Positions 1 through 64,000 of a DNA stretch of 64,000 nt are shown here, piece by piece (position 1 is the first letter of the stretch; every line of letters starts with the position of its first letter). The stretch is taken from positions 3,534,001 to 3,598,000 of the forward strand of contig NZ_CP009747.1 of NCBI RefSeq assembly GCF_000800255.1, read 5' to 3'. A program made the translations under genes and the position numbers. The notes beneath the pieces were generated by a model. That model had not been told where the DNA came from. It ran no database searches and saw only the letters and a list, made by a program, of their open reading frames with translations. Source of the DNA: Pseudomonas parafulva. Lineage in GTDB: Bacteria; Pseudomonadota; Gammaproteobacteria; Pseudomonadales; Pseudomonadaceae.

Positions 1-848
<848 letters not shown>

Positions 849-1002
849 TCAGCATAGACGCGCTGCGGCAGAGCGCCACTTCACAGTTGCATCGCGTATT
901 TCAGCGAAGTGTGTTTACACACCACGAATTCGATCGGCCCATATGTTCGAGAACCGTACCGGCTGCTGCACTATGAAAACAGCCCCCAAAACTGCGACGT
1001 GA

Positions 1003-1482
1003 TCAATGTCGCTTGAGCAGACAGCCTTCGATAGGCACGTAGTGTGTCGCCTGCCTGATCAACGACAGAGCGGTCAGGCCCGGCGCGCCATAGACCTGAG
1101 TCTGCACACCGAAACGGCGCATCACCCGCTCCAGCAATTGGTCGAAATCGCCGTCGCCGGACGCCAGCACCACCAAATCGACTCGGCTGGCGGCTTCGTA
1201 CACGTCCAAGGTGATGCCCACGTCCCAGTCGCCCTTGGCCGAGCCATCGCTGCGCTGGATGTAGGGCTTGAGGCGCACCTCGAAACCCAGGTTGCGCAGG
1301 ATCTGCTGGAACTGCTGCTGCTTGCTGTCACCGCGGTCGATGGCATAGGCCAGCGCCTCGACGATTTCGCCCTGGGCGCTGACCTGCGACCACAGCGCGC
1401 TGTAGTCGAAGTGGCAGCCATGGGCTTGGCGCACGGTGTAGTAGAGGTTCTGGACGTCGGCGAACAGTGCGATCTTTTTCAA
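1003..1482 (-). CDS. NYN-domain (LabA/DUF88-like) putative ribonuclease
   Basis: A 159-aa protein with the NYN/PIN-like fold signature. It starts MKKIALFADVQNLYY, where the Asp of FADVQN is the usual first acidic residue. GDWDVGITLDVYE lies in the middle and VVLASGDGDFDQLL later, supplying the other conserved acidic residues expected to bind metal. The family contains putative single-strand RNases and the cyanobacterial regulator LabA. No partner or substrate can be read from the sequence. It is transcribed leftwards, just downstream of a DUF2076 gene that has its own terminator, so it is probably a separate transcription unit. The family call is good; the activity is inferred from the fold. 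Confidence 0.82.
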   Translation of the reverse strand: MKKIALFADVQNLYYTVRQAHGCHFDYSALWSQVSAQGEIVEALAYAIDRGDSKQQQFQQILRNLGFEVRLKPYIQRSDGSAKGDWDVGITLDVYEAASRVDLVVLASGDGDFDQLLERVMRRFGVQTQVYGAPGLTALSLIRQATHYVPIEGCLLKRH

Positions 1483-1537
1483 CTGGAAGCCGCTCCCGCT
1501 GCAATGCGCTCAATCGTGGCAGCGGCCTGGCGCCGCG

Positions 1538-1561
1538 AAAAAAGGGGCGCTGGGCGCCCCT
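1538..1561 (-). terminator. Intrinsic terminator of the DUF2076 gene
   Basis: Perfect 8-bp stem (AGGGGCGC at 1543-1550, GCGCCCCT at 1554-1561) with a 3-nt loop. On the minus strand it is followed by six T residues (1543 down to 1538). It lies 26 bp beyond the DUF2076 stop codon. Confidence 0.85.
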
Positions 1562-1587
1562 GGAATTCGCGACAGTATGCCTGAGGC

Positions 1588-2331
1588 TCAGACGAAGGTG
1601 TCGTCATCGTCGAAGAAGCCGCCGCCGCCGCTGTCGTAGTCGCTGTCCACGTAGCCGCCCTGATCCGTGTTCCAACTGCTGTCGTCGGCGACCTGGCGCT
1701 GGCTGTCCTGGTCGTTCCAGCCGCCGGTGTCGCTGGCCGGCGCCGGTTCGTCATGGATCACCTCGACCACCTCGTTGGGCTGCGAGTTGTGGTTGAACAG
1801 GCTGCTGATACCTTGCGCCAGCAGTACACCGCCCGCCACCCCGGCCGCCGTCTGCATGGCGCCGCCAAGGAAGCTGCTGGCGCCGCTGCGTGCCGGCGCC
1901 GCACCGAAGCCTTGCGCCTGGGCCTGGGCTTGCGGCGGCTGGGCGTAGGCTTGCGGGGCTGGTGCCGGGTCGCGCCAGCCACCGCCGGACGCGGGCGGTG
2001 CCACTGGCCGTTGCGGCTCGGGGGCGGGACTGCGCGGGCTGCTGCCGAAGAGACTGGAAAGGAAGCCACCACTGCTGCGCGACGCTTCCGGCGCCTGCTC
2101 GCGCGCCTGCTTGAGCTGGGCCTCGAGGTCCTTGACGCGGGCGTCGAGCTGCTTGAGCGCCGCCTCTTGCACCAGGATCGCCTGGGCCATGTAGTACGGC
2201 GCCGCCGGTTGCTGGCGCAGGTGTTCTTCGATACGCGCCTGGGCCTGCGCGTCGCGCGGCTGTTGCGGATCCTCGGCCTGCTTGATGCGGGTGAACAAGC
2301 CGTCGATCAGGGTTTGCTCTTCAGTGTTCAT
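1588..2331 (-). CDS. DUF2076 domain protein
   Basis: A 247-aa protein beginning MNTEEQTLIDGLFTRIKQAE, the conserved N-terminus of DUF2076. A coiled-coil-like stretch rich in Gln, Ala and Glu covers about residues 45-85, followed by Pro/Ala/Gln-rich low complexity. A Gly-rich hydrophobic segment (about 150-175) contains the recurring AAGVAGGVLLAQG core. The tail is Asp/Gly-rich and ends FFDDDDTFV. Members are annotated as putative periplasmic or membrane-associated proteins of unknown function. I see no catalytic motif. It is monocistronic, with a strong terminator just downstream. Confidence 0.8.
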   Translation of the reverse strand: MNTEEQTLIDGLFTRIKQAEDPQQPRDAQAQARIEEHLRQQPAAPYYMAQAILVQEAALKQLDARVKDLEAQLKQAREQAPEASRSSGGFLSSLFGSSPRSPAPEPQRPVAPPASGGGWRDPAPAPQAYAQPPQAQAQAQGFGAAPARSGASSFLGGAMQTAAGVAGGVLLAQGISSLFNHNSQPNEVVEVIHDEPAPASDTGGWNDQDSQRQVADDSSWNTDQGGYVDSDYDSGGGGFFDDDDTFV

Positions 2332-2481
2332 GGGCTACCTCGTGGGCCATGCGGAACATCGGACACCTGCAAAGATGGGGCGCGCAAGCGACGGATTCAA
2401 TCGCCGGAGCGATGAAAGTTTTTTCAGGCAGGCGCGGCTGGGCTAAAGTGACGCACCGCTTTTTTCCTGCGATCCGGACCG

Positions 2482-3138
2482 ATGAACCCGCTGACCATCC
2501 TGCGTGACTCCCTGTACTTCTTCCGCCGCCACTTCACCAGCATCGTGCAGCTGTGCCTGCCGCTGGTGGTGCTCGAAGCCCTGTTCACCCAGCTGCTCTA
2601 TCGCCAGATGGGCGACAGCGCCTCGCCGGCTTACGGCATGCTGGTCAGCCTGCTGTTCTACCCGCTGTACAGCGCCGCGCTGATCCTCTATCTGGACACC
2701 CGCAGCCAGGGCCTGGACACCCGCAAGCGTGATCTGTTCGCCCGCGCCGTGCAGCTGTGGCCAGCCCTGGCCCTGCTCATCCTGATCAGCTCGCTGCTGA
2801 TCATGGCGGGCCTGGCGCTGTTCGTGTTCCCCGGCATCTGGATCATGATCAACCTGGTGTTCGCCGAATACCTGCTGGTACTGCGCGGACTACCCGTGAT
2901 CGAGTCGATGCGCACCAGCGCACGCATGACCACCGGCCACTTCCTGCGCATCCTGATGTGCGTGCTGGCGGTACTGGCACCGCTGTGGCTGCTCGACGGC
3001 CTGCTGCTGATGGCCTTCCCCGAGCCGCAGCCTGGCGTGCAACTGGCGCTGGACAGCCTCAGCGGCTTCCTGCAGTTGTTCAGCAGCGTGGTGCTGTACC
3101 GGCTGTTCATGTTGCTGGAGGACAAGGCTCACGCGTGA
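2482..3138 (+). CDS. YciC-family (UPF0259-like) inner-membrane protein
   Basis: A 218-aa polytopic membrane protein. It begins MNPLTILRDSLYFFRRHF and has about five or six hydrophobic segments, near residues 20-40, 55-75, 92-120, 122-140, 155-178 and 190-210. This organisation and the N-terminal pattern match the YciC/UPF0259 family, whose role is unknown. The ATG follows an AT-poor leader without a strong ribosome-binding site. It stands alone, divergent from the DUF2076 gene. Confidence 0.75.
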   Translation: MNPLTILRDSLYFFRRHFTSIVQLCLPLVVLEALFTQLLYRQMGDSASPAYGMLVSLLFYPLYSAALILYLDTRSQGLDTRKRDLFARAVQLWPALALLILISSLLIMAGLALFVFPGIWIMINLVFAEYLLVLRGLPVIESMRTSARMTTGHFLRILMCVLAVLAPLWLLDGLLLMAFPEPQPGVQLALDSLSGFLQLFSSVVLYRLFMLLEDKAHA

Positions 3139-3244
3139 TTCATCGACGCTGTGCAGGTGGGGTACAGGTTGAAGCTTTTGACCCTGCCGCCTCGGCAAGC
3201 GGCCCTCTAGTCTGGGGCCTCTTCCCTACTCCGAGCCGCTCACC

Positions 3245-3628
3245 ATGCATTCAGACATTCTCGCCCTGTATGGCCGCTCTTTCCGCGCCCAGCTTTATCT
3301 CAACAGTGCGCGCAGCCTCAAGCCCCTGCGCCTGAGCCGCTCGGACGACAGCTTCAGTTGGACCGGCATCGCCGAAGATGACTGGTTGCAGGTCGGGAGC
3401 GATGGACACAGCCCCGCCATGGACTTCGTATTTCGCCACAGCAGCACCGACAGACTGTATTTCGACATCACCCTGCCGGGTCCACCACGCGACAGCACCG
3501 AGCACTGGCGCACCGCGTTCAACCTCAAGAACCTGTTCGACCGCCGTTACTACGCCGGAGGTCTGGCCCAGGCCGTGGCGGCGGGCGATGAGCGCACGGC
3601 GCTGATGTCGGTGGCGTACAGCTTCTAA
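3245..3628 (+). pseudogene. Small open frame fused to a TonB-dependent receptor C-terminal remnant
   Basis: Encodes 127 residues. The last ~45 (AFNLKNLFDRRYYAGGLAQ ... MSVAYSF) have the typical C-terminal strands of a TonB-dependent siderophore receptor: an NLFDR(R/D)YY motif and a closing aromatic -YSF. The first ~77 residues (from MHSDILALYGRSF) do not resemble a receptor barrel and I do not recognise them. A complete receptor needs about 700 residues, and no upstream remainder is visible. The simplest reading is a deletion scar that joined an unknown short gene to a receptor tail. Alternatively the N-terminal part is a real small protein with an acquired extension. Confidence 0.45.
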
Positions 3629-3653
3629 GTGAGGCGGCACGGCCCGCGCGGGT

Positions 3654-6182
3654 TCAGGGCTTCCTAGGCTTGGCCCGCGCGGTCGCCTCGGCGACCAGCG
3701 GGTCGTCCGGCCAGTAATGCTTGGGATAACGTCCTTTCAGATCCTTCTTCACCTCGGCATAGGTGGTGCGCCAGAAGCTGGCCAGGTCCTGGGTCACCTG
3801 CACGGGCCGGCGAGCCGGCGACAGCAAGTGCAACTTGACCTGCTGACGGCCCTGGGCGATGCGCGGCGTGTCGGCCAGGCCGAACAACTCCTGCAAGCGC
3901 ACGGCGAGAATCGGCGGCTGCTCGCCGTAGTCCAGGCGGATGTTCGACCCCGACGGCACGCACAGGTGCACCGGCGCCCACTCGTCGAGGCGCTGCGGCA
4001 AGGGCCAGGGCAGCAGGTTGCGCAGGAGGGACGAGAGGTCCAACTGAGCGAAGTGGCTCAGCCGTGAGACGTTGCCCAGGTAGGGTTGCAACCAGTCTTC
4101 GAGGCTCGCCAGCAAGGCGTCGTCGCCCAGGTCGGGCCATTGGCTGACCCCATCGTGTTGCAGATCCAACTGACGCAACAGTGCCACGCGGGCCTGCCAC
4201 TGGCGCAATTCGGGATTCCACGGCAACAACGCCAGTCCCTTGCGCCGCACCAGGCCGACCAGCGCCCGCGACCGGGCCTCGTCATCCAGACCCGGCAGCG
4301 CCTGGGTGGCCAGCACCAGCTCGCCGACCTTGCGCTGGCGCTCGGCGCGCAACACCTGCTCGCGTTCGTCCCATTCCAGCACATCGACCACCTCGACCTG
4401 CTCGGCGAGGATGTCCTCGAACAAGGCCGGATCGAGCTCGGCGGCCAGATAGATGCGCTCCTCGCGCTGGCCCTGACGGCTGCCCAGCTCGGCAATCACC
4501 AGCCAGGCGCACTTCATCAGCGCATCGACTTCAGCGAACAGCGCCGCGCGACCGTTGGCCAGCCGGTACTCGGCGCCCCCCTCGCGGCGCTGACGGGCGA
4601 TACGGTCCGGGTAAGCCAGCGCCAGCAGCGCACCGAGCCAACGCGGGTGGTCAGGGTCGGCGACCGTATTGGCCGCCTTGCCGCGCAGCAGTGCACGGTA
4701 TTGTCGAGCCAATTGGCGGACCCGCTGCACGGCGCCGCGACTGCCACGCTCGGCCGCCTGCACGCCGCTGACCAGCGTCAGGCGCGTGTGCAGGTCGGCG
4801 CCAGCGCCGCGCTGGATATCGCGCTCGCCCAGCAGTGCGGCCACCTCGCAGGCCATGTCGGCCAGCCCCAGTTGCTGCCCGCGCAGCAGCAGGTGGGCGA
4901 TGCGCGGATGGGCCGGCAACTCGGCCATGGCCTGGCCGTGGGCGCCGAGCGCCTCGCGGCTGCCGGGCTTGAAGGCACCGAGCCGCCCCAGCAGGTCCTG
5001 GGCCTGGGCATAGGCCGCACTCGGGGGCTGGTCGAGCCAGCGCAGTTGCTCAGGTGCCACGCCCCAGCGGGCCAGTTGCAGGGCCAGCCCGGCCAGATCG
5101 GCCTGCACTATTTCCGCGCTGCCGTGCGCAGCCAACTGCTCATGCTGCGCTTCGGACCACAGGCGATAGCACACCCCGGGCTCCAGACGGCCGGCGCGAC
5201 CGGCACGTTGCGTGGCGCTGGCGCGGGAAATGCGCTGGGTGTCCAGGCGGGTCATGCCGCTGCCCGGATCGAAACGCGGCACCCGAGCAAGTCCTGCGTC
5301 GATCACCACGCGCACGCCGTCGATGGTCAGGCTGGTCTCGGCAATGTTGGTGGCCAGCACCACCTTGCGCTGGCCCGTCGGCGGAGGATCGATGGCGGCG
5401 CGCTGGGCGTCGAGGTCCAGCTCGCCGTGCAGCGGACACAGCAGGATGTCGCGACGCTCGCCGAGCGCCGCCTGCAATGCCTGATGCACGCGCCGGATCT
5501 CAGCCTGACCGGGCAGGAACACCAGCAGGCTGCCGGGCTGCTCGGCCAGCGCCTGCTGTACGCAATCGACAATGCGCGACTCGACGAACTCGCCCAACTG
5601 CCACGGCCTGCCCCAGCGGATATCCACCGGGTACATGCGCCCTTCGCTGCTCACCACCGGCGCGTCGTCGAGCAGGCGCGACAAACGCTCGCCTTCGAGC
5701 GTCGCCGACATCAGCAGGATCTTCAGCGGCGGATCGTCGCGCAGCAGCTCGCGGCCGTTGAGGCTCAGCGCCAGGGCCAGGTCGGCATCCAGGCTGCGTT
5801 CGTGAAACTCATCGAAGATCAACAGCCCCACCCCCTCCAGCGCCGGATCGGCCTGCAGGCGACGGGTGAGGATGCCTTCGGTGACCACCTCGATACGGGT
5901 AGTGGGCCCGACCTTGCTGTCCAGGCGGATGCGATAACCCACCGTCTCGCCGACCCGCTCCCCCAGCTCACTGGCCAACCGCTCAGCCGCCGCCCGCGCC
6001 GCCAGGCGGCGCGGTTCGAGCATGACGATGCGCTGTCCGGCCAGCCACGGTTCATTCAACAGCGCCAGCGGCACGCGGGTGGTCTTGCCCGCGCCTGGCG
6101 GTGCTTGCAGCACTACCTCGTCGCGCGCTTGAAGGGCTTTGAGAAGGGCCGGCAAGGCGGCATCGATTGGCAGCGGTGGCAT
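3654..6182 (-). CDS. hrpB: ATP-dependent RNA helicase HrpB (DExH type; unrelated to the T3SS hrpB)
   Basis: An 842-aa SF2 helicase of the DEAH/RHA group, the normal length for bacterial HrpB. Visible motifs are Walker A PPGAGKTTR near residue 30, motif II DEFHERS, motif III SATLEG and motif VI with QRAGRAGR. The C-terminal HrpB-specific domain follows. An ATG exists 19 codons upstream, but the start at 6182 (MPPLPIDAALPALL) has a GGGAG ribosome-binding site and gives family length. It reads leftwards, away from the T3SS, and marks the conserved left flank of the island. Its precise RNA substrate is not established. Confidence 0.92.
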   Translation of the reverse strand: MPPLPIDAALPALLKALQARDEVVLQAPPGAGKTTRVPLALLNEPWLAGQRIVMLEPRRLAARAAAERLASELGERVGETVGYRIRLDSKVGPTTRIEVVTEGILTRRLQADPALEGVGLLIFDEFHERSLDADLALALSLNGRELLRDDPPLKILLMSATLEGERLSRLLDDAPVVSSEGRMYPVDIRWGRPWQLGEFVESRIVDCVQQALAEQPGSLLVFLPGQAEIRRVHQALQAALGERRDILLCPLHGELDLDAQRAAIDPPPTGQRKVVLATNIAETSLTIDGVRVVIDAGLARVPRFDPGSGMTRLDTQRISRASATQRAGRAGRLEPGVCYRLWSEAQHEQLAAHGSAEIVQADLAGLALQLARWGVAPEQLRWLDQPPSAAYAQAQDLLGRLGAFKPGSREALGAHGQAMAELPAHPRIAHLLLRGQQLGLADMACEVAALLGERDIQRGAGADLHTRLTLVSGVQAAERGSRGAVQRVRQLARQYRALLRGKAANTVADPDHPRWLGALLALAYPDRIARQRREGGAEYRLANGRAALFAEVDALMKCAWLVIAELGSRQGQREERIYLAAELDPALFEDILAEQVEVVDVLEWDEREQVLRAERQRKVGELVLATQALPGLDDEARSRALVGLVRRKGLALLPWNPELRQWQARVALLRQLDLQHDGVSQWPDLGDDALLASLEDWLQPYLGNVSRLSHFAQLDLSSLLRNLLPWPLPQRLDEWAPVHLCVPSGSNIRLDYGEQPPILAVRLQELFGLADTPRIAQGRQQVKLHLLSPARRPVQVTQDLASFWRTTYAEVKKDLKGRYPKHYWPDDPLVAEATARAKPRKP

Positions 6183-6594
6183 AAGGTCTCCCGAACAAGC
6201 GCAGGAGTATATCGAATCGACAGAGGGCATTTGCTTCATTGAAAGTGACCAACGGTCATGTACTCGGCAAGCGGCGCAGTCACATAAGTGACCAATCAGT
6301 CAAGATATGGTCAACTGGTTTTTATTCCTTGCTATTTCAATGACCTAGCTCGAACGACGGTGCAAATGCGAAAAAAACGTCAGTTTTTCGTGAAAGCCAT
6401 GTGCTGCACCGTTTAGCTGAAACGTTGAACTTCTGCGCTAGAGCCCATGAACTTTTTTTCATGCAAATCTCTAAGCCTGCGTAGCAAGCCGGGATGGGTC
6501 TGAAGTTCGGTCATGCCGCGGCGCGGGAGTTTTCCACGTGCCTTGATCGAGAATCTACCGACCTCCGATGAGAACAAGAATGGAGTCGTCAGTG
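6183..6594. other. AT-rich intergenic region between helicase hrpB and the T3SS activator
   Basis: About 410 bp without a supported gene, clearly richer in A+T than its surroundings, with several A and T runs near 6370-6400 and 6450-6460. It must hold the promoters of both divergent genes. A perfect short palindrome lies at 6246-6258, with related TGACC/GGTCA half-sites at 6290-6320. No hrp box and no -24/-12 element is evident. This is a plausible left border of the T3SS island. Confidence 0.5.
6246..6258. promoter_or_regulatory. Candidate operator palindrome TGACC-AAC-GGTCA
   Basis: Perfect 5-bp inverted repeat with a 3-nt centre. A degenerate copy (TGACCAATCAGTCA) begins near 6290 and a further GGTCA half-site follows at about 6310. 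It lies 64 bp upstream of the hrpB helicase start and about 340 bp before the T3SS activator. The binding protein is unknown. Confidence 0.3.
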
Positions 6595-7521
6595 ATGCCG
6601 AAGCTGCTTTGCGCTGCACTTTCCACGACCTATAAAGAGGATGCACTGAACCTTGAGGCCTTTGCCCAAAGCGTCGCCCCGCTGATGGTCGACGTGCTGT
6701 TACGCGGGGAAACCGGGACGGGCAAGGACACGCTGGCGGAGAAGATCCACCGCATGTCCGGGCGCTCCGGCAAGTTCGTCGCCATCAACTGCGCCGCCAT
6801 TCCCGAGAGCCTGGCCGAGAGCCAACTGTTCGGGGCCAACTCCGGCGCATTCACCGGTGCCAGCCAGAGCCGCGCGGGGTTCGTCGAGGCGGCGCATAAC
6901 GGCACGCTGTACCTGGACGAAGTCGACAGCATGCCTCTGGCGCTGCAAGCCAAGCTGCTGCGGGTGCTGGAATCGCGGACCGTCCAACGGCTGGGTTCGA
7001 CCCAGAGCATTCCAGTGAACATGCGGGTGATCGCGTCGGCCCAGTGCCCGCTGGCCGAGATGGTCGAACGCGGAGAATTTCGCCGTGACCTGTACTTCCG
7101 GCTGAACATCGTCAGCCTCAAGCTACCGCCGCTGCGCAGCCGTCGGGAACGCATCGTGCCGCTGTTCCTGTCGCTGGTGAAGCGCGAAGCCGCCGCCCTG
7201 GACCGGCCCTACCTGGCCCCCTCGCCGGGGTTGCTGTCACACCTGGTCGGCCACGCCTGGCCGGGCAACATCCGCGAACTGCAATCGGCTGCCAAGCGCT
7301 ACGTGCTCGGCCTGCCGCCGCTGCCGCGCGCTGAACTGGCGGAGCGTTGCAGCAGCGCCACGCTCAACCTGAAAGAGCAGTTGCAGCAGTTCGAGAAAGT
7401 GCTCATCGAAGACTGCATGCGCCGTCACCACCGCCATATCGACACCGTCATCGCCGAGCTGGGCATCGCCCGGCGCACGCTCTACTACCGGATGAAGTGC
7501 CTGGAAATTTCGACGAATTGA
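6595..7521 (+). CDS. hrpS: HrpS/RspR-like sigma-54 enhancer-binding protein, T3SS master activator
   Basis: AAA+ activator of RNA polymerase-sigma-54. It has no N-terminal receiver domain, as in HrpR/HrpS. Visible are Walker A GETGTGKD, the sigma-54 contact loop GAFTGA, Walker B LYLDEVD, the arginine-finger region FRRDLYFRLN, and a C-terminal Fis-type helix-turn-helix (IAELGIARRTLYYR). The start at 6595 has GGAG nine bases upstream and gives 308 aa (P. syringae HrpS is about 302). In-frame ATGs at 6568 and 6580 have weaker sites. Only one such protein is encoded here, whereas P. syringae uses an HrpR-HrpS pair. Its expected target is the hrpL promoter at 28085-28100. It lies directly upstream of hrpA but that gene has its own hrp box. 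Confidence 0.9.
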   Translation: MPKLLCAALSTTYKEDALNLEAFAQSVAPLMVDVLLRGETGTGKDTLAEKIHRMSGRSGKFVAINCAAIPESLAESQLFGANSGAFTGASQSRAGFVEAAHNGTLYLDEVDSMPLALQAKLLRVLESRTVQRLGSTQSIPVNMRVIASAQCPLAEMVERGEFRRDLYFRLNIVSLKLPPLRSRRERIVPLFLSLVKREAAALDRPYLAPSPGLLSHLVGHAWPGNIRELQSAAKRYVLGLPPLPRAELAERCSSATLNLKEQLQQFEKVLIEDCMRRHHRHIDTVIAELGIARRTLYYRMKCLEISTN

Positions 7522-7532
7522 GTGACCGGCGT

Positions 7533-7561
7533 GGAACCGTTTGTAGCTGAACGGCCACCCA
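7533..7561 (+). promoter_or_regulatory. hrp box (HrpL-dependent promoter) of the hrpA operon
   Basis: GGAACC at 7533-7538, 16-nt spacer, CCACCCA at 7555-7561: a full match to GGAACC-N15/16-CCACNNA. The next start codon, hrpA, is 54 bp downstream. Confidence 0.93.
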
Positions 7562-7615
7562 GGTTTCGAGACAGTCACACGCGTCTCGCCATTCAACCGA
7601 TCCGGAGACACGACT

Positions 7616-7825
7616 ATGAGTTTTGGTGGAGCTTCTCTTGCGGCCTCCATGGCGGCCATGCAGCAGATGGATGCGACCTCGGCCGCGATGACGACCATGA
7701 AATCCCAATTCGACCAGCAGAAGCTGGTCGCCGACACCATGAACGCCATCTCGGCCGAGTCCATGGACAGCGCCACCAAGGCCATCACGGCCATGGGGGA
7801 GGCGTCCAAGAACATACGCTTCTGA
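7616..7825 (+). CDS. hrpA: HrpA-like T3SS pilin/needle subunit
   Basis: A 69-aa protein with a GGAG ribosome-binding site, first after the hrp box and directly downstream of the hrpS-like gene, exactly where P. syringae has hrpA. It is Met-, Ala- and Ser-rich, without Cys, and predicted largely helical. Its C-terminal half (KLVADTMNAISAES ... EASKNIRF) resembles the C-terminal helix of HrpA pilins, which polymerises into the extracellular pilus. It is shorter than P. syringae HrpA (about 110 aa), mostly at the N-terminal side. The assignment rests on position, composition and this C-terminal resemblance. Confidence 0.75.
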   Translation: MSFGGASLAASMAAMQQMDATSAAMTTMKSQFDQQKLVADTMNAISAESMDSATKAITAMGEASKNIRF

Positions 7826-7883
7826 CGACCCGCTTCAAACCCCGCTGCGGCGGGGTCTCTTCGAGCGCGATGAGATCAGACCC

Positions 7884-8801
7884 ATGCCTATCGATCGGCT
7901 GAACAGCCTTCGCCCCCCTGCTGCCCTGCAGCCTGACGCCCACACGCCGCGCCGCGACGCGATCACCCAGCGCGTGGCCGATGCGCTGACCGAGCACGTC
8001 ACCCGCCATGCCGGCAGCGGCCGACTGAAGGAGTCGCTGCTGCGCTGGGGCGCCGAACACACTGGCGCAGGCGGGCGCTCGCCTTTGGCCTGGCAACCGC
8101 CCCAGCAGGACCTGGCGCTGCCCACGCAAAGTCCGCTGAACCTGGTCCTCACGGACATCCTGGAAGAAATCAACGGCGGTACCGGCCAGAACCTGGAAGT
8201 GGACATCGACGACGCCTATTGCGATGAAGACCTGCTCGGCGACCTGGCGCAGATGCTCGCCCCGCGCAGGCCGCCGCTGGGTGACAACGACATTGGCAAC
8301 CAGAGCGATTTCGGCAGCGCCAACAACCCGTTCTGCGGCGCCCTGTTCAGCGCCTGGGAGAGCGGCGGTGCGCTGGACCGCAGCCGCGCGAGTCTGCGCT
8401 TGCTGCTCAGGCTCATCGCCTTGCTGGGTCGACGCAAGCTGCTGGTGCTGCTGGACCGCGACGACCGTACCGGCCAGGCGCACTACGCCTCGGACGATCA
8501 GGACCTGCTGTTCGAAGTCGCAGGCTTCATGGATCAACACCCGCAACGCTACCCGTCGCCTGCCGCCGCCGACGGACACGCCGGCACCTGGACCGAGCGC
8601 ATCGCCCTGGGCACGCCGCTGCAGGATCGCGAAGTCCGGCTGTTCCAGTTGGCGTTGGAGCAACTGGACCTGGCACTGGCCCGCCTCGCCGGGCAGGCCC
8701 CACTGGCGCGCCGCCGCGTCAGACGCAGCCGCGAGGCCGTCGAATTCCATCTGAGCGTGACCGGCAGTGCCCGCAACGTGCTGCGGCTGATGTGCGCCTG
8801 A
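7884..8801 (+). CDS. Unknown 305-aa protein in the hrpZ position of the T3SS operon
   Basis: It begins MPIDRLNSLRPPAALQP and lies between hrpA and hrpB, where P. syringae encodes the harpin HrpZ. The sequence is not harpin-like: it contains three Cys, is not strongly Gly-rich and has no obvious repeats. It shows an acidic segment (about 108-125), a hydrophobic Leu-rich helix (about 172-192, with LRLLLRLIALLG) and a basic helix near the end (RRRVRRSR). Position behind the hrpA hrp box predicts HrpL control and suggests a secreted component, translocator or exported regulator. That is inference from context only; I do not recognise the family. Confidence 0.7.
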   Translation: MPIDRLNSLRPPAALQPDAHTPRRDAITQRVADALTEHVTRHAGSGRLKESLLRWGAEHTGAGGRSPLAWQPPQQDLALPTQSPLNLVLTDILEEINGGTGQNLEVDIDDAYCDEDLLGDLAQMLAPRRPPLGDNDIGNQSDFGSANNPFCGALFSAWESGGALDRSRASLRLLLRLIALLGRRKLLVLLDRDDRTGQAHYASDDQDLLFEVAGFMDQHPQRYPSPAAADGHAGTWTERIALGTPLQDREVRLFQLALEQLDLALARLAGQAPLARRRVRRSREAVEFHLSVTGSARNVLRLMCA

Positions 8802-8847
8802 ACGGCCGCGCCCTTTTCGCTACGCCCCAACCCGATTGGAGACACCC

Positions 8848-9219
8848 ATGGAAATCCAAGCCGTCGATACCCAGCAACTGGCCGCCACCAGCAAGACCGG
8901 CGCCAAGCCGCAGGCCAGCGCCGAGACCAGTGATGTCAGTTGGTTCAGTGCGCAGATGCGCGAGAAGCCGCCCGCGCCAGACAACCCGAACAACGTCGCA
9001 GCCCGCATCATCGACTCGTTGTCCAGCCGCTCCGGCGAACTGCAGCGTCTGGACGAGCGCGCCAACCGTGATCTGGTCAAGGCCATCCGCACCGCCGACC
9101 CGCAGGACATGCTGCAGTCGAACCGCTCGTTGTCGTCGTTCCATCTGGAAAGCCTGATGACCGCCAAGCTGGTCAGCAAGGGCTCCCAGGCCATCGAGAA
9201 ACTCACCAACCTCCAGTGA
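8848..9219 (+). CDS. hrpB: T3SS inner-rod protein HrpB (SctI)
   Basis: A 123-aa protein from the ATG at 8848, which has GGAGA ten bases upstream; an in-frame TTG at 8836 is less likely. The N-terminal half is polar and variable. The C-terminal ~60 residues are helical and end LVSKGSQAIEKLTNLQ, the pattern of HrpB/SctI rod proteins (family ~120 aa), which line the channel inside the HrcJ ring. It lies immediately before hrcJ, as in other Hrp1 clusters. The symbol is shared by chance with the helicase gene at 3654-6182. Confidence 0.8.
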   Translation: MEIQAVDTQQLAATSKTGAKPQASAETSDVSWFSAQMREKPPAPDNPNNVAARIIDSLSSRSGELQRLDERANRDLVKAIRTADPQDMLQSNRSLSSFHLESLMTAKLVSKGSQAIEKLTNLQ

Positions 9220-9233
9220 AGGAATTGCCGGCC

Positions 9234-10109
9234 ATGTTCATGCGCGCCTGCTCGACGTTGTTGCTGTGCCTGCTGCTCACCGCCTGCGAGGAGCGCTCGA
9301 CGCTGCACAGTCGTCTCTCCGAGCAGGATGCCAATGAAGTGATCGCGCAACTGGCGGACAACGACATCCAGGCCAGCAAACGCACGGAAAAGGACGGCAT
9401 GAGCGTCCTGGTCGCGCCTGCCGACCTCAACAGCGCCGTGCGCGTACTCGAAGCGGCCGGCCTGCCACGGCGCTCACGCGCCAGCCTGGGCGATATCTTT
9501 CGCAAGGAAGGGGTGATTTCCACGCCGTTGGAGGAACGCGCGCGCTACATCTACGCGCTGTCCCAGGAGCTCGAATCGACCCTGTCGCAGATCGACGGCG
9601 TGGTGCTCGCCCGCGTCCATGTGGTCCTGCCGGAGCGGGTCGCGCCCGGTGAGCCGGTGCAGCCGGCGTCGGCCTCGGTGTTCATCAAGCACACCGGCGC
9701 GCTGGACCCGGACAGCATCACGCCACGGGTGCGCAACCTGATCGCCAGCGGCATCCCCGGCATGGCCGACGCCGCGCATAACACCAGCAAGTTGTCGGTG
9801 GTGTTCGTGCCCACGTTGCCTTATCAGGAGCGGCGCGAGATGGCGCCGTTCGGGCCGTTCCTGATGAAGGCCGAAGACGTCGGCTACTGGCGAACGGTCA
9901 TGGTCGTGACCGGCATCGTCTTGCTGAGCCTGCTGCTGGGGGTCGGCTACGGGCTCTACCGACTGTGGCGCACAGGTGCCCTGACGCTGCCGCGCGCGCT
10001 GCAACAGAAGCTCGCCCGCCCCGGCACCGCACCGGGCAATCCAGCAGCCACCTTGTTCGCCGTGAAACCCGCGGGCGCTGCCCCCCGTGACAAGGGCTCG
10101 GCCGCATGA
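9234..10109 (+). CDS. hrcJ: T3SS inner-membrane ring lipoprotein HrcJ (SctJ/YscJ)
   Basis: A 291-aa YscJ/FliF-family protein. It has a lipoprotein signal with lipobox LTAC near residue 16, then the two ring-building domains joined by a linker, and a C-terminal transmembrane segment (about 225-245) followed by a short basic cytoplasmic tail. The block LARVHVVLPERVAP and the preceding EGxISTPLEERARY are strongly conserved in the family. The ATG at 9234 is preceded by GAAGGA. Twenty-four HrcJ subunits are expected to form the inner ring with HrpQ. The stop overlaps the start of hrpD by 4 bp. Confidence 0.95.
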   Translation: MFMRACSTLLLCLLLTACEERSTLHSRLSEQDANEVIAQLADNDIQASKRTEKDGMSVLVAPADLNSAVRVLEAAGLPRRSRASLGDIFRKEGVISTPLEERARYIYALSQELESTLSQIDGVVLARVHVVLPERVAPGEPVQPASASVFIKHTGALDPDSITPRVRNLIASGIPGMADAAHNTSKLSVVFVPTLPYQERREMAPFGPFLMKAEDVGYWRTVMVVTGIVLLSLLLGVGYGLYRLWRTGALTLPRALQQKLARPGTAPGNPAATLFAVKPAGAAPRDKGSAA

Positions 10110-10699
10110 GCGCGGCCCTGACCTGGATTCACTGGTGGCACCACGCCTGGCAACTGGCCGCCATCGACTGGCAGCCACCCGGCCTCGACCAACTGAGCAC
10201 CTCGCAGTTGCACGCCCTCGCCCGTGGGCACCACGCCGCGTTGGCGAAGGGCTTGGGCATCACGCCGTGCATGCCGCCCGAACCGAACCCGGCGATGCAG
10301 GCCCTGCTGTGTACGCCCGCCACCTTGACGCTGGCCTGCGAACTGGTGGCCGCCACCTGTTCACCGCGCTCGGCAGCCCCGATGTTGTCGACGCAGGACC
10401 GCGCCTGGTGCGAGCGCACGGCCAAGGCGCTGCGCCCCGGACACTGGCTCGAACCGGACCAGGATCCTCTGGCGCTGCTGCGGGCCTGGCTGGGTGAGCC
10501 GACCTGGCAACGCGCGCGCCTGGCCTTCCCCCGCGCCAGGGTCGAGGCCCTCGAGCGCTGGGCGACGCCGCAGCCGCCAGCCGCCAGGCTCGACACGCTG
10601 TGGCAGTCGGTCTGCTGGAGGACCGGGCAACGCCCAGCGCCCATCACCCCGCCCGCTCACGACACGGAGACACCCGATGCTCGCCCGTCGCTCGCTTGA
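10106..10699 (+). CDS. hrpD: T3SS accessory protein HrpD (SctK-like)
   Basis: A 197-aa cytoplasmic protein rich in Trp, His, Leu and Ala, starting in the ATGA that ends hrcJ. Sequence conservation in this family is low. The position between hrcJ and hrpE, the length and the Trp-rich N-terminus (ALTWIHWWHHAW) fit HrpD, the SctK counterpart that helps dock the sorting platform. Its last eight codons overlap the hrpE start. Confidence 0.75.
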   Translation: MSAALTWIHWWHHAWQLAAIDWQPPGLDQLSTSQLHALARGHHAALAKGLGITPCMPPEPNPAMQALLCTPATLTLACELVAATCSPRSAAPMLSTQDRAWCERTAKALRPGHWLEPDQDPLALLRAWLGEPTWQRARLAFPRARVEALERWATPQPPAARLDTLWQSVCWRTGQRPAPITPPAHDTETPDARPSLA

Positions 10700-11273
10700 A
10701 CTACGCCCCAACGCTCAAGGCCTGCTGCAACCCTGCATCGCCCGCGAAACCCTGGTCGATTGCGGTCGGGCGCAACGGGTCATCGAACAGGCCCAGGAGC
10801 AAGCCGCGCAAGTGCTCGAGCAGGCCCGTGACTTGGCCGAGGCCGAGCGGCTCGACGCCCAGGCGCGGTTCTGGGAAAACGCCGAGGCCGCGCTCGCCGC
10901 CTGGGAAGCACAGCGCCAGGCCATGTGGGAGCAGATCGAAGCCAGCGCAGCACGGCTGGTCAACGAGGCGCTGCGCACGCTGCTGGACGAGGTGCCGGAA
11001 CCGGCGCGCATCGACGCCCTGGTGCGCCAGTTGGCCAGCGGGCAGCGCGAGTCGGGCAGTGCCACCCTGCACTGTCATCCTGACGACCTGACGAACCTGA
11101 CCCGGAGCCTCGGCAACACGGCCGCGCAGCCCTGGACGCTGGTGGCCGATGCCGACATGGACCGTCACCAACTGAGGCTGCAGACCCCCGCCGGCACCTT
11201 CCTGCTCGACTGGCCGAGCACCGTGCAAGCGCTGCGCGTGCCGGTGCCGTCATCCAACACCGTTCCTCTGTAG
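10677..11273 (+). CDS. hrpE: T3SS stator protein HrpE (SctL/FliH-like)
   Basis: A 198-aa protein. The start at 10677 has a GGAGA site and overlaps hrpD by 23 bp. Residues ~30-100 form a long helix rich in Glu, Ala and Gln (RVIEQAQEQAAQVLEQ), followed by a compact C-terminal domain, as in SctL/FliH and the stalk of ATP synthase. It should link the ATPase HrcN to the sorting platform and restrain its activity. It is the last gene of the hrpA operon before the repeat array. Confidence 0.88.
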   Translation: MLARRSLELRPNAQGLLQPCIARETLVDCGRAQRVIEQAQEQAAQVLEQARDLAEAERLDAQARFWENAEAALAAWEAQRQAMWEQIEASAARLVNEALRTLLDEVPEPARIDALVRQLASGQRESGSATLHCHPDDLTNLTRSLGNTAAQPWTLVADADMDRHQLRLQTPAGTFLLDWPSTVQALRVPVPSSNTVPL

Positions 11274-11297
11274 GAACCGCCTTGCCTCGCGATCATC

Positions 11298-12740
11298 CTG
11301 AACGCCCGCGATGACTGACTTTACGGCCGCTTCGCGCCCGATCGCGGCGCAAGGCCGCTCCCACAAAAGCCACGCTGGACTCTGGAAATCATGCGCTGCA
11401 GATGAACAACCAATGCACGATCACCCGGTGTCGCATGCCGTGCCCAAGAAGTGAAGCGAGCGCAATCTGGTGGGAGCGGCCTTGTGTCGCGATCGGGCGC
11501 GCAGCGGCCGTAAACCAGGCGACCGATATCGTTCTGAACGCCCGCGATGACTGACTTTACGGCCGCTTCGCGCCCGATCGCGGCGCAAGGCCGCTCCCAC
11601 AAAAGCCACGCTGGACTCTGGAAATCATGCGCTGCAGATGGAGAGCAAATGCACGATCACCCGGTGTCGCATGCCGTGCCCAAAAAGTGAAGCGAGCCCA
11701 ATACTGGTGGGAGCGGCCTTGTGTCGCGATCGGGCGCGCAGCGGCCGTAAACCAGGCGACCGATATCGTTCTGAACGCCCGCGATGACTGACTTTACGGC
11801 CGCTTCGCGCCCGATCGCGGCGCAAGGCCGCTTCCACAAAAGCCACGCTGGATTCTGAAAATCATGCGCTGCAGATGGAGAGCAAATGCACGATCACCCG
11901 GTGTCGCATGCCGTGCCCAAGAAGTGAAGCGAGCGCAATCTTGGTGGGAGCGGCCTTGTGTCGCGATCGGGCGCGCAGCGGCCGTAAACCAGGCGACCGA
12001 TATCGTTCTGAACGCCCGCGATGACTGACTTTACGGCCGCTTCGCGCCCGATCGCGGCGCAAGGCCGCTTCCACAAAAGCCACGCTGGATTCTGAAAATC
12101 ATGCGCTGCAGATGGAGAGCAAATGCACGATCACCCGGTGTCGCATGCCGTGCCCAAAAAGTGAAGCGAGCCCAATACTGGTGGGAGCGGCCTTGTGTCG
12201 CGATCGGGCGCGCAGCGGCCGTAAACCAGACGACCGATATCGTTCTGAACGCCCGCGATGACTGACTTTACGGCCGCTTCGCGCCCGATCGCGGCGCAAG
12301 GCCGCTCCCACAAAAGCCACGCTGGATTCTGGAAATCGTGCGCTGCAGATGAACAGCAAATGCACGATCACCCGGTGTCGCATGCCGTGCCCAAGAAGTG
12401 AAGCGAGCGCAATCTTGGTGGGAGCGGCCTTGTGTCGCGATCGGGCGCGCAGCGGCCGTAAACCAGGCGACCGATATCGTTCTGAACGCCCGCGATGACT
12501 GACTTTACGGCCGCTTCGCGCCCGATCGCGGCGCAAGGCCGCTCCCACAAAAGCCACGCTGGACTCTGGAAATCATGCGCTGCAGATGAACAGCCAATGC
12601 ACGATCACCCGGTGTCGCATGCCGTGCCCAAGAAGTGAAGCGAGCGCAATCTTGGTGGGAGCGGCCTTGTGTCGCGATCGGGCGCGCAGCGGCCGTAAAC
12701 CAGGCGACCGATATCGTTCTGAACGCCCGCGATGACTGAC
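11298..12740. repeat. Array of six tandem 236/237-bp repeats containing REP-like inverted arms
   Basis: The marker ATGACTGAC recurs at 11311, 11547, 11784, 12021, 12258, 12495 and 12732, giving periods of 236, then 237 five times. Each unit holds a 45-bp arm (first copy 11320-11364) and its near-perfect reverse complement (11470-11514, three mismatches). The arms are separated by about 105 bp inside the unit and 41-42 bp between units. The arms contain GTGGGAGCGGCCTTG, a REP core also present at 29404, 29618 and 58706. Units are about 97% alike, with shared variants in units 2 and 4 and in units 3 and 4. It separates the hrpA and hrpF operons, with decayed edges on both sides. Minus-strand open frames through it are periodic artefacts. 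Confidence 0.95.
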
Positions 12741-12825
12741 CTCACGGTGCAAGGCCGCGCCTGCAACGGCCCAGATCACGACACACGATCACCGGAAAAC
12801 CGTCGATGGTTTTCCGCCCCCAAGT

Positions 12826-12854
12826 GGAACCACCTTGGGCTTGACCGCCACTCA
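12826..12854 (+). promoter_or_regulatory. hrp box of the hrpF-hrpG-hrcC-hrpT-hrpV operon
   Basis: GGAACC at 12826-12831, 16-nt spacer, CCACTCA at 12848-12854. It lies 35 bp before hrpF and about 85 bp after the repeat array, so this operon has its own HrpL promoter. Confidence 0.93.
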
Positions 12855-12889
12855 CCCGGTGAACACGCCCAAGCCCGGAGAATCCGTCC

Positions 12890-13114
12890 ATGTCCTCGAT
12901 CGATGCCCTGCAGCGCCGCCTCGACAGCTACTTCCAGCGCGCCACCGACAACGTCAACAACGCCGCAATGAACGCCGCGCAGTCCCAGTCGCTGGACGAT
13001 ATGCACACCTTTCTCACCAGCATGAACGGCATGTCGGTCGCGGTGACGGCAGCCACCCAACAGACCACCGCGCACCACAACCTCGCCAAGGCGATCATCG
13101 ATGCAATGCCATGA
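12890..13114 (+). CDS. hrpF: T3SS protein HrpF (small needle-like component)
   Basis: A 74-aa helical protein, MSSIDALQRRLDSYF at the start, rich in Ala, Asn and Gln, with no Cys. Length, composition and first place in the hrcC operon match HrpF of Hrp1 systems, a small protein of the SctF/needle-like group needed for secretion. GGAG precedes the ATG by nine bases. The stop overlaps the start of hrpG by 14 bp. Confidence 0.85.
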   Translation: MSSIDALQRRLDSYFQRATDNVNNAAMNAAQSQSLDDMHTFLTSMNGMSVAVTAATQQTTAHHNLAKAIIDAMP

Positions 13115-13538
13115 GCTGCGCACGCAGCTCATCCGCTGGAGCGCCGACGCCGAACAGCCCGAGCGCCTGAAGCTGCTCATCGACGACGGCGAAGTCACCT
13201 TCGCCCACCTCGACGACGCGCTGCTGGTGTCGGTCGAGCTGCCCACCGAGGTGTCCCAAGGAGCATCCCTGGAGCAGGTACTGCGCCTGGCCCATCCAAG
13301 CCTGTCGCGCTTTCCCGGCGCCCTGGCGCGCGGCCCCGACGATGCCCGGTTATGGCTGATGGCGCAGGTGGCCCGTGACGCCCACATCGACGACTTGGTC
13401 GAGCTGCTCGAAACCTTGCTCAACCAGCGCGATACCTGGCAATCGATGCTGCACAAGGCGCCACGCGGTGCAGCGGCCCCGGTGGCGCGACGGCCCTCGC
13501 ACGCCCATTTTCTCGGAACAGGACTTCGACATGCCTAA
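13101..13538 (+). CDS. hrpG: T3SS protein HrpG (chaperone-like)
   Basis: A 145-aa acidic cytoplasmic protein beginning MQCHELRTQLIRWS. The length and the place between hrpF and hrcC are those of HrpG. In P. syringae HrpG binds the negative regulator HrpV and thereby frees HrpS; the same role is inferred here because hrpV is also present. It overlaps both neighbours (hrpF by 14 bp, hrcC by 8 bp), so translation is probably coupled. Confidence 0.82.
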   Translation: MQCHELRTQLIRWSADAEQPERLKLLIDDGEVTFAHLDDALLVSVELPTEVSQGASLEQVLRLAHPSLSRFPGALARGPDDARLWLMAQVARDAHIDDLVELLETLLNQRDTWQSMLHKAPRGAAAPVARRPSHAHFLGTGLRHA

Positions 13539-15660
13539 CCCGTGGCTCAGACCGTACCGCTGGATTACCGCGAACAGCACGCGCCTTCGCCAGGCACCGT
13601 CCGCGTTGCTGGCGTTGCTGCTAGCCGGCTCGCTTGGCCTGGCCACGCCGAGCCAGGCGGCAGCCCCCACCGACTGGAAGAACACCCCCTACGCCTACGA
13701 CGCCCAGGACACACCGCTGACCAAGGTCCTCGACGACTTCGCCAACACCTTCGGCGTGCAGTTGGTGATCGACGGCACCCTTGCCGGCACAGTACAGGGC
13801 CGGATGCGCGCGGAAAGTCCCCAGGCGTTCCTCGACCGACTGGGCCTGGAGAATCGCTTCCAGTGGTTCGTGTATGGCAGCAGCCTGTACGTCAGCCCGC
13901 TGAAGAATCAGCGCTCCAGGCGCCTGGAGGTGTCCGCCGATGCCGGGCCGGACATGAAACAGGCGCTGACCGATATCGGCCTGCTGGACCCGCGTTTCGG
14001 CTGGGGTGAATTGCCCGATGAAGGCGTGGTGCTGATCACCGGCCCCGAACGCTACGTGCGCCTGGTGACGCAGTTCGCCAAGGCGCGCAAGACGCCCGAG
14101 GAGAAGCAGGAAGTCATCAGTTTCCCGCTGCGCTACGCCAGCGCCGCCGACCGCAACATCAAGTACCGCGGCGAGACGCTGGTCATCCCCGGGGTCGCCA
14201 GCATTCTCCGGGGGCTGCTGGAAAACCGCGGTTCGGCCACCGGCGCGGCGCCGACCGCCCTGCCCCAGGCGTCCATGCAGGGCCTGCAAGGCAATCAATC
14301 GATGGCCATGGGCAGTCTCGAACAGTTGGCCTTCAGTGGCATGGGCCAGCCTAACACCCGCCGCGTGCAGCCTGGCCAGAGCAGTGGCGGCAGCCGTGGC
14401 AAGATCCGCGTCGAAGCCGACGTGCGCAATAACGCCGTGCTCATCTACGACGCGCCCAAGCGCCGGGAAATCTACACCCCGCTGATCCGCGACGTGGACG
14501 TGCCGCGCAAGCTGGTGGAAATCGACGCGATCATCCTCGACATCGACCGCACCCAACTGGCCGAGCTGGCCGCCAACTGGAACGTCGAAAGCGGTGACCT
14601 GATCGGCGGCGCCTCGATGCTGCGCCCCGGCGCCAGCTCGACGGTGTTCATCCAGGACTACGGCGACTTCGCCGCGCAACTGCGCGCGCTGGAAGGCCGC
14701 GGCCTGGCCTCGGTGGTGGCCAACCCCTCGGTGCTGACCTTGGAGAACCAGCCGGCAGTCATCGACTTCAGCCGCACCGAATACCTCTCGGCCGTTGGCG
14801 AGCGAGTGGCCAACATTGAGCCAATAACCGCCGGCACCAGCCTGCAGGTGGTGCCGCACGCCATCGAGACCGGCGGGCACAAGCAGATCCAGATGGCCCT
14901 GGACATCGAGGACGGCCGTATCGAGCCGTCCGCCGTCGGCCAGCGCACGCCCAGTGTGCGCCGTGGCGTGGTCAGCACCCAGGCGGTGATGGGCGAAAGC
15001 CGCTCGCTGGTGGTCGGCGGCTTCCACACCGAGGAAACCGGCGACAACCTGGAACGGGTGCCGTGGCTGGGGCGCATCCCACTGGTAGGGCCGCTGCTGT
15101 TTTCCTCGACCACCCGCCAGACCAGCCGCCGCGAGCGGGTGTTCATCCTCACGCCACGCCTGATCGGCGACCAGGTCGATCCGGCCCGCTACATCTCCAG
15201 CCTCGACCGCCAACAGGTGGACAACGCCATGGCCCGCGTGCAAGAGCGGCGCAACGGCAAGCGTCCGGTCGGGCGCCTGGAGGTCAGCGACGTCCTGGCG
15301 CACCTGGCCGACGGCAATATCCCGGCCTCGTTCAAACAAGCCGAGTCGATTCCCTACGCGCCCGAGACGCTGTGCGCCCTGCAGCCCGGATTGACGCTGG
15401 ATGCCGCGCGCGCGCAATGGTTCGCCGGGCCCGACTACGGCATCGCCGTGGGCGTGGTGCGCAACGAGGGCCAGCGCCGCGTGCGTTTCGATGAAGCGAG
15501 TTGCGGCAGCCGCTGGACCCTTGCCGCCTCCGCCTGGCCGAAGGTCTGGCTGGAGCCGGGCGAGGAAACCGAAGTGTTCGTGGTCATGAACCCGCCGGCT
15601 CGCCTGCCGGGCAACGAACGCCCCTCCCTGCTGCACACCACTGCGAGGCTGAACCCATGA
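13531..15660 (+). CDS. hrcC: T3SS outer-membrane secretin HrcC (SctC)
   Basis: A 709-aa secretin. The start at 13531 gives a signal peptide (hydrophobic ALLALLLAGSLGLA, cleavage near SQA). The periplasmic N-domains follow (about 50-310), with a low-complexity Ser/Gly linker. The conserved secretin core follows (about 350-560), including VVANPSVLTLENQPAV and the late block VGGFHTEETGDNLERVPWLG. The C-terminal ~130 residues after ILTPRLIGDQ are an extension that should contain the pilotin-binding site; HrpT lies next door. It forms the gated outer-membrane channel. Its stop and the hrpT start overlap as ATGA. Confidence 0.96.
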   Translation: MPNPWLRPYRWITANSTRLRQAPSALLALLLAGSLGLATPSQAAAPTDWKNTPYAYDAQDTPLTKVLDDFANTFGVQLVIDGTLAGTVQGRMRAESPQAFLDRLGLENRFQWFVYGSSLYVSPLKNQRSRRLEVSADAGPDMKQALTDIGLLDPRFGWGELPDEGVVLITGPERYVRLVTQFAKARKTPEEKQEVISFPLRYASAADRNIKYRGETLVIPGVASILRGLLENRGSATGAAPTALPQASMQGLQGNQSMAMGSLEQLAFSGMGQPNTRRVQPGQSSGGSRGKIRVEADVRNNAVLIYDAPKRREIYTPLIRDVDVPRKLVEIDAIILDIDRTQLAELAANWNVESGDLIGGASMLRPGASSTVFIQDYGDFAAQLRALEGRGLASVVANPSVLTLENQPAVIDFSRTEYLSAVGERVANIEPITAGTSLQVVPHAIETGGHKQIQMALDIEDGRIEPSAVGQRTPSVRRGVVSTQAVMGESRSLVVGGFHTEETGDNLERVPWLGRIPLVGPLLFSSTTRQTSRRERVFILTPRLIGDQVDPARYISSLDRQQVDNAMARVQERRNGKRPVGRLEVSDVLAHLADGNIPASFKQAESIPYAPETLCALQPGLTLDAARAQWFAGPDYGIAVGVVRNEGQRRVRFDEASCGSRWTLAASAWPKVWLEPGEETEVFVVMNPPARLPGNERPSLLHTTARLNP

Positions 15661-15866
15661 AGCGCACCCCCTTGCTGCTCGCCGTACTCCTGAGTCTGCC
15701 GGTCTTCGCCGGCTGCGCCAGCCGATCCGGCTGCCAGGGCGCGGCCTGTGAACGGGCCGAGCCCGACCACGGGCGGATCGTGGTCTGGTGGGCGCCGGGC
15801 ATGCGCGGCGGCCTCGGCACCCCCGAACACCCTCTCGACCACAGCGTCGTCCCTCTGGAGAACTGA
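15657..15866 (+). CDS. hrpT: HrpT lipoprotein, probable HrcC pilotin
   Basis: A 69-aa lipoprotein with signal peptide MKRTPLLLAVLLSLPVF and lipobox FAGC. The mature part is only about 50 residues and contains Cys, Trp-Trp and Pro. Length and position directly after hrcC match HrpT, thought to assist outer-membrane insertion of the secretin. Start overlaps the hrcC stop. Confidence 0.85.
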   Translation: MKRTPLLLAVLLSLPVFAGCASRSGCQGAACERAEPDHGRIVVWWAPGMRGGLGTPEHPLDHSVVPLEN

Positions 15867-15872
15867 CCCGGC

Positions 15873-16250
15873 ATGTCTTTTTCGGTGCACAGCGCAAGCA
15901 CGCGCCAGGCGTTCCAGAAGAACGTCATCGCTGGCATTGCCAGCTACTGGGAAATCGCCCCCGGCATCGAGTTCGGCTTGCGCCGCGAGGCGCACAGCGT
16001 AGGGCTGGCGCTGCAAGTGCAAAGCCAGGTGCTGCGCGCCAACCAGATCCAGCAAGCGCTGGAACGGCGCTTCGCCCACCCGCAGGACTACGCGCACCTG
16101 TACGTGTTCCTCGACCCGCAGCGCGCGCTGGTGGTGTGGCAGGCGCTGCCGGACGTTCCTTTGACCCCGGAGCTGCTCGACGACCTCCAATCCCGGCAAC
16201 TGTCGCTGCTGGGCCTGGAAGACCTCGACGAGCGTCCCGCCACCTATTGA
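15873..16250 (+). CDS. hrpV: HrpV, negative regulator of the T3SS
   Basis: A 125-aa protein beginning MSFSVHSASTRQAFQKNV, placed last in the canonical hrpF-hrpG-hrcC-hrpT-hrpV order. In P. syringae HrpV binds HrpS and blocks activation of hrpL, and HrpG antagonises it. The presence of all three proteins here predicts the same feedback loop acting on the single HrpS-like activator. No DNA-binding domain is visible, as expected for the family. Confidence 0.83.
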   Translation: MSFSVHSASTRQAFQKNVIAGIASYWEIAPGIEFGLRREAHSVGLALQVQSQVLRANQIQQALERRFAHPQDYAHLYVFLDPQRALVVWQALPDVPLTPELLDDLQSRQLSLLGLEDLDERPATY

Positions 16251-16258
16251 GGTTGACC

Positions 16259-16708
16259 ATGACCGCCGACGCCGTTGCCCAACGCTTGATCTCGGCCCTC
16301 GCCGACCACCTGCACGCCGACTTGCACCTCGAGCACGGCGTGTGCGCGCTGTATGACGCGCACGACCGCGAAGCGGTGGTCATCGAACTGCCCGAGCACA
16401 GCGACCTGGCCATCCTGCATTGCGCCATCGAGCTGCCCGCCCACGCCCCCGGTCTGCACAAGCGCCTGCTGGAACTCAACTTTCGCCTGGACCTGCTCGG
16501 CGGCAGTTGGCTGGCCCTGGACGACAAGGCCGGCGTGCGCCTGTGCGCGCACAGTGCGTTGTCGGGCCTGGACGAGACCCGCTTCTGCCACTGGGTGGTC
16601 GGTTTCGTCGCCCAGGTCAACGAGGTACGCCCGCGCCTGCTCGACCTGGCCAAGGCGGTCGAGCCGCGCCCGGCGAGCCTGGCCATGGGCCGCACACGCC
16701 TGGGTTGA
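16259..16708 (+). CDS. CesT/ShcA-type T3SS chaperone at the end of the hrcC operon
   Basis: A 149-aa acidic protein, MTADAVAQRLISALADHL at the start, with the alternating amphipathic pattern of class I effector chaperones (ALYDAHDREAVVIELP, then LLELNFRLDLLGGSWLALDD). It follows hrpV by eight bases and is probably co-transcribed. The neighbouring convergent gene at 16766-17287 has its own hrp box and is the obvious candidate client. That pairing is inferred from proximity only. Confidence 0.75.
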   Translation: MTADAVAQRLISALADHLHADLHLEHGVCALYDAHDREAVVIELPEHSDLAILHCAIELPAHAPGLHKRLLELNFRLDLLGGSWLALDDKAGVRLCAHSALSGLDETRFCHWVVGFVAQVNEVRPRLLDLAKAVEPRPASLAMGRTRLG

Positions 16709-16713
16709 GGCAT

Positions 16714-16747
16714 GCGCAAAAGCCCCACCAGGCGAACCTGGCGGGGC
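16714..16747 (-). terminator. Intrinsic terminator of the 16766-17287 gene, possibly bidirectional
   Basis: Perfect 11-bp GC-rich stem (16722-16732 with 16737-16747) and CGAA tetraloop. Four A residues on the left arm side become a T-run on the minus strand. It sits between the two convergent operons and could also slow rightward transcription. Confidence 0.8.
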
Positions 16748-16765
16748 CGAGGGTAACGCTGGACG

Positions 16766-17287
16766 TCAACGCAGCTTCATCGCTTCGCCTCCTTTTTCCA
16801 TGACCTTCTTGGCACTGTCGAGGAAGCCGTTGGTGACCTCGCTCACCGTATCGGCGAACAGCTTGGTCATGTCCGCAGAGGTCTTGACTTGCAGCATCAT
16901 CGCCTGGCGCTCCTCCATGCCGATCTGCATCGCGAACTGTTGCTCCATCAGTTTCTGCTGACGGGATTGCATGTCGTCCAGGTGCGCCTGCTCCGAGCTG
17001 GGTATGGGCGGCGGTGTCGTGCGCTCGGACTCGGCCGGGGGCCGCGCCCCAGGCGAATGAGACCTGGCCCGCGCCGCGCGGGTGTCATCTCGGCTGCGGG
17101 TTCGACCGCGCTGATGCAGCGCCGGCGGCGCCGATGACGAGCGCCCTCGCGCTTGCAGGCTCTGGCTGCTGCGCGGGTGTTGGGCCTCGAGGGGTTGCTG
17201 AGTCAACGAGGGTGAAGAGGATGACGGGGCACTATGCACCCCGTGCAGGGCACCTGCGCGCCCGACAAGGCTCGGATCAGGAGGCAT
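16766..17287 (-). CDS. Unknown HrpL-controlled protein, candidate T3SS-exported substrate
   Basis: A 173-aa protein from the ATG at 17287, which has GGAGA six bases upstream; an in-frame start at 17317 lacks this. Residues 1-105 are Ser-, Pro- and Arg-rich and apparently disordered, as in many type III export signals. Residues 106-173 are a long amphipathic helix rich in Met, Gln and Lys, ending KVMEKGGEAMKLR, without Cys. It has a private full-consensus hrp box (17354-17382) and its own terminator. A CesT-like chaperone gene ends just beyond the terminator. The helical tail recalls filament or needle subunits, but I cannot assign a family. Confidence 0.72.
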   Translation of the reverse strand: MPPDPSLVGRAGALHGVHSAPSSSSPSLTQQPLEAQHPRSSQSLQARGRSSSAPPALHQRGRTRSRDDTRAARARSHSPGARPPAESERTTPPPIPSSEQAHLDDMQSRQQKLMEQQFAMQIGMEERQAMMLQVKTSADMTKLFADTVSEVTNGFLDSAKKVMEKGGEAMKLR

Positions 17288-17353
17288 GGGCAATCTCCAG
17301 TGAGTGGTTGGGGTCACCGAGTCGGCAGCGCAAAGGCGGTCCGACTCCTCTGC

Positions 17354-17382
17354 TGAGTGGCAGCGCCGCGTTGGTCGGTTCC
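17354..17382 (-). promoter_or_regulatory. hrp box of the 16766-17287 gene
   Basis: On the minus strand, GGAACC (17382-17377), 16-nt spacer, CCACTCA (17360-17354). It lies 66 bp upstream of the start at 17287 and just 10 bp beyond the hrcU stop. Confidence 0.92.
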
Positions 17383-17392
17383 ACCCACCGGC

Positions 17393-18493
17393 TCAGCGCC
17401 GGTCCAGCTCGGGAATCTCGATCACCTCGTCCTTGGCTTCATCGTCGAGCTCGCGCAGCACGCGGTAGATATGCGCCACAGCCTGGAGGGTCTCGCGGGG
17501 GATGAATGCGCCGACGTCCTCACGGTAGATCGTGCGCGCCAGCCAGATGCACTGGATCACCGGCACCCGCGCCGCCTTGGCCCGCTCGATCAACGCCCGG
17601 GCTTCGGCGTCCACGCCCTTGACGATGAGCTGCGGCAGCGCCGCGTCCTCGGGTCGGTAGCGCAGGGCGACGGCGAAGTGGGTGGGGTTGACCACCAGCA
17701 TGTCGGCCTCTTCCACCGGCTTGGCCTCAGGCTCGGCGGATTGTGCGACCAACTGCCGGGCCAGGTTGCGGCGGTGCATCTTGACGTGCGGGTCACCCTC
17801 CATTTCCTTGAACTCCTTGCGCACCTCCTCCTCGCTCATGCGCAGGCGCTTGGCGAAGAAGTACTTCTGCAGGCCGAAGTCGACGATGGCCAACACCAGT
17901 AACACCGCCAGGCAGGTGTGCATGATGTGCCGGAACAGGCTGGCCAGGCCGCGCCAGTAGGTAGGCAGGTCGCTGTTGACCAGGCTGACCAGCGCCCCGA
18001 GCGCCGGCAGCGTGACCAGGTACAGCACGGCAGCGATGAACACCGCCTTGACCAGCCCCATGAACAGGTTGATCAGCGCTTGCCCGGAAAACATCTGCTG
18101 CGCCTGGTTCACCGGGTTCAGGCGATTCGGGTCTGGCCGCAGGGCCTCGGGGGAAAACAGGAAACCGAACTGTATCCAGCCCGCCACCAGGCGCGTGGCG
18201 ATCGCCAGGCCCACGGTCATCAGGGTGAAGCTGAGCAGCACGCCGCCGGCATGGGCGAGGGTTTCTTCCAGGGCGCGGGTGAAGTTCACCGCCAGGCGGT
18301 GCAGCGGGAAGGCCACCAGGTCTTGCAGCGTCTGCAGGCTGTCCTCGGCCAGGGTCAACGCCACTTCGGTGATCACCGCCAGCACCATCAGGCTGCTCAG
18401 GTCCTGGCTCTGGCCGACCTGGCCTTTGTTGCGGGCGTCGCGAATCTTCTTCGGTGTCGCGCTCTTGGTCTTTTCGCCGCTGTCTTCGCTCAT
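17393..18493 (-). CDS. hrcU: T3SS export apparatus switch protein HrcU (SctU/FlhB family)
   Basis: A 366-aa protein with a basic N-terminal start (MSEDSGEKTKSATPKK), four transmembrane segments within about residues 30-215, and a cytoplasmic domain. The autocleavage motif NPTH is at 269-272. Cleavage there lets the protein, with HrpP, switch the machine from early to late substrates. It is the last gene of the hrpJ operon, separated from hrcT by 15 bp. Confidence 0.96.
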   Translation of the reverse strand: MSEDSGEKTKSATPKKIRDARNKGQVGQSQDLSSLMVLAVITEVALTLAEDSLQTLQDLVAFPLHRLAVNFTRALEETLAHAGGVLLSFTLMTVGLAIATRLVAGWIQFGFLFSPEALRPDPNRLNPVNQAQQMFSGQALINLFMGLVKAVFIAAVLYLVTLPALGALVSLVNSDLPTYWRGLASLFRHIMHTCLAVLLVLAIVDFGLQKYFFAKRLRMSEEEVRKEFKEMEGDPHVKMHRRNLARQLVAQSAEPEAKPVEEADMLVVNPTHFAVALRYRPEDAALPQLIVKGVDAEARALIERAKAARVPVIQCIWLARTIYREDVGAFIPRETLQAVAHIYRVLRELDDEAKDEVIEIPELDRR

Positions 18494-18508
18494 GGGTCAG
18501 TCCTGGGT

Positions 18509-19306
18509 TCAGGGCGCCTGCAACAGCAGGTCGAGCAGATGCCGCACTTCGCCATAGCGCAGCAGCCGGCCTGTCATCGCGTCCCACAACGTGGGCAGGT
18601 AGAACAGCAGAAAACCCAGGCCGATCAGGCTCTTGGCCGGCATGGCCAGGATGAACACCTGCAGTTGCGGGCTGTACAGGCTCAACAGCGCCAAGCTGGC
18701 TTCCACCAGCAACAGCAGGCCAATGAACGGCGCGGCATAGAGCAGCATGTGCATGAACATCTCACCGAGCAGGCCGAGAAACACGCCGAAGCCCTCGGCA
18801 CCGGGCAGCGGAAACCAGGTGGTGGGCGACCAGACCAGGTAGCTGTCCCAGATCACCTGGGTCAAGGTGCCGATGCCCAGGGTGGCGACCAGCAGCAGGA
18901 TGGTCATCTGCTTGAACAGGTGGCCCAGGGGCGTGGTGTCGGTGCCCAGCGACGGGTTCAACTGCCCGCCGATCAACGCCCCGCGCTGGTTGTCGAGCAA
19001 GGCGCCGACCGACTCGTACAGCCAGAACGGCATCGCCAGCAGCACCCCGAGCAACAACCCCAGGATCAGTTCCTTGAGCATCAGGCCGCCGAGGGTCAGC
19101 CAGTTGACCTGGGCGTCGAGCAGCGCCTGGCGAATGCCGGGGGCGGGCAACATGGCCAGGGCGAAGACGATGGCATGGCGCGGCAGGCCACGCAGGTGCT
19201 GAAAGCAGAACACCGGCACCAGATACGCCACCGGGTAGATGCGCGCCATGCCCAGCGCCACCGACAGCAGCAGATCGAAATAAGGCAGCAATGCCGAGTT
19301 CGCCAT
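18509..19306 (-). CDS. hrcT: T3SS export apparatus protein HrcT (SctT/FliR family)
   Basis: A 265-aa polytopic membrane protein, normal length, with at least six hydrophobic segments and the family pattern MARIYPVAYLVPVF near the start and LNPSLGTDTTPLG in the middle. It belongs to the inner-membrane entry portal formed with HrcR and HrcS. Its first base overlaps the last base of the hrcS stop. Confidence 0.95.
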   Translation of the reverse strand: MANSALLPYFDLLLSVALGMARIYPVAYLVPVFCFQHLRGLPRHAIVFALAMLPAPGIRQALLDAQVNWLTLGGLMLKELILGLLLGVLLAMPFWLYESVGALLDNQRGALIGGQLNPSLGTDTTPLGHLFKQMTILLLVATLGIGTLTQVIWDSYLVWSPTTWFPLPGAEGFGVFLGLLGEMFMHMLLYAAPFIGLLLLVEASLALLSLYSPQLQVFILAMPAKSLIGLGFLLFYLPTLWDAMTGRLLRYGEVRHLLDLLLQAP

Positions 19307-19560
19307 CAGGTGTTGGCCATCATTTCAAAGGCCCGGCGCAGCAAGCCGAGCAGTTCCCCGCCGACCCAGCGGCCGGTGACCAGCAGGGTCAGCCCCACCG
19401 CCACCAGCTTGATGCCGAACGGCAGGGTCTGGTCCTGGATCTGCATCAGGGCCTGCACCAGCGAGGTCAGCACCCCCACCAGCACCGCCACGATCAACGG
19501 CGGCGCCGAGAGCAGAACTACCAGCAACATGCCTTCCTTGAACAGCGTCATCGCGTCCAT
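19306..19560 (-). CDS. hrcS: T3SS export apparatus protein HrcS (SctS/FliQ family)
   Basis: An 84-aa protein with two transmembrane hairpin helices (about 11-37 and 48-68) joined by the conserved QIQDQTLPFGIKL loop. It is part of the helical export gate with HrcR and HrcT. Located between those two genes with minimal spacing. Confidence 0.95.
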   Translation of the reverse strand: MDAMTLFKEGMLLVVLLSAPPLIVAVLVGVLTSLVQALMQIQDQTLPFGIKLVAVGLTLLVTGRWVGGELLGLLRRAFEMMANT

Positions 19561-19569
19561 CGCCGGGCC

Positions 19570-20223
19570 TCAGAGGTAGGAATAGAAAAGGCTGTCCAGT
19601 AACTGCGTCCAACCCTGGGCAAGCACGAAGATCAGCAGCTTGAGCGGCAACGAGATGGTCATCGGCGCCACCATCTGCATGCCCAGCGCCAGCAGCAGGT
19701 TGGAGACGATCAGGTCGATGACGATGAACGGGATATAGATGAGAAAGCCCATCTGAAAGCCCGCCTCCAGCTCCGACAGCATGAACGCCGGGATCAGCAG
19801 CATCAGGTCGTCGCGACTGGCCTGCTCGGCGCGCTCCTTGGGCCACATGCGCTGGGTGTTCTCCAGCAGGTGGGTGAGGATGTCCGGGTTGGTGTTGCGC
19901 GACATGAAGGCTTGCAGCGGCTTGAGTGCGTTCAGGGCCGATTCCTGCAACGCCTCGCTGTGGCTGAAGTCCAGCGGCCGCTCCTTGAGCGCTTCGGCCA
20001 CGTTGTGGCCGACCGGCGCCATGATGAACAGCGTCGCGGCCAGGGCGATGGCGTACAACGCCATGTTCGGTGGCACCTGCTGCACGCCGATAGCGTTACG
20101 GGCGATGGTCAGCACGATGGCGATCTTGAGGAACGCGCTGCAGATGATCAGCAGCAGCGGCACCAGGGAAATGCCGCCGATGAACAGCGCCAGCAGGAAG
20201 GGGTCGACCCCCTGGAAGCTCAT
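19570..20223 (-). CDS. hrcR: T3SS export apparatus protein HrcR (SctR/FliP family)
   Basis: A 217-aa protein beginning [17 protein letters not shown]. Family blocks are clear: [32 protein letters not shown] and, near the C-terminus, [20 protein letters not shown]. Four transmembrane segments are expected. Five copies form the core of the export gate. The start overlaps the hrcQ stop by 4 bp. Confidence 0.96.
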
Positions 20224-20621
20224 CCAGCCACATCCATGCGCACGATCTGCAGGCCCAGGCGGCCGTCGATCTGCACCAGCTCGCCCTGGGCCAGCGGCTG
20301 TTCGCCATGGAACAGGGTGGCTGCCCCCGCCGCCACGCCGTGTACCTGCAGCACGGCGCCGGGGGCCAGGTTGCGCAGTTCGCCCAAGGTCAGGTTCAGG
20401 TGACCGCAACGCACCGTCAGCGCCAGCGGCAGCGCGTCGAAACGGTCCGGGTGCTCGGCCCCAGCCTGCTGTTCAGTTGCTGAGGCTTGGACGTCGTCAG
20501 CGCTGTCGGTCTGGGCCAGGCTGGCCGGGTCGAAGGCCCCAGCGTCCTGCTCGTCTGCGCCGTAGTGGGCGGTGTCGTCCCAGTCGGGCGTCAGAATATC
20601 GGTGTCGGGGATGTCGTTCAT
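20220..20621 (-). CDS. Probable internal translation product HrcQb within hrcQ
   Basis: In-frame ATG at codon 238 of hrcQ ([16 protein letters not shown]), preceded on the minus strand by GAGGAG with a 6-nt gap, a near-ideal Shine-Dalgarno. The product would be 133 aa with an acidic N-terminal linker plus the FliN-like domain, close to HrcQb of P. syringae. YscQ and SpaO are known to make such short forms, which join the long form in the platform. Whether it is translated here is untested. Confidence 0.62.
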
Positions 20622-21332
20622 CTCGGTCTCCTCAAGCGCGAGTACGGTCAGGTGCAACGGCGTGGGGTGCTGCTGCGCCTGCACCTGCAAGCAATGCCGG
20701 CCCAGGCGAACCTGGCCGTGGCCGGCTGAATCGAACAGGGCGGTCTCGGGAATCACCACGTCGCCGGGACGCAGGGCGGCGAGCTGATCGCTGGGCAACC
20801 TCAGGTGCCCGAGCAACAGCGGCACGCGCACCACGAAACCTTCGCTCCAGGGCGTGGCCTGGCGCTGCCAGGGGGCGGCGTCGAGCAGGCCCAGCAGGGT
20901 CTGCCCAGGCAGCCGCAGATGACTGGCGACGCGCGCATCGCCAACGCGCACGTCGAGGCGACAGGCAATGCCCTCGACCTCGCTCGCGGCCAAGGGCTTG
21001 AGAAACCCGAAGGCCTCGCGCAACGGCGCGCTCAGCACCTGATGGAACAGCGACCAGAACCAGTCGTCAGCCGGCCCCGGCTCGGCGGGCACCACCACCG
21101 GGCACTCACCGAACAGGCTCAGCACCGGGCCGGGCTCGCCCAGGGCGAAGGCCCCGTGGGCACAGGCGAACACCGCAGGCGCTGCGCCGCTGGGACCGTT
21201 GCCCAAGGTCAGCGTCAACGCCCCCGCCTCTCCCGCCACCTCGAACGGCAACTCGACGCCCGCCCCCAGCCGCTGCCGGGCGGCGGCCTCATCAGCGCTG
21301 ACCGATGGCAGCGACAGTGCACAGGCACGCAT
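20220..21332 (-). CDS. hrcQ: T3SS sorting-platform (C-ring) protein HrcQ, unsplit
   Basis: A 370-aa protein from the ATG at 21332 ([16 protein letters not shown]). The C-terminal ~80 residues are a SpoA/FliN-type domain ([21 protein letters not shown] ... [10 protein letters not shown]). An additional SpoA-like region lies near residues 160-235. In P. syringae this protein is encoded as two genes, hrcQa and hrcQb; here it is a single frame, as in Yersinia YscQ. An internal start at 20621 with a strong ribosome-binding site probably also yields the C-terminal piece. It builds the cytoplasmic platform with HrpD and HrpE. Confidence 0.92.
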
Positions 21333-21333
21333 G

Positions 21334-21897
21334 TCAGTAATCCTCTTCAACGCGTGCCACCTGCACGCTGATCGGTTGGCCCAGGCTCTGCGCCAAGGCG
21401 TCTTCGAGGTGGCCACGGCGGCTCGCCAGGCGCGCCTGTACCGCCTCGTTCTCGCCGCTCAGGCCGATGTCCCAGCCGGGCCCGGCCTCCTGCCGACGTG
21501 CCAGCACCTTGATCCGCCCCAACTGCGGCAGGTGCAGCAGCAGGTCCAGGTGCAGGTCTTGGGTAGCGCGCAAGCGCGGCGTGAGCTGATCGACGAACGC
21601 TTCCACCTCGCTGCCCTCCAGGCCCGTCGAGGCCGACAGCGAATCCGCCCCGGCGGTGTCCTGGTGCAGACCGCCGTCCACCGCCTCGACCCATTGGCGG
21701 AACCAGTAGCCATCGCTGCGAGCGATCGACGCCTCAGGGTCGCGCTCGGCGCCGGGGGTGGTGTCGCGCGAAGTCGAGCGCGCCACCCGGCTCGCCTGGG
21801 CCGGCGCCGGTTCGGCGCCGCGCAACGGCGGGCGACCCAGTGCCGGTGGCGGCTCACGCCGAGGCAGCGGTGCATGATTCACGGAACGTTCATTCAT
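21334..21897 (-). CDS. hrpP: T3SS needle/pilus length-control and specificity-switch protein HrpP (SctP)
   Basis: A 187-aa protein. The N-terminal ~60 residues are Pro/Arg/Ala-rich and probably disordered. The C-terminal ~110 residues form the conserved switch domain (FVDQLTPRLRATQDLHLDLLLHLPQLGRIKVLARR), similar to the type III secretion substrate specificity switch domain of SctP/FliK. It should contact the cytoplasmic domain of HrcU. It overlaps hrpO by 8 bp and ends one codon from the hrcQ start. Confidence 0.85.
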   Translation of the reverse strand: MNERSVNHAPLPRREPPPALGRPPLRGAEPAPAQASRVARSTSRDTTPGAERDPEASIARSDGYWFRQWVEAVDGGLHQDTAGADSLSASTGLEGSEVEAFVDQLTPRLRATQDLHLDLLLHLPQLGRIKVLARRQEAGPGWDIGLSGENEAVQARLASRRGHLEDALAQSLGQPISVQVARVEEDY

Positions 21898-22309
21898 CGC
21901 CGGTCTCCTGCCCCAGGCGCGCCATCAGTGCCTTGAGCTTTTCCAGGTCGCGACGCCGTCCACTCAGGCGTTGCTGCGCCGCGTCGGTGTCCTGGGCCTG
22001 ACGTGCCTGGGCAGCCTCCAGTGCCTGCACGCGTTGGGCGTGTTCGGCCAGCTCGCCGATCAGGCGGCGCTCCTGGGTGCTCCAGGCGTTCAACTCGACC
22101 ACGCTCAGCGCGCGGCCGCGATGCGCGTCGCCCAAGGCCGCGCGCTCGGCCATCTGGCGCTCACGGGCGGTCTGCAAGTGCGCGCGGGCAGCGGCGGTTT
22201 CGGCTTCGCATTCGCGCAGCCGCTCACGGGCCTGGTGCCAGGCCCGCTCGGCCTGGCCTTCGCGGTGACGACGCACCGGCACCAGGGCTTGCACGTCAGC
22301 CCGGCACAT
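21890..22309 (-). CDS. hrpO: T3SS stalk protein HrpO (SctO)
   Basis: A 139-aa, almost entirely coiled-coil protein rich in Arg, Ala, Glu and Gln, without hydrophobic segments, matching SctO/FliJ. This protein inserts into the ATPase ring and links it to the export gate protein HrcV. It lies between hrcN (14-bp overlap) and hrpP, the standard location. Confidence 0.85.
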   Translation of the reverse strand: MCRADVQALVPVRRHREGQAERAWHQARERLRECEAETAAARAHLQTARERQMAERAALGDAHRGRALSVVELNAWSTQERRLIGELAEHAQRVQALEAAQARQAQDTDAAQQRLSGRRRDLEKLKALMARLGQETGDE

Positions 22310-23654
22310 AGGCGGTCAACTGCTGCAGGTGCGCAAGGGTCGAGGGCAGCGGCTCCGGCTCGCGCAGGTCTTGGCGCAGAAAGCCGTCCAACGCGGCGCG
22401 CGACTCCACGGCCAGGTCGGTCAGCGGGTCGGCACCGGCCTGGTACTCGCCCAGGCGCAGCATCAGCTCGATCTGGTCGTAGGCCGACAGCAACCGCCGC
22501 AGGTTGACGCCGGCCCGCAGGTGTTCGCCGTCGGCCACGTTGACCAGGGTGCGCGACAGGCTCGCCAGCACGTCGATGGCCGGGTAGTGACCGCGCTCGG
22601 CGAGCGTGCGCGAGAGCACGATGTGGCCGTCGAGCAAGGAGCGCACCTCGTCGGCCACCGGATCGTTCATCGAGTCCTGCTCGATCAGCACGGTGTACAG
22701 CGCGGTGATGGCGCCGTCGTTGCTCAACCCGGCCCGTTCCACCAGACGCGGCAGCAGGCTGTAGACCGACGGTGGCAGGCCGCCGCGGCCTAGCGGCTCA
22801 CCGGCGGCCAGGCCGATTTCACGCTGCGCACGGGCGAACCGCGTCAGCGAATCGATCAGCAGCAGCACGCGCCGGCCTTGGGCACGAAAGCCCTCGGCCA
22901 ACGCCGTCGCCGTGAACGCAGCGCGGGCGCGCTCCATGCTGGAGCGGTCGGAGGTGGCACAGACCAGCACCGCGCGGGCACGCAGTTCGTCGTCGAGTTC
23001 GTGATCGAGGAATTCGCGCAGCTCGCGCCCGCGCTCGCCGATCAGGCCGAACACGATGACGTCGCACTCGACATTGCGGGCGATCTCGGCCAGCAGCGTG
23101 GTCTTGCCGCAACCGGCACCAGCGAACAAACCCACGCGCTGGCCTTCGCCGAGGGTGAGCGGTCCGTCGATCGCCCTAACGCCGGTGGTCAGCGCGTGCT
23201 GGATGCGCGGCCGAGCGGTGGGCGCAGGCGCTTCGCCGATCACCACCGAGGCGTGCAGCACCGACGCATCGGCGAACGCCCCGACACCGCCGTCGAGCAG
23301 TGGCCGGCCAAAGCCATCGAGCACCTGGCCCAGCAACTGCGGCCCCACCTGCACCCGGTGCGGCATGCCCAGCGGCTGCACCGCCGCGCCAACGCGCACG
23401 CCTTCCAGGCCACCGAGCGCACTGAGCAAGGCGTCGTGCTGGTCGAAGCCAACGATCTCGGCCAGCAGCGGCTCACGAGCATCGCGCTCGACCTGGCACA
23501 GATCGCCGATCTGCGCCTGGGGCAGGCGGCATTGCAGCAGGATGCCGTTGACCCGTTGCACCCGTCCGCGCACCGCCACCGGCGAAAAGCGCTGCAGGCG
23601 TGCGTACTGGTCCGTTTCCCAGGCCTGCAGACGGGCCGCTGCGGCGTGTGTCAT
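22296..23654 (-). CDS. hrcN: T3SS ATPase HrcN (SctN)
   Basis: A 452-aa F1-like hexameric ATPase. Walker A GAGCGKTT lies near residue 180 and Walker B LLLIDSLTRFARAQ follows around residue 265. The catalytic-site block AAGEPLGRGGLPPSVYS is also present. It unfolds substrates and strips chaperones at the export gate. The ATG at 23654 shares one base with the hrpQ stop; a GTG one codon earlier is possible. Confidence 0.96.
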   Translation of the reverse strand: MTHAAAARLQAWETDQYARLQRFSPVAVRGRVQRVNGILLQCRLPQAQIGDLCQVERDAREPLLAEIVGFDQHDALLSALGGLEGVRVGAAVQPLGMPHRVQVGPQLLGQVLDGFGRPLLDGGVGAFADASVLHASVVIGEAPAPTARPRIQHALTTGVRAIDGPLTLGEGQRVGLFAGAGCGKTTLLAEIARNVECDVIVFGLIGERGRELREFLDHELDDELRARAVLVCATSDRSSMERARAAFTATALAEGFRAQGRRVLLLIDSLTRFARAQREIGLAAGEPLGRGGLPPSVYSLLPRLVERAGLSNDGAITALYTVLIEQDSMNDPVADEVRSLLDGHIVLSRTLAERGHYPAIDVLASLSRTLVNVADGEHLRAGVNLRRLLSAYDQIELMLRLGEYQAGADPLTDLAVESRAALDGFLRQDLREPEPLPSTLAHLQQLTAYVPG

Positions 23655-24544
23655 CACCAGGTGACCTCGTAGCGCTGGTCGCCTTCGAAGGTCACTTTGT
23701 CGTTGCCGATGGCGGTCAGGCGCAAGCCATCGATCTGGTCACCGAGAAACAGCCGGCGACCGTCGGAGGTGACCACGTGGCCACGCTTGCCACCGACGAT
23801 CTGGGCGATCTGGAACGGCAACTGCGTGAGGTGCTCCTGCACCTTGGCCAGCACCTCGACCGAGGGTTGATAGCGGTCGTTGAAGCGCTGTAACAAGCGC
23901 TCGACCACCGCCAGGCGCTGGCGCGGCAACTCGCCCACCAGCACCAGGCGATCGCCCTGCGACTCGACCCGTACCTGGGTGGCCAGGTCACGCTCCTGGA
24001 GCATGCGCTCCAGTTGCAGACGCACCGTCGCCACGCTGTCCAGCGCCACCTTGCTGCGCGTGAGCGGCGGCGTCGGGCTCGCGGCCACGGGCGGGGTCGG
24101 TTGACTGGTGAAGGCCCAGGCACTGGAGGCCACGGTAATCACCGCCGCCGCGATGGCCAAGCGCCTGGACCACGAGGGCCGCGCCGCCGCTTTCGGGCTG
24201 AGCGCACTGCCCGCCGCCGACGCAGCACTGTCCAGCGCCTCCGGCGGCCACGGCTGGTCGGCCGAGGCGAGGCACAGCCAGATGCCGGCGACGGCGAACG
24301 GCACATCGACCGGCAGCGCCTGCGCCAGCGCCCAAGGTTGGCCCTGGGCGTCGCACACCGCGCCGTCCAGCGGTTCCAGCCGCCACTGCTGATCGCGGCG
24401 TTGCAGGCGCACGTGGCGGGTGCAGATGCCAGGATCGTAGAGCGCCAGATCGGCCTCCTCGGCCGCCCCCACGACCCATTCGTCGCCCACCAGGGGCAAC
24501 GCCGCACCCCGGTGCAGACCACTTAAAACGCGCAGCTCGAACAT
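23654..24544 (-). CDS. hrpQ: T3SS inner-membrane ring protein HrpQ (SctD)
   Basis: A 296-aa protein from the ATG at 24544, preceded by GAGGAA. The N-terminal ~95 residues form a cytoplasmic FHA-like domain (MFELRVLSGLHRGAALPL ... VVGAAEEADLALYD). A transmembrane segment follows at about 130-150 (RRLAIAAAVITVASSAWAF), then a periplasmic ring domain. It makes the outer part of the inner-membrane ring around HrcJ and anchors the sorting platform. Confidence 0.87.
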   Translation of the reverse strand: MFELRVLSGLHRGAALPLVGDEWVVGAAEEADLALYDPGICTRHVRLQRRDQQWRLEPLDGAVCDAQGQPWALAQALPVDVPFAVAGIWLCLASADQPWPPEALDSAASAAGSALSPKAAARPSWSRRLAIAAAVITVASSAWAFTSQPTPPVAASPTPPLTRSKVALDSVATVRLQLERMLQERDLATQVRVESQGDRLVLVGELPRQRLAVVERLLQRFNDRYQPSVEVLAKVQEHLTQLPFQIAQIVGGKRGHVVTSDGRRLFLGDQIDGLRLTAIGNDKVTFEGDQRYEVTW

Positions 24545-24629
24545 GGCCAATTTCCTCACCTGTTATCGGCAGGCCGCCCGCAAGCGCCTGCCTTCGTTGT
24601 ATGCAATGGTCCCGTGACGCGACTGGCCC

Positions 24630-26717
24630 TCAGGCGGCCGCTTCCACCTGCAAGTGATCCTGCTCCAGGTCGAAACGGCCCAGGACGTTGACCTGGGCGT
24701 TGCTGTGCAGCTCGCTGTAGGCGAGCACCGGGACGTGGTTGAATTCGTCGCGCAACAAGTCGCGCAGCGGCGCGCGCAGGTCCTGGGCCACCAGCAGCAC
24801 GGCCACGCGCTTGGCGCGCAGGGGGAAGCCTTCGCGCAGTTGCAGCACCAATGCCCGGGTGTGCCCGCTTTCCAGGGCGAAGAAGGTTTCCGTCTGGGTC
24901 TGGCGCAGCGCCTCGCGCAGCAGCGTTTCGCTTTCCGGGGTCAACAGCCAGGCATGCAGGCCCTCGGCGTCGCGGTACTGGTGATAGATCTGCGACTTCA
25001 GGGCGATGCGGGCGTAGTCGGTCAGGGCGCCGACGTCGCGTTCGTGTTGCCCGTGCTCGATCAGCGACTCGGCGATCAGACGCACCGCCCGCAGCGGCAC
25101 GCCCTCCCCAGCCAGGCGTTGCAGCACGGCGGCGAAGCGCGCCAAGGGCATGGTCCGCTGCAACTCCTGCACCAGCTCTGGCTGGCCCGCTTCGAGCCAG
25201 CTGAGGATCGACTTGCTTTCCTGCAAGCCCAGGAACTGCGGGCCGGTGGCGAACATGGCGCGGCTCATGCGCTCCACCAGCAGTTCGCTGGCCGATACCG
25301 CTTCCACCTGCTCGTGCGCCAGCAGCGGATCGTCGGGCAGCAACCACAGCCACTGCTGCTCGTCGCGCACCTCGCTGCCCACCTGCGCCTGGCGCGGCTC
25401 GAACGGCAGCGGCCCGCGCGCCACGGCCACGCGCTCGCCGAAGGTGGCGCGCAACATCGGCACCTCGTGCACGCAGAAACGACACTCGTCGTCCTCCAGC
25501 AGCGCGCTGTATTCGATCTCGAAGGGCGGCAAGGTCAGGCCGAACCCGGCCACCAGGCCATTGCGTTTCTTGCGCAGGGTCTGGATCGCCTCGTCGGTGG
25601 CCGGGTGCCCCTGCATGGCCACGGAGAACTGCAACAGGTAGGCGCGGGTCGGGTCGAAGCTGCGCAGGTCCTCGGCACCGTTGTCCTCGGGCGCCACCGC
25701 CGTGGGCGCGTCGTCGCCCTGGCGCGCCTGCCGGGCGCGGGCATACAGCTGGACGACCCCGGCGCTGCCGGTGATCAGGGCGATGACGATGAACACCAGC
25801 GTCGGCATGCCGGGCAGCGCAGCGAAGCCCAGCATGCCCACCGAGGCGATCACCCAGGCCTTGGGCTCGGCGGTCAACTGGCTGGCGATCTCCTTGCCGA
25901 TGCTGCTGCCGGCCGGCTGCCCCTCCGGCGACACACGGGTGATGATCATGCCGGCGGTGAGGGAAATCAGCAGTGCAGGAATCTGCGCGATGAGGCCGTC
26001 GCCGATGGTCAGCACCGAATACAGGTGCATCGATTCGGCGGCGCCCATGTCGTGCTGCATCATGCCCACGGAGAAGCCGCCGATCAGGTTGATCACCACG
26101 ATCACCAGGCCGGCGATGGCGTCGCCCTTGACGAACTTCATCGCCCCGTCCATCGCGCCGAACAGCTGGCTTTCCTTGTTCAGCTCTTCGCGGCGGCGAC
26201 GGGCTTCGCTGACATCGATGAGGTTGGCGCGCAGGTCGCTGTCGATGGACATCTGCTTGCCCGGCAACGCGTCCAGGGTAAAACGGGCGGCCACCTCGGC
26301 CACGCGCTCGGAGCCTTTGGTGATGACCAGGAAGTTGACCACGGTGAGGATCAGGAAGATCACCAGGCCCACGGCCAGGTTGCCGCCGACCACGAAGTTG
26401 CCGAACGCCTCGACGATATGCCCGGCGTCGCCCTGGAGCAGGATCAACCGGGTGGTGGCCACAGAGAGCGCCAGACGGAACAAGGTGGTCAGCAGCAGCA
26501 CGGCCGGGAACGAGGAAAAGGCCAGCGGGCGCGGCAGGTACAACGACAGCACGATCAGCAGGCAGGAGATGCAGATGTTGATGGCGATCAGCACGTCGAC
26601 CACCGAGGTGGGCAACGGCAGGATCAGCATGAACACGATGCCCAGCACCACGAATGCACCGGCCACTTCGATGCGCCGCAGCGCCGCGCCCGCAGCGCGG
26701 TTCAACAGGGCGATCAT
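24630..26717 (-). CDS. hrcV: T3SS export gate protein HrcV (SctV/FlhA family)
   Basis: A 695-aa protein, standard length. The N-terminal half has about eight transmembrane segments and the highly conserved FHIPEP-family stretches FPAVLLLTTLFRLALSVATT and KGDAIAGLVIVVINLIGG. The C-terminal ~350 residues form the cytoplasmic nonameric ring that receives chaperone-effector complexes. The ATG overlaps the hrpJ stop by two bases. Confidence 0.97.
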   Translation of the reverse strand: MIALLNRAAGAALRRIEVAGAFVVLGIVFMLILPLPTSVVDVLIAINICISCLLIVLSLYLPRPLAFSSFPAVLLLTTLFRLALSVATTRLILLQGDAGHIVEAFGNFVVGGNLAVGLVIFLILTVVNFLVITKGSERVAEVAARFTLDALPGKQMSIDSDLRANLIDVSEARRRREELNKESQLFGAMDGAMKFVKGDAIAGLVIVVINLIGGFSVGMMQHDMGAAESMHLYSVLTIGDGLIAQIPALLISLTAGMIITRVSPEGQPAGSSIGKEIASQLTAEPKAWVIASVGMLGFAALPGMPTLVFIVIALITGSAGVVQLYARARQARQGDDAPTAVAPEDNGAEDLRSFDPTRAYLLQFSVAMQGHPATDEAIQTLRKKRNGLVAGFGLTLPPFEIEYSALLEDDECRFCVHEVPMLRATFGERVAVARGPLPFEPRQAQVGSEVRDEQQWLWLLPDDPLLAHEQVEAVSASELLVERMSRAMFATGPQFLGLQESKSILSWLEAGQPELVQELQRTMPLARFAAVLQRLAGEGVPLRAVRLIAESLIEHGQHERDVGALTDYARIALKSQIYHQYRDAEGLHAWLLTPESETLLREALRQTQTETFFALESGHTRALVLQLREGFPLRAKRVAVLLVAQDLRAPLRDLLRDEFNHVPVLAYSELHSNAQVNVLGRFDLEQDHLQVEAAA

Positions 26718-27850
26718 GCGAACACACCTTTGATCGGGGCGGCGGTCTGTCCGCGCGTTTCGCCACGGGAACGCTCATCGAGCAGCACCAGCACCGTCTT
26801 CAGCGCACTCTGGCGGCTCTTGCCGTCGCGCCAGAGCGCCAGCGGCAGGCGCTTGAGCATGGCGTACAGGCCGTTGAGCGACACCAGTTGATCGCGCTCC
26901 TGTTCGCCACCAAGTTCGCGGCCGATGCGGCGCACTTCGGCCGCCGACACACCACTGGCCGCCATCCCGAGCAGGCGCTGCAGCAACAGCACCGCCGTGA
27001 GCTGACTGGTCGGGCAACCGTCGGCCAACTGCTCCAGCAATTGCCGGCAGCTGTGTAGCACGCTGCCCAGTTGAGTGGAGACGGCCAGGCCGATCAGCAA
27101 TGCCCGCAGCTTGGCGGTGGGGCTCGACGGGGTCTGCGCGGCGATGTCGTCGGCCAGGGCGCGGCGCATCATGTCCAGGCCAGAGACGAACGCGGTTTCG
27201 CCGAACAGGCCGAGCAGCGCCTGCATCATGCTCGGCAGCGACTGCTTGAGCACCACGGTGTCGTAGTAAAGGCGGCGCACGGCCTGGCGCAACTCGGGGT
27301 CGCCGCCCGCGGCGCGCAAGGCCTCGGCGATGTTCATGCCGGCCTGGATCTGCGCGCCATATTGCTCACGCAGCCGTTGCAGGTAGTCGCGGGCGCGCTG
27401 GGCTTCGACCTTGCGCCCTTGCGCCTCGGCCTCGCGCAGCACCTGCTGCAGGATCAGGTCGGTGCGGGCCGGATCTGCGCCGCTGGCCTGCACCAGGTCT
27501 TCGAGCACCGGCTCGCCGTAGAGCAAGGCGCCGACCTGGGCGGCCATGGCGCTCAGGCTCAGCTTGCCGGGATGACCGAGCTGGTCGTACCACTCTTCCA
27601 GGCGCTCGCGCGTTTCGATCCGGGTCTGGCCCACCTCTTTACGCGCACTGCGGATACGCCGCTGGCTCAGGGCCTTGGTGCTGCGCTCCACGTGATGGCT
27701 GAAGGTCATGCCGACCTCCTCCATCGAACTGGACTGCACGGCCTGCTGCGTTGGCGCTGGCGTGCTCAGTTGCGCCAAGGCCGAAACGGCCTGGGCCAGT
27801 GGCACGGCACTGCGCATATGTCTCGGCGCTTCTACTTTCATGATGACCAT
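26714..27850 (-). CDS. hrpJ: T3SS gatekeeper HrpJ (SctW)
   Basis: A 378-aa protein of the YopN/TyeA (SctW) group: a polar N-terminal export region, a helical YopN-like middle (about 60-290) and a TyeA-like C-terminus in one chain. It controls the order of translocator and effector export. First gene of the large leftward operon. The chosen ATG is only 22 bp from the hrp box; starts at 27841 or 27817 would leave a more usual leader, so the first ~11 residues are uncertain. Confidence 0.88.
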   Translation of the reverse strand: MVIMKVEAPRHMRSAVPLAQAVSALAQLSTPAPTQQAVQSSSMEEVGMTFSHHVERSTKALSQRRIRSARKEVGQTRIETRERLEEWYDQLGHPGKLSLSAMAAQVGALLYGEPVLEDLVQASGADPARTDLILQQVLREAEAQGRKVEAQRARDYLQRLREQYGAQIQAGMNIAEALRAAGGDPELRQAVRRLYYDTVVLKQSLPSMMQALLGLFGETAFVSGLDMMRRALADDIAAQTPSSPTAKLRALLIGLAVSTQLGSVLHSCRQLLEQLADGCPTSQLTAVLLLQRLLGMAASGVSAAEVRRIGRELGGEQERDQLVSLNGLYAMLKRLPLALWRDGKSRQSALKTVLVLLDERSRGETRGQTAAPIKGVFA

Positions 27851-27872
27851 GAGCGTGGTTTCGGATGCTCAG

Positions 27873-27901
27873 TGGGTGGCAGCACTTCGGCGTTCGGTTC
27901 C
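27873..27901 (-). promoter_or_regulatory. hrp box of the hrpJ-hrcU operon
   Basis: On the minus strand, GGAACC (27901-27896), 16-nt spacer, CCACCCA (27879-27873). It should drive all eleven genes from hrpJ to hrcU, which overlap or are separated by at most about 85 bp. Confidence 0.94.
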
Positions 27902-27972
27902 ATCCTCCCCAACGGCTTTTTCCGCGCCGTTCGCCGGATGGCGATGGCGGGCATTTTTACGCGGCCGGGCGG

Positions 27973-27986
27973 TGCAAATTCTTGCA
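27973..27986 (+). promoter_or_regulatory. Candidate HrpS enhancer-binding dyad upstream of hrpL
   Basis: Perfect dyad TGCAA-ATTC-TTGCA, about 100 bp upstream of the -24 element of hrpL, a normal distance for sigma-54 activators. It matches the TGCAA-N4-TTGCA HrpS site that I recall being reported for Erwinia amylovora hrpL. A second palindrome, GTGCA-N6-TGCAC, lies at 28005-28020. Confidence 0.7.
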
Positions 27987-28084
27987 GTGGCACTGGGCTG
28001 GCCTGTGCAGCGGCCTGCACGAACCGTCTGCAACCGGAAAAATAAAATCGTTATTTATCAGTTGCTTATTGAGTAATTTGGGTT

Positions 28085-28100
28085 TGGCACAGGTTCTGCT
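28085..28100 (+). promoter_or_regulatory. Sigma-54 promoter of hrpL
   Basis: TGGCACA-GGTT-CTGCT: the -24 element TGGCAC is exact and the -12 element is CTGC instead of TTGC, with correct GG-to-GC spacing. The hrpL ATG is 56 bp downstream. Activation by the HrpS-like protein is expected. Confidence 0.82.
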
Positions 28101-28155
28101 GATAGGGCTTGTCGACATCGGATCGACGTTATGCACCTATCAGAGGGATTTACTG

Positions 28156-28692
28156 ATGGCTTGTCTGAACTTCGCGTCAACCCAGAACACGTCCGCGCCC
28201 GGCATCACCTTCGGCGAGGAGCGCAAGCTGCGTCTGTTCATCCAGAAACGCGTGCTCAACCAGGACGACGCCGATGACCTGATCCAGCTCACGTACCTGG
28301 AGGCCTGGCGCAACCAGGAGAAATTCAAAGGGCTGGCCAAGCCGGACACCTGGCTGTGCGGCATCGCCTTGAACTTGATCCGCAACCATTTCCGCCGGTA
28401 CTACGCGCAGCCGCCGCTGTGCGCCTTCGATGAAAGCGAATGCCACGAAATGAGTGACGACATCGACCTGGGCGAGCAGTGCGACCACCATCGACTGCTG
28501 GACCGCACGCTGACGGCCATGGACGCGCTGCCCAAGGAAATGCGCGAAACCCTGTTGACCGCCGTGGATACCGAGAGCAGCTACCGCGACGCCGCCGAGC
28601 GCCTGGGCGTGCCGATCGGCACCGTGCGCTCGCGCCTGTTCCGGGCCCGCGAACACCTCAAGCGCAGTGTGTTCGGGGAGGCTCGCGCATGA
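28156..28692 (+). CDS. hrpL: ECF sigma factor HrpL, T3SS regulon sigma
   Basis: A 178-aa ECF sigma factor (P. syringae HrpL is 184 aa). Region 2 shows DADDLIQLTYLEAWRN and region 4 ends with the helix-turn-helix SYRDAAERLGVPIGTVRSRL. There is no anti-sigma partner nearby, as expected for HrpL. The gene is divergent from hrpJ and preceded by a sigma-54 promoter and a candidate HrpS dyad. At least five full-consensus hrp boxes in this window fit its known recognition sequence. Its stop overlaps the start of the GNAT gene. Confidence 0.93.
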   Translation: MACLNFASTQNTSAPGITFGEERKLRLFIQKRVLNQDDADDLIQLTYLEAWRNQEKFKGLAKPDTWLCGIALNLIRNHFRRYYAQPPLCAFDESECHEMSDDIDLGEQCDHHRLLDRTLTAMDALPKEMRETLLTAVDTESSYRDAAERLGVPIGTVRSRLFRAREHLKRSVFGEARA

Positions 28693-29351
28693 TCGCCAAC
28701 CGTTTGAACAGTCGCTCCGAGCTGCCCCCTGGGGTGCGTCGCTACACGCCCGAGGACCTGCCGACGATGACCGCGATCTTCAACGAAAGCGCTCTGGGGG
28801 GCACCAGCTCCCCCGTGCTCAGAGCGTTTTCCCTGGAGGAAATGACCTTCTTCGTCGACTGCTTCGTCAAGGAGGGCGATCCGATCTATGTGCTCGAACG
28901 CGGCGGCGAGGTGGTCGCCTGGCTGATCGTCAATCGCTTCAGTTGGGGCGCCCAGGCGTGCCGGCTGACCGGCGAGGTGTCGATCTACGTGCGCCACGAC
29001 CACGTCGGCAGCGGCGTTGGCATTCGCCTCGGCCAGGCCGCGGTGGTGCTGGCCCGACGCTACGGCTTCGAGACGCTGGTGGCCTGGATCATCGAGCATA
29101 ACGCGGCGAGCAAACGTGGCGTGCAAGGGCTGGGGGCCGCGCAATGGGGCCGCTTTCCTGGCATCGCCCGCTTCGCCGAGCTGCGTGCCGATGTGGTGCT
29201 CTACGGGCTGCACCTGACCTCGGAACCTTCTACTGAGTCCGATGTGCGTGTGGAGCAGGCTTGTCGGGCGGATGGCACGGGCTTGATCCGTGATCGCGCG
29301 ACACCCCCGCCCCCAAGGGCAGCCAGTGCAGGACCCGACAGCCCGCGCTGA
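28689..29351 (+). CDS. GNAT-family N-acetyltransferase translationally coupled to hrpL
   Basis: A 220-aa protein whose ATG overlaps the hrpL stop (ATGA), so it is very probably co-expressed. Residues ~15-165 match a phosphinothricin/amino-acid acetyltransferase-type GNAT domain: RRYTPEDLPTMTAIFNESA at the start, then the acetyl-CoA loop region VSIYVRHDHVGSGVGIRLG, and WIIEHNAASKRGVQGLG near the end. The last ~45 residues are Pro/Arg-rich and may be a non-conserved tail running into the repeat-rich spacer. Substrate unknown: a small amine, a phytotoxin-like compound or a protein are all possible. Confidence 0.8.
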   Translation: MIANRLNSRSELPPGVRRYTPEDLPTMTAIFNESALGGTSSPVLRAFSLEEMTFFVDCFVKEGDPIYVLERGGEVVAWLIVNRFSWGAQACRLTGEVSIYVRHDHVGSGVGIRLGQAAVVLARRYGFETLVAWIIEHNAASKRGVQGLGAAQWGRFPGIARFAELRADVVLYGLHLTSEPSTESDVRVEQACRADGTGLIRDRATPPPPRAASAGPDSPR

Positions 29352-29403
29352 AGCCTAGTTCGAGTCACTGTCCGGCTCAATTCCTGCAATCTCGCACGCC
29401 CTC

Positions 29404-29518
29404 GTGGGAGCGGCCTTGTGCCGCGATTGGAGCGCGCAGCGGTCCCAGGTTTTCTGCTTCGCCGCTGCCATCCTCGGGACCGCTTCGCGGTCCAATCGCG
29501 ACACAAGGCCGCTCCCAC
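29404..29518. repeat. REP-like inverted repeat pair downstream of hrpL-GNAT
   Basis: GTGGGAGCGGCCTTGTG at 29404-29420 pairs with its reverse complement ending at 29518, with extended imperfect complementarity between. Same REP core as the 11.3-12.7 kb array. The region 29352-29689 contains no supported gene. Confidence 0.85.
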
Positions 29519-29617
29519 ACGCAGCCGGCGCGGTGTCAGACAGATTGGGAGATCATCGAGCGCTAGAGGATGAGGGCGCAACTGTCTTGCTCAACTTCTG
29601 GCAGCTCACCGGCCCTT

Positions 29618-29684
29618 GTAGGAGCGGCCTTGAGTCGCGATGGAGCGCGCAGCGGTCCCAGGTTTTCTGCTTCGCCGCTGACAA
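29618..29684. repeat. Second REP-like element, partly duplicated from the first
   Basis: GTAGGAGCGGCCTTGAG core followed by a ~36-bp segment (29648-29683) nearly identical to 29431-29467. Unlike the first pair it lacks the opposite arm. It abuts the P450 stop codon. Confidence 0.75.
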
Positions 29685-29689
29685 CGGCG

Positions 29690-30904
29690 TCAGGCCACCG
29701 ACCAGCGCACCGGCAAGGCCTGCGGCCCGCGGAAGTTCGGCACGTAGCGCCAGCGCACGCTCTCGGGCGTGCCCTCCAGTTGCAGGCCTGGGCAGCGCCT
29801 GAGCAAGGTGTTCAAGGCGATCTCCAGCTCCTGACGCGCCAGCGAGGCGCCCAGGCAATAGTGGGCGCCTTTGCCGAACGCCAGGTGCGGGCATGCTGGG
29901 CGTGTCACATCCAGAATGTCGGGCTGGGCACACAGCGCCGGGTCGCGATTGGCCGATCCCACCACCGCCATCAACAGTTGACCGCGCTGCAAGCGTTGCC
30001 CGCCAAGCTCGGTGTCCTGGGTGACGAAGCGCACCATGGCGCGTTCCACCGACGAGTCATAGCGCAGCAATTCCTCCACCGCGTTGGCCATCGAGTCTGG
30101 CGAATCGCGCAACTGAATCAGCGTGTGCGGATGTCGCAGGAGCAAGTACACCGCATTGCCGATCATCGACGCCGTCGTTTCATGCCCGGCGACGATCAGC
30201 AGGGCGATCATGCTGCACAGCTCGCTGCTGCTGAGCACGTTGCCGTCCTCCTCGACCTCCACCAGCGCCGACACCAGGTCGTCGGTGGGCGCGGCGCGGC
30301 GCTGCTCGATCAAGGCCAGCATGTAGCTCGCGAACTCGGCGTAGCAACGCTGCAACTCGCTCAGGTCATGCCCGACCTGCTGGACGATGAGCTGGGACCA
30401 GCGGCGGAAATCGTCCCGGTCCTGGGCCGGGACACCGAGCAGTTCGGCGATCACGATGATCGACAGGGGAAACGCGTACTGGCTCACCACATCCAGACGC
30501 CCGCTCGGCCCGGCCTGGTCCAGCAAGCGCTCGGCAATCTGCTCGATGCGCGGGCGCATGGCGTTGACCGCCTTGAGCGTGAAGGCTTTGTTCACCAAGC
30601 GACGCAGACGCCGGTGGCGCTCCCCGTCACGGTTGAGCATGTGGTCGTTGAGAAAGGCGATGGACTGATCGCCGCCCATCATCGCCGCGAACTGCGGGCT
30701 GATGCGGGCCGGATCACGGGCGAAGCGTTCGCTGTCGAGCAGCACCGTTTCCACGTCTTGCGCGCCGGTGACGTACCAGATCGGCAACTGCCCCGGCGGC
30801 TGGCTGAGGAACACCGGCGCGGCCTCGCGCAGCGTCGCGTAGTGCTGGTAGGCCGCGCTGCGGAAGGCATCGCTGTTGAAGTCGAGGGTACAGGCGTTGG
30901 CCAT
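29690..30904 (-). CDS. Cytochrome P450
   Basis: A 404-aa soluble bacterial P450 from the ATG at 30904, which has CCGGAG 12 bases upstream. The I-helix oxygen-activation motif is AGHETT, the ExxR motif lies in EELLRYDSS, and the haem-binding loop is FGKGAHYCLGASLAR with the proximal Cys. The substrate cannot be read from the sequence. No ferredoxin or reductase gene is adjacent. A weak hrp-box-like sequence lies upstream (30936-30964). Its place between hrpL and hrpH raises the possibility of a T3SS-linked metabolite, but it may simply be cargo. Confidence 0.92.
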   Translation of the reverse strand: MANACTLDFNSDAFRSAAYQHYATLREAAPVFLSQPPGQLPIWYVTGAQDVETVLLDSERFARDPARISPQFAAMMGGDQSIAFLNDHMLNRDGERHRRLRRLVNKAFTLKAVNAMRPRIEQIAERLLDQAGPSGRLDVVSQYAFPLSIIVIAELLGVPAQDRDDFRRWSQLIVQQVGHDLSELQRCYAEFASYMLALIEQRRAAPTDDLVSALVEVEEDGNVLSSSELCSMIALLIVAGHETTASMIGNAVYLLLRHPHTLIQLRDSPDSMANAVEELLRYDSSVERAMVRFVTQDTELGGQRLQRGQLLMAVVGSANRDPALCAQPDILDVTRPACPHLAFGKGAHYCLGASLARQELEIALNTLLRRCPGLQLEGTPESVRWRYVPNFRGPQALPVRWSVA

Positions 30905-30935
30905 GGACAAGCTCCGGGGACAAGGGGGTTGTCCC

Positions 30936-30964
30936 TGAGTGGCCGGGTGCACGGAAAAGATCCC
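30936..30964 (-). promoter_or_regulatory. Degenerate hrp-box-like sequence upstream of the P450
   Basis: Minus strand: GGGATC (30964-30959, four of six matches to GGAACC), 16-nt spacer, CCACTCA (30942-30936, full match). It is 31 bp from the P450 start, like the real boxes, but the -35 half is poor. Confidence 0.3.
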
Positions 30965-31048
30965 TCGCCGGGTTCTCGAACAGGCCTCTGAACCGATTCG
31001 ACCGCCCCGCTCACTCAAGGATGACCTTTGCCGATCTGTGGAGCTGAC

Positions 31049-32206
31049 ATGACGCACGCACCCGTAGTCCATGGCCATTGCGACCCGCGCTTCGAGCCGG
31101 TCAGGGCGGCCTTCATCGCCCTGATGCACAGCCCGTTCGAGCGCGGCGCCGCCCTGTGCCTGCAAGTCGACGGCGAGACCGTCATCGATCTCTGGGCCGG
31201 CCTGGCCGGGCCGGAACCGGAGCGCCTGTGGCAACAGGACACCCTGCTCAATCTGTTCTCCTGCACCAAGCCCTTCACGGCGGTGGCCATCATGCAACTG
31301 GTGGGCGAAGGCCGACTGGACCTCGATGCCCCGCTCTGCCAGTACTGGCCGTCGTTCGCCGACGCGGGCAAGGCCTCGATCACCCTGCGCCAGGTGCTGT
31401 GCCACCGCGCCGGGCTGCCGGCCATCCGCACGCCCTTGGCGCCACAGACCCTGTACGACTGGGACACCATGGCGCAGCTGATCGCCGGGGAACGGCCCTG
31501 GGCCAGCGCCGGCAAACGGCAGACCTATTCGCCCTTGCTGTTCGGTTGGATCCTGGGCGAGCTGCTGCGCCGGGTAGACGGCGTATCGCCCGCCCAGAGC
31601 ATTTGCAGCCGCGTGGCCGAGCCCCTGGGGCTGGACTTCCACCTCGGCCTGGACGAGGCGACCATGGCGCGCTGCGCGTACATGGCGCGGACTCGCGAGG
31701 ATATCTGCGACGAGGCCTTCGCCCGCGTGCTGCAGGATGTGCTCAACGCACCCACGACCATGAGCGCGCTGGCCTTCGCCAACCCGCCGATGCTGCTGGG
31801 GCGCAGCAACGAACCGGGCTGGAAGCGCATGACCCAGCCGGCGGCCAATGGCCACGGCAATGCCCGCAGCCTGGCGACCTTCTACGCCGGCCTGCTCGAC
31901 GGCCGCTTGCTGGAATCGCCGATGCTCAATGAAATGCTGCGCGAGCACAGCGCCGAGTACGACCCCACGCTGCAGACACCGGCGCGCTTCGGCCTGGGCG
32001 TGATGCTCGACCAGCCCCAGGTGACCAATGGCAGCTATGGCATGGGCCGCGAGGCGTTCGGGCACATGGGCGCCGGTGGCACCGTCGGTTTCGCCGACCC
32101 GGAGCGCGGTGTGTCGTTTGGCTTCGCCTGCAATACCATCGGCTCGTACGTGTTGATGGACCCGCGTGGCCGACACCTGGCCAGCGTCGCGGCGGCCTGT
32201 CTATAG
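31049..32206 (+). CDS. Serine beta-lactamase-like hydrolase/esterase (class C fold)
   Basis: A 385-aa protein from the ATG at 31049 with GGAGC upstream. The catalytic SxxK is SCTK at residues 71-74 in the context NLFSCTKPFTAVA, followed later by a Tyr motif in the YSPLLFGWILGEL block. The pattern is that of EstB-type esterases and beta-lactamase-related proteins, not of true AmpC. No signal peptide is evident, so it is probably cytoplasmic. It is divergent from the P450 and converges on hrpH with a 6-bp overlap. Function within the island unknown. Confidence 0.85.
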   Translation: MTHAPVVHGHCDPRFEPVRAAFIALMHSPFERGAALCLQVDGETVIDLWAGLAGPEPERLWQQDTLLNLFSCTKPFTAVAIMQLVGEGRLDLDAPLCQYWPSFADAGKASITLRQVLCHRAGLPAIRTPLAPQTLYDWDTMAQLIAGERPWASAGKRQTYSPLLFGWILGELLRRVDGVSPAQSICSRVAEPLGLDFHLGLDEATMARCAYMARTREDICDEAFARVLQDVLNAPTTMSALAFANPPMLLGRSNEPGWKRMTQPAANGHGNARSLATFYAGLLDGRLLESPMLNEMLREHSAEYDPTLQTPARFGLGVMLDQPQVTNGSYGMGREAFGHMGAGGTVGFADPERGVSFGFACNTIGSYVLMDPRGRHLASVAAACL

Positions 32207-33310
32207 CGTCGGCTCGTCGGCCTGCGCGACCTGCGGGCCGACCGGGACACGCTCGGTCGTGACCCTCCCGGGCGCTTCGCGGTTTGGCACACCGGGTTGC
32301 GCGGCCCTGGCGATCAAGTCCGGCTGCGCGGTCAATCGACCTGACGCGGCCATGGGCAGCAGCACGCGTCCACTGGCCCGCCCGCGCTCGGTCGGGTTGA
32401 GCATGCGCAGTTCGCGCTCGTGCACACCGGACAGTTGCGCCAGGTGCGCCAGGTCCACCGGTTGCGCCAGGGCGAGCATCTGGAAGTACGGCTGATCGGC
32501 GATGGGCTCCAGGTCGATGTCGTAGTCCGCAGGGGCATTGACCAACTGCGACAGCGCCAGCAACCGCGGCACATAGTTCTGCGTCTCGCCAGGCAGCGCC
32601 AGGTCCCAGTAACCGGTCGCCAGGCCACGGGCGCGATTGCGCTCGATGGCCTGGCGCACGCGCCCTTCGCCTGCGTTATAGGCGGCCAGGGCCAGCAGCC
32701 AGTCGCCCTCGAAGTAGTCATGCAGGTAGGACAGGTAATCCAGGGCGGCGCGGGTGGAGGCTGGAATATCCCGACGCTCGTCGTAGCCCGCCCGCTGCTC
32801 CAGTCGATAGCGCCGTCCCGTGGCCGGGATGAATTGCCACAGGCCCATGGCCTGGGCGGGCGATTGCGCATTGGGGTTGAAGCCGCTCTCGATGGCGGGC
32901 AACAGCGCCAACTCCAGCGGCATGTTGCGCTTGCTCAGTTCGCCGACGATGAAGTGCAGGTAGCGGCTGCCGGCGCGCCCGGTCTGGGTGAGAAACCCCG
33001 GACGCTCGATCAGCCAGCGGCGCTGCGCATCGACCCGCGCCACGCCATCGGTTTCGGGCTGCAGCGAAAAACCCTGGCGCATGCGTGCCCACAGGCTGCC
33101 GTCGCTGTGCGGCGAGCGTTGCGCGATGTGCACCAGAGTGTCGGTCGGCGCGGGCGTGCGCCAGCGTAGCTGGGAGCGGTAGGGCTCGTTGGCGAACCGG
33201 TCGCCGATGGTCAGCTGCGGTTCGAGGTGCTGGCAGCCGTACAGCACAGTCGCCATGGCCAGCAGGGAAAGCCCTGTGCAGACCGAGCGCGGTGAAGGTG
33301 AACGGGACAT
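32201..33310 (-). CDS. hrpH: HrpH-like T3SS-associated lytic transglycosylase (MltD/SLT type)
   Basis: A 369-aa lipoprotein (lipobox LYGC near residue 26). The SLT domain spans about 115-255, with the catalytic Glu in LALLPAIESGFNPNA followed by AMGLWQFIPATGRRY and later LALAAYNAGEGRVRQAI. A LysM-like segment comes next (QLSGVHERELRMLNP). It corresponds to HrpH of the P. syringae conserved effector locus, which opens peptidoglycan to aid translocation. A full hrp box lies 31 bp upstream, supporting T3SS membership over housekeeping MltD. Confidence 0.87.
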   Translation of the reverse strand: MSRSPSPRSVCTGLSLLAMATVLYGCQHLEPQLTIGDRFANEPYRSQLRWRTPAPTDTLVHIAQRSPHSDGSLWARMRQGFSLQPETDGVARVDAQRRWLIERPGFLTQTGRAGSRYLHFIVGELSKRNMPLELALLPAIESGFNPNAQSPAQAMGLWQFIPATGRRYRLEQRAGYDERRDIPASTRAALDYLSYLHDYFEGDWLLALAAYNAGEGRVRQAIERNRARGLATGYWDLALPGETQNYVPRLLALSQLVNAPADYDIDLEPIADQPYFQMLALAQPVDLAHLAQLSGVHERELRMLNPTERGRASGRVLLPMAASGRLTAQPDLIARAAQPGVPNREAPGRVTTERVPVGPQVAQADEPTL

Positions 33311-33341
33311 GGGCGGTCAACCTTGAATGAGGTGGCGCCCA

Positions 33342-33370
33342 TGGGTGGCCGAGAGCGGCCCGGCGGTTCC
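33342..33370 (-). promoter_or_regulatory. hrp box of hrpH
   Basis: Minus strand GGAACC (33370-33365), 16-nt spacer, CCACCCA (33348-33342), 31 bp before the hrpH start. Confidence 0.92.
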
Positions 33371-33396
33371 CCACCTGGCGACGCGACGAAGTGCCC

Positions 33397-33424
33397 GGAA
33401 CCGAAAGCTCGCAGGGGTCACTCA
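33397..33424 (+). promoter_or_regulatory. Near-consensus hrp box of the chaperone-effector pair
   Basis: GGAACC at 33397-33402, 15-nt spacer, TCACTCA at 33418-33424 (one mismatch to CCACNNA). It points rightwards, back-to-back with the hrpH box, and lies 47 bp before the chaperone start. Confidence 0.75.
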
Positions 33425-33471
33425 CCAGCAGCAGGTGCCTCCCGCGCCTGCCTGACGACACGAGGTCACTC

Positions 33472-33963
33472 ATGGCGGCACCTTCCTATTGCAGGCTGAT
33501 CGATCAGCTCTGTGCATTGACGATGATTCCCAGTCCATCCGCGTTCTATGAACACGCCAACCTGTCGGTCAAGGCGGTCGACTTTTCCCTGAAGCACACC
33601 CCCAGCGTGGGCGAGGGTGACGTGTTCATCTACGCCAGCTTCGGAGCGCTGCCCACCGCCCACCGCGAAGCGGTGCTGCAACGGCTGCTGGAAACCAACC
33701 TGTACCTGCTCAGCGGGCCGTTCTGCCCGTCCCTGGCCTACAACAGCGACAACCAGGAGGTGACGCTGATCGGCCACGTGCCGCTGGAAACCCTGACCGC
33801 CGAACACCTGCTCGGCCTGATGGGCGGTATCGCCGACATGGCGCTGAACTGGCGCAACGGCTACTTCCTGGACGGCCAACAGGCCGCGCCACCGGCCAAC
33901 GCTGCCCAGGCGCCGAAAACCGGCAGACGCCCAGCAGGCTTCACCCACGCGTTGTCGAACTAG
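33472..33963 (+). CDS. shcM: ShcM-like CesT-family chaperone for the HopM1-family effector
   Basis: A 163-aa class I T3SS chaperone. MAAPSYCRLIDQLCALTMI at the start and the repeated strand pattern (VFIYASFGALP, LLETNLYLLSGPFCPSLAYN) match the CesT fold; a Pro/Ala-rich tail follows. It lies ten bases upstream of the effector gene, as ShcM does next to hopM1. It should bind the effector N-terminus and deliver it to HrcN. Expression is expected from the near-consensus hrp box. Confidence 0.82.
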   Translation: MAAPSYCRLIDQLCALTMIPSPSAFYEHANLSVKAVDFSLKHTPSVGEGDVFIYASFGALPTAHREAVLQRLLETNLYLLSGPFCPSLAYNSDNQEVTLIGHVPLETLTAEHLLGLMGGIADMALNWRNGYFLDGQQAAPPANAAQAPKTGRRPAGFTHALSN

Positions 33964-33973
33964 GAGAGACACC

Positions 33974-36136
33974 ATGGCAGATTTATCCGTAGGCCAGAGC
34001 CTGGCGGTCCAGCGCCAGCAACAGGACGATGCGATCACCACGGCCCCGCCCATTCGGGATGTAACCACCTCCTCCAGAGCATTGGTGCCCTTTCATCTCG
34101 GCGCACTGACGCGCGCGCCGTCGCAAGCGCTGCAGAGCAAGCGAAACGAACTTCATCCTGTGATCGCCTCGCTGACCGAGCAGAGCCTGGCCAACACGCC
34201 ACTGGCCTTTGCCCATCAACGCATGAAGCTCGAAGGCATGGCGCTGGAGGTGGTCGCAGATACCAGTTACCAGAACCTGCACCGGGAGCTGGCCGAGATG
34301 GGCGGCCGGCCGCATCCGATGTTGTCGGGCCACGATGAAGCCCGGGCCTTCAGCCAAGACTTCACCGCCTTCCTGCTCAAACCTCAGGAGCAACGAGACC
34401 AGGACGGTGGTTTCACGGCGGTCTGGGATGCCCACTGCGCGCGAGTAGGCGACACCCTGGGGGCCTACCACACGTTGTGCGAGGACGTGATAAAGCACAA
34501 TGACAACCCCGCCGACCTGCCGCACTTGACCCGCAGTCACGAGGCGTTTCGGGGCTACGCCAAAGGGGTGGTCCAAGACATGAGCGAGGACATGCCCAAG
34601 CGCCTTGGCACCTTCCTCACAAGCCGTATCGAGCACGCGCAGACGACGGCGAACGACCCGACGCTGCGCAAGCAAACGCGAGACGACGCGCGCTACGAAC
34701 TAAACCAACTGCAGGCCGTGCGCACGGAACTGCAAGGGTTCATCAGCAAAAAGGATGAAGACCAGCCCAAGGCTTCGACTCCACTCGCCCAGGCGACCAA
34801 GGCCAACGAGGGCCTGGATAATGCCCTGAAGAACGTCGCACGCGAAGATACGATCAAAGACCTCAAGGCCCACTCCGGCCTGCTCATCGGTGCGGCCGTG
34901 TTTCTCGGCGCGGGAATCCCCCAGGGCGTCGCGTCAGCGGGGCACTTCGGCGCCAGCACGTCGGCAATCGATGAACGAATGGCCAATGAGCCCTTCATCA
35001 ACCACACCGCGGCCACCTCGGCGGTGCTGGGCGGTTCACACAAGCTCATCAGCGACGGCATCCGTCCATTCGTCCAGGCGTCGGTCGACAAAACCATTGG
35101 CAGAACCATGGTCAAGGTCGATCCAATGTCCGTGTACCCCACGCCATTGAAAGACATCAGCGTAGATGGGCGACGCGTCGCCAACCCCGATTTCGCCCGC
35201 CAGGACACCACCCGGGCAGACCAGCGCAAGGACTTCAAGCGCCTGCAGAACGCCAACAATTTCGGCACCATGAGTGGCGATTTCGCCGGGTACCTGGCCT
35301 TCGGCACCGCCCATGCCCTGCGTGAGCTGTTGAATCAATACACCTCGCTGAACACGACAGGCATCGGCGCACGCTCGCTCGCATCGGCCGCAGGCGGCAC
35401 GTTCATGGCCGGCGGCCAGGCGGTGGCGAAATACGCCCAGACCCATGGCGACGAACGCATTCCCACCTATCGAGTGACCCAGCAGACCAAGGACTGGGGC
35501 AAGGTGATGCCCGAAACGCTGCGCGATGTACTGGGCAAACTCAACCCACTGGACATGGCCAACTTGAGCGACCTGATCAACCGGATCGTCGGCGCGTTCC
35601 CTGGGATCGAGATGCGCACGGGGGTCGGGGATGCCGCCCTTGCGCAATTGAAATCAGCCGCAGCAGCGATTGTCGACGCGACGGGCATGACCCAGAAACC
35701 CGGCGACCTGGAAAAGATGGTGATGGTGATCAGCACCTTGGTTTCCTCGGGCCTGACGCTGCACCCCTTCTTCGCCAACAGTGTGGCGGCGCCGCTGGAG
35801 AACAAGGCCCTGCACGGTGAAGACAAGCTCGCCTCACGGGCCAGCGTTCCGGTGCAGAACATTCTCCATCCAGACCGCGACTCGCTTCCCCACACCCAGC
35901 CAGCCGGCGTGCGGCGCACGCTGGAGAATGCTTACCACGTGAGCCGCGGCGTGAGTCAGCTCGGTCCGCAAAGCGTCGTGGCGGGGATCAACGTGGTCAG
36001 CGATGCAATCAAGGACAAGGTGTCAGGCTCGAAAAAAACGGCCACTCCCGACCCGATCGAGCTGGCAGAACGCGGTCAGGCCACTACTCAAGGCACGCCC
36101 GCTGACGAAGGACAAAGCAGCACCCGTCCTACCTGA
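33974..36136 (+). CDS. hopM1: HopM1/RopM-family type III effector
   Basis: A 720-aa protein; P. syringae HopM1 is about 712 aa. The N-terminal ~40 residues are polar and Gln/Ser/Thr-rich, as for an export signal. Similarity to HopM1 is clear in the C-terminal half: the stretch GYLAFGTAHALRELLNQY with IGARSLASAAGGTFMAGGQ, and the late block ILHPDRDSLPHTQPAG with ENAYHVSRGVSQL. A hydrophobic segment lies near 305-325. In plants HopM1 disturbs vesicle traffic and, with AvrE, causes water-soaking. Its target here is inferred only. No avrE is present in the window. Confidence 0.86.
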   Translation: MADLSVGQSLAVQRQQQDDAITTAPPIRDVTTSSRALVPFHLGALTRAPSQALQSKRNELHPVIASLTEQSLANTPLAFAHQRMKLEGMALEVVADTSYQNLHRELAEMGGRPHPMLSGHDEARAFSQDFTAFLLKPQEQRDQDGGFTAVWDAHCARVGDTLGAYHTLCEDVIKHNDNPADLPHLTRSHEAFRGYAKGVVQDMSEDMPKRLGTFLTSRIEHAQTTANDPTLRKQTRDDARYELNQLQAVRTELQGFISKKDEDQPKASTPLAQATKANEGLDNALKNVAREDTIKDLKAHSGLLIGAAVFLGAGIPQGVASAGHFGASTSAIDERMANEPFINHTAATSAVLGGSHKLISDGIRPFVQASVDKTIGRTMVKVDPMSVYPTPLKDISVDGRRVANPDFARQDTTRADQRKDFKRLQNANNFGTMSGDFAGYLAFGTAHALRELLNQYTSLNTTGIGARSLASAAGGTFMAGGQAVAKYAQTHGDERIPTYRVTQQTKDWGKVMPETLRDVLGKLNPLDMANLSDLINRIVGAFPGIEMRTGVGDAALAQLKSAAAAIVDATGMTQKPGDLEKMVMVISTLVSSGLTLHPFFANSVAAPLENKALHGEDKLASRASVPVQNILHPDRDSLPHTQPAGVRRTLENAYHVSRGVSQLGPQSVVAGINVVSDAIKDKVSGSKKTATPDPIELAERGQATTQGTPADEGQSSTRPT

Positions 36137-36143
36137 TGAAACC

Positions 36144-36172
36144 GTCGCGCCGTCCCTGCCGGGTGGCGCGAC
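36144..36172 (+). terminator. Hairpin downstream of hopM1
   Basis: Perfect 8-bp stem GTCGCGCC/GGCGCGAC with a 13-nt loop, eight bases beyond the effector stop codon. Only a weak pyrimidine tail follows (ACTTCTC), so termination efficiency is uncertain. The right island border is probably close. Confidence 0.5.
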
Positions 36173-36318
36173 ACTTCTCGATCAAACGGTCACACAATCG
36201 CGGTGGCTCTACCTGGAGCGAGCAGGTATAACGGCGAACCGAAATGGCGGCGGCATGGTCTGATTGCAGGCCGACGCTGATCGGCCAGGTTCCCGTTGTC
36301 CTCTTTCCGGAGATTCCC

Positions 36319-36738
36319 ATGCGCATCCCTTCCCGCATCATCGGCGGCGCCCTCATCGCGGCGCTGCTGACTCAAATGACGGCGTGCGGCACCATCATTT
36401 ATCCCGACCGTCGTGGCCAGATCGAAGGCAAGATCGACCCGGTGGTCGCGGTCATGGACGCCATCGGCATCCTGTTCTGGGTGCTGCCCGGCCTGATCGC
36501 CTTCGGCGTCGACTTCGCCACCGGCGCCATCTACTACCCCGGCGGCAAGACCGCGCAGATCGACCCGGCCAAACTCAAGCCCGCCGTCGATGCCCAGGGT
36601 AATGTCGACAAGCTCAAGCTGCAGGCCATCCTCGAAAGCGAGCTGGGCCAGCGCCTGCCGCTGGACGACCCGCGCCTGATCCAGCACCGCGGCAGCGTCG
36701 AGCAACTGGCCGCCTTCGGCCTGGTGCCCGCCGCCTGA
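36319..36738 (+). CDS. Small conserved lipoprotein
   Basis: A 139-aa lipoprotein. Signal peptide MRIPSRIIGGALIAALL and lipobox MTAC. One further hydrophobic segment (about 48-70, AIGILFWVLPGLIAFGVDFATG), then a soluble tail with KLKPAVDAQGNVDKLKLQA. Related small lipoproteins are common in Pseudomonas and unassigned. GGAGATT precedes the ATG. It is 24 bp upstream of fieF and may be co-transcribed with it. Confidence 0.75.
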   Translation: MRIPSRIIGGALIAALLTQMTACGTIIYPDRRGQIEGKIDPVVAVMDAIGILFWVLPGLIAFGVDFATGAIYYPGGKTAQIDPAKLKPAVDAQGNVDKLKLQAILESELGQRLPLDDPRLIQHRGSVEQLAAFGLVPAA

Positions 36739-36762
36739 TCCCTTCCCGTCCGAGGCCTGTCC

Positions 36763-37632
36763 ATGACCACCAACGCCGAACATCAACGCCTGCTGCGCCT
36801 GGTCACCCGCGCCTCGCTGTCGGTGGCCAGTATCCTGGTCCTGGCCAAGGCCGTGGCCTGGTGGATGAGCGGCTCGGTGAGCCTGCTAGCCGGCCTCACC
36901 GACTCCATGCTCGATGCCGTGGCCTCGTTCCTCAACTTGCTGGCGGTGCATTACGCCTTGCGCCCGGCCGACGACGACCACCGCTTCGGCCATGGCAAGG
37001 CCGAAGCACTGGCCGGCATGGCTCAGGCGCTGTTCATCGCGGTCAGTGCCGTGCTCATCGGCCTGCAGGCGGTAGAACGCCTGCAATCGCCGCAGCCGCT
37101 GGGCGATACCGGTGCTGGCATTGCGGTGATGCTGCTGTCGCTGGTGCTGACCGTGGCGCTGCTGGCCTTTCAGCGCAAAGTCATCCGCGTCACCGGCTCC
37201 ACGGCGGTGCGTGCTGATTCGCTGCATTATCGGTCCGACTTGCTGCTCAACAGCAGCATTCTGCTGGCCCTGCTGCTGGCACGCTTCGGCTGGCCGCAGT
37301 TGGATGCGATCTTCGGCCTGGCCATTGCGCTGTACATCCTCTGGAGCGCGGTGCAGATCGCCCGCGAGAGCACCTCGATCCTGATGGACCAGGAGTTGCC
37401 CGGCGAGGTGGTCGAGCGCATGCAGGCGCTGGCGCTGGCGATCCCCGGTGTGCAGGGCGTGCATGACCTGCGCACGCGCATGTCGGGCAGTCACTGGTTC
37501 GTGCAACTGCACCTGGAACTGCCCGGCGAGCTGCCGCTGCACGAGGCGCACGCGCTATGCGTGCAAGCCTCGGCGGCGATCCGCGAGGGTTATCCGCGAG
37601 CCGATGTGATGGTGCATGCCGACCCGGTGTAA
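36763..37632 (+). CDS. fieF: Cation diffusion facilitator, FieF-type iron/zinc efflux pump
   Basis: A 289-aa CDF transporter with six transmembrane segments in the first ~210 residues and a C-terminal cytoplasmic domain. Metal-site signatures are DSMLDAVAS in TM2, the loop DDDHRFGHGKAEA, and SLHYRSDLLLNS in TM5. It exports divalent metal in exchange for protons. It marks the conserved flank to the right of the island. Confidence 0.92.
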   Translation: MTTNAEHQRLLRLVTRASLSVASILVLAKAVAWWMSGSVSLLAGLTDSMLDAVASFLNLLAVHYALRPADDDHRFGHGKAEALAGMAQALFIAVSAVLIGLQAVERLQSPQPLGDTGAGIAVMLLSLVLTVALLAFQRKVIRVTGSTAVRADSLHYRSDLLLNSSILLALLLARFGWPQLDAIFGLAIALYILWSAVQIARESTSILMDQELPGEVVERMQALALAIPGVQGVHDLRTRMSGSHWFVQLHLELPGELPLHEAHALCVQASAAIREGYPRADVMVHADPV

Positions 37633-37643
37633 CGCCGCGCGCT

Positions 37644-38483
37644 TCAGTTGACGCTGTAACCCCGTCCGCTCAGGCACGCCGCCAGCGAGCGGCGATAGTC
37701 ATTAGCCACACCGGGCGGCGGGGCGCTGCTGGCCGTGGCCGGGTCGAAGCCGGACTGGCTGACCGCCCAGCGATGACAGTGGTAGCGGTCCTGCTCCTGC
37801 TGCTGCGGGCCTTGGCCATTGGCCGGATAGGCGATCACGTCGTAACCGCCGCCGGGCTGGGGTTCCGGTGGCGGGGCGTAGGCCGGCGCCGTCGGGTTGA
37901 CCACCACATAGTCCTGGCGGTCGGGCTGGTACTGGTAGTAGGTGTCGGCGACCAGGAAATACAACAGCCCACTGAGCCAGACTTCCTGGGCGTAGGACGG
38001 CAGCGCGTCGACCCTCAGGCCATACGGCGGGCGCACCACGATGTAGTCGCCGCCGTGGGGGCGATACCAGTAGCCGCCGGAATAGTAGTAGTCCTGACCG
38101 CGATACGGCACTCGCCGGTAGCGGTCGGGGAAGCGATCGGTGGTGTAGCCGGGACGGTACTGTGGGCCCGGCCCCCAGCCATCGCCATGGCCGTCGGGCC
38201 TGCCGTGCCAGTCGCCGCCGGGGCGTTGGCCTGGACCGCCGGCTTCCCAGCGACGGTAATCGCCGGGGCGGCGCGGAATATCCTGGTAGTAACCAGGACG
38301 CGGCGGTTCGGTCTGGCGCACTTCGTCGCGCGAGTTCAGGGGCGAACTGGGCACGCCCGGCCCATTGGGATCGGGCGGAGCAGGCCTGCCGGGCGCGTCG
38401 CCCGGTCCGATGGCCAGTGCGCCCAGGCTGATGCCCATGCCCAGCACCCCGATTACCGCCCACTGCCCGATGCGCGACCTCAT
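37644..38483 (-). CDS. DUF6515-like secreted protein
   Basis: A 279-aa protein with signal peptide MRSRIGQWAVIGVLGMGISLGA. A long Pro/Gly/Arg/Asp-rich region follows (about 25-135). A compact central block rich in Tyr, Trp and Gly (YRRVPYRGQDYYYSGGYWYR) is followed by a hydrophobic stretch and a C-terminal part ending in CLSGRGYSVN. The Tyr/Gly block is typical of DUF6515 envelope proteins. Function unknown. Confidence 0.7.
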   Translation of the reverse strand: MRSRIGQWAVIGVLGMGISLGALAIGPGDAPGRPAPPDPNGPGVPSSPLNSRDEVRQTEPPRPGYYQDIPRRPGDYRRWEAGGPGQRPGGDWHGRPDGHGDGWGPGPQYRPGYTTDRFPDRYRRVPYRGQDYYYSGGYWYRPHGGDYIVVRPPYGLRVDALPSYAQEVWLSGLLYFLVADTYYQYQPDRQDYVVVNPTAPAYAPPPEPQPGGGYDVIAYPANGQGPQQQEQDRYHCHRWAVSQSGFDPATASSAPPPGVANDYRRSLAACLSGRGYSVN

Positions 38484-38555
38484 ATGATTCCTCTCGCTAG
38501 CGCTGCTGCTTTGTGCGCGCAGTCTAACCCGCCGCGCAGGTGAGGTTCAGACAAT

Positions 38556-38581
38556 AAAAAAGGGAGGCCAGTCGGCCTCCC
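38556..38581 (-). terminator. Orphan intrinsic terminator facing left
   Basis: Perfect 8-bp stem GGGAGGCC/GGCCTCCC with an AGTC loop and, on the minus strand, a run of six T (38561 down to 38556). It lies upstream of the leftward DUF6515 gene, not behind it. The next gene to the right reads rightwards, so it must end an unannotated transcript. Confidence 0.87.
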
Positions 38582-38862
38582 CTCGGGAATTGTCGTCCGT
38601 GCTCGACGCTTGTGGCGTCGGCTCACCTCGCCAGGTCTTCTGGACCCTGCGCAGCCCGGGGGCCAGTTGATCCGATGGGATGGCTGGCCGCGACCGCCCG
38701 CTTGAGGCGCGTCGCTGTGGACATGAGTCCGGGCAGTGATTCTGTGGGTAACGATAGAGGATCGGCACCGGCACAGGATTGCGAAGATTGCGGTGATAAA
38801 TAGCACTTGCGCAATTTTTCACTCAGGATCGATAATTCGCCGCAATCCGAACAGAAAAGGCA
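38582..38862 (-). other. Candidate small RNA or very short gene ending at the orphan terminator
   Basis: This 280-bp stretch holds no convincing protein gene. A leftward 33-codon frame (start near 38724, MSTATRLKRAVAASHPIGST) is possible but unsupported. The strong leftward terminator at 38556-38581 implies transcription from this interval. I cannot place a confident promoter and do not recognise a known RNA family (not 4.5S, tmRNA or RNase P). Confidence 0.3.
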
Positions 38863-38868
38863 TTGTCC

Positions 38869-39345
38869 ATGAGCAAGCTTGACCGCTACGACCTGAGCAT
38901 CCTCGCCGAATTGCAGCGTGACGCCCGCATTTCCAACCAGGAACTGGCCGAGCGCATCGGCTTGTCGCCCTCGCCCTGCTCGCGACGGGTCAAGCAGCTC
39001 GAAGACGATGGCTATATCTCGCGCCAGGTGGCGCTGCTCGATCGCAAGAAGCTCGGCTTGAGCCTCACCGCCTACGTGTTGATCGGCATGGATCGCCACA
39101 CCCCCGAGCGCTTCGAGACCTTCGAAGCCGCCATCCGCAGCCTGCCCCAAGTCCTGGAATGCAGCCTGGTCACCGGCATGGACGCGGACTATCAGCTCAA
39201 AGTGGTGGTCCCGGACATGGACCATTACCAGAAGCTGCTGCTGGGCAGCCTGACCCGTATCGAAGGCGTCACCAGCGTGCGCTCGAGCTTCGTGCTCAAC
39301 CAGGTACTGGCCAGTACCGAGATGCCATTGACCCACCTGCGTTGA
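38869..39345 (+). CDS. Lrp/AsnC-family transcriptional regulator
   Basis: A 158-aa protein, MSKLDRYDLSILAELQRD at the start. The winged helix-turn-helix (ISNQELAERIGLSPSPCSRRVKQLE) is followed by the RAM effector-binding domain. The ATG at 38869 has AAAAGG upstream. Target genes and ligand unknown; the closest members sense amino acids. Confidence 0.9.
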   Translation: MSKLDRYDLSILAELQRDARISNQELAERIGLSPSPCSRRVKQLEDDGYISRQVALLDRKKLGLSLTAYVLIGMDRHTPERFETFEAAIRSLPQVLECSLVTGMDADYQLKVVVPDMDHYQKLLLGSLTRIEGVTSVRSSFVLNQVLASTEMPLTHLR

Positions 39346-39398
39346 ATCCTGCCGAGGGCGGCGTATGATCGGGCGCTCTGACTGACAGGAGCCGGACG

Positions 39399-39602
39399 AT
39401 GGACCCCGCGGTATTCGAAGAATGGATGATGATCGTGCTGGTCAGCATGCTGATCGGCTTCATGGGCTTCATCGTCTGGGACCTGGCGAAGAAGTCCAAG
39501 GCCGGACGCTTCGGGACGCTGATCCTGTTCTTCGTGCTCGGCCTCGGGGTGATGGCGTTCATCATCAAGAGCGTGGTGGTGGGCTTCATCGAAGGCGTGT
39601 AG
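39399..39602 (+). CDS. DUF2788 small membrane protein
   Basis: A 67-aa protein with two transmembrane segments (about 10-28 and 42-62) separated by a basic loop (DLAKKSKAGRFG). Length and pattern match DUF2788. CAGGAG lies upstream of the start. Function unknown. Confidence 0.8.
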   Translation: MDPAVFEEWMMIVLVSMLIGFMGFIVWDLAKKSKAGRFGTLILFFVLGLGVMAFIIKSVVVGFIEGV

Positions 39603-39635
39603 TACCTGGAGCGGGCCTGCCAGCGAGCCGCGCGC

Positions 39636-40265
39636 CTACAGCTTCGCCGGCACCTCGCGCCAACACCCCTGCTCCAACCCATCCAGCGTCCAGTCGCCGA
39701 TGCGCACTCGCACCAGGCGCAAAGTGGGCAACCCCACCGCTGCCGTCATCCGCCGTACCTGACGGTTGCGGCCTTCGCGAATCACCAGCTCCAGCCACGC
39801 CGTCGGCACGCTCTTGCGAAAGCGCACCGGCGGGTTGCGCGGCCACAGCGTCGGCTCGTCCAGCGGGCGGGCCTCGGCGGGCAGGGTCATACCGTCGTTG
39901 AGTTCCACGCCTTGGCGCAGACGCTGCAGCTGCTCGGCGCTCGGCTCACCTTCCACCTGCACCCAGTACGTCTTGGGCAACTTGTGCCGAGGATCGGCGA
40001 TGCGCGCTTGCAACTGGCCGTCGTTGGTCAGCAGCAGCAGACCCTCGCTGTCGCGGTCCAGCCGCCCAGCCGGATAGATACCGGGGAGGTCGATGAAGTC
40101 CTTGAGCGTGGCGCGCCCCTGGTCGTCGCTGAACTGGGTGAGCACGTCGAACGGCTTGTTGAACAGGATCAGGCGCGGTTCGGCCGGTGGCGCCTTGGGC
40201 GGGCGCCGGGGGCCGGTAGGACGCGCCGCCGGGCGGCGCGGTTTGGAGCGGGGAGGCAGGGGCAT
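39636..40265 (-). CDS. rluE: 23S rRNA pseudouridine synthase RluE
   Basis: A 209-aa RsuA-family pseudouridine synthase. The catalytic Asp lies in [18 protein letters not shown] basic Pro/Arg-rich N-terminal extension (about 30 residues) precedes [15 protein letters not shown]. RluE modifies U2457 of 23S rRNA in E. coli. The S4-like domain present in RsuA is absent, as in RluE. Six bases separate it from the upstream amn stop. Confidence 0.88.
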
Positions 40266-40271
40266 GGGTCC

Positions 40272-41735
40272 TCAGCGGAACGGCGGCTCGTCGAAACTGC
40301 GCAGTTTACGCGAGTGCAGCGTGTCCAGCTCGGTGCGCAGCAGGTCGAGGGCGGCGATGCCGATCTTCAGGTGCTGGCTGACGGCGCGGTTGTAGAACGC
40401 ATTGGCCGAGCCCGGCAGCTTGATCTCGCTGTGCAGCGGCTTGTCGGAGACGCACAGCAAGGTGCCGTAAGGCACCCGCAGTCGATAACCCTGGGCGGCG
40501 ATGGTGCCGCTTTCCATGTCCACCGCCACGGCGCGCGACAGGTTGATCAATGGCCGCTCCTGGGCCCAACGCAGCTCCCAGTTGCGGTCGTCGTAGGTCA
40601 GCACGGTGCCGGTGCGCAGGCGCTTCTTCAATTGCTCGCCGCGTTCGCCAGTGACCTGCGCCGCCGCTTCCTGCAGCGCCAACTGCACCTCGGCCAGGGC
40701 CGGGATGGGAATGTTCGGCGGCACCACGCGGTCGAGAATACCGTCGCGGCGCATGTAGGCGTGGGCCAGCACGTAGTCGCCGATGGTCTGCGATTGGCGC
40801 AGGCCGCCGCAGTGGCCGATCATCAGCCAGCAGTGCGGCCGCAGCACGGCCAGATGGTCGGTGATGTTCTTGGCATTGGACGGACCAACGCCGATGTTGA
40901 CCAGGGTGATGCCGTCGCCGTCGGCCGCGATCAGGTGGTAGGCCGGCATCTGGTAGCGGTGCCAGACCACGCCAGCGACCAGGGCCTGGGCTTCGCCGTT
41001 GTCCATGCCCTTTTCGATGACCACGTTGCCCGGCAGGACCATGCGCACGAAGCGCGGATCCTGGTGCAGTTGCTCCAGGCCGTGGGCAATGAATTGATCG
41101 ACGTAGCGGTGGTAGTTGGTCAGCAGAATCCACGGCTGCATGTGGCGCCAGTCGCTGCCGGTGTAATGCACCAGCCGGCGCAGGGAGAAATCCGTGCGCG
41201 CAGCGTCGAACAGTGCCAGCGGCAGGGTTTCGGCGCTCTCCCAGTCGTACAGCCCGTCGGCGATGTTGTCGGTGGCGGCGGACAGGTCGGTGCTGGGGAA
41301 TACCCGCGCCAGGGTGGCGGCGGTGATGCCGCTGCCGGCCAGTTCATCGCCCTGGTCGACCACATAGGGGTAGGGAATGTTCTGCTCGCTGACGCCGACT
41401 TCCACGGTCACCGTGTAGTCATGCATCAACGGGCGCAGCTGTTCGAGCAGGTAGCTGCGGAAGGCCGCCGGCTGGGTGACGGTGACGCTATAGGTGCCGG
41501 CCACCTGGACCTTGGCATAGGCGCGCGTGGTGGCGGCGACTTCGCCCTGGCTGAAGTAGGTCAGGCGAATGGCCGGGTAGCGGAACTGCGCACGCTGCGC
41601 CTCATCCGGCTCGGTGCGGTCCTTGAGGTAACGCTTCAGGGCCTGGCTGAGGGCACCGGTGGCTTGTTCATGCAGGGCCGCCAGACGGTCGACGGCCTGT
41701 TCGGGGGTATCAACGACTACAAACGCTTGGCTCAC
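40272..41735 (-). CDS. amn: AMP nucleosidase
   Basis: A 487-aa protein (E. coli Amn 484 aa) that splits AMP to adenine and ribose 5-phosphate. The N-terminal regulatory domain is followed by a nucleoside-phosphorylase-like catalytic domain with NIGVGPSNAKNITDHLAVLRP and AVDMESGTIAAQGYR, where the conserved Glu contacts the ribose. It reads leftwards, 100 bp from the acyl-CoA dehydrogenase stop. Confidence 0.93.
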   Translation of the reverse strand: MSQAFVVVDTPEQAVDRLAALHEQATGALSQALKRYLKDRTEPDEAQRAQFRYPAIRLTYFSQGEVAATTRAYAKVQVAGTYSVTVTQPAAFRSYLLEQLRPLMHDYTVTVEVGVSEQNIPYPYVVDQGDELAGSGITAATLARVFPSTDLSAATDNIADGLYDWESAETLPLALFDAARTDFSLRRLVHYTGSDWRHMQPWILLTNYHRYVDQFIAHGLEQLHQDPRFVRMVLPGNVVIEKGMDNGEAQALVAGVVWHRYQMPAYHLIAADGDGITLVNIGVGPSNAKNITDHLAVLRPHCWLMIGHCGGLRQSQTIGDYVLAHAYMRRDGILDRVVPPNIPIPALAEVQLALQEAAAQVTGERGEQLKKRLRTGTVLTYDDRNWELRWAQERPLINLSRAVAVDMESGTIAAQGYRLRVPYGTLLCVSDKPLHSEIKLPGSANAFYNRAVSQHLKIGIAALDLLRTELDTLHSRKLRSFDEPPFR

Positions 41736-41835
41736 GCTGGGCTTCCTGTCTTGGACTCATGCATGCAGACCATCTTGCCTGCGATCCATTGCAAATTCAT
41801 CTGTGGCAGCGGCCCAGTCGAGAAAAGCGCAACCT

Positions 41836-43479
41836 TCACATCGGCGTCGCCCGCTCCATCAGCGCGAGCACGTCGATGCCACGCGGCAGCGCGCCGTACA
41901 CGCGACCACCGCTGCCCAGACGGCTGCCGATGAAGGCATCGCTGACCGTGGCATTGCCCGCCTCCAGCAATAGCTTGGCCTGCAGCGCCACGGCGATGTC
42001 TTCGGTCAGTTGCCGGGCGCGGTACTGGATGTCGCCGCTGTCGGCCAGCGCACCCTTGAGGTTGCCGATGTGCGCGGCCAGGCGCGGGTCGCCATGACCG
42101 TCGCCCAGCTCGACGAACAGCGCATCGAGCACGCCCGGCTCCTTGGACAGCGCCCGCAGCACGTCCAGGCACTGCACGTTGCCCGAGCCTTCCCAGGTGG
42201 AGTTGACCGGTGCCTCGCGGTACAGGCGCGGGAGGATGCTGTCCTCGACATAACCGGCGCCGCCCAGGCACTCGGCAGCCTCGTTGATCATTCCCGGCGC
42301 GCGCTTGCAGATCCAGTACTTGCCCACCGCCGTGACCAGGCGGGCAAAATGCGCCTGCTGCGGGTCGTCCAACTGGTCCAGGGCCTGACCCATGCGCAGG
42401 CTCAGGGCCAGCGCCGCCTCGCTCTCCAGCGCCAGGTCGGCGAGCACGTTCTGCATCAACGGTTGCTCGCTGAGCCGCTTGCCGCCGACCTTGCGGTGGG
42501 CGCAGTGATGCGTGGCCTGGGTCAGCGCCTGGCGCATCAAGGCACTGGAGCCGACCATGCAGTCGAAGCGGGTCATGGCGACCATCTCGATGATGGTCGG
42601 CACGCCGCGCCCTTCCTCGCCGATCATCCAGGCCAGGGCGCCGCGAAACTCCACTTCGCTGGAGGCATTGGACTGGTTGCCCAGCTTGTTTTTCAAGCGC
42701 TGGATATAGAACTGGTTGCGCTGGTCGTCCGGCCGATGGCGCGGCAGCAGGAAGCAGCTCAGGCCGCGCTCGGTCTGCGCCAGGGTAAGGAAGGCGTCGC
42801 ACATCGGCGCCGAACAGAACCACTTGTGGCCGACCAGTTCATAGGCCTGCCCTGGTCCAGGCGCGCCCACGGGGTAGGCGCGGGTGGTGTTGGCGCGCAC
42901 ATCGGTGCCGCCCTGCTTTTCGGTCATGGCCATGCCCAGGGTCACCCCGGCTTTATGCCGGTCGCCGACATTGCGCGGGTCGTACTCGCGGGCCAGCACC
43001 TTGGGCAGCCAGTACTCGGCCAGTTCCGGTTGCAGGCGCAGCGCGGGCACCGCTGCGAAGGTCATGGTCAGCGGACAGCCGCTGCCCGCCTCGGCCTGGC
43101 TGTGCAGGTAGGTCATCGACGCGCGGGCCACATGCGCGCCAGCACGCGGTTCGGCCCACGGCAGCGAGGGCAGGCCATGCTCGATGGCGGTGCGCATCAG
43201 CTCGTGGTAGGCGGGATGGAATTCCACCAGGTCGATGCGATGACCGTAGCGGTCATGGCTGCTGAACTGCGGCGCATGCGCATTGGCCAGGAAGCCTGCG
43301 GCCATCAGCGGCCCACCGGCCAGCGCGCCATAGGCGTCGATGCGCGCGTGTGCCCAGCCCGCGCCGAAGCGGCTTGACCATTGCTGCAGCGGCAGGTCGA
43401 GACGGTACAGGTTGGCGCCGTCCAGCGAAGGGGGCTGGTTGGTGACTTCGTGGGTTTCGGCGTACTGATGCAGGTTCAT
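41836..43479 (-). CDS. AidB-like acyl-CoA dehydrogenase family protein
   Basis: A 547-aa flavoprotein similar in length to E. coli AidB (541 aa). It starts MNLHQYAETHEVTNQPPSL, with N-terminal QWSSRFGAGWAHARIDAYG as in AidB. A FAD-binding block LGMAMTEKQGGTDVRANT and the C-terminal block NEAAECLGGAGYVEDSILPRLYRE with WEGSGNVQCLDVLRAL follow. AidB protects DNA during alkylation stress, but many family members in Pseudomonas are of unknown substrate. Confidence 0.88.
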   Translation of the reverse strand: MNLHQYAETHEVTNQPPSLDGANLYRLDLPLQQWSSRFGAGWAHARIDAYGALAGGPLMAAGFLANAHAPQFSSHDRYGHRIDLVEFHPAYHELMRTAIEHGLPSLPWAEPRAGAHVARASMTYLHSQAEAGSGCPLTMTFAAVPALRLQPELAEYWLPKVLAREYDPRNVGDRHKAGVTLGMAMTEKQGGTDVRANTTRAYPVGAPGPGQAYELVGHKWFCSAPMCDAFLTLAQTERGLSCFLLPRHRPDDQRNQFYIQRLKNKLGNQSNASSEVEFRGALAWMIGEEGRGVPTIIEMVAMTRFDCMVGSSALMRQALTQATHHCAHRKVGGKRLSEQPLMQNVLADLALESEAALALSLRMGQALDQLDDPQQAHFARLVTAVGKYWICKRAPGMINEAAECLGGAGYVEDSILPRLYREAPVNSTWEGSGNVQCLDVLRALSKEPGVLDALFVELGDGHGDPRLAAHIGNLKGALADSGDIQYRARQLTEDIAVALQAKLLLEAGNATVSDAFIGSRLGSGGRVYGALPRGIDVLALMERATPM

Positions 43480-43646
43480 CGAAGGCTCCTGGGTGCGCGG
43501 TGGCCTGGAAACCTCAGTGAAGCACTCATCGCGGGGCAGGCAAAGGGACGAAACCGCCGTTTCCGACGGGATCGCGGGCAGCGCCAGTGGCTGTCTACCT
43601 CACCGGCGAATCCGTTATGAACGCTTTGGTGGTAAGCTCGCCGACC

Positions 43647-44444
43647 ATGAATACCTACAGCTCCCGTCCCGTTGTCCTCTGTCTTTCCGGCCACGACCCC
43701 AGTGGCGGCGCCGGTCTGCAGGCAGATATCGAAGCCCTGATCGCCCAGGGCTGTCACGCCGCACCGGCCGTGACCGCCCTGACCGTGCAGGATACCGTCG
43801 ATGTGTCCGACTTCCGCGTGCTCGACCGCCAGTGGGTATTGGCGCAGGCCAATGCGGTGCTGGCCGATTCGCCCGTGGCGGCGGTCAAGCTGGGCATGCT
43901 CGGCTCGATCGAGATGGTCGACACCGTCGCCGAACTGCTCGCCGCTCACCCGCACGTGCCGTTGGTCTGCGACCCGGTGCTGCGCGCCGGTGGCGGCGGC
44001 CGACTGGGCAAGGATGAAGTGGGCTACGCCCTGCGCGAGCGCCTGCTGCCCCGGGCCACCATCGCCACGCCGAACCTGCCCGAGGCGCGCATCCTCGCCG
44101 ACCTGCCGTCTGGCAGCGCCGACGACTGCGCAGAGAAACTCCTGCCGTTCTGCGAGCATCTGCTGATCACCGGCGGCCATGGCGACGAAGTAGAGATCCA
44201 CAACCGTCTGTACAGCCGCAGCGGCCAGCAGCACACCTGGACCTGCCAACGCCTGCCCGGCAGCTACCACGGTTCGGGCTGCACCCTGGCCAGCGCCCTG
44301 GCCGGACGCCTGGCCCTGGGCGAGGAACTGGTCAGCGCCGTGCGCAGCGCCCTGGACTACACCTGGCGCACCCTGCGCGACGCCGAGCGACTGGGTCGCG
44401 GCCAGTACGTGCCACGGCGCCTGCCCCTGGATTTCTGCCACTGA
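43647..44444 (+). CDS. thiD: Hydroxymethylpyrimidine/phosphomethylpyrimidine kinase
   Basis: A 265-aa ribokinase-fold enzyme that phosphorylates the pyrimidine half of thiamine. [17 protein letters not shown] is the substrate-binding start and [17 protein letters not shown] the anion hole with the catalytic Cys/Asp region. Earlier in-frame starts exist, but [15 protein letters not shown] at 43647 gives family length. thiE follows after 14 bp. No TPP riboswitch is seen upstream. Confidence 0.93.
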
Positions 44445-44458
44445 CACGAGGCCGTCCC

Positions 44459-45082
44459 ATGAAGCTACGTGGCCTGTATGCCATCACTGACAGCCAACTG
44501 CTCGCCGGGCGCTTTCTGGCGCACGTCGAAGCGGCCCTGGAAGGCGGCGTCTGCCTGCTGCAATACCGCGACAAGGGCGACGACACCGCACGCCGCCTGC
44601 GCGAGGCCGAGGCCCTGATGAGGCTGTGCGAGCGCTACGGTACGGCGCTGATCATCAATGACGACGCCGAACTGGCGGCGCGCCTGGGCGTCGGCGTGCA
44701 CCTGGGGCAGACCGACGGTCCGCTGACCCCGGCCCGTGCCCTGCTAGGGCGCCAGGCCATCATCGGCTCCACCTGCCACGCCAGCCTGGCGCTGGCCGAG
44801 CAGGCCGCCGCCGAAGGCGCCAGCTACGTGGCCTTCGGCCGCTTCTTCAATTCCCAGACCAAGCCCGGCGCTGCGGCTGCCAGCCTCGAGCTGATCGGCC
44901 AGGCCCGCGCCCAGCTCACGCTGCCGATCGCCGTGATCGGCGGCATCACCCTCGACAACGCCGCCGCGCTGGTCGCCCATGGCGCCGACCTGCTGGCGGT
45001 GATCCACGGCCTGTTCGGTGCCGACAGCGCGCAGGAAGTGACCCGCCGCGCCCGCGCCTTCAATGCTTTGTTCGCTTGCTGA
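44459..45082 (+). CDS. thiE: Thiamine-phosphate synthase
   Basis: A 207-aa TIM-barrel enzyme joining the pyrimidine and thiazole phosphates. [31 protein letters not shown], the phosphate loop VAFGRFFNS with TKPGA, and [11 protein letters not shown] are all diagnostic. In operon with thiD; hemL follows after 17 bp. Confidence 0.94.
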
Positions 45083-45099
45083 CTTCGAGAGACGATCCC

Positions 45100-46383
45100 A
45101 TGTCCCGTTCCGAAACACTGTTCGCCCAAGCCCAGAAACACATTCCCGGGGGCGTCAACTCGCCCGTTCGCGCGTTCAAGAGCGTCGGCGGCACGCCGCT
45201 GTTCTTCAAGCACGCCGAAGGCGCCTATGTGGTCGATGAAGACGACAAGCGCTACGTCGACTACGTCGGTTCCTGGGGCCCGATGATCCTCGGCCACGGC
45301 CATCCGCAGGTGCTCGACGCGGTGCGCCGTCAGTTGGAGCACGGCCTGTCGTACGGCGCCCCGACCGCCATGGAAACCGAGATGGCCGACCTGGTCTGCT
45401 CGCTGGTGCCGTCGATGGAGATGGTGCGCATGGTCAGCTCCGGCACCGAAGCGACCATGAGCGCCATTCGCCTGGCCCGTGGCTACACCGGCCGCGACGC
45501 GATCATCAAGTTCGAAGGCTGCTACCACGGTCACTCCGACAGCCTGCTGGTCAAGGCCGGTTCCGGCCTGCTGACCCAGGGCGTGCCGAGCTCGGCCGGG
45601 GTGCCGGCGGACTTCGCCAAGCACACCCTGACCCTGCCCTTCAACGACCTGGCCGCCGTCGAAAAGACCCTGGCCGACGTGGGCCAGAGCGTGGCCTGCA
45701 TCATCGTCGAGCCGGTGGCCGGCAACATGAACTGCGTGCCCCCGGCCGCAGGCTTCCTCGAAGGCCTGCGCAGCCTGTGCGACCAGCATGGCGTGGTGTT
45801 GATCTTCGATGAAGTGATGACCGGCTTCCGCGTCTCGCTCGGCGGCGCCCAAGGCCATTACGGCATCACGCCGGACCTCTCCACCTTCGGCAAGATCGTC
45901 GGCGGCGGCATGCCAGTCGGCTGCTTCGGCGGCAAGCGCGAGATCATGGGCTGCATCGCCCCGCTCGGCCCGGTCTACCAGGCCGGCACCCTGTCGGGCA
46001 ACCCGCTGGCCATGGCCGCCGGCCTGACCACCCTGAAGCTGATCAGCCGTCCGGGCTTCCACGACGAACTGACGGCCTTCACCAGCCGCATGCTCGACGG
46101 TCTGCAGCAGCGCGCCGATGCCGCCGGCATCCCGTTCGTCACCACGCAGGCGGGTGCGATGTTCGGCCTGTACTTCAGCGGCGCCGACGACATCGTCACC
46201 TTCGACGACGTGATGGCTAGCGACGCCGAGCGCTTCAAGCGCTTCTTCCACCTGATGCTCGACGGCGGCGTGTACCTGGCGCCAAGCGCGTTCGAGGCGG
46301 GCTTCACCTCCATCGCCCACGGCGAAGCCGAGTTGAAGATCACCCTGGATGCAGCGGAAAAGGCCTTCGCGGCGCTGAAATAA
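45100..46383 (+). CDS. hemL: Glutamate-1-semialdehyde 2,1-aminomutase
   Basis: A 427-aa PLP enzyme that makes 5-aminolevulinate for haem. The PLP lysine lies in [33 protein letters not shown] and [11 protein letters not shown] are conserved. The start at 45100 ([18 protein letters not shown]) gives the usual length. It follows thiE, a common Pseudomonas order. Confidence 0.96.
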
Positions 46384-46399
46384 ACGGCATCGTCCCACT

Positions 46400-46432
46400 G
46401 CCTGGCGCCCTCTTCCCCAGTGGGCGTCAGGC
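46400..46432 (+). terminator. Hairpin downstream of hemL
   Basis: Eleven-base arms GCCTGGCGCCC/GGGCGTCAGGC (one G-T pair) with an 11-nt loop, 16 bp after the stop. No T-run follows, so the assignment is tentative. Confidence 0.4.
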
Positions 46433-46570
46433 ACGATGGTCCAGGCACTGACGGCCGATGTCTTTGTGCTCAGATAAATTAGAGTAAAACTTTGTAAGGT
46501 AGGCGCTGCTTATCCCATAATGTGCCATCAACGACATTGGCCGCAGCTTTGCAGAGGTAAGTCGATCCCC

Positions 46571-47122
46571 ATGAACCGCACCGGCCGTGCCCTGACGCTG
46601 GGCTGCCTGTTGCTTCTTCAGCCCCTGCTGGCCCTGGCAGAGGGCGGCAATTCGTTGCTGATTCCAGCGACGGGCCGCTGCACTCTCAACGCCCAGCCGC
46701 AAGACCTGGAGAACGCACTCAACGCCTGCGCGCAGAGTGCCGAGGCCGGCGATGCCCAGGCGCAGTACGAACTCGGCGAGTTCTACTACAGCGGCAACCA
46801 AGCCCCCAAGGACCTGAACAAGGCCCTGAACTGGTTCGAAAAAGCCTCGCTGCAGGGGCACGCCCAGGCCCAGTACCGCCTGGGCGGCATGTTCATGCGC
46901 GGTGAAGGGGTCCAGGCCAATCACGTCCAGGCCTACATCCTGCTCAAGATTGCCGCGGTCAACGGCGCCGAAGACGCCCTGGACCTGGCCGACGAGGTGA
47001 CCGAGCAGATGTCGCGAGAAGAACTGGAACACGCTACCCAGGTACTGGGTCAGATCTTCCGCAAGTACCTGCTGGAGCTGCAGAGCGCCGAAGGCCGCAC
47101 GCCGTTCTCACCACTGCCTTGA
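46571..47122 (+). CDS. Sel1-repeat (SLR/TPR-like) secreted protein
   Basis: A 183-aa protein with signal peptide MNRTGRALTLGCLLLLQPLLALA. Two to three Sel1-like repeats follow (AEAGDAQAQYELGEFYYSGN, then ASLQGHAQAQYRLGGMFMRG), plus a helical C-terminus. Such proteins serve as periplasmic protein-interaction scaffolds. Target unknown. Confidence 0.85.
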   Translation: MNRTGRALTLGCLLLLQPLLALAEGGNSLLIPATGRCTLNAQPQDLENALNACAQSAEAGDAQAQYELGEFYYSGNQAPKDLNKALNWFEKASLQGHAQAQYRLGGMFMRGEGVQANHVQAYILLKIAAVNGAEDALDLADEVTEQMSREELEHATQVLGQIFRKYLLELQSAEGRTPFSPLP

Positions 47123-47269
47123 GCCGCGCGCGTGCAACCGATCTGTCGCGCAACGGTCAGATACCTCTGCCACAGTGCCCCATACCCTTGATCGTTTCAG
47201 AGCTTTCGCCACCGCCGATCAAGGGTTATTCTTCGTTTCACATCCTTCGTCGAGCGCCTTGAACCGACC

Positions 47270-48268
47270 TTGAACGCCCCCATACAACCCCATCGTTTCA
47301 CCCTCGAACCCTTCGAGGCCCACCGTTTCGCCAACTTGTGCGGCCAGTTCGACGCGCATCTGCGCCTGATCGAACAACGCCTGGCCATCGAGATCCGCAA
47401 CCGCGGCAATCAGTTCGAACTGATCGGCGAACCCAAGACCACCTCCGCCGCCGAACAACTGCTGCGCCGTCTCTACCGCGAGACCAAGGCCATCGAGCTG
47501 TCGCCGGAAACGGTCCACCTCTATCTCCAGGAATCGGCCGTGGAGAACATCGACAATCCCGCCGTCAACGAAGTCAGCGTCTCGCTGCGCACGCGCAAGG
47601 GCAACATTCGTCCGCGCGGCGCCAACCAGCAGCGCTACGTCAAGGAAATCCTGGCCAACGACATCAACTTCGGCATCGGCCCGGCCGGTACCGGCAAGAC
47701 CTACCTGGCCGTGGCCTGTGCCGTCGATGCCCTGGAACGCGAGCAGGTGCGCCGTATCCTGCTGGTGCGTCCGGCGGTCGAGGCCGGCGAAAAGCTCGGC
47801 TTCCTGCCAGGCGACCTGGCACAGAAGATCGACCCCTACCTGCGCCCGCTGTACGACGCCCTGTATGAAATGCTCGGCTTCGAGCACGTGGCCAAGCTGA
47901 TCGAGCGCCAGGTGATCGAGATCGCCCCGCTGGCCTACATGCGCGGCCGCACGCTGAACAACAGCTTCATCATCCTCGACGAAAGCCAGAACACCACCCT
48001 GGAACAGATGAAGATGTTCCTCACCCGTATCGGCTTCGGCTCCACGGCAGTGATCACCGGTGACATCACCCAGGTCGACCTGCCGCGTGGCACCAAGTCG
48101 GGCCTGGCCCACGTCATCGACGTGCTCAAGGATGTACCCGGCATCAGCTTCACGCACTTCCAGCCCAAGGACGTGGTACGTCACCCACTGGTGCAGCGCA
48201 TCGTCGAAGCCTACGACCGTTTCGAGGCCGCTCAGGCCAAGCCCGAGGCGCGCGGCAACGATGCTTGA
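47270..48268 (+). CDS. ybeZ: PhoH-like ATPase (YbeZ)
   Basis: A 332-aa protein with a KH-like N-terminal domain and a PhoH ATPase domain. Walker A is [11 protein letters not shown], Walker [11 protein letters not shown]. The start is a TTG (47270); it gives the family N-terminus [18 protein letters not shown]. YbeZ works with the RNase YbeY in rRNA maturation, and ybeY follows with an 8-bp overlap. Confidence 0.93.
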
Positions 48269-48734
48269 ACTCGACCTGCAACGGGCCACCGAGGCGGCGG
48301 CGCCAGACGACGCCGCCTTCCGCCGCTGGTGCGAACTGGCCCTGCGCCAGCGCAGCGCCGACTCGGAAATGACCATTCGCCTGGTCGAGGAAGACGAAGG
48401 CCGTGCGCTCAATCACACCTACCGGCACAAGGACTACGCAACCAACGTGTTGTCCTTCCCGGCTGACGTGCCCGACGAACTGCTGGATATTCCCTTGCTC
48501 GGCGACCTGGTCATCTGCGTACCCGTCGTCGAGCGCGAGGCCGCCGAACAAGGCAAGTCGCTGGAGGCGCACTGGGCGCACCTGGTGATCCACGGCTGCC
48601 TGCACCTGCTGGGCTACGACCACATCGACGACGATGAGGCCGAGGAAATGGAAGCGCTGGAACGCCAATTGCTGGCCGAACTGGGTCATCCCGACCCCTA
48701 CGCCGACGACGACACCGATTCAATCACCCACTGA
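48261..48734 (+). CDS. ybeY: rRNA maturation RNase YbeY
   Basis: A 157-aa zinc-dependent endoribonuclease. The metal-binding motif is [11 protein letters not shown] (H-x3-H-x5-H) and the conserved block [17 protein letters not shown] precedes it. It matures the 3' end of 16S rRNA. Operon ybeZ-ybeY-corC-lnt. Confidence 0.96.
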
Positions 48735-48762
48735 CCATTGCAAGGACCACGAGTACACCGCC

Positions 48763-49602
48763 ATGAGCGAAGATCGATCGAGCAACGGGCAAAAGTCTTG
48801 GCTGGGTAAGCTGACCCAGGCTTTTGCCCATGAGCCGAAAAACCGCCAGGAGCTTCTCGAGCTGCTGCGCGAAGCCCATCAGAACAAGCTGCTCGACAGC
48901 GAAGCGCTGACCATCGTCGAAGGCGCCATCCAGGTCGCCGACCTGCAGGTGCGCGACATCATGGTGCCGCGCTCGCAGATGATCAGCATCAAGGCCAGCC
49001 AGTCGCCTCGCGAATTCCTGCCGGCGGTGATCGACGCCGCGCACTCGCGCTACCCGGTGATCGGCGAGAGCCATGACGATGTGCTCGGCATCCTGCTGGC
49101 CAAGGACCTGCTGCCGCTGATCCTCAAGGAGAACGGCGACAGCTTCAACATCAAGGACCTGCTGCGTCCGGCCACCTTCGTGCCCGAGTCCAAGCGGCTG
49201 AACGTGCTCCTGCGCGAATTCCGCGCCAACCACAACCACATGGCCGTGGTCATCGACGAATACGGCGGCGTGGCCGGGCTGGTCACCATCGAGGACGTGC
49301 TCGAACAGATCGTCGGCGACATCGAGGACGAGCACGACGTCGAGGAAGACAGCTACATCAAGCCGCTGCCCAGCGGCGACTTCCTGGTCAAGGCCCTGAC
49401 CCCCATCGAGAACTTCAATGCGTTCTTCGACAGCGCGTTCTCGGACGATGAGTTCGACACCGTCGGCGGTCTGGTCATGAGCGCCTTCGGCCACCTGCCC
49501 AAGCGCAACGAGACCACTGAAATCGGCGCCTACCGCTTCCGCATTCTCAACGCCGACAGCCGCCGCGTGCACCTGCTGCGCCTGACCCCGATCACCCGTT
49601 AA
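48763..49602 (+). CDS. corC: CorC/YbeX-family CBS-domain protein
   Basis: A 279-aa cytoplasmic protein with two CBS domains (about 65-185: VRDIMVPRSQM and VVIDEYGGVAGLVTIEDVLEQ) and a C-terminal CorC/HlyC transporter-associated domain (about 200-275). It is linked to magnesium/cobalt efflux and, more recently, to ribosome maintenance together with YbeY/YbeZ. The start at 48763 gives MSEDRSSNGQKSWLGKL. Confidence 0.93.
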   Translation: MSEDRSSNGQKSWLGKLTQAFAHEPKNRQELLELLREAHQNKLLDSEALTIVEGAIQVADLQVRDIMVPRSQMISIKASQSPREFLPAVIDAAHSRYPVIGESHDDVLGILLAKDLLPLILKENGDSFNIKDLLRPATFVPESKRLNVLLREFRANHNHMAVVIDEYGGVAGLVTIEDVLEQIVGDIEDEHDVEEDSYIKPLPSGDFLVKALTPIENFNAFFDSAFSDDEFDTVGGLVMSAFGHLPKRNETTEIGAYRFRILNADSRRVHLLRLTPITR

Positions 49603-49610
49603 GGACGACC

Positions 49611-51128
49611 ATGCGCTGGATCACCCGCCCCGGCTGGCCCGGTAACCTGCTGGCCTTGGTGGCCGGCGCCTCCACGTCGCTGGCCCTGGCGCCGTTCGAT
49701 CTGTGGCCGATCGCGCTGCTGTCGATCATGCTGTTCTACCTCGGCCTGCGCGAGCTCAGCCCGCGCCAGGCACTGGGGCGCGGCTGGTGCTACGGCTTCG
49801 GCCTGTATGGCGCCGGCACCAGCTGGATCTACGTCAGCATCAACACTTACGGCGGTGCCTCGCCGCTGCTGGCCACCCTGCTGCTGGTGGCGTTCTTCGC
49901 CGCCATCGCCTGGTTCTTCGCCCTGCCAGCCTGGCTCTGGGCGCGCTGGCTGCGCCGCACCGAGGCGCCGCTGGCCGATGCCTTGTGCTTCGCCGCCTTG
50001 TGGCTGTTGCAGGAAGCCTTCCGCGGCTGGTTCCTCACTGGCTTCCCCTGGCTCTACGCCGGCTACAGCCAACTCGACGGCCCGCTGGCCGGCCTGGCAC
50101 CGCTGGGCGGCGTGTGGCTGATCTCCTTTGCCCTGGCGCTGTCGGCAGCATTGCTGTGCAACCTGTCGCGCCTGCGCACACGCCCTTCGTTCTTCGCTGT
50201 CGGCGCAGTGCTGCTGATAGCGCCCTGGGTGCTTGGCCTGGGCCTGAAAGGCCACGCCTGGACCCGCCCGGCCGGCGACCCGCTGAAAGTCGCCGCCGTT
50301 CAGGGCAACGTCGAGCAGGAAGTGAAATGGGACCCGGCTCACGTCAACGCGCAACTGGCGCTGTACCGAGACATGACCTTGCGTTCGCAGCCGGCCGACA
50401 TCGTGGTGTGGCCGGAAACGGCGGTGCCGGTGCTCAAGGATCAGGCGCAAGGCTACATCGACATGATGGGCAGCTTCGCCGCGGACCGTCACGCGGCGCT
50501 GATCACCGGCGTACCAGTGCGTCAGGTGGTGCACCAGCAGCGCCGCTACTTCAACGGCATCACCGTCACCGGCGAAGGCGATGGCACCTACCTCAAGCAG
50601 AAGCTGGTGCCGTTCGGCGAGTACGTGCCGCTGCAAGACATGCTGCGCGGGCTGATCGAGTTCTTCAATCTGCCGATGTCCGACTTCGCCCGCGGGCCTG
50701 ATGACCAGCCACTGCTCCAGGCCAAGGGCTATCAGATCGCGCCGTACATCTGCTATGAAGTGGTCTACCCCGAGTTCGCTGCAGGCCTGGCCGCGCGCAG
50801 CGACCTGCTGCTGACCATCAGCAACGACACCTGGTTCGGCACCTCGATCGGGCCGTTGCAGCACCTGCAGATGGCGCAGATGCGCGCCCTGGAGGCCGGT
50901 CGCTGGATGATCCGCGCCACCAATAACGGCGTTACCGCGCTGATCGACCCGTTCGGCAAGATCACCACGCAGATCCCGCAGTTCCAGCAGGCAATCCTGT
51001 ATGGCGAGGTAGTGCCCATGCAGCAGCTCACGCCGTATCTGCAATGGCGCTCATGGCCGCTGGCGATCGTCTGCCTGCTGCTGATGGGCTGGGCGCTGCT
51101 GGCCGGGCGCATCGCCAAGACCGCGTGA
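49611..51128 (+). CDS. lnt: Apolipoprotein N-acyltransferase
   Basis: A 505-aa inner-membrane enzyme that adds the third acyl chain to lipoproteins. Several N-terminal transmembrane segments precede a periplasmic nitrilase domain with the catalytic triad: Glu in VWPETAVPV, Lys in YLKQKLVPFGEYVPL, Cys in APYICYEVVYPE. AAGGA precedes the ATG. Last gene of the ybeZ operon. Confidence 0.96.
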   Translation: MRWITRPGWPGNLLALVAGASTSLALAPFDLWPIALLSIMLFYLGLRELSPRQALGRGWCYGFGLYGAGTSWIYVSINTYGGASPLLATLLLVAFFAAIAWFFALPAWLWARWLRRTEAPLADALCFAALWLLQEAFRGWFLTGFPWLYAGYSQLDGPLAGLAPLGGVWLISFALALSAALLCNLSRLRTRPSFFAVGAVLLIAPWVLGLGLKGHAWTRPAGDPLKVAAVQGNVEQEVKWDPAHVNAQLALYRDMTLRSQPADIVVWPETAVPVLKDQAQGYIDMMGSFAADRHAALITGVPVRQVVHQQRRYFNGITVTGEGDGTYLKQKLVPFGEYVPLQDMLRGLIEFFNLPMSDFARGPDDQPLLQAKGYQIAPYICYEVVYPEFAAGLAARSDLLLTISNDTWFGTSIGPLQHLQMAQMRALEAGRWMIRATNNGVTALIDPFGKITTQIPQFQQAILYGEVVPMQQLTPYLQWRSWPLAIVCLLLMGWALLAGRIAKTA

Positions 51129-51140
51129 GCATCGCCTATC

Positions 51141-51179
51141 GTCCCTGTAGAAACGGCGCTGCGCCGCCTCTACAGGGAC
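51141..51179. terminator. Bidirectional hairpin between lnt and ydcF-like gene
   Basis: Perfect 11-bp arms GTCCCTGTAGA/TCTACAGGGAC around a GC-rich loop that can itself pair. It separates two convergent genes. No T-run, but the symmetric position suggests a shared terminator or a REP-like element. Confidence 0.5.
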
Positions 51180-51185
51180 AGCGAA

Positions 51186-51947
51186 TCAGTAGAACAACCG
51201 ATACCCCACCAGCCCGACGGCCTCATTGAGCAACTGCCCGTTCTGCCACATCGCCCGGCTCTCCGGCAGCAGCCCGGCGAATGGCCGCGCGTGATCGGCG
51301 CCAAGGAAGCCCACTGGCGCCGGCACTACCTCGAACCCGACCTGCTCGAAGCTCCAGCGCGAACGCGGCATGTGCCAGGCCTGGGTCACCACGACCACGC
51401 GCCGGATGCCCAGCGGTTGCAACACCTGGGCACTGAAGCGGGCGTTTTCCCACGTGGTGCGACTGGCCTCTTCCTTCCAAGTCACGTTCACGCCGAAATC
51501 GGCTTGCAGACGCTGCGCCATCAACTGCGCCTCGCTCGGCGGCGTGCCGTAGTGCAGTCCACCACTGGTCAACACCGGCAGGCCCGAGGCCTTGGCCAAC
51601 TGCGCCGCGTAACGCATGCGCTCCAGCGCCGAAGGGCTGGGCTGATCGTCACCGCCCCAGGCCGGATCGCCACGTTCACGCCCGGCACCGAGAATGACGA
51701 TGGCATCGGCGCGCCGGGACAACGTCGCCCACGCCTGCGGCGCCAGCGGCGCCTCGGTCTCCAGCACTCGGGCCGACTCCTGCACCACCAGCGGCAGGCT
51801 CATCAGCCACAACCCACCCAGTCCGAGGGCGAAACACAGCGCCGCCACCCGTGGCCGACGTCTGCGCAACCACCAGCCAGCCGCGAGCAGCAACAGCAGC
51901 AGCCCTGGCGGCATCAACCATTGTTTGATGAAGAATCGAATCGGCAT
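51186..51947 (-). CDS. YdcF/ElyC-like DUF218 protein
   Basis: A 253-aa protein with two N-terminal transmembrane helices (about 10-28 and 35-55) and a DUF218 domain (about 80-250): ADAIVILGAGRERG, LPVLTSGG, EEASRTTWENARFS and VVVVTQAWHMPRSRWSFEQ. Relatives such as ElyC act in envelope maintenance. The start at 51947 (MPIRFFIKQW) is preferred over a frame opening further upstream. Confidence 0.85.
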   Translation of the reverse strand: MPIRFFIKQWLMPPGLLLLLLAAGWWLRRRRPRVAALCFALGLGGLWLMSLPLVVQESARVLETEAPLAPQAWATLSRRADAIVILGAGRERGDPAWGGDDQPSPSALERMRYAAQLAKASGLPVLTSGGLHYGTPPSEAQLMAQRLQADFGVNVTWKEEASRTTWENARFSAQVLQPLGIRRVVVVTQAWHMPRSRWSFEQVGFEVVPAPVGFLGADHARPFAGLLPESRAMWQNGQLLNEAVGLVGYRLFY

Positions 51948-51974
51948 GCGCACCTCCGGCAAGGCGTGCAGCCT

Positions 51975-52011
51975 AAAAGCAACGGGGCCGGGCAACAAGT
52001 GCCCGGCCCCG
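51975..52011 (-). terminator. Intrinsic terminator of the 52047-52361 gene
   Basis: Perfect 12-bp stem (51983-51994 with 52000-52011), ACAAG loop, and TTTT on the minus strand (51978-51975) shortly beyond the stem. Confidence 0.75.
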
Positions 52012-52046
52012 ATCGCCAAGGTGGTCAAATCACCGGTGCAGGCCCA

Positions 52047-55204
<3,158 letters not shown>

Positions 55205-55261
55205 TGGCAAGCCCGCCCTGGCGACGGGGCGGGCGCAACAGGCCCAAAAGGGAGCTACACC

Positions 55262-55867
55262 ATGATCAAACGCAATCTGCTGGTAATTGGCCTGGCCGCT
55301 GCGCTGGGCGCCTGCGGTTTCCAGCTGCGCGGTACCGGCACCAACGAACTGGCTTTCAAGGAGCTGGACCTGGGTGCGCGCAACGCCTACGGCGACACCG
55401 TCAAACAACTGCGCCAGTCGCTGCAGAGCAGCGGCGTCAAAGTCTACAGCGGGGCACCCTACAAGCTGGTGCTGACCAACGAGCAGGAATCCCAGCGCGC
55501 AGCCACCTACACCGGCGGTAGCCGCTCGGCGGAATACGAGCTGACCACCGTGCTCAACTACGTGGTGCAGGGTCATAACGACACCGTGCTGCTGGAAGAC
55601 AAACTGGAAGTGCGCAAGGATTACGTCTACGACGGCAACAACATCGCCGGCTCCACCCAGGAATCCGGTCAGATCCGTAAGGAACTGCGCCGCGAACTGG
55701 TCCAGGGCATGATGGTTCGCCTGCAGCAGCTCACCCCGGCGCAACTGGCCGACCTCCAGCAAAAAGCCGACGAGCGCGCCCGCGCCGAAGCCGAAGCGTT
55801 GCGCGAAGCCCAGCGTGTGCAGGACAACACGCCCCAGCAATCGCCGATGGAAGTCCCGGCCAACTGA
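55262..55867 (+). CDS. lptE: LPS-assembly lipoprotein LptE
   Basis: A 201-aa lipoprotein. Signal peptide MIKRNLLVIGLAAALGA with the lipobox Cys in GACGFQLRG, the typical first mature residues. It plugs the LptD barrel that inserts LPS into the outer membrane. AAAGGGAG precedes the start. The C-terminal ~30 residues are Glu/Ala/Arg-rich helix. Confidence 0.95.
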   Translation: MIKRNLLVIGLAAALGACGFQLRGTGTNELAFKELDLGARNAYGDTVKQLRQSLQSSGVKVYSGAPYKLVLTNEQESQRAATYTGGSRSAEYELTTVLNYVVQGHNDTVLLEDKLEVRKDYVYDGNNIAGSTQESGQIRKELRRELVQGMMVRLQQLTPAQLADLQQKADERARAEAEALREAQRVQDNTPQQSPMEVPAN

Positions 55868-55903
55868 GGCTCAATGGGGCACCTGCGGTGCCCCTGCCCC
55901 GCC

Positions 55904-56941
55904 ATGAAGCTTTCTCCCGCCCAACTCAACAAGCACCTGCAAGGCACGCTGGCGCCGGTCTACGTGGTCAGCGGCGACGACCCGCTGCTGTGCCAGGAGG
56001 CCGCTGACGCCATCCGTACGGCCGCGCGCCAGCAGGGCTTCGACGAACGCCAGGTGTTCAGCGCCGACGCCAATTTCGACTGGGGCAGCCTGCTGCAGGC
56101 CGGTGCCAGCCTATCCCTGTTCGCCCAGCGACGGCTGCTCGAATTGCGCATGCCGTCGGGCAAGCCTGGTGACAAGGGCGCCGCCGCGCTGATGGAGTAC
56201 TGCGCCCGGCCCGCTGAAGACACCCTGCTGCTGGTCAGCCTGCCCAAGCTCGACGGCAGCGCGCAGAAGACCAAGTGGGGCAAGGCGCTGATCGACGGTG
56301 AACAGTGCCAGTTCATCCAGATCTGGCCGGTGGACGCCCAACAGTTGCCGCAGTGGATCAACCAGCGCCTGTCCCAGGCCGGCCTGTCGGCGCAGCGCGA
56401 TGCGCTCGACCTGATCGCTGCGCGGGTGGAAGGCAACCTGCTGGCCGCAGCCCAGGAAATCGAGAAGCTCAAGCTGCTGGCCGACGGCAATCAGATCACC
56501 GTCGAGACGGTGCAAGCCGCCGTCGCCGACAGCGCCCGCTTCGATGTCTTCGGCCTGGTCGATGCCATCCTCAATGGCGAAGCGGCGCACGCCCTGCGCA
56601 TGCTCGAAGGGCTGCGTGGCGAGGGCGTGGAACCGCCGGTCATCCTCTGGGCCTTGGCCCGCGAACTGCGCCTGCTGGCCGGCTTGGCCCAGCAATTCAG
56701 CCAGGGCGTGCCGCTGGACAAAGCCTTCAGCCAGGCCAGACCACCGGTGTGGGACAAGCGTCGACCACTGGTGAGCAAGGCCTTGCAGCGGCTCTCGGCG
56801 CAGCGTTGGACTCAACTGTTGCAGGACGCCCAGCGCATCGATGCACAGATCAAGGGTCAGGCCGAGGGCTCGCCGTGGACCAGCCTGGCGCGGCTGGTGC
56901 TGTTGATGGCCGGCCAGCGCATAGGCCTGCCGTCGCAGTGA
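55904..56941 (+). CDS. holA: DNA polymerase III subunit delta
   Basis: A 345-aa clamp-loader subunit. MKLSPAQLNKHLQGTLAPVYVVSGDDPLL at the start, then the AAA+-like domains and the collar. The start at 55904 gives family length; an upstream in-frame start is less likely. Third gene of the leuS cluster. Confidence 0.94.
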   Translation: MKLSPAQLNKHLQGTLAPVYVVSGDDPLLCQEAADAIRTAARQQGFDERQVFSADANFDWGSLLQAGASLSLFAQRRLLELRMPSGKPGDKGAAALMEYCARPAEDTLLLVSLPKLDGSAQKTKWGKALIDGEQCQFIQIWPVDAQQLPQWINQRLSQAGLSAQRDALDLIAARVEGNLLAAAQEIEKLKLLADGNQITVETVQAAVADSARFDVFGLVDAILNGEAAHALRMLEGLRGEGVEPPVILWALARELRLLAGLAQQFSQGVPLDKAFSQARPPVWDKRRPLVSKALQRLSAQRWTQLLQDAQRIDAQIKGQAEGSPWTSLARLVLLMAGQRIGLPSQ

Positions 56942-57064
56942 TCACGGGCTGCGTGCTGTCGCCGCAGCGCACGCAGGTCCGCGACCATAAACAGATTCAA
57001 TTGGCCCTGCCCCTCAGCGCCCCGTACAGTCGCCCCTCGAATGTCACCCTAACGGGAATCCGCC

Positions 57065-57229
57065 ATGAGCAAGAAGCCGAAAAAGCACGGCCCCAACAAG
57101 GCCAAGTCGATCATCGCCCAACCCCTGTTCCGCTGCCGCCAGGAACGACCGGAAAAGGGCAAAGGCAGCTACCGCCGCGAAGCCTTCCAATCGAGAGATT
57201 GGGAGGCTTCTTGCTTTCTGGCCGCCTGA
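57065..57229 (+). CDS. arfA: Alternative ribosome-rescue factor ArfA
   Basis: A 54-codon frame starting MSKKPKKHGPNKAKSIIAQP, continuing FRCRQERPEKGKGSYRR and ending ASCFLAA. The basic N-terminal half with the KGKGSYRR segment is the ArfA core that enters the empty mRNA channel and recruits release factor 2. The last ~15 codons lie in and after a strong hairpin (57179-57210). In E. coli such a hairpin causes truncated, non-stop arfA mRNA, so that ArfA is made only when tmRNA fails. An upstream site GGGAATCCGCC precedes the ATG. Confidence 0.9.
   Translation: MSKKPKKHGPNKAKSIIAQPLFRCRQERPEKGKGSYRREAFQSRDWEASCFLAA
57179..57210 (+). promoter_or_regulatory. Hairpin inside arfA coding sequence (RNase III site/intrinsic terminator)
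   Basis: Fourteen-base arms GAAGCCTTCCAATC and GATTGGGAGGCTTC, one G-T pair, GAGA loop, followed by TTGCTTTC. It begins at codon 39 and ends before the stop codon. This is the expected arrangement for tmRNA-controlled arfA. Confidence 0.85.
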
Positions 57230-57283
57230 AAAACCCGCAGGCATGATATGGTCGGCACCTGAACTGCAAAACTGGATCTGTGC

Positions 57284-58594
57284 ATGTCCTTCAGTCTTCC
57301 CCAGCGCTGGCAGTCCCGCCAGCTGATCGCGGCCTCCAGCTTCATCCTGCTCGTCGCCTGCGCGGAAAAACCTACCGCCGCCGACGCCCTGCCCTTGGCT
57401 CCAGCCCAACCCACTGCCAACGTCAGCCTTCCGGCCAACAGCGCCGACAGCAACGGCGATATCCAGCCGCTGCAGACCTTCGCCCAGTGGCAGGCGGGCT
57501 TCCGTCAGCAGGCCTTGCAAGCCGGCATCAGCGCGGCCACCTTCGACCGCGCATTCCTCGGTGTCACGCCGGACATGGACGTGATCAAGGCCGATCGCAG
57601 CCAGCCGGAATTCAGCCGCCCGGTCTGGGAATACCTCGACAGCGCGCTGTCGCCGCTGCGGGTGCGCAACGGCAAGAAACTGCTGGAGCAGAATGCCGAG
57701 TTGCTCTCACGCATCGAGCAACGCTACGGCGTCGATCGCCAGGTGCTGGTGGCGGTGTGGGGTATGGAAAGCAACTTCGGCCAGTTCCAGGGCAACAAAT
57801 CGGTGATCCGCTCGCTGGCCACCCTGGCCTACGAAGGCCGCCGCCCGACTTTTGCCCAGGACCAGCTCATCGCGGCCCTGCAGATCCTGCAGAACGGTGA
57901 CATTCAGCCTGAAGCCATGCGCGGCTCCTGGGCCGGCGCCATGGGCCAGACCCAGTTCATCCCCACCACCTACAACACCCATGCGGTGGATTTCGACGGC
58001 GATGGTCGCCGCGACATCTGGAACAGCACGCCGGACGCCCTGGCTTCCACTGCGCACTACCTGCAGAGCTCAGGCTGGAAGCGCGGGCAGCCGTGGGGCT
58101 TCGAGGTCCAGGTACCGGCCGACTTCGATTACTGGCTGGCCGACGGCGCCCAGCGCAAGCCGGTCAGTGAATGGCTGAGCCTGGGTGTGAAGCTGCCCAC
58201 CGGCACGCAACTGCCTGCGGGTAGCAACTCGCTGTCGGCGGCACTCCTGTTGCCAGCGGGCGCGCGCGGCCCAGCCTTCCTGGTGCTGGACAACTTCCGC
58301 GCGATCCTCAAGTACAACAATTCCTCGTCCTATGCGCTGGCCGTAAGCCTGCTGGGCGACCGCTTCTCCGGCTGGGGTTTCATCGCCGGGGCCTGGCCGA
58401 AGGACGATCTGCCGTTGAGCCGCAGCGAGCGGGTCGAGTTGCAGAACCTGCTCAACGCCCGCGGACACGACGCCGGCAACGCCGACGGCATCATCGGCGC
58501 CAATACCCGCAAGGCAATTCGCACGGCTCAGCAGGGCCTGGGCTGGCCGGCCGATGGTTACCCGACGCACAAGCTGCTGGAGAGCCTGCGCTAA
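57284..58594 (+). CDS. MltB-family lytic murein transglycosylase with peptidoglycan-binding domain
   Basis: A 436-aa lipoprotein (lipobox LVAC near residue 24). The SLT/MltB catalytic domain spans about 60-355, with the catalytic Glu in VAVWGMESNFGQFQGN and the block SWAGAMGQTQFIPTTYN. A C-terminal peptidoglycan-binding domain follows (LNARGHDAGNADGIIGANT). It cleaves glycan strands to anhydro-muropeptides. Likely a SltB-type paralogue, because P. putida-type genomes carry another mltB next to rlpA. Confidence 0.92.
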   Translation: MSFSLPQRWQSRQLIAASSFILLVACAEKPTAADALPLAPAQPTANVSLPANSADSNGDIQPLQTFAQWQAGFRQQALQAGISAATFDRAFLGVTPDMDVIKADRSQPEFSRPVWEYLDSALSPLRVRNGKKLLEQNAELLSRIEQRYGVDRQVLVAVWGMESNFGQFQGNKSVIRSLATLAYEGRRPTFAQDQLIAALQILQNGDIQPEAMRGSWAGAMGQTQFIPTTYNTHAVDFDGDGRRDIWNSTPDALASTAHYLQSSGWKRGQPWGFEVQVPADFDYWLADGAQRKPVSEWLSLGVKLPTGTQLPAGSNSLSAALLLPAGARGPAFLVLDNFRAILKYNNSSSYALAVSLLGDRFSGWGFIAGAWPKDDLPLSRSERVELQNLLNARGHDAGNADGIIGANTRKAIRTAQQGLGWPADGYPTHKLLESLR

Positions 58595-58619
58595 GGGCGC
58601 AGCTCGAGCGGCAAAGCTG

Positions 58620-58739
58620 AAAACCCAGGACTGCTGCGCAGTCCAATCGCGACACGAGGCCGCTCCCACGAGAGCGTGCGAGCTGTCTGAGCCTACACCG
58701 GCCAACTTGTGGGAGCGGCCTTGTGCCGCTCCCACAAGG
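58620..58739. repeat. REP-like elements between the transglycosylase and ldcA
   Basis: A reversed REP core ends near 58671 (CGAGGCCGCTCCCACGAG). A compact perfect hairpin, CTTGTGGGAGCGGC/GCCGCTCCCACAAG with 5-nt loop, spans 58706-58738. The second hairpin abuts the ldcA stop and separates convergent genes, so it may serve as a terminator. Same family as the 11.3-12.7 kb array arms. Confidence 0.8.
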
Positions 58740-58740
58740 G

Positions 58741-59679
58741 CTAGGCGCTGAACAACGGCTGTTCCAGCGTCAACGTCTGCGCATCGCTGTCCAGCCGCAC
58801 GCGCGCGCCCAACGGTAGACACACATTTGGGTCGCAATGCCCGCTGCGCCATCCCGCCAGCACGGGCACCTGCAAGGGGCCGAAGATATCGCGCAACAAC
58901 GGCTGCAACGACGCCACGGTAATACCCGCGAAGTCGCCCACCAGCACGCCCTTGACCCCCTTCAGTCTGCCCGCCAGGCGCAGCTGGGTGAGCAACCGAT
59001 CCACCCGGTACAGCGGCTCGTTGACGTCCTCGATGAACAGGATGCTGTCGTGGGTCTCGATCTGCGCCGATGTGCCCAGCGTCGCGCCAAGCATCGACAG
59101 GTTGCCGCCGACCAGACGCCCGCTGGCTGCACCGGGCACCACGGTCGTCAACGCGAAGTCCTGCGGATGCGCAATCACATCGCCGCAACCCACCTGCCCA
59201 CTCAACTGCGCGAACAGCGAACTCACCGTAAGCTCGCGCTTGTCCCCGAGCAGATCAGCATTGAGCATACCGCCGTGGAAGCTGACGAACCCGGCATGCC
59301 GCGCAATGGCCGTGTGCAAGGCAGTGATATCGCTATAACCGATCAAGGGTTTCGGATGCTGGCGAATCAGCGAGAAATCCAACCGGTCAAGCAGCCGCAT
59401 GCTGCCGTAGCCACCACGCATGCACAGAATCGCGTCGATCTGCGGATCGGCAAAGGCGTCGTGCAGATCGCGCAGGCGCTGCTCATCGCTCCCTGCCAGA
59501 TACCCCTGCGCCTGCAACACCCCTGGATAGATCCGGCACTCGTATCCGCGGCGCTCGAACCATTGCGTGACCGTGCCCACATCCACCCGCGCCGGTCCCG
59601 CCGGTGCCACGATGGCAAACCGCGCCCCTGGCACCAAGGCCTTCGGCAACCCTATTGCAGCTGTTCCAACGCGCTCCAC
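58741..59679 (-). CDS. ldcA: Muramoyltetrapeptide LD-carboxypeptidase
   Basis: A 312-aa serine peptidase of family S66 that trims tetrapeptides during murein recycling in the cytoplasm. The nucleophile lies in PLIGYSDITALH, the catalytic Glu in LFIEDVNEPLYRVDR and the His in GWRSGHCDPNVCLP. The start is a GTG at 59679, with GGAGGT six bases upstream. Confidence 0.93.
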   Translation of the reverse strand: MERVGTAAIGLPKALVPGARFAIVAPAGPARVDVGTVTQWFERRGYECRIYPGVLQAQGYLAGSDEQRLRDLHDAFADPQIDAILCMRGGYGSMRLLDRLDFSLIRQHPKPLIGYSDITALHTAIARHAGFVSFHGGMLNADLLGDKRELTVSSLFAQLSGQVGCGDVIAHPQDFALTTVVPGAASGRLVGGNLSMLGATLGTSAQIETHDSILFIEDVNEPLYRVDRLLTQLRLAGRLKGVKGVLVGDFAGITVASLQPLLRDIFGPLQVPVLAGWRSGHCDPNVCLPLGARVRLDSDAQTLTLEQPLFSA

Positions 59680-59711
59680 CTTGCACCTCCACCACGCTCA
59701 CTGCTTGCCGC

Positions 59712-59751
59712 AAAAAAAATGCCGATGACGCTTGGCAGCGTACATCGGCAT
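59712..59751 (-). terminator. Intrinsic terminator of lipA
   Basis: Nine-base arms ATGCCGATG (59719-59727) and CATCGGCAT (59743-59751), loop with further pairing, followed on the minus strand by eight T residues. It is 18 bp beyond the lipA stop. Confidence 0.88.
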
Positions 59752-59768
59752 GTTCGACACGCCCCGAC

Positions 59769-60785
<1,017 letters not shown>

Positions 60786-60787
60786 AT

Positions 60788-61438
60788 TCAGTCGATTCCG
60801 CCCGTCAGGGTCGTCTGCTCAGCGTAGTCGAGGTGCCTGACCAGCTGTTCGCGCAGCCTCGTCCTGACCTCGTCGAGTTCGATCGGGCCTGTGTGGTCGC
60901 GCAGCTGGGTCATGGCCAGCCCCGCATACCCGCAGGGGTTGATTCGGCGAAAGGGCGCCAGGTCCATGTCGACGTTCAGCGCCAGGCCGTGGAACGCGCA
61001 GCCGTTACGGATGCGCAGCCCCAGCGAAGCGATCTTCGCGTTGTCGACGTACACGCCCGGGGCGTCAGGCTTGGCCGCCGCCGTGACCTGGTAACTGGCC
61101 AGTAGCGCGACCAGACTCGCTTCGATGCGACTGACCAGCTCGCGCACACCGACGCCCAGGCGACGCACATCCAGCAGCAGGTAAGCGACCAGTTGACCGG
61201 GGCCATGATAGGTCACCTGTCCACCGCGTTCGGTCTGTACCACCGGGATGTCGCCAGGCAGCATCAGGTGCTCGGGCTTGCCGGCCTGGCCTTGGGTGAA
61301 CACCGGCAGGTGCTCGACCAGCCAGACTTCATCGGGCGTCTGCGCAGTGCGCTGTCCGGTGAAGCGACGCATGGCCTCCAGTACCGGTTCGTACGGCTGC
61401 AGGCCAAGCTCGCGGAAGCCCAGGCATCCGGGCATCAC
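60788..61438 (-). CDS. lipB: Lipoyl(octanoyl) transferase
   Basis: A 216-aa enzyme that moves octanoate from acyl carrier protein to target proteins. [23 protein letters not shown] is the family signature (in two runs of fewer than 20 conserved residues), and the catalytic Lys/Cys region is [21 protein letters not shown]. The start overlaps the ybeD stop by 4 bp. Confidence 0.96.
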
Positions 61439-61710
61439 AGCACCATTTTCACGGTGCCGGTGGCACGCAGGGCGCTGTTGATGTCCTGCAACTGGTCTTC
61501 GCTTTCGGCGACGATATGCAACTGCACGGTGGTGTACTTGCCTTCCTTGCTCTGGCGCTCGGCCAGGGTGCTCAGGTCGACTTTTGCATGCTTGCTGAGG
61601 ATCTCGATCACGGTGTCCCGGAAACCGACACCGGTATCGCCGATCACCTTGATCGGATAGTCCTGGCAGGGAAATTCGATTTTGTGCGACTTGACGTCAG
61701 CTTCGCTCAT
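61435..61710 (-). CDS. ybeD: YbeD-family DUF493 protein
   Basis: A 91-aa ferredoxin-like-fold protein, [21 protein letters not shown] at the N-terminus (first 20 residues typical of the family) and ending in [11 protein letters not shown]. Always near lipB in gammaproteobacteria; probable regulatory role, not established. Start at 61710 chosen over a frame opening further upstream. Confidence 0.92.
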
Positions 61711-61744
61711 GGCGCAAACGCCCTCGTAAGGCGTGGCAACAACG

Positions 61745-61773
61745 ATGCCCCCGGCGTGATGGCTCGGGGGCAT
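61745..61773 (-). terminator. Hairpin between dacA and ybeD
   Basis: Perfect 9-bp arms ATGCCCCCG/CGGGGGCAT with an 11-nt loop, 14 bp beyond the dacA stop; the minus strand continues CGTTGTTGCC. Probably a partial terminator between dacA and the ybeD-lipB-lipA operon. Confidence 0.55.
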
Positions 61774-61786
61774 GGCAGGTCACGTA

Positions 61787-62947
61787 TCAGTTGAACAAAC
61801 CGTAGAAGAACAGGCGGATGCTATCCCACATACGACGGAAGAAACCACCTTCCTCGACGCCATCAAGGGCGATCAGGTCGGTCGTCTGCACGACTTTGTC
61901 ATCCAGTTTGACTTCCACTTTACCGATCACCTCGCCTTTGGCGATAGGCGCAGTCAGTTGCGGATTCATGGTCATCGACGCTTGCAGACGCTTGAGCTGG
62001 CCCTTGGGCATGGTCATGGTCAGGTCGTTGGCCAGACCCGCCTTGACCTGGCCGGTAGCGCCTTTCCAGACCGGGGCCTGGCTCAGCTCGACACCCTTTT
62101 GGTAGAAGGTCTGGGTTTCGAAGAAGCGGAAGCCGTAGGTCAGCAGCTTCTGGGTTTCGGCAGCGCGGGACTGCTCGCTGTTGGTGCCGAACACCACGGC
62201 GATCAGGCGCTGACCATCACGTACGGCCGACGCCACCATGCAGTAACCGGCCTCCTCGGTGTGGCCGGTCTTCAGACCGTCGACGGTCTTGTCACGCCAC
62301 AGCAGCAGGTTGCGGTTGGGCTGCTTGATGTTGTTCCAGAAGAACTCTTTCTGCGAGTAGATGGCGTAGTGGGCCGGATCTTCGTTGATGATCGCGCGCG
62401 CCAGCAGGGCCATGTCGTGCGCCGACGAATAGTGCTCCGGGTTCGGCAGGCCGGTGGGGTTCATGAAGTGCGAATTGGACATGCCCAGGTCGGCAGCGGT
62501 CTTGTTCATCATGTCGGCGAACGCGTCTTCGCTGCCGGCGATGTGCTCGGACAGGGCGACCGAGGCGTCGTTGCCGGACTGGATGATGATGCCGTGCAGC
62601 AGGTCGCTGACGGTCACCTGGCTACCGACCTTGATGAACATGCGCGAACCACCGGTGCGCCAGGCGTTCTCGCTGACGGTCACCGGGTCGTTCTCGCCGA
62701 TCTGCCCGCGACGAATGTCGAGGGTGGCGATGTAGGCGGTCATCAGTTTGGTCAGGCTGGCCGGCGGCAGGCGCTCGTCGCCGTTGTTCTCGACCAGCAC
62801 GTTGCCGCTGGACGCGTCCATCAGTACGTAGGACTTGGCTGCCAGTTGCGGAGGTGCCGGCATCATCTGCTCGGCTGCGAAAGCAGCGGGCATGATCATC
62901 AGCAGTACGGGCAGGCAAAGGCGTTTGGCAAGGTTGGTGATGTTCAT
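61787..62947 (-). CDS. dacA: D-alanyl-D-alanine carboxypeptidase (PBP5/6 type)
   Basis: A 386-aa penicillin-binding protein with signal peptide MNITNLAKRLCLPVLLMIMP. Active-site motifs are SLTKLMTAY (SxxK), SGN in IQSGNDASVALSEH, and KTGHTEEAGYC (KTG). The C-terminal amphipathic helix for membrane anchoring ends the protein (MWDSIRLFFYGLFN). It removes the terminal D-Ala from murein pentapeptides. Confidence 0.96.
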   Translation of the reverse strand: MNITNLAKRLCLPVLLMIMPAAFAAEQMMPAPPQLAAKSYVLMDASSGNVLVENNGDERLPPASLTKLMTAYIATLDIRRGQIGENDPVTVSENAWRTGGSRMFIKVGSQVTVSDLLHGIIIQSGNDASVALSEHIAGSEDAFADMMNKTAADLGMSNSHFMNPTGLPNPEHYSSAHDMALLARAIINEDPAHYAIYSQKEFFWNNIKQPNRNLLLWRDKTVDGLKTGHTEEAGYCMVASAVRDGQRLIAVVFGTNSEQSRAAETQKLLTYGFRFFETQTFYQKGVELSQAPVWKGATGQVKAGLANDLTMTMPKGQLKRLQASMTMNPQLTAPIAKGEVIGKVEVKLDDKVVQTTDLIALDGVEEGGFFRRMWDSIRLFFYGLFN

Positions 62948-63123
62948 CCGTCTCTCGTAGATCGCTAATGGTCTGATGTTCCGCAGGACAACCGCGGCGT
63001 TTCAGTGTATTTCCAGGCTGACATGCAGCCCTGCCCCAAAGGGGCAAAAACCGCCATTGTACATGGCATGCCTCGGCAATTCATGAACAAGCTCGAAGCG
63101 GTGAGTTACAAGCTGCAAGCTTC

Positions 63124-63184
63124 AAGCTGCAAGCTGCAAGAACAAGCGGTACGCATGGACAGCTCCTCTTGCAGCTTGCAGCTT
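63124..63184. repeat. Inverted repeat of the AAGCTGCAAGC type
   Basis: Two perfect 18-bp arms (63124-63141 and 63167-63184) separated by 25 bp, preceded by a partial extra copy at 63107-63130. Simple AAGCTTGCAGCTT-type repeats of this kind recur in Pseudomonas intergenic regions. It sits downstream of rlpA, upstream of dacA. Confidence 0.85.
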
Positions 63185-63199
63185 TCAACTCGTCGCTGG

Positions 63200-63220
63200 C
63201 CACGCGCCGCAGGCGCGTGG
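63200..63220 (-). terminator. Short GC hairpin at the rlpA stop codon
   Basis: Perfect CCACGCGCC/GGCGCGTGG stem with a 3-nt loop, one base beyond the rlpA stop; no T-run. Confidence 0.4.
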
Positions 63221-63221
63221 C

Positions 63222-64000
63222 TCAGTCCGTGACGACCTTGGCCTGGCCCAGGTTCGCCAGGCGAATGCTGTCCTGGGCCTGCTGGATTTCACCCTGGCTG
63301 CTGATCGGACCCAAGCGTACGCGGTGCAGGGTCTGCTGGTTGCGCACGATGGAACTGATGAAGACCGGGGCGCTGACCATGGTGCTCAGTTTCGAACGCA
63401 GCAATTCGGCGGCATCCGGGTTGGCGAAGGCGCCGACCTGCAGGAAGCTGCCGCCGCGATTGCCGGGCACGCTGTTGCCGCCCACCTGAACCGGGACCAC
63501 GGGCGCGGCGTGCTGCTGCGGCGGAGGCGTCCACTGCTCGACGCGGCCGGTGCTGGCCGGGACCGGCTGGGCCTGGGCGACCTGCGGTTCCTTGAGCATC
63601 AGCGGTGGACGCTGGCCCTTCTGCGCCCACCACTGCTGCGGGTCGATACCCTCCACGCGCACGTGGGCGGTGCCGGTTTCGGCGTAGCCGAGCTTTTTCG
63701 CTGCGGCATAGGACAGGTCGATAATGCGGTCGGAATAGAACGGGCCGCGGTCGTTGACCCGCAGGATCACGCTGCGACCGTTGGCCAGGTTGGTGACGCG
63801 CACGTAGGCCGGCAGCGGCAGGGTCTTGTGCGCCGCGCTCATGCCATATAGGTCGTACAGCTCGCCGTTGGCGGTATTCTGGCCATGGAACTTGGTGCCG
63901 TACCAGGACGCCGTACCCTCGGCGCGATAGCTGCGCGCGTCCTGCATCGGGTAGTAGGTCTTGCCCAGCACGGTGTAGGGGTTGGCCTTGTAGGCGCCCG
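63222..64000 (-). CDS. rlpA: Septal-ring lytic transglycosylase RlpA, N-terminus cut by the window edge
   Basis: 259 residues are visible, running off the right edge; the reading continues upstream of the first visible Val as GAYKANPYTVLGKTYYPM, the usual RlpA core start. The double-psi beta-barrel catalytic domain is present (EGTASWYGTKFHGQNTANGE and ILRVNDRGPFYSDRIIDLS). A Pro/Gln-rich linker and a C-terminal SPOR domain (about the last 75 residues, SFLQVGAFANPDAAELL) follow. RlpA cuts denuded glycan at the septum. Signal peptide and lipobox lie outside the window. Confidence 0.95.
   Translation of the reverse strand, partial: GAYKANPYTVLGKTYYPMQDARSYRAEGTASWYGTKFHGQNTANGELYDLYGMSAAHKTLPLPAYVRVTNLANGRSVILRVNDRGPFYSDRIIDLSYAAAKKLGYAETGTAHVRVEGIDPQQWWAQKGQRPPLMLKEPQVAQAQPVPASTGRVEQWTPPPQQHAAPVVPVQVGGNSVPGNRGGSFLQVGAFANPDAAELLRSKLSTMVSAPVFISSIVRNQQTLHRVRLGPISSQGEIQQAQDSIRLANLGQAKVVTD

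Follow-up and report, generated by a model that had tools for sequence, protein, structure and literature searches.

A long-period tandem array of inverted REP pairs between hrpE and hrpF of Pseudomonas parafulva

Genes and promoter elements around the array

The window analysed here is the whole stretch of 64,000 nucleotides from Pseudomonas parafulva (contig NZ_CP009747.1, positions 3,534,001 to 3,598,000), in which hrpE (sctL) and hrpF lie on the plus strand (Table 1) and nearby genes give profile matches to SctJ, a sigma-54 activator, a CesT-type chaperone and a secretin. Between the hrpE stop and the hrpF start there are 1,616 bp, which hold a tandem repeat array with hrpE on one side and hrpF on the other. 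The pattern of the hrp box is matched five times in the window where 0.15 matches would be expected by chance, and the two plus-strand boxes among them that start at 7533 and 12826 support the presence of two HrpL-type operons. The preliminary description of this DNA had placed the array between two HrpL-type transcription units, and that placement is upheld both by the boxes and by the assignment of the flanking genes to HrpE (PF06188) and HrpF (PF06266). An inverted repeat without a T run behind it, CGGAAAACC-6-GGTTTTCCG, is also present at 12793-12816, just 5' of the hrpF hrp box.

Table 1. Repeat units, border elements and neighbouring features of the hrpE-hrpF gap, in window positions.
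Feature	Position	Strand	Evidence or composition
hrp box, upstream operon	7533..7561	+	Pattern match
hrpE (sctL), upstream gene	10677..11273	+	PF06188, E 5.6e-35; TIGR02499 above cut-off; ATG start
Probable decayed R-type REP	11270..11294	+	20/25 matches to R arm
Last 28 nt of 41-nt linker	11292..11319	+	93% match to linker positions 14-41
Unit 1 (236 bp)	11320..11555	+	L arm 11320-11364, 105-nt linker, R arm 11470-11514, 41-nt linker
Unit 2 (237 bp)	11556..11792	+	L arm 11556-11600, 106-nt linker, R arm 11707-11751, 41-nt linker
Unit 3 (237 bp)	11793..12029	+	L arm 11793-11837, 106-nt linker, R arm 11944-11988, 41-nt linker
Unit 4 (237 bp)	12030..12266	+	L arm 12030-12074, 106-nt linker, R arm 12181-12225, 41-nt linker
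Unit 5 (237 bp)	12267..12503	+	L arm 12267-12311, 106-nt linker, R arm 12418-12462, 41-nt linker
Unit 6 (237 bp)	12504..12740	+	L arm 12504-12548, 106-nt linker, R arm 12655-12699, 41-nt linker
Shortened, decayed L arm ending array	12741..12771	+	77% match over 30 nt in register
hrp box upstream of hrpF, intact	12826..12854	+	Pattern match; 54 nt past array
hrpF, downstream gene	12890..13114	+	PF06266, E 3.3e-19

Architecture of the repeat units

TRF delimits the array at 11298-12747 with a period of 237, 6.1 copies, 97% matches and a score of 2690, and a 35-nt marker is seen seven times with start spacings of 236, 237, 237, 237, 237 and 237, in full agreement with the six tandem units, the REP arms and the marker positions first reported for this locus. 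Within each unit, an L arm and an R arm of 45 nt each are separated by a linker of 105 nt (in unit 1) or 106 nt (in the others), and a second linker of 41 nt follows the R arm. The arms had been described as 45-bp reverse complements with three mismatches, which is correct for the R arm against L arms 1, 2, 5 and 6 (93% complementarity) but not against L arms 3 and 4, where the mismatches number four (91%). Likewise, the loops given earlier hold for unit 1 (105 nt) and for pairing across units (41 nt), whereas the loop within the other units is one of 106 nt.

Both arm types carry a GTGG tag together with a 5-bp stem and a 5-nt loop, which is the combination of GTRG tag and GC-rich hairpin by which a REP is recognised. 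An R arm and the L arm that follows it across the 41-nt linker form a pair of inverted REPs, their GTGG tags at the outer ends, and fold as one long hairpin, as a REPIN does, and the array as a whole consists of head-to-tail modules of alternating REPs, the arrangement of a modular BIME or tandem REP array. REPINs, which comprise two inverted GTGG-tagged REPs, are regarded as non-autonomous DNA elements for which a RAYT acts as the transposase. Judged by its sequence, R-41-L is a REPIN or HH dimer and L-105-R is a TT dimer with its tags inside, the HH and TT terms being those of the part of PMC3733652 at hand. A generic scan for a tag plus hairpin gave 76 matches in the window and proved too unspecific, and class-specific patterns were used instead.

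The array could in principle be a repetitive coding region, 237 being a multiple of 3, and mechanically called minus-strand ORFs of 73-152 aa do occur within it. However, these ORFs do not span the array, unit 1 has 236 bp and the arms are dispersed REPs, and we give a coding origin practically no credence.

The array also has borders that were absent from the preliminary description, namely the decayed R arm and the shortened L arm of Table 1. On the upstream side, the TAG stop codon of hrpE (11271-11273) sits inside the GTAG tag of what is probably a decayed R arm; the best R-arm match on the plus strand of the rest of the window that is not already called a REP reaches 19/25, and it is therefore the position of this arm at the junction that makes it convincing. 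On the downstream side, the closing L arm is about 21 nt short and the spacing is 21 nt below the period, with a complete 41-nt linker before it. The whole cluster reads as seven REPINs in series, the outer arms of which would have decayed, with six copies of the longer linker between them.

Variation among the units

The units differ at 13 columns, nine of which are informative, two-state and gap-free, and 14 pairs of these nine show all four gametes, as results from sequence exchange among units or from repeated mutation. At an offset of 237 the sequence is identical over tracts as long as 216 nt, which bears out the potential for recombination raised at the outset and leads us to expect changes in unit number.

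Tandem units that are long and nearly identical are known to mislead assembly, and one might ask whether the real locus has fewer units than the assembly gives it. We regard such an artefact as highly improbable. The genome is a single contig, and this together with the 13 variable columns makes a plain assembly duplication unlikely; moreover, similar arrays built from other units are found at other loci.

Copies of the same REP class elsewhere in the genome

The genome (one contig of 5,087,619 bases) contains the REP core at 92 sites with at most 2 mismatches, limits that leave out two of the twelve arms of the array (L3 and L4), and the reversed control gave 0 sites. Four arrays account for 36 of the 92 sites: the one between hrpE and hrpF has 10 of them, and those at 3.986, 4.982 and 4.959 Mb have 16, 6 and 4, respectively. 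TRF gives the other three arrays periods of 226 bp (7.5 copies), 295 bp (3.1 copies) and 227 bp (2.9 copies). The hrpE-hrpF array is thus neither the sole nor the largest one in the genome, since it has three or more further REP arrays of long period and one of them is larger, and in view of these arrays and of the 92 core sites it is not unusual. The earlier expectation of much shorter units in REP arrays is not supported by this comparison, given periods of 226, 227 and 295 bp in the same genome and, in the portion of PMC3116915 available to us, spacings of 112 + 72 bp in SBW25.

Smaller relatives of the array are present as well. Specifically, a two-unit REP cluster lies at 3.502 Mb, and a single-copy REPIN of the same R-41-L plan lies at 3.405 Mb, its 41-nt linker matching that of the array at 78% over 37 nt; such a lone element would fit movement of the doublet as a unit. 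Whole or partial copies of the 105-nt linker, at 80-88%, were found at five further loci in this genome. Spread of this linker to other species was considered and dropped, since full scoring of 18 other genomes gave no copy; none was seen among 397 other genomes either, a weak result in that two candidates were scored per genome and most of the copies in the array's own genome were missed by the same procedure. Plasmid records gave no match to the array region.

The 92 core sites are unevenly placed: beyond 3.3 Mb there are 81, whereas the first 1.0 Mb has 6 and the stretch of 1.0-3.3 Mb has 5. Within the window, a REP cluster of the same class with the order R-37-L-about 100-R occupies 29404-29656, its linker being similar to the linkers at two other loci (L015 and L025), and more REPs of the class occur at 58633-58735, one of which forms a GTGGGAGCGGC...GCCGCTCCCAC-type palindrome.

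A RAYT gene and the origin of linkers

The one PF01797 match of the genome is a REP-associated tyrosine transposase, or RAYT (NF047646.1, E 2.3e-43). The 5' flank of its gene (positions 1261-1326 of the RAYT region, L029) has copies of 62-67 nt with 81-100% identity beside REPs at four loci (L009, L010, L016 and L028), and in the arrays at L009 and L010 the flank lies inside the repeated unit. The nearest REP array to the RAYT gene is that at L010, about 9 kb away. No REP of the hrpE-hrpF class was detected in the 14.9 kb around the RAYT gene, and this RAYT can be named only as a putative enzyme for the class of the array. A RAYT origin was also considered for the 105-nt linker and was rejected, as the linker has no match in the RAYT region.

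Folding and termination signals

The R-41-L hairpin has a predicted energy of -103 kcal/mol (z = -14; none of 200 shuffles reached so low a value) and the L-105-R pairing one of -121.5 kcal/mol, so that the two alternative pairings noticed at the start are both very stable. The lone arms fold too, at -22.7 and -18.5 kcal/mol (z only -1.7 and -1.0), and the longer linker of 105/106 nt folds no better than its shuffles (z +1.3). The idea of a structural switch therefore stands only in so far as both pairings are possible, for the arms fold alone and nothing indicates regulation. A regulatory RNA whose transcript alternates between pairing within a unit and pairing across units would indeed make use of two very stable hairpins. 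It would, however, have to contend with single arms that fold alone and with a linker that folds worse than shuffles; a comparison of the region 10500-13700 with Rfam gave no family with an E value of 1 or lower, and the same alternation with different linkers recurs in other REP arrays of the genome. We consider such an RNA extremely doubtful.

Signals of other kinds were likewise sought. An intrinsic terminator, meaning a GC stem followed by a T run, was found 0 times in 11200-12900 against 1.7 times in shuffles, and the array contains no sigma-70 promoter. The BIME-2 elements of E. coli, the unit of which is much shorter than the 237-bp unit found here, bind IHF or gyrase, whereas no IHF consensus was found in the hrpE-hrpF array; since just 0.43 sites would be expected across all 64 kb, their absence from the array says little. 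A long untranslated stretch such as that between hrpE and hrpF would favour Rho-dependent termination, which REPs are stated to facilitate in the part of PMC2817692 seen.

The hrpE-hrpF gap in relatives

The same gap was read in 12 relatives with HrpE 66-74% identical, which come from a sample of 398 genomes of the genus, the present one among them; the loci read are the best 30 of 102 genomes with an hrpE match (own included), plus named loci. Three loci (L031, L032 and L033) share their gap sequence with three others (L063, L064 and L071) and are counted once, and a second search centred on another genome gave 3 hrpE matches, none of them new. The gap is free of REPs and 99-128 bp long in four of the 12 relatives (G319, G335, G278 and G035), and it measures 99 bp and is likewise without a REP in strain K18 (L030). 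The other eight have gaps of 248-802 bp that hold REPs of classes other than that of the window. Some of these REPs are in tandem, with TRF finding 4.2 copies of 133 bp in the gap of G146 and 2.5 copies of 136 bp in that of G311, while at a further locus (L096) the sequence and the pattern matches reveal repeated B-class REPs and TRF calls no array. The hrp box downstream of the gap is kept in every relative read. The class of the window, those of A/D type and those of B/C type together suggest at least three separate gains, and the REPs of A type in these gaps are probably of one origin, because their flanks look alike.

In more distant hrp loci the gap is 14-106 bp in 13 of 23, the remaining 10, which have no detectable hrpF, lying outside the 13. 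It should be noted that the REP word list does not cover every class (at L073 it counts 0, where class patterns find REPs), hence the reading of the distant loci as having no REP rests mainly on gaps of 14-106 bp.

The occupation of eight of the 12 gaps made an hrpE-hrpF hotspot convincing at first, yet this idea was abandoned when another gap of the same regions turned out to be occupied in 10 of 11. That control gap lies 6.7-6.8 kb upstream, and the 11 are the genomes whose region extends there; further controls about 9 kb upstream and 3.7-4.8 kb downstream each hold REPs in 5 of 11 genomes. The REPs are also abundant, for exact copies of the class-A core number 257 to 1,400 in the genomes of 11 of the 12 relatives, with none in one. 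Hence, hardly more than the settling of REPs wherever a gap is permissive is needed to account for the recurrent use of this one. In the window itself, matches to seven REP patterns, under mismatch limits that again omit arms L3 and L4, are confined to the hrpE-hrpF gap and to two sites farther downstream, at distances of 18 and 47 kb, and so the other gaps of the window's hrp cluster are empty with respect to these seven patterns.

One explanation of these data would be that the array is selected as an insulator of the hrp operons or as a stabiliser of their 3' ends, and that REPINs have been gained there repeatedly for this reason. REPs of other classes in the same gap of eight of the 12 relatives, in tandem in at least two, would fit such selection, as would the constant presence of the downstream hrp box in these relatives and the fact that, for the seven patterns, the hrpE-hrpF gap alone is occupied in the window's hrp cluster. 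Against it, other gaps of the relatives' regions also hold REPs at the control frequencies given above, four of the 12 relatives and strain K18 do without a REP, and the distant hrp loci have their short gaps of 14-106 bp. On balance we hold selection of this kind to be unlikely. A more elaborate form, in which the gap is selected to gain REPIN arrays of whatever class the host has and the unit number serves as a tunable insulator that balances the two halves of the secretion apparatus, we hold to be very unlikely. The comparison across species, with several REP classes and more than one tandem gain in a single gap, provides a baseline for claims of a regulatory role.

Two further observations were made in these genomes. 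By eye, the gaps of G060, G302 and G311 (L065, L069 and L072) have in common a stretch of about 300 bp that resembles another dispersed element. In the first 380 kb of G410, class-A REPs run in steps of 132-136 bp, with seven in 54169-54985, for example, among the matches listed.

Proposed origin of the array and comparison with known systems

Based on the anatomy of the units, the copies elsewhere in the genome and the comparison of gaps, we propose that the hrpE-hrpF array is a modular BIME of REPINs that was amplified in place, is tolerated as a selfish repeat at an operon boundary and possibly acts as a Rho-dependent insulator, a reading to which we assign a probability of roughly 0.85. 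In the proposed sequence of events, a REPIN would have entered the DNA where hrpE ends, ahead of the hrp box of hrpF, and a module consisting of the REPIN and the 105-nt linker would then have been amplified head to tail to give the six units. Amplification may have proceeded by rolling-circle copying linked to a RAYT or by unequal recombination, and sequence exchange between units would have come later. The array would most likely persist as a tolerated selfish repeat. As a side effect, the 1,616 untranslated and strongly folded nucleotides would be likely to bring about a Rho-dependent stop and to shield the 3' end of the upstream transcript; that the transcripts of hrpE and hrpF would be kept separate in this way is something for which we see about even odds. 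A striking and regular repeat in a secretion-system locus would thus be explained by ordinary REPIN biology.

The plan of the array is already in print for SBW25, for Stenotrophomonas and for others, and its position between hrpE and hrpF is not claimed to be unreported, although, among the open-licence papers listed for REPs in hrp clusters, no title or abstract opening concerned REPs between these two genes. One close likeness is to the GI-GIII arrays of P. fluorescens SBW25, for which the excerpt of PMC3116915 consulted describes alternating REPs with two alternating spacings and near-identical units, the largest arrays having 12 REPs, as well as REPIN clusters in which flanking sequence is repeated. 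The hrpE-hrpF array differs from those arrays in its unit of 237 bp, in its REP class and in having both arms from one class. It also resembles the GTAG-1 dimers of PMC3733652, so far as the pages seen describe them, in that HH dimers (tags outside, here with a 41-nt spacer) alternate with TT dimers (tags inside, here with a 105-nt spacer); dimer clusters are there tandemly repeated with flanking DNA, and the TT spacer found here is slightly above the 20-100 bp given for most dimers.

Tandem alternating REPs are shared with BIME-2 of E. coli (PMC2817692). In the available part of PMC2817692, the modular BIMEs of Stenotrophomonas and of other RAYT hosts consist of inverted-REP modules set head to tail, with inter-REP segments that differ among arrays, as they do here. 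Sequence of a rayt has been captured between REPs both in those hosts and in the present genome. The captured part is not the same, however, since here the 5' flank of the gene has been taken up, in arrays at least 9 kb from the RAYT itself, whereas 3' ends in adjacent BIMEs are described in the portion of PMC2817692 seen. The tie between inter-REP linkers and the flank of the sole RAYT detected in the genome is a small addition to what can be said of how such arrays may arise.
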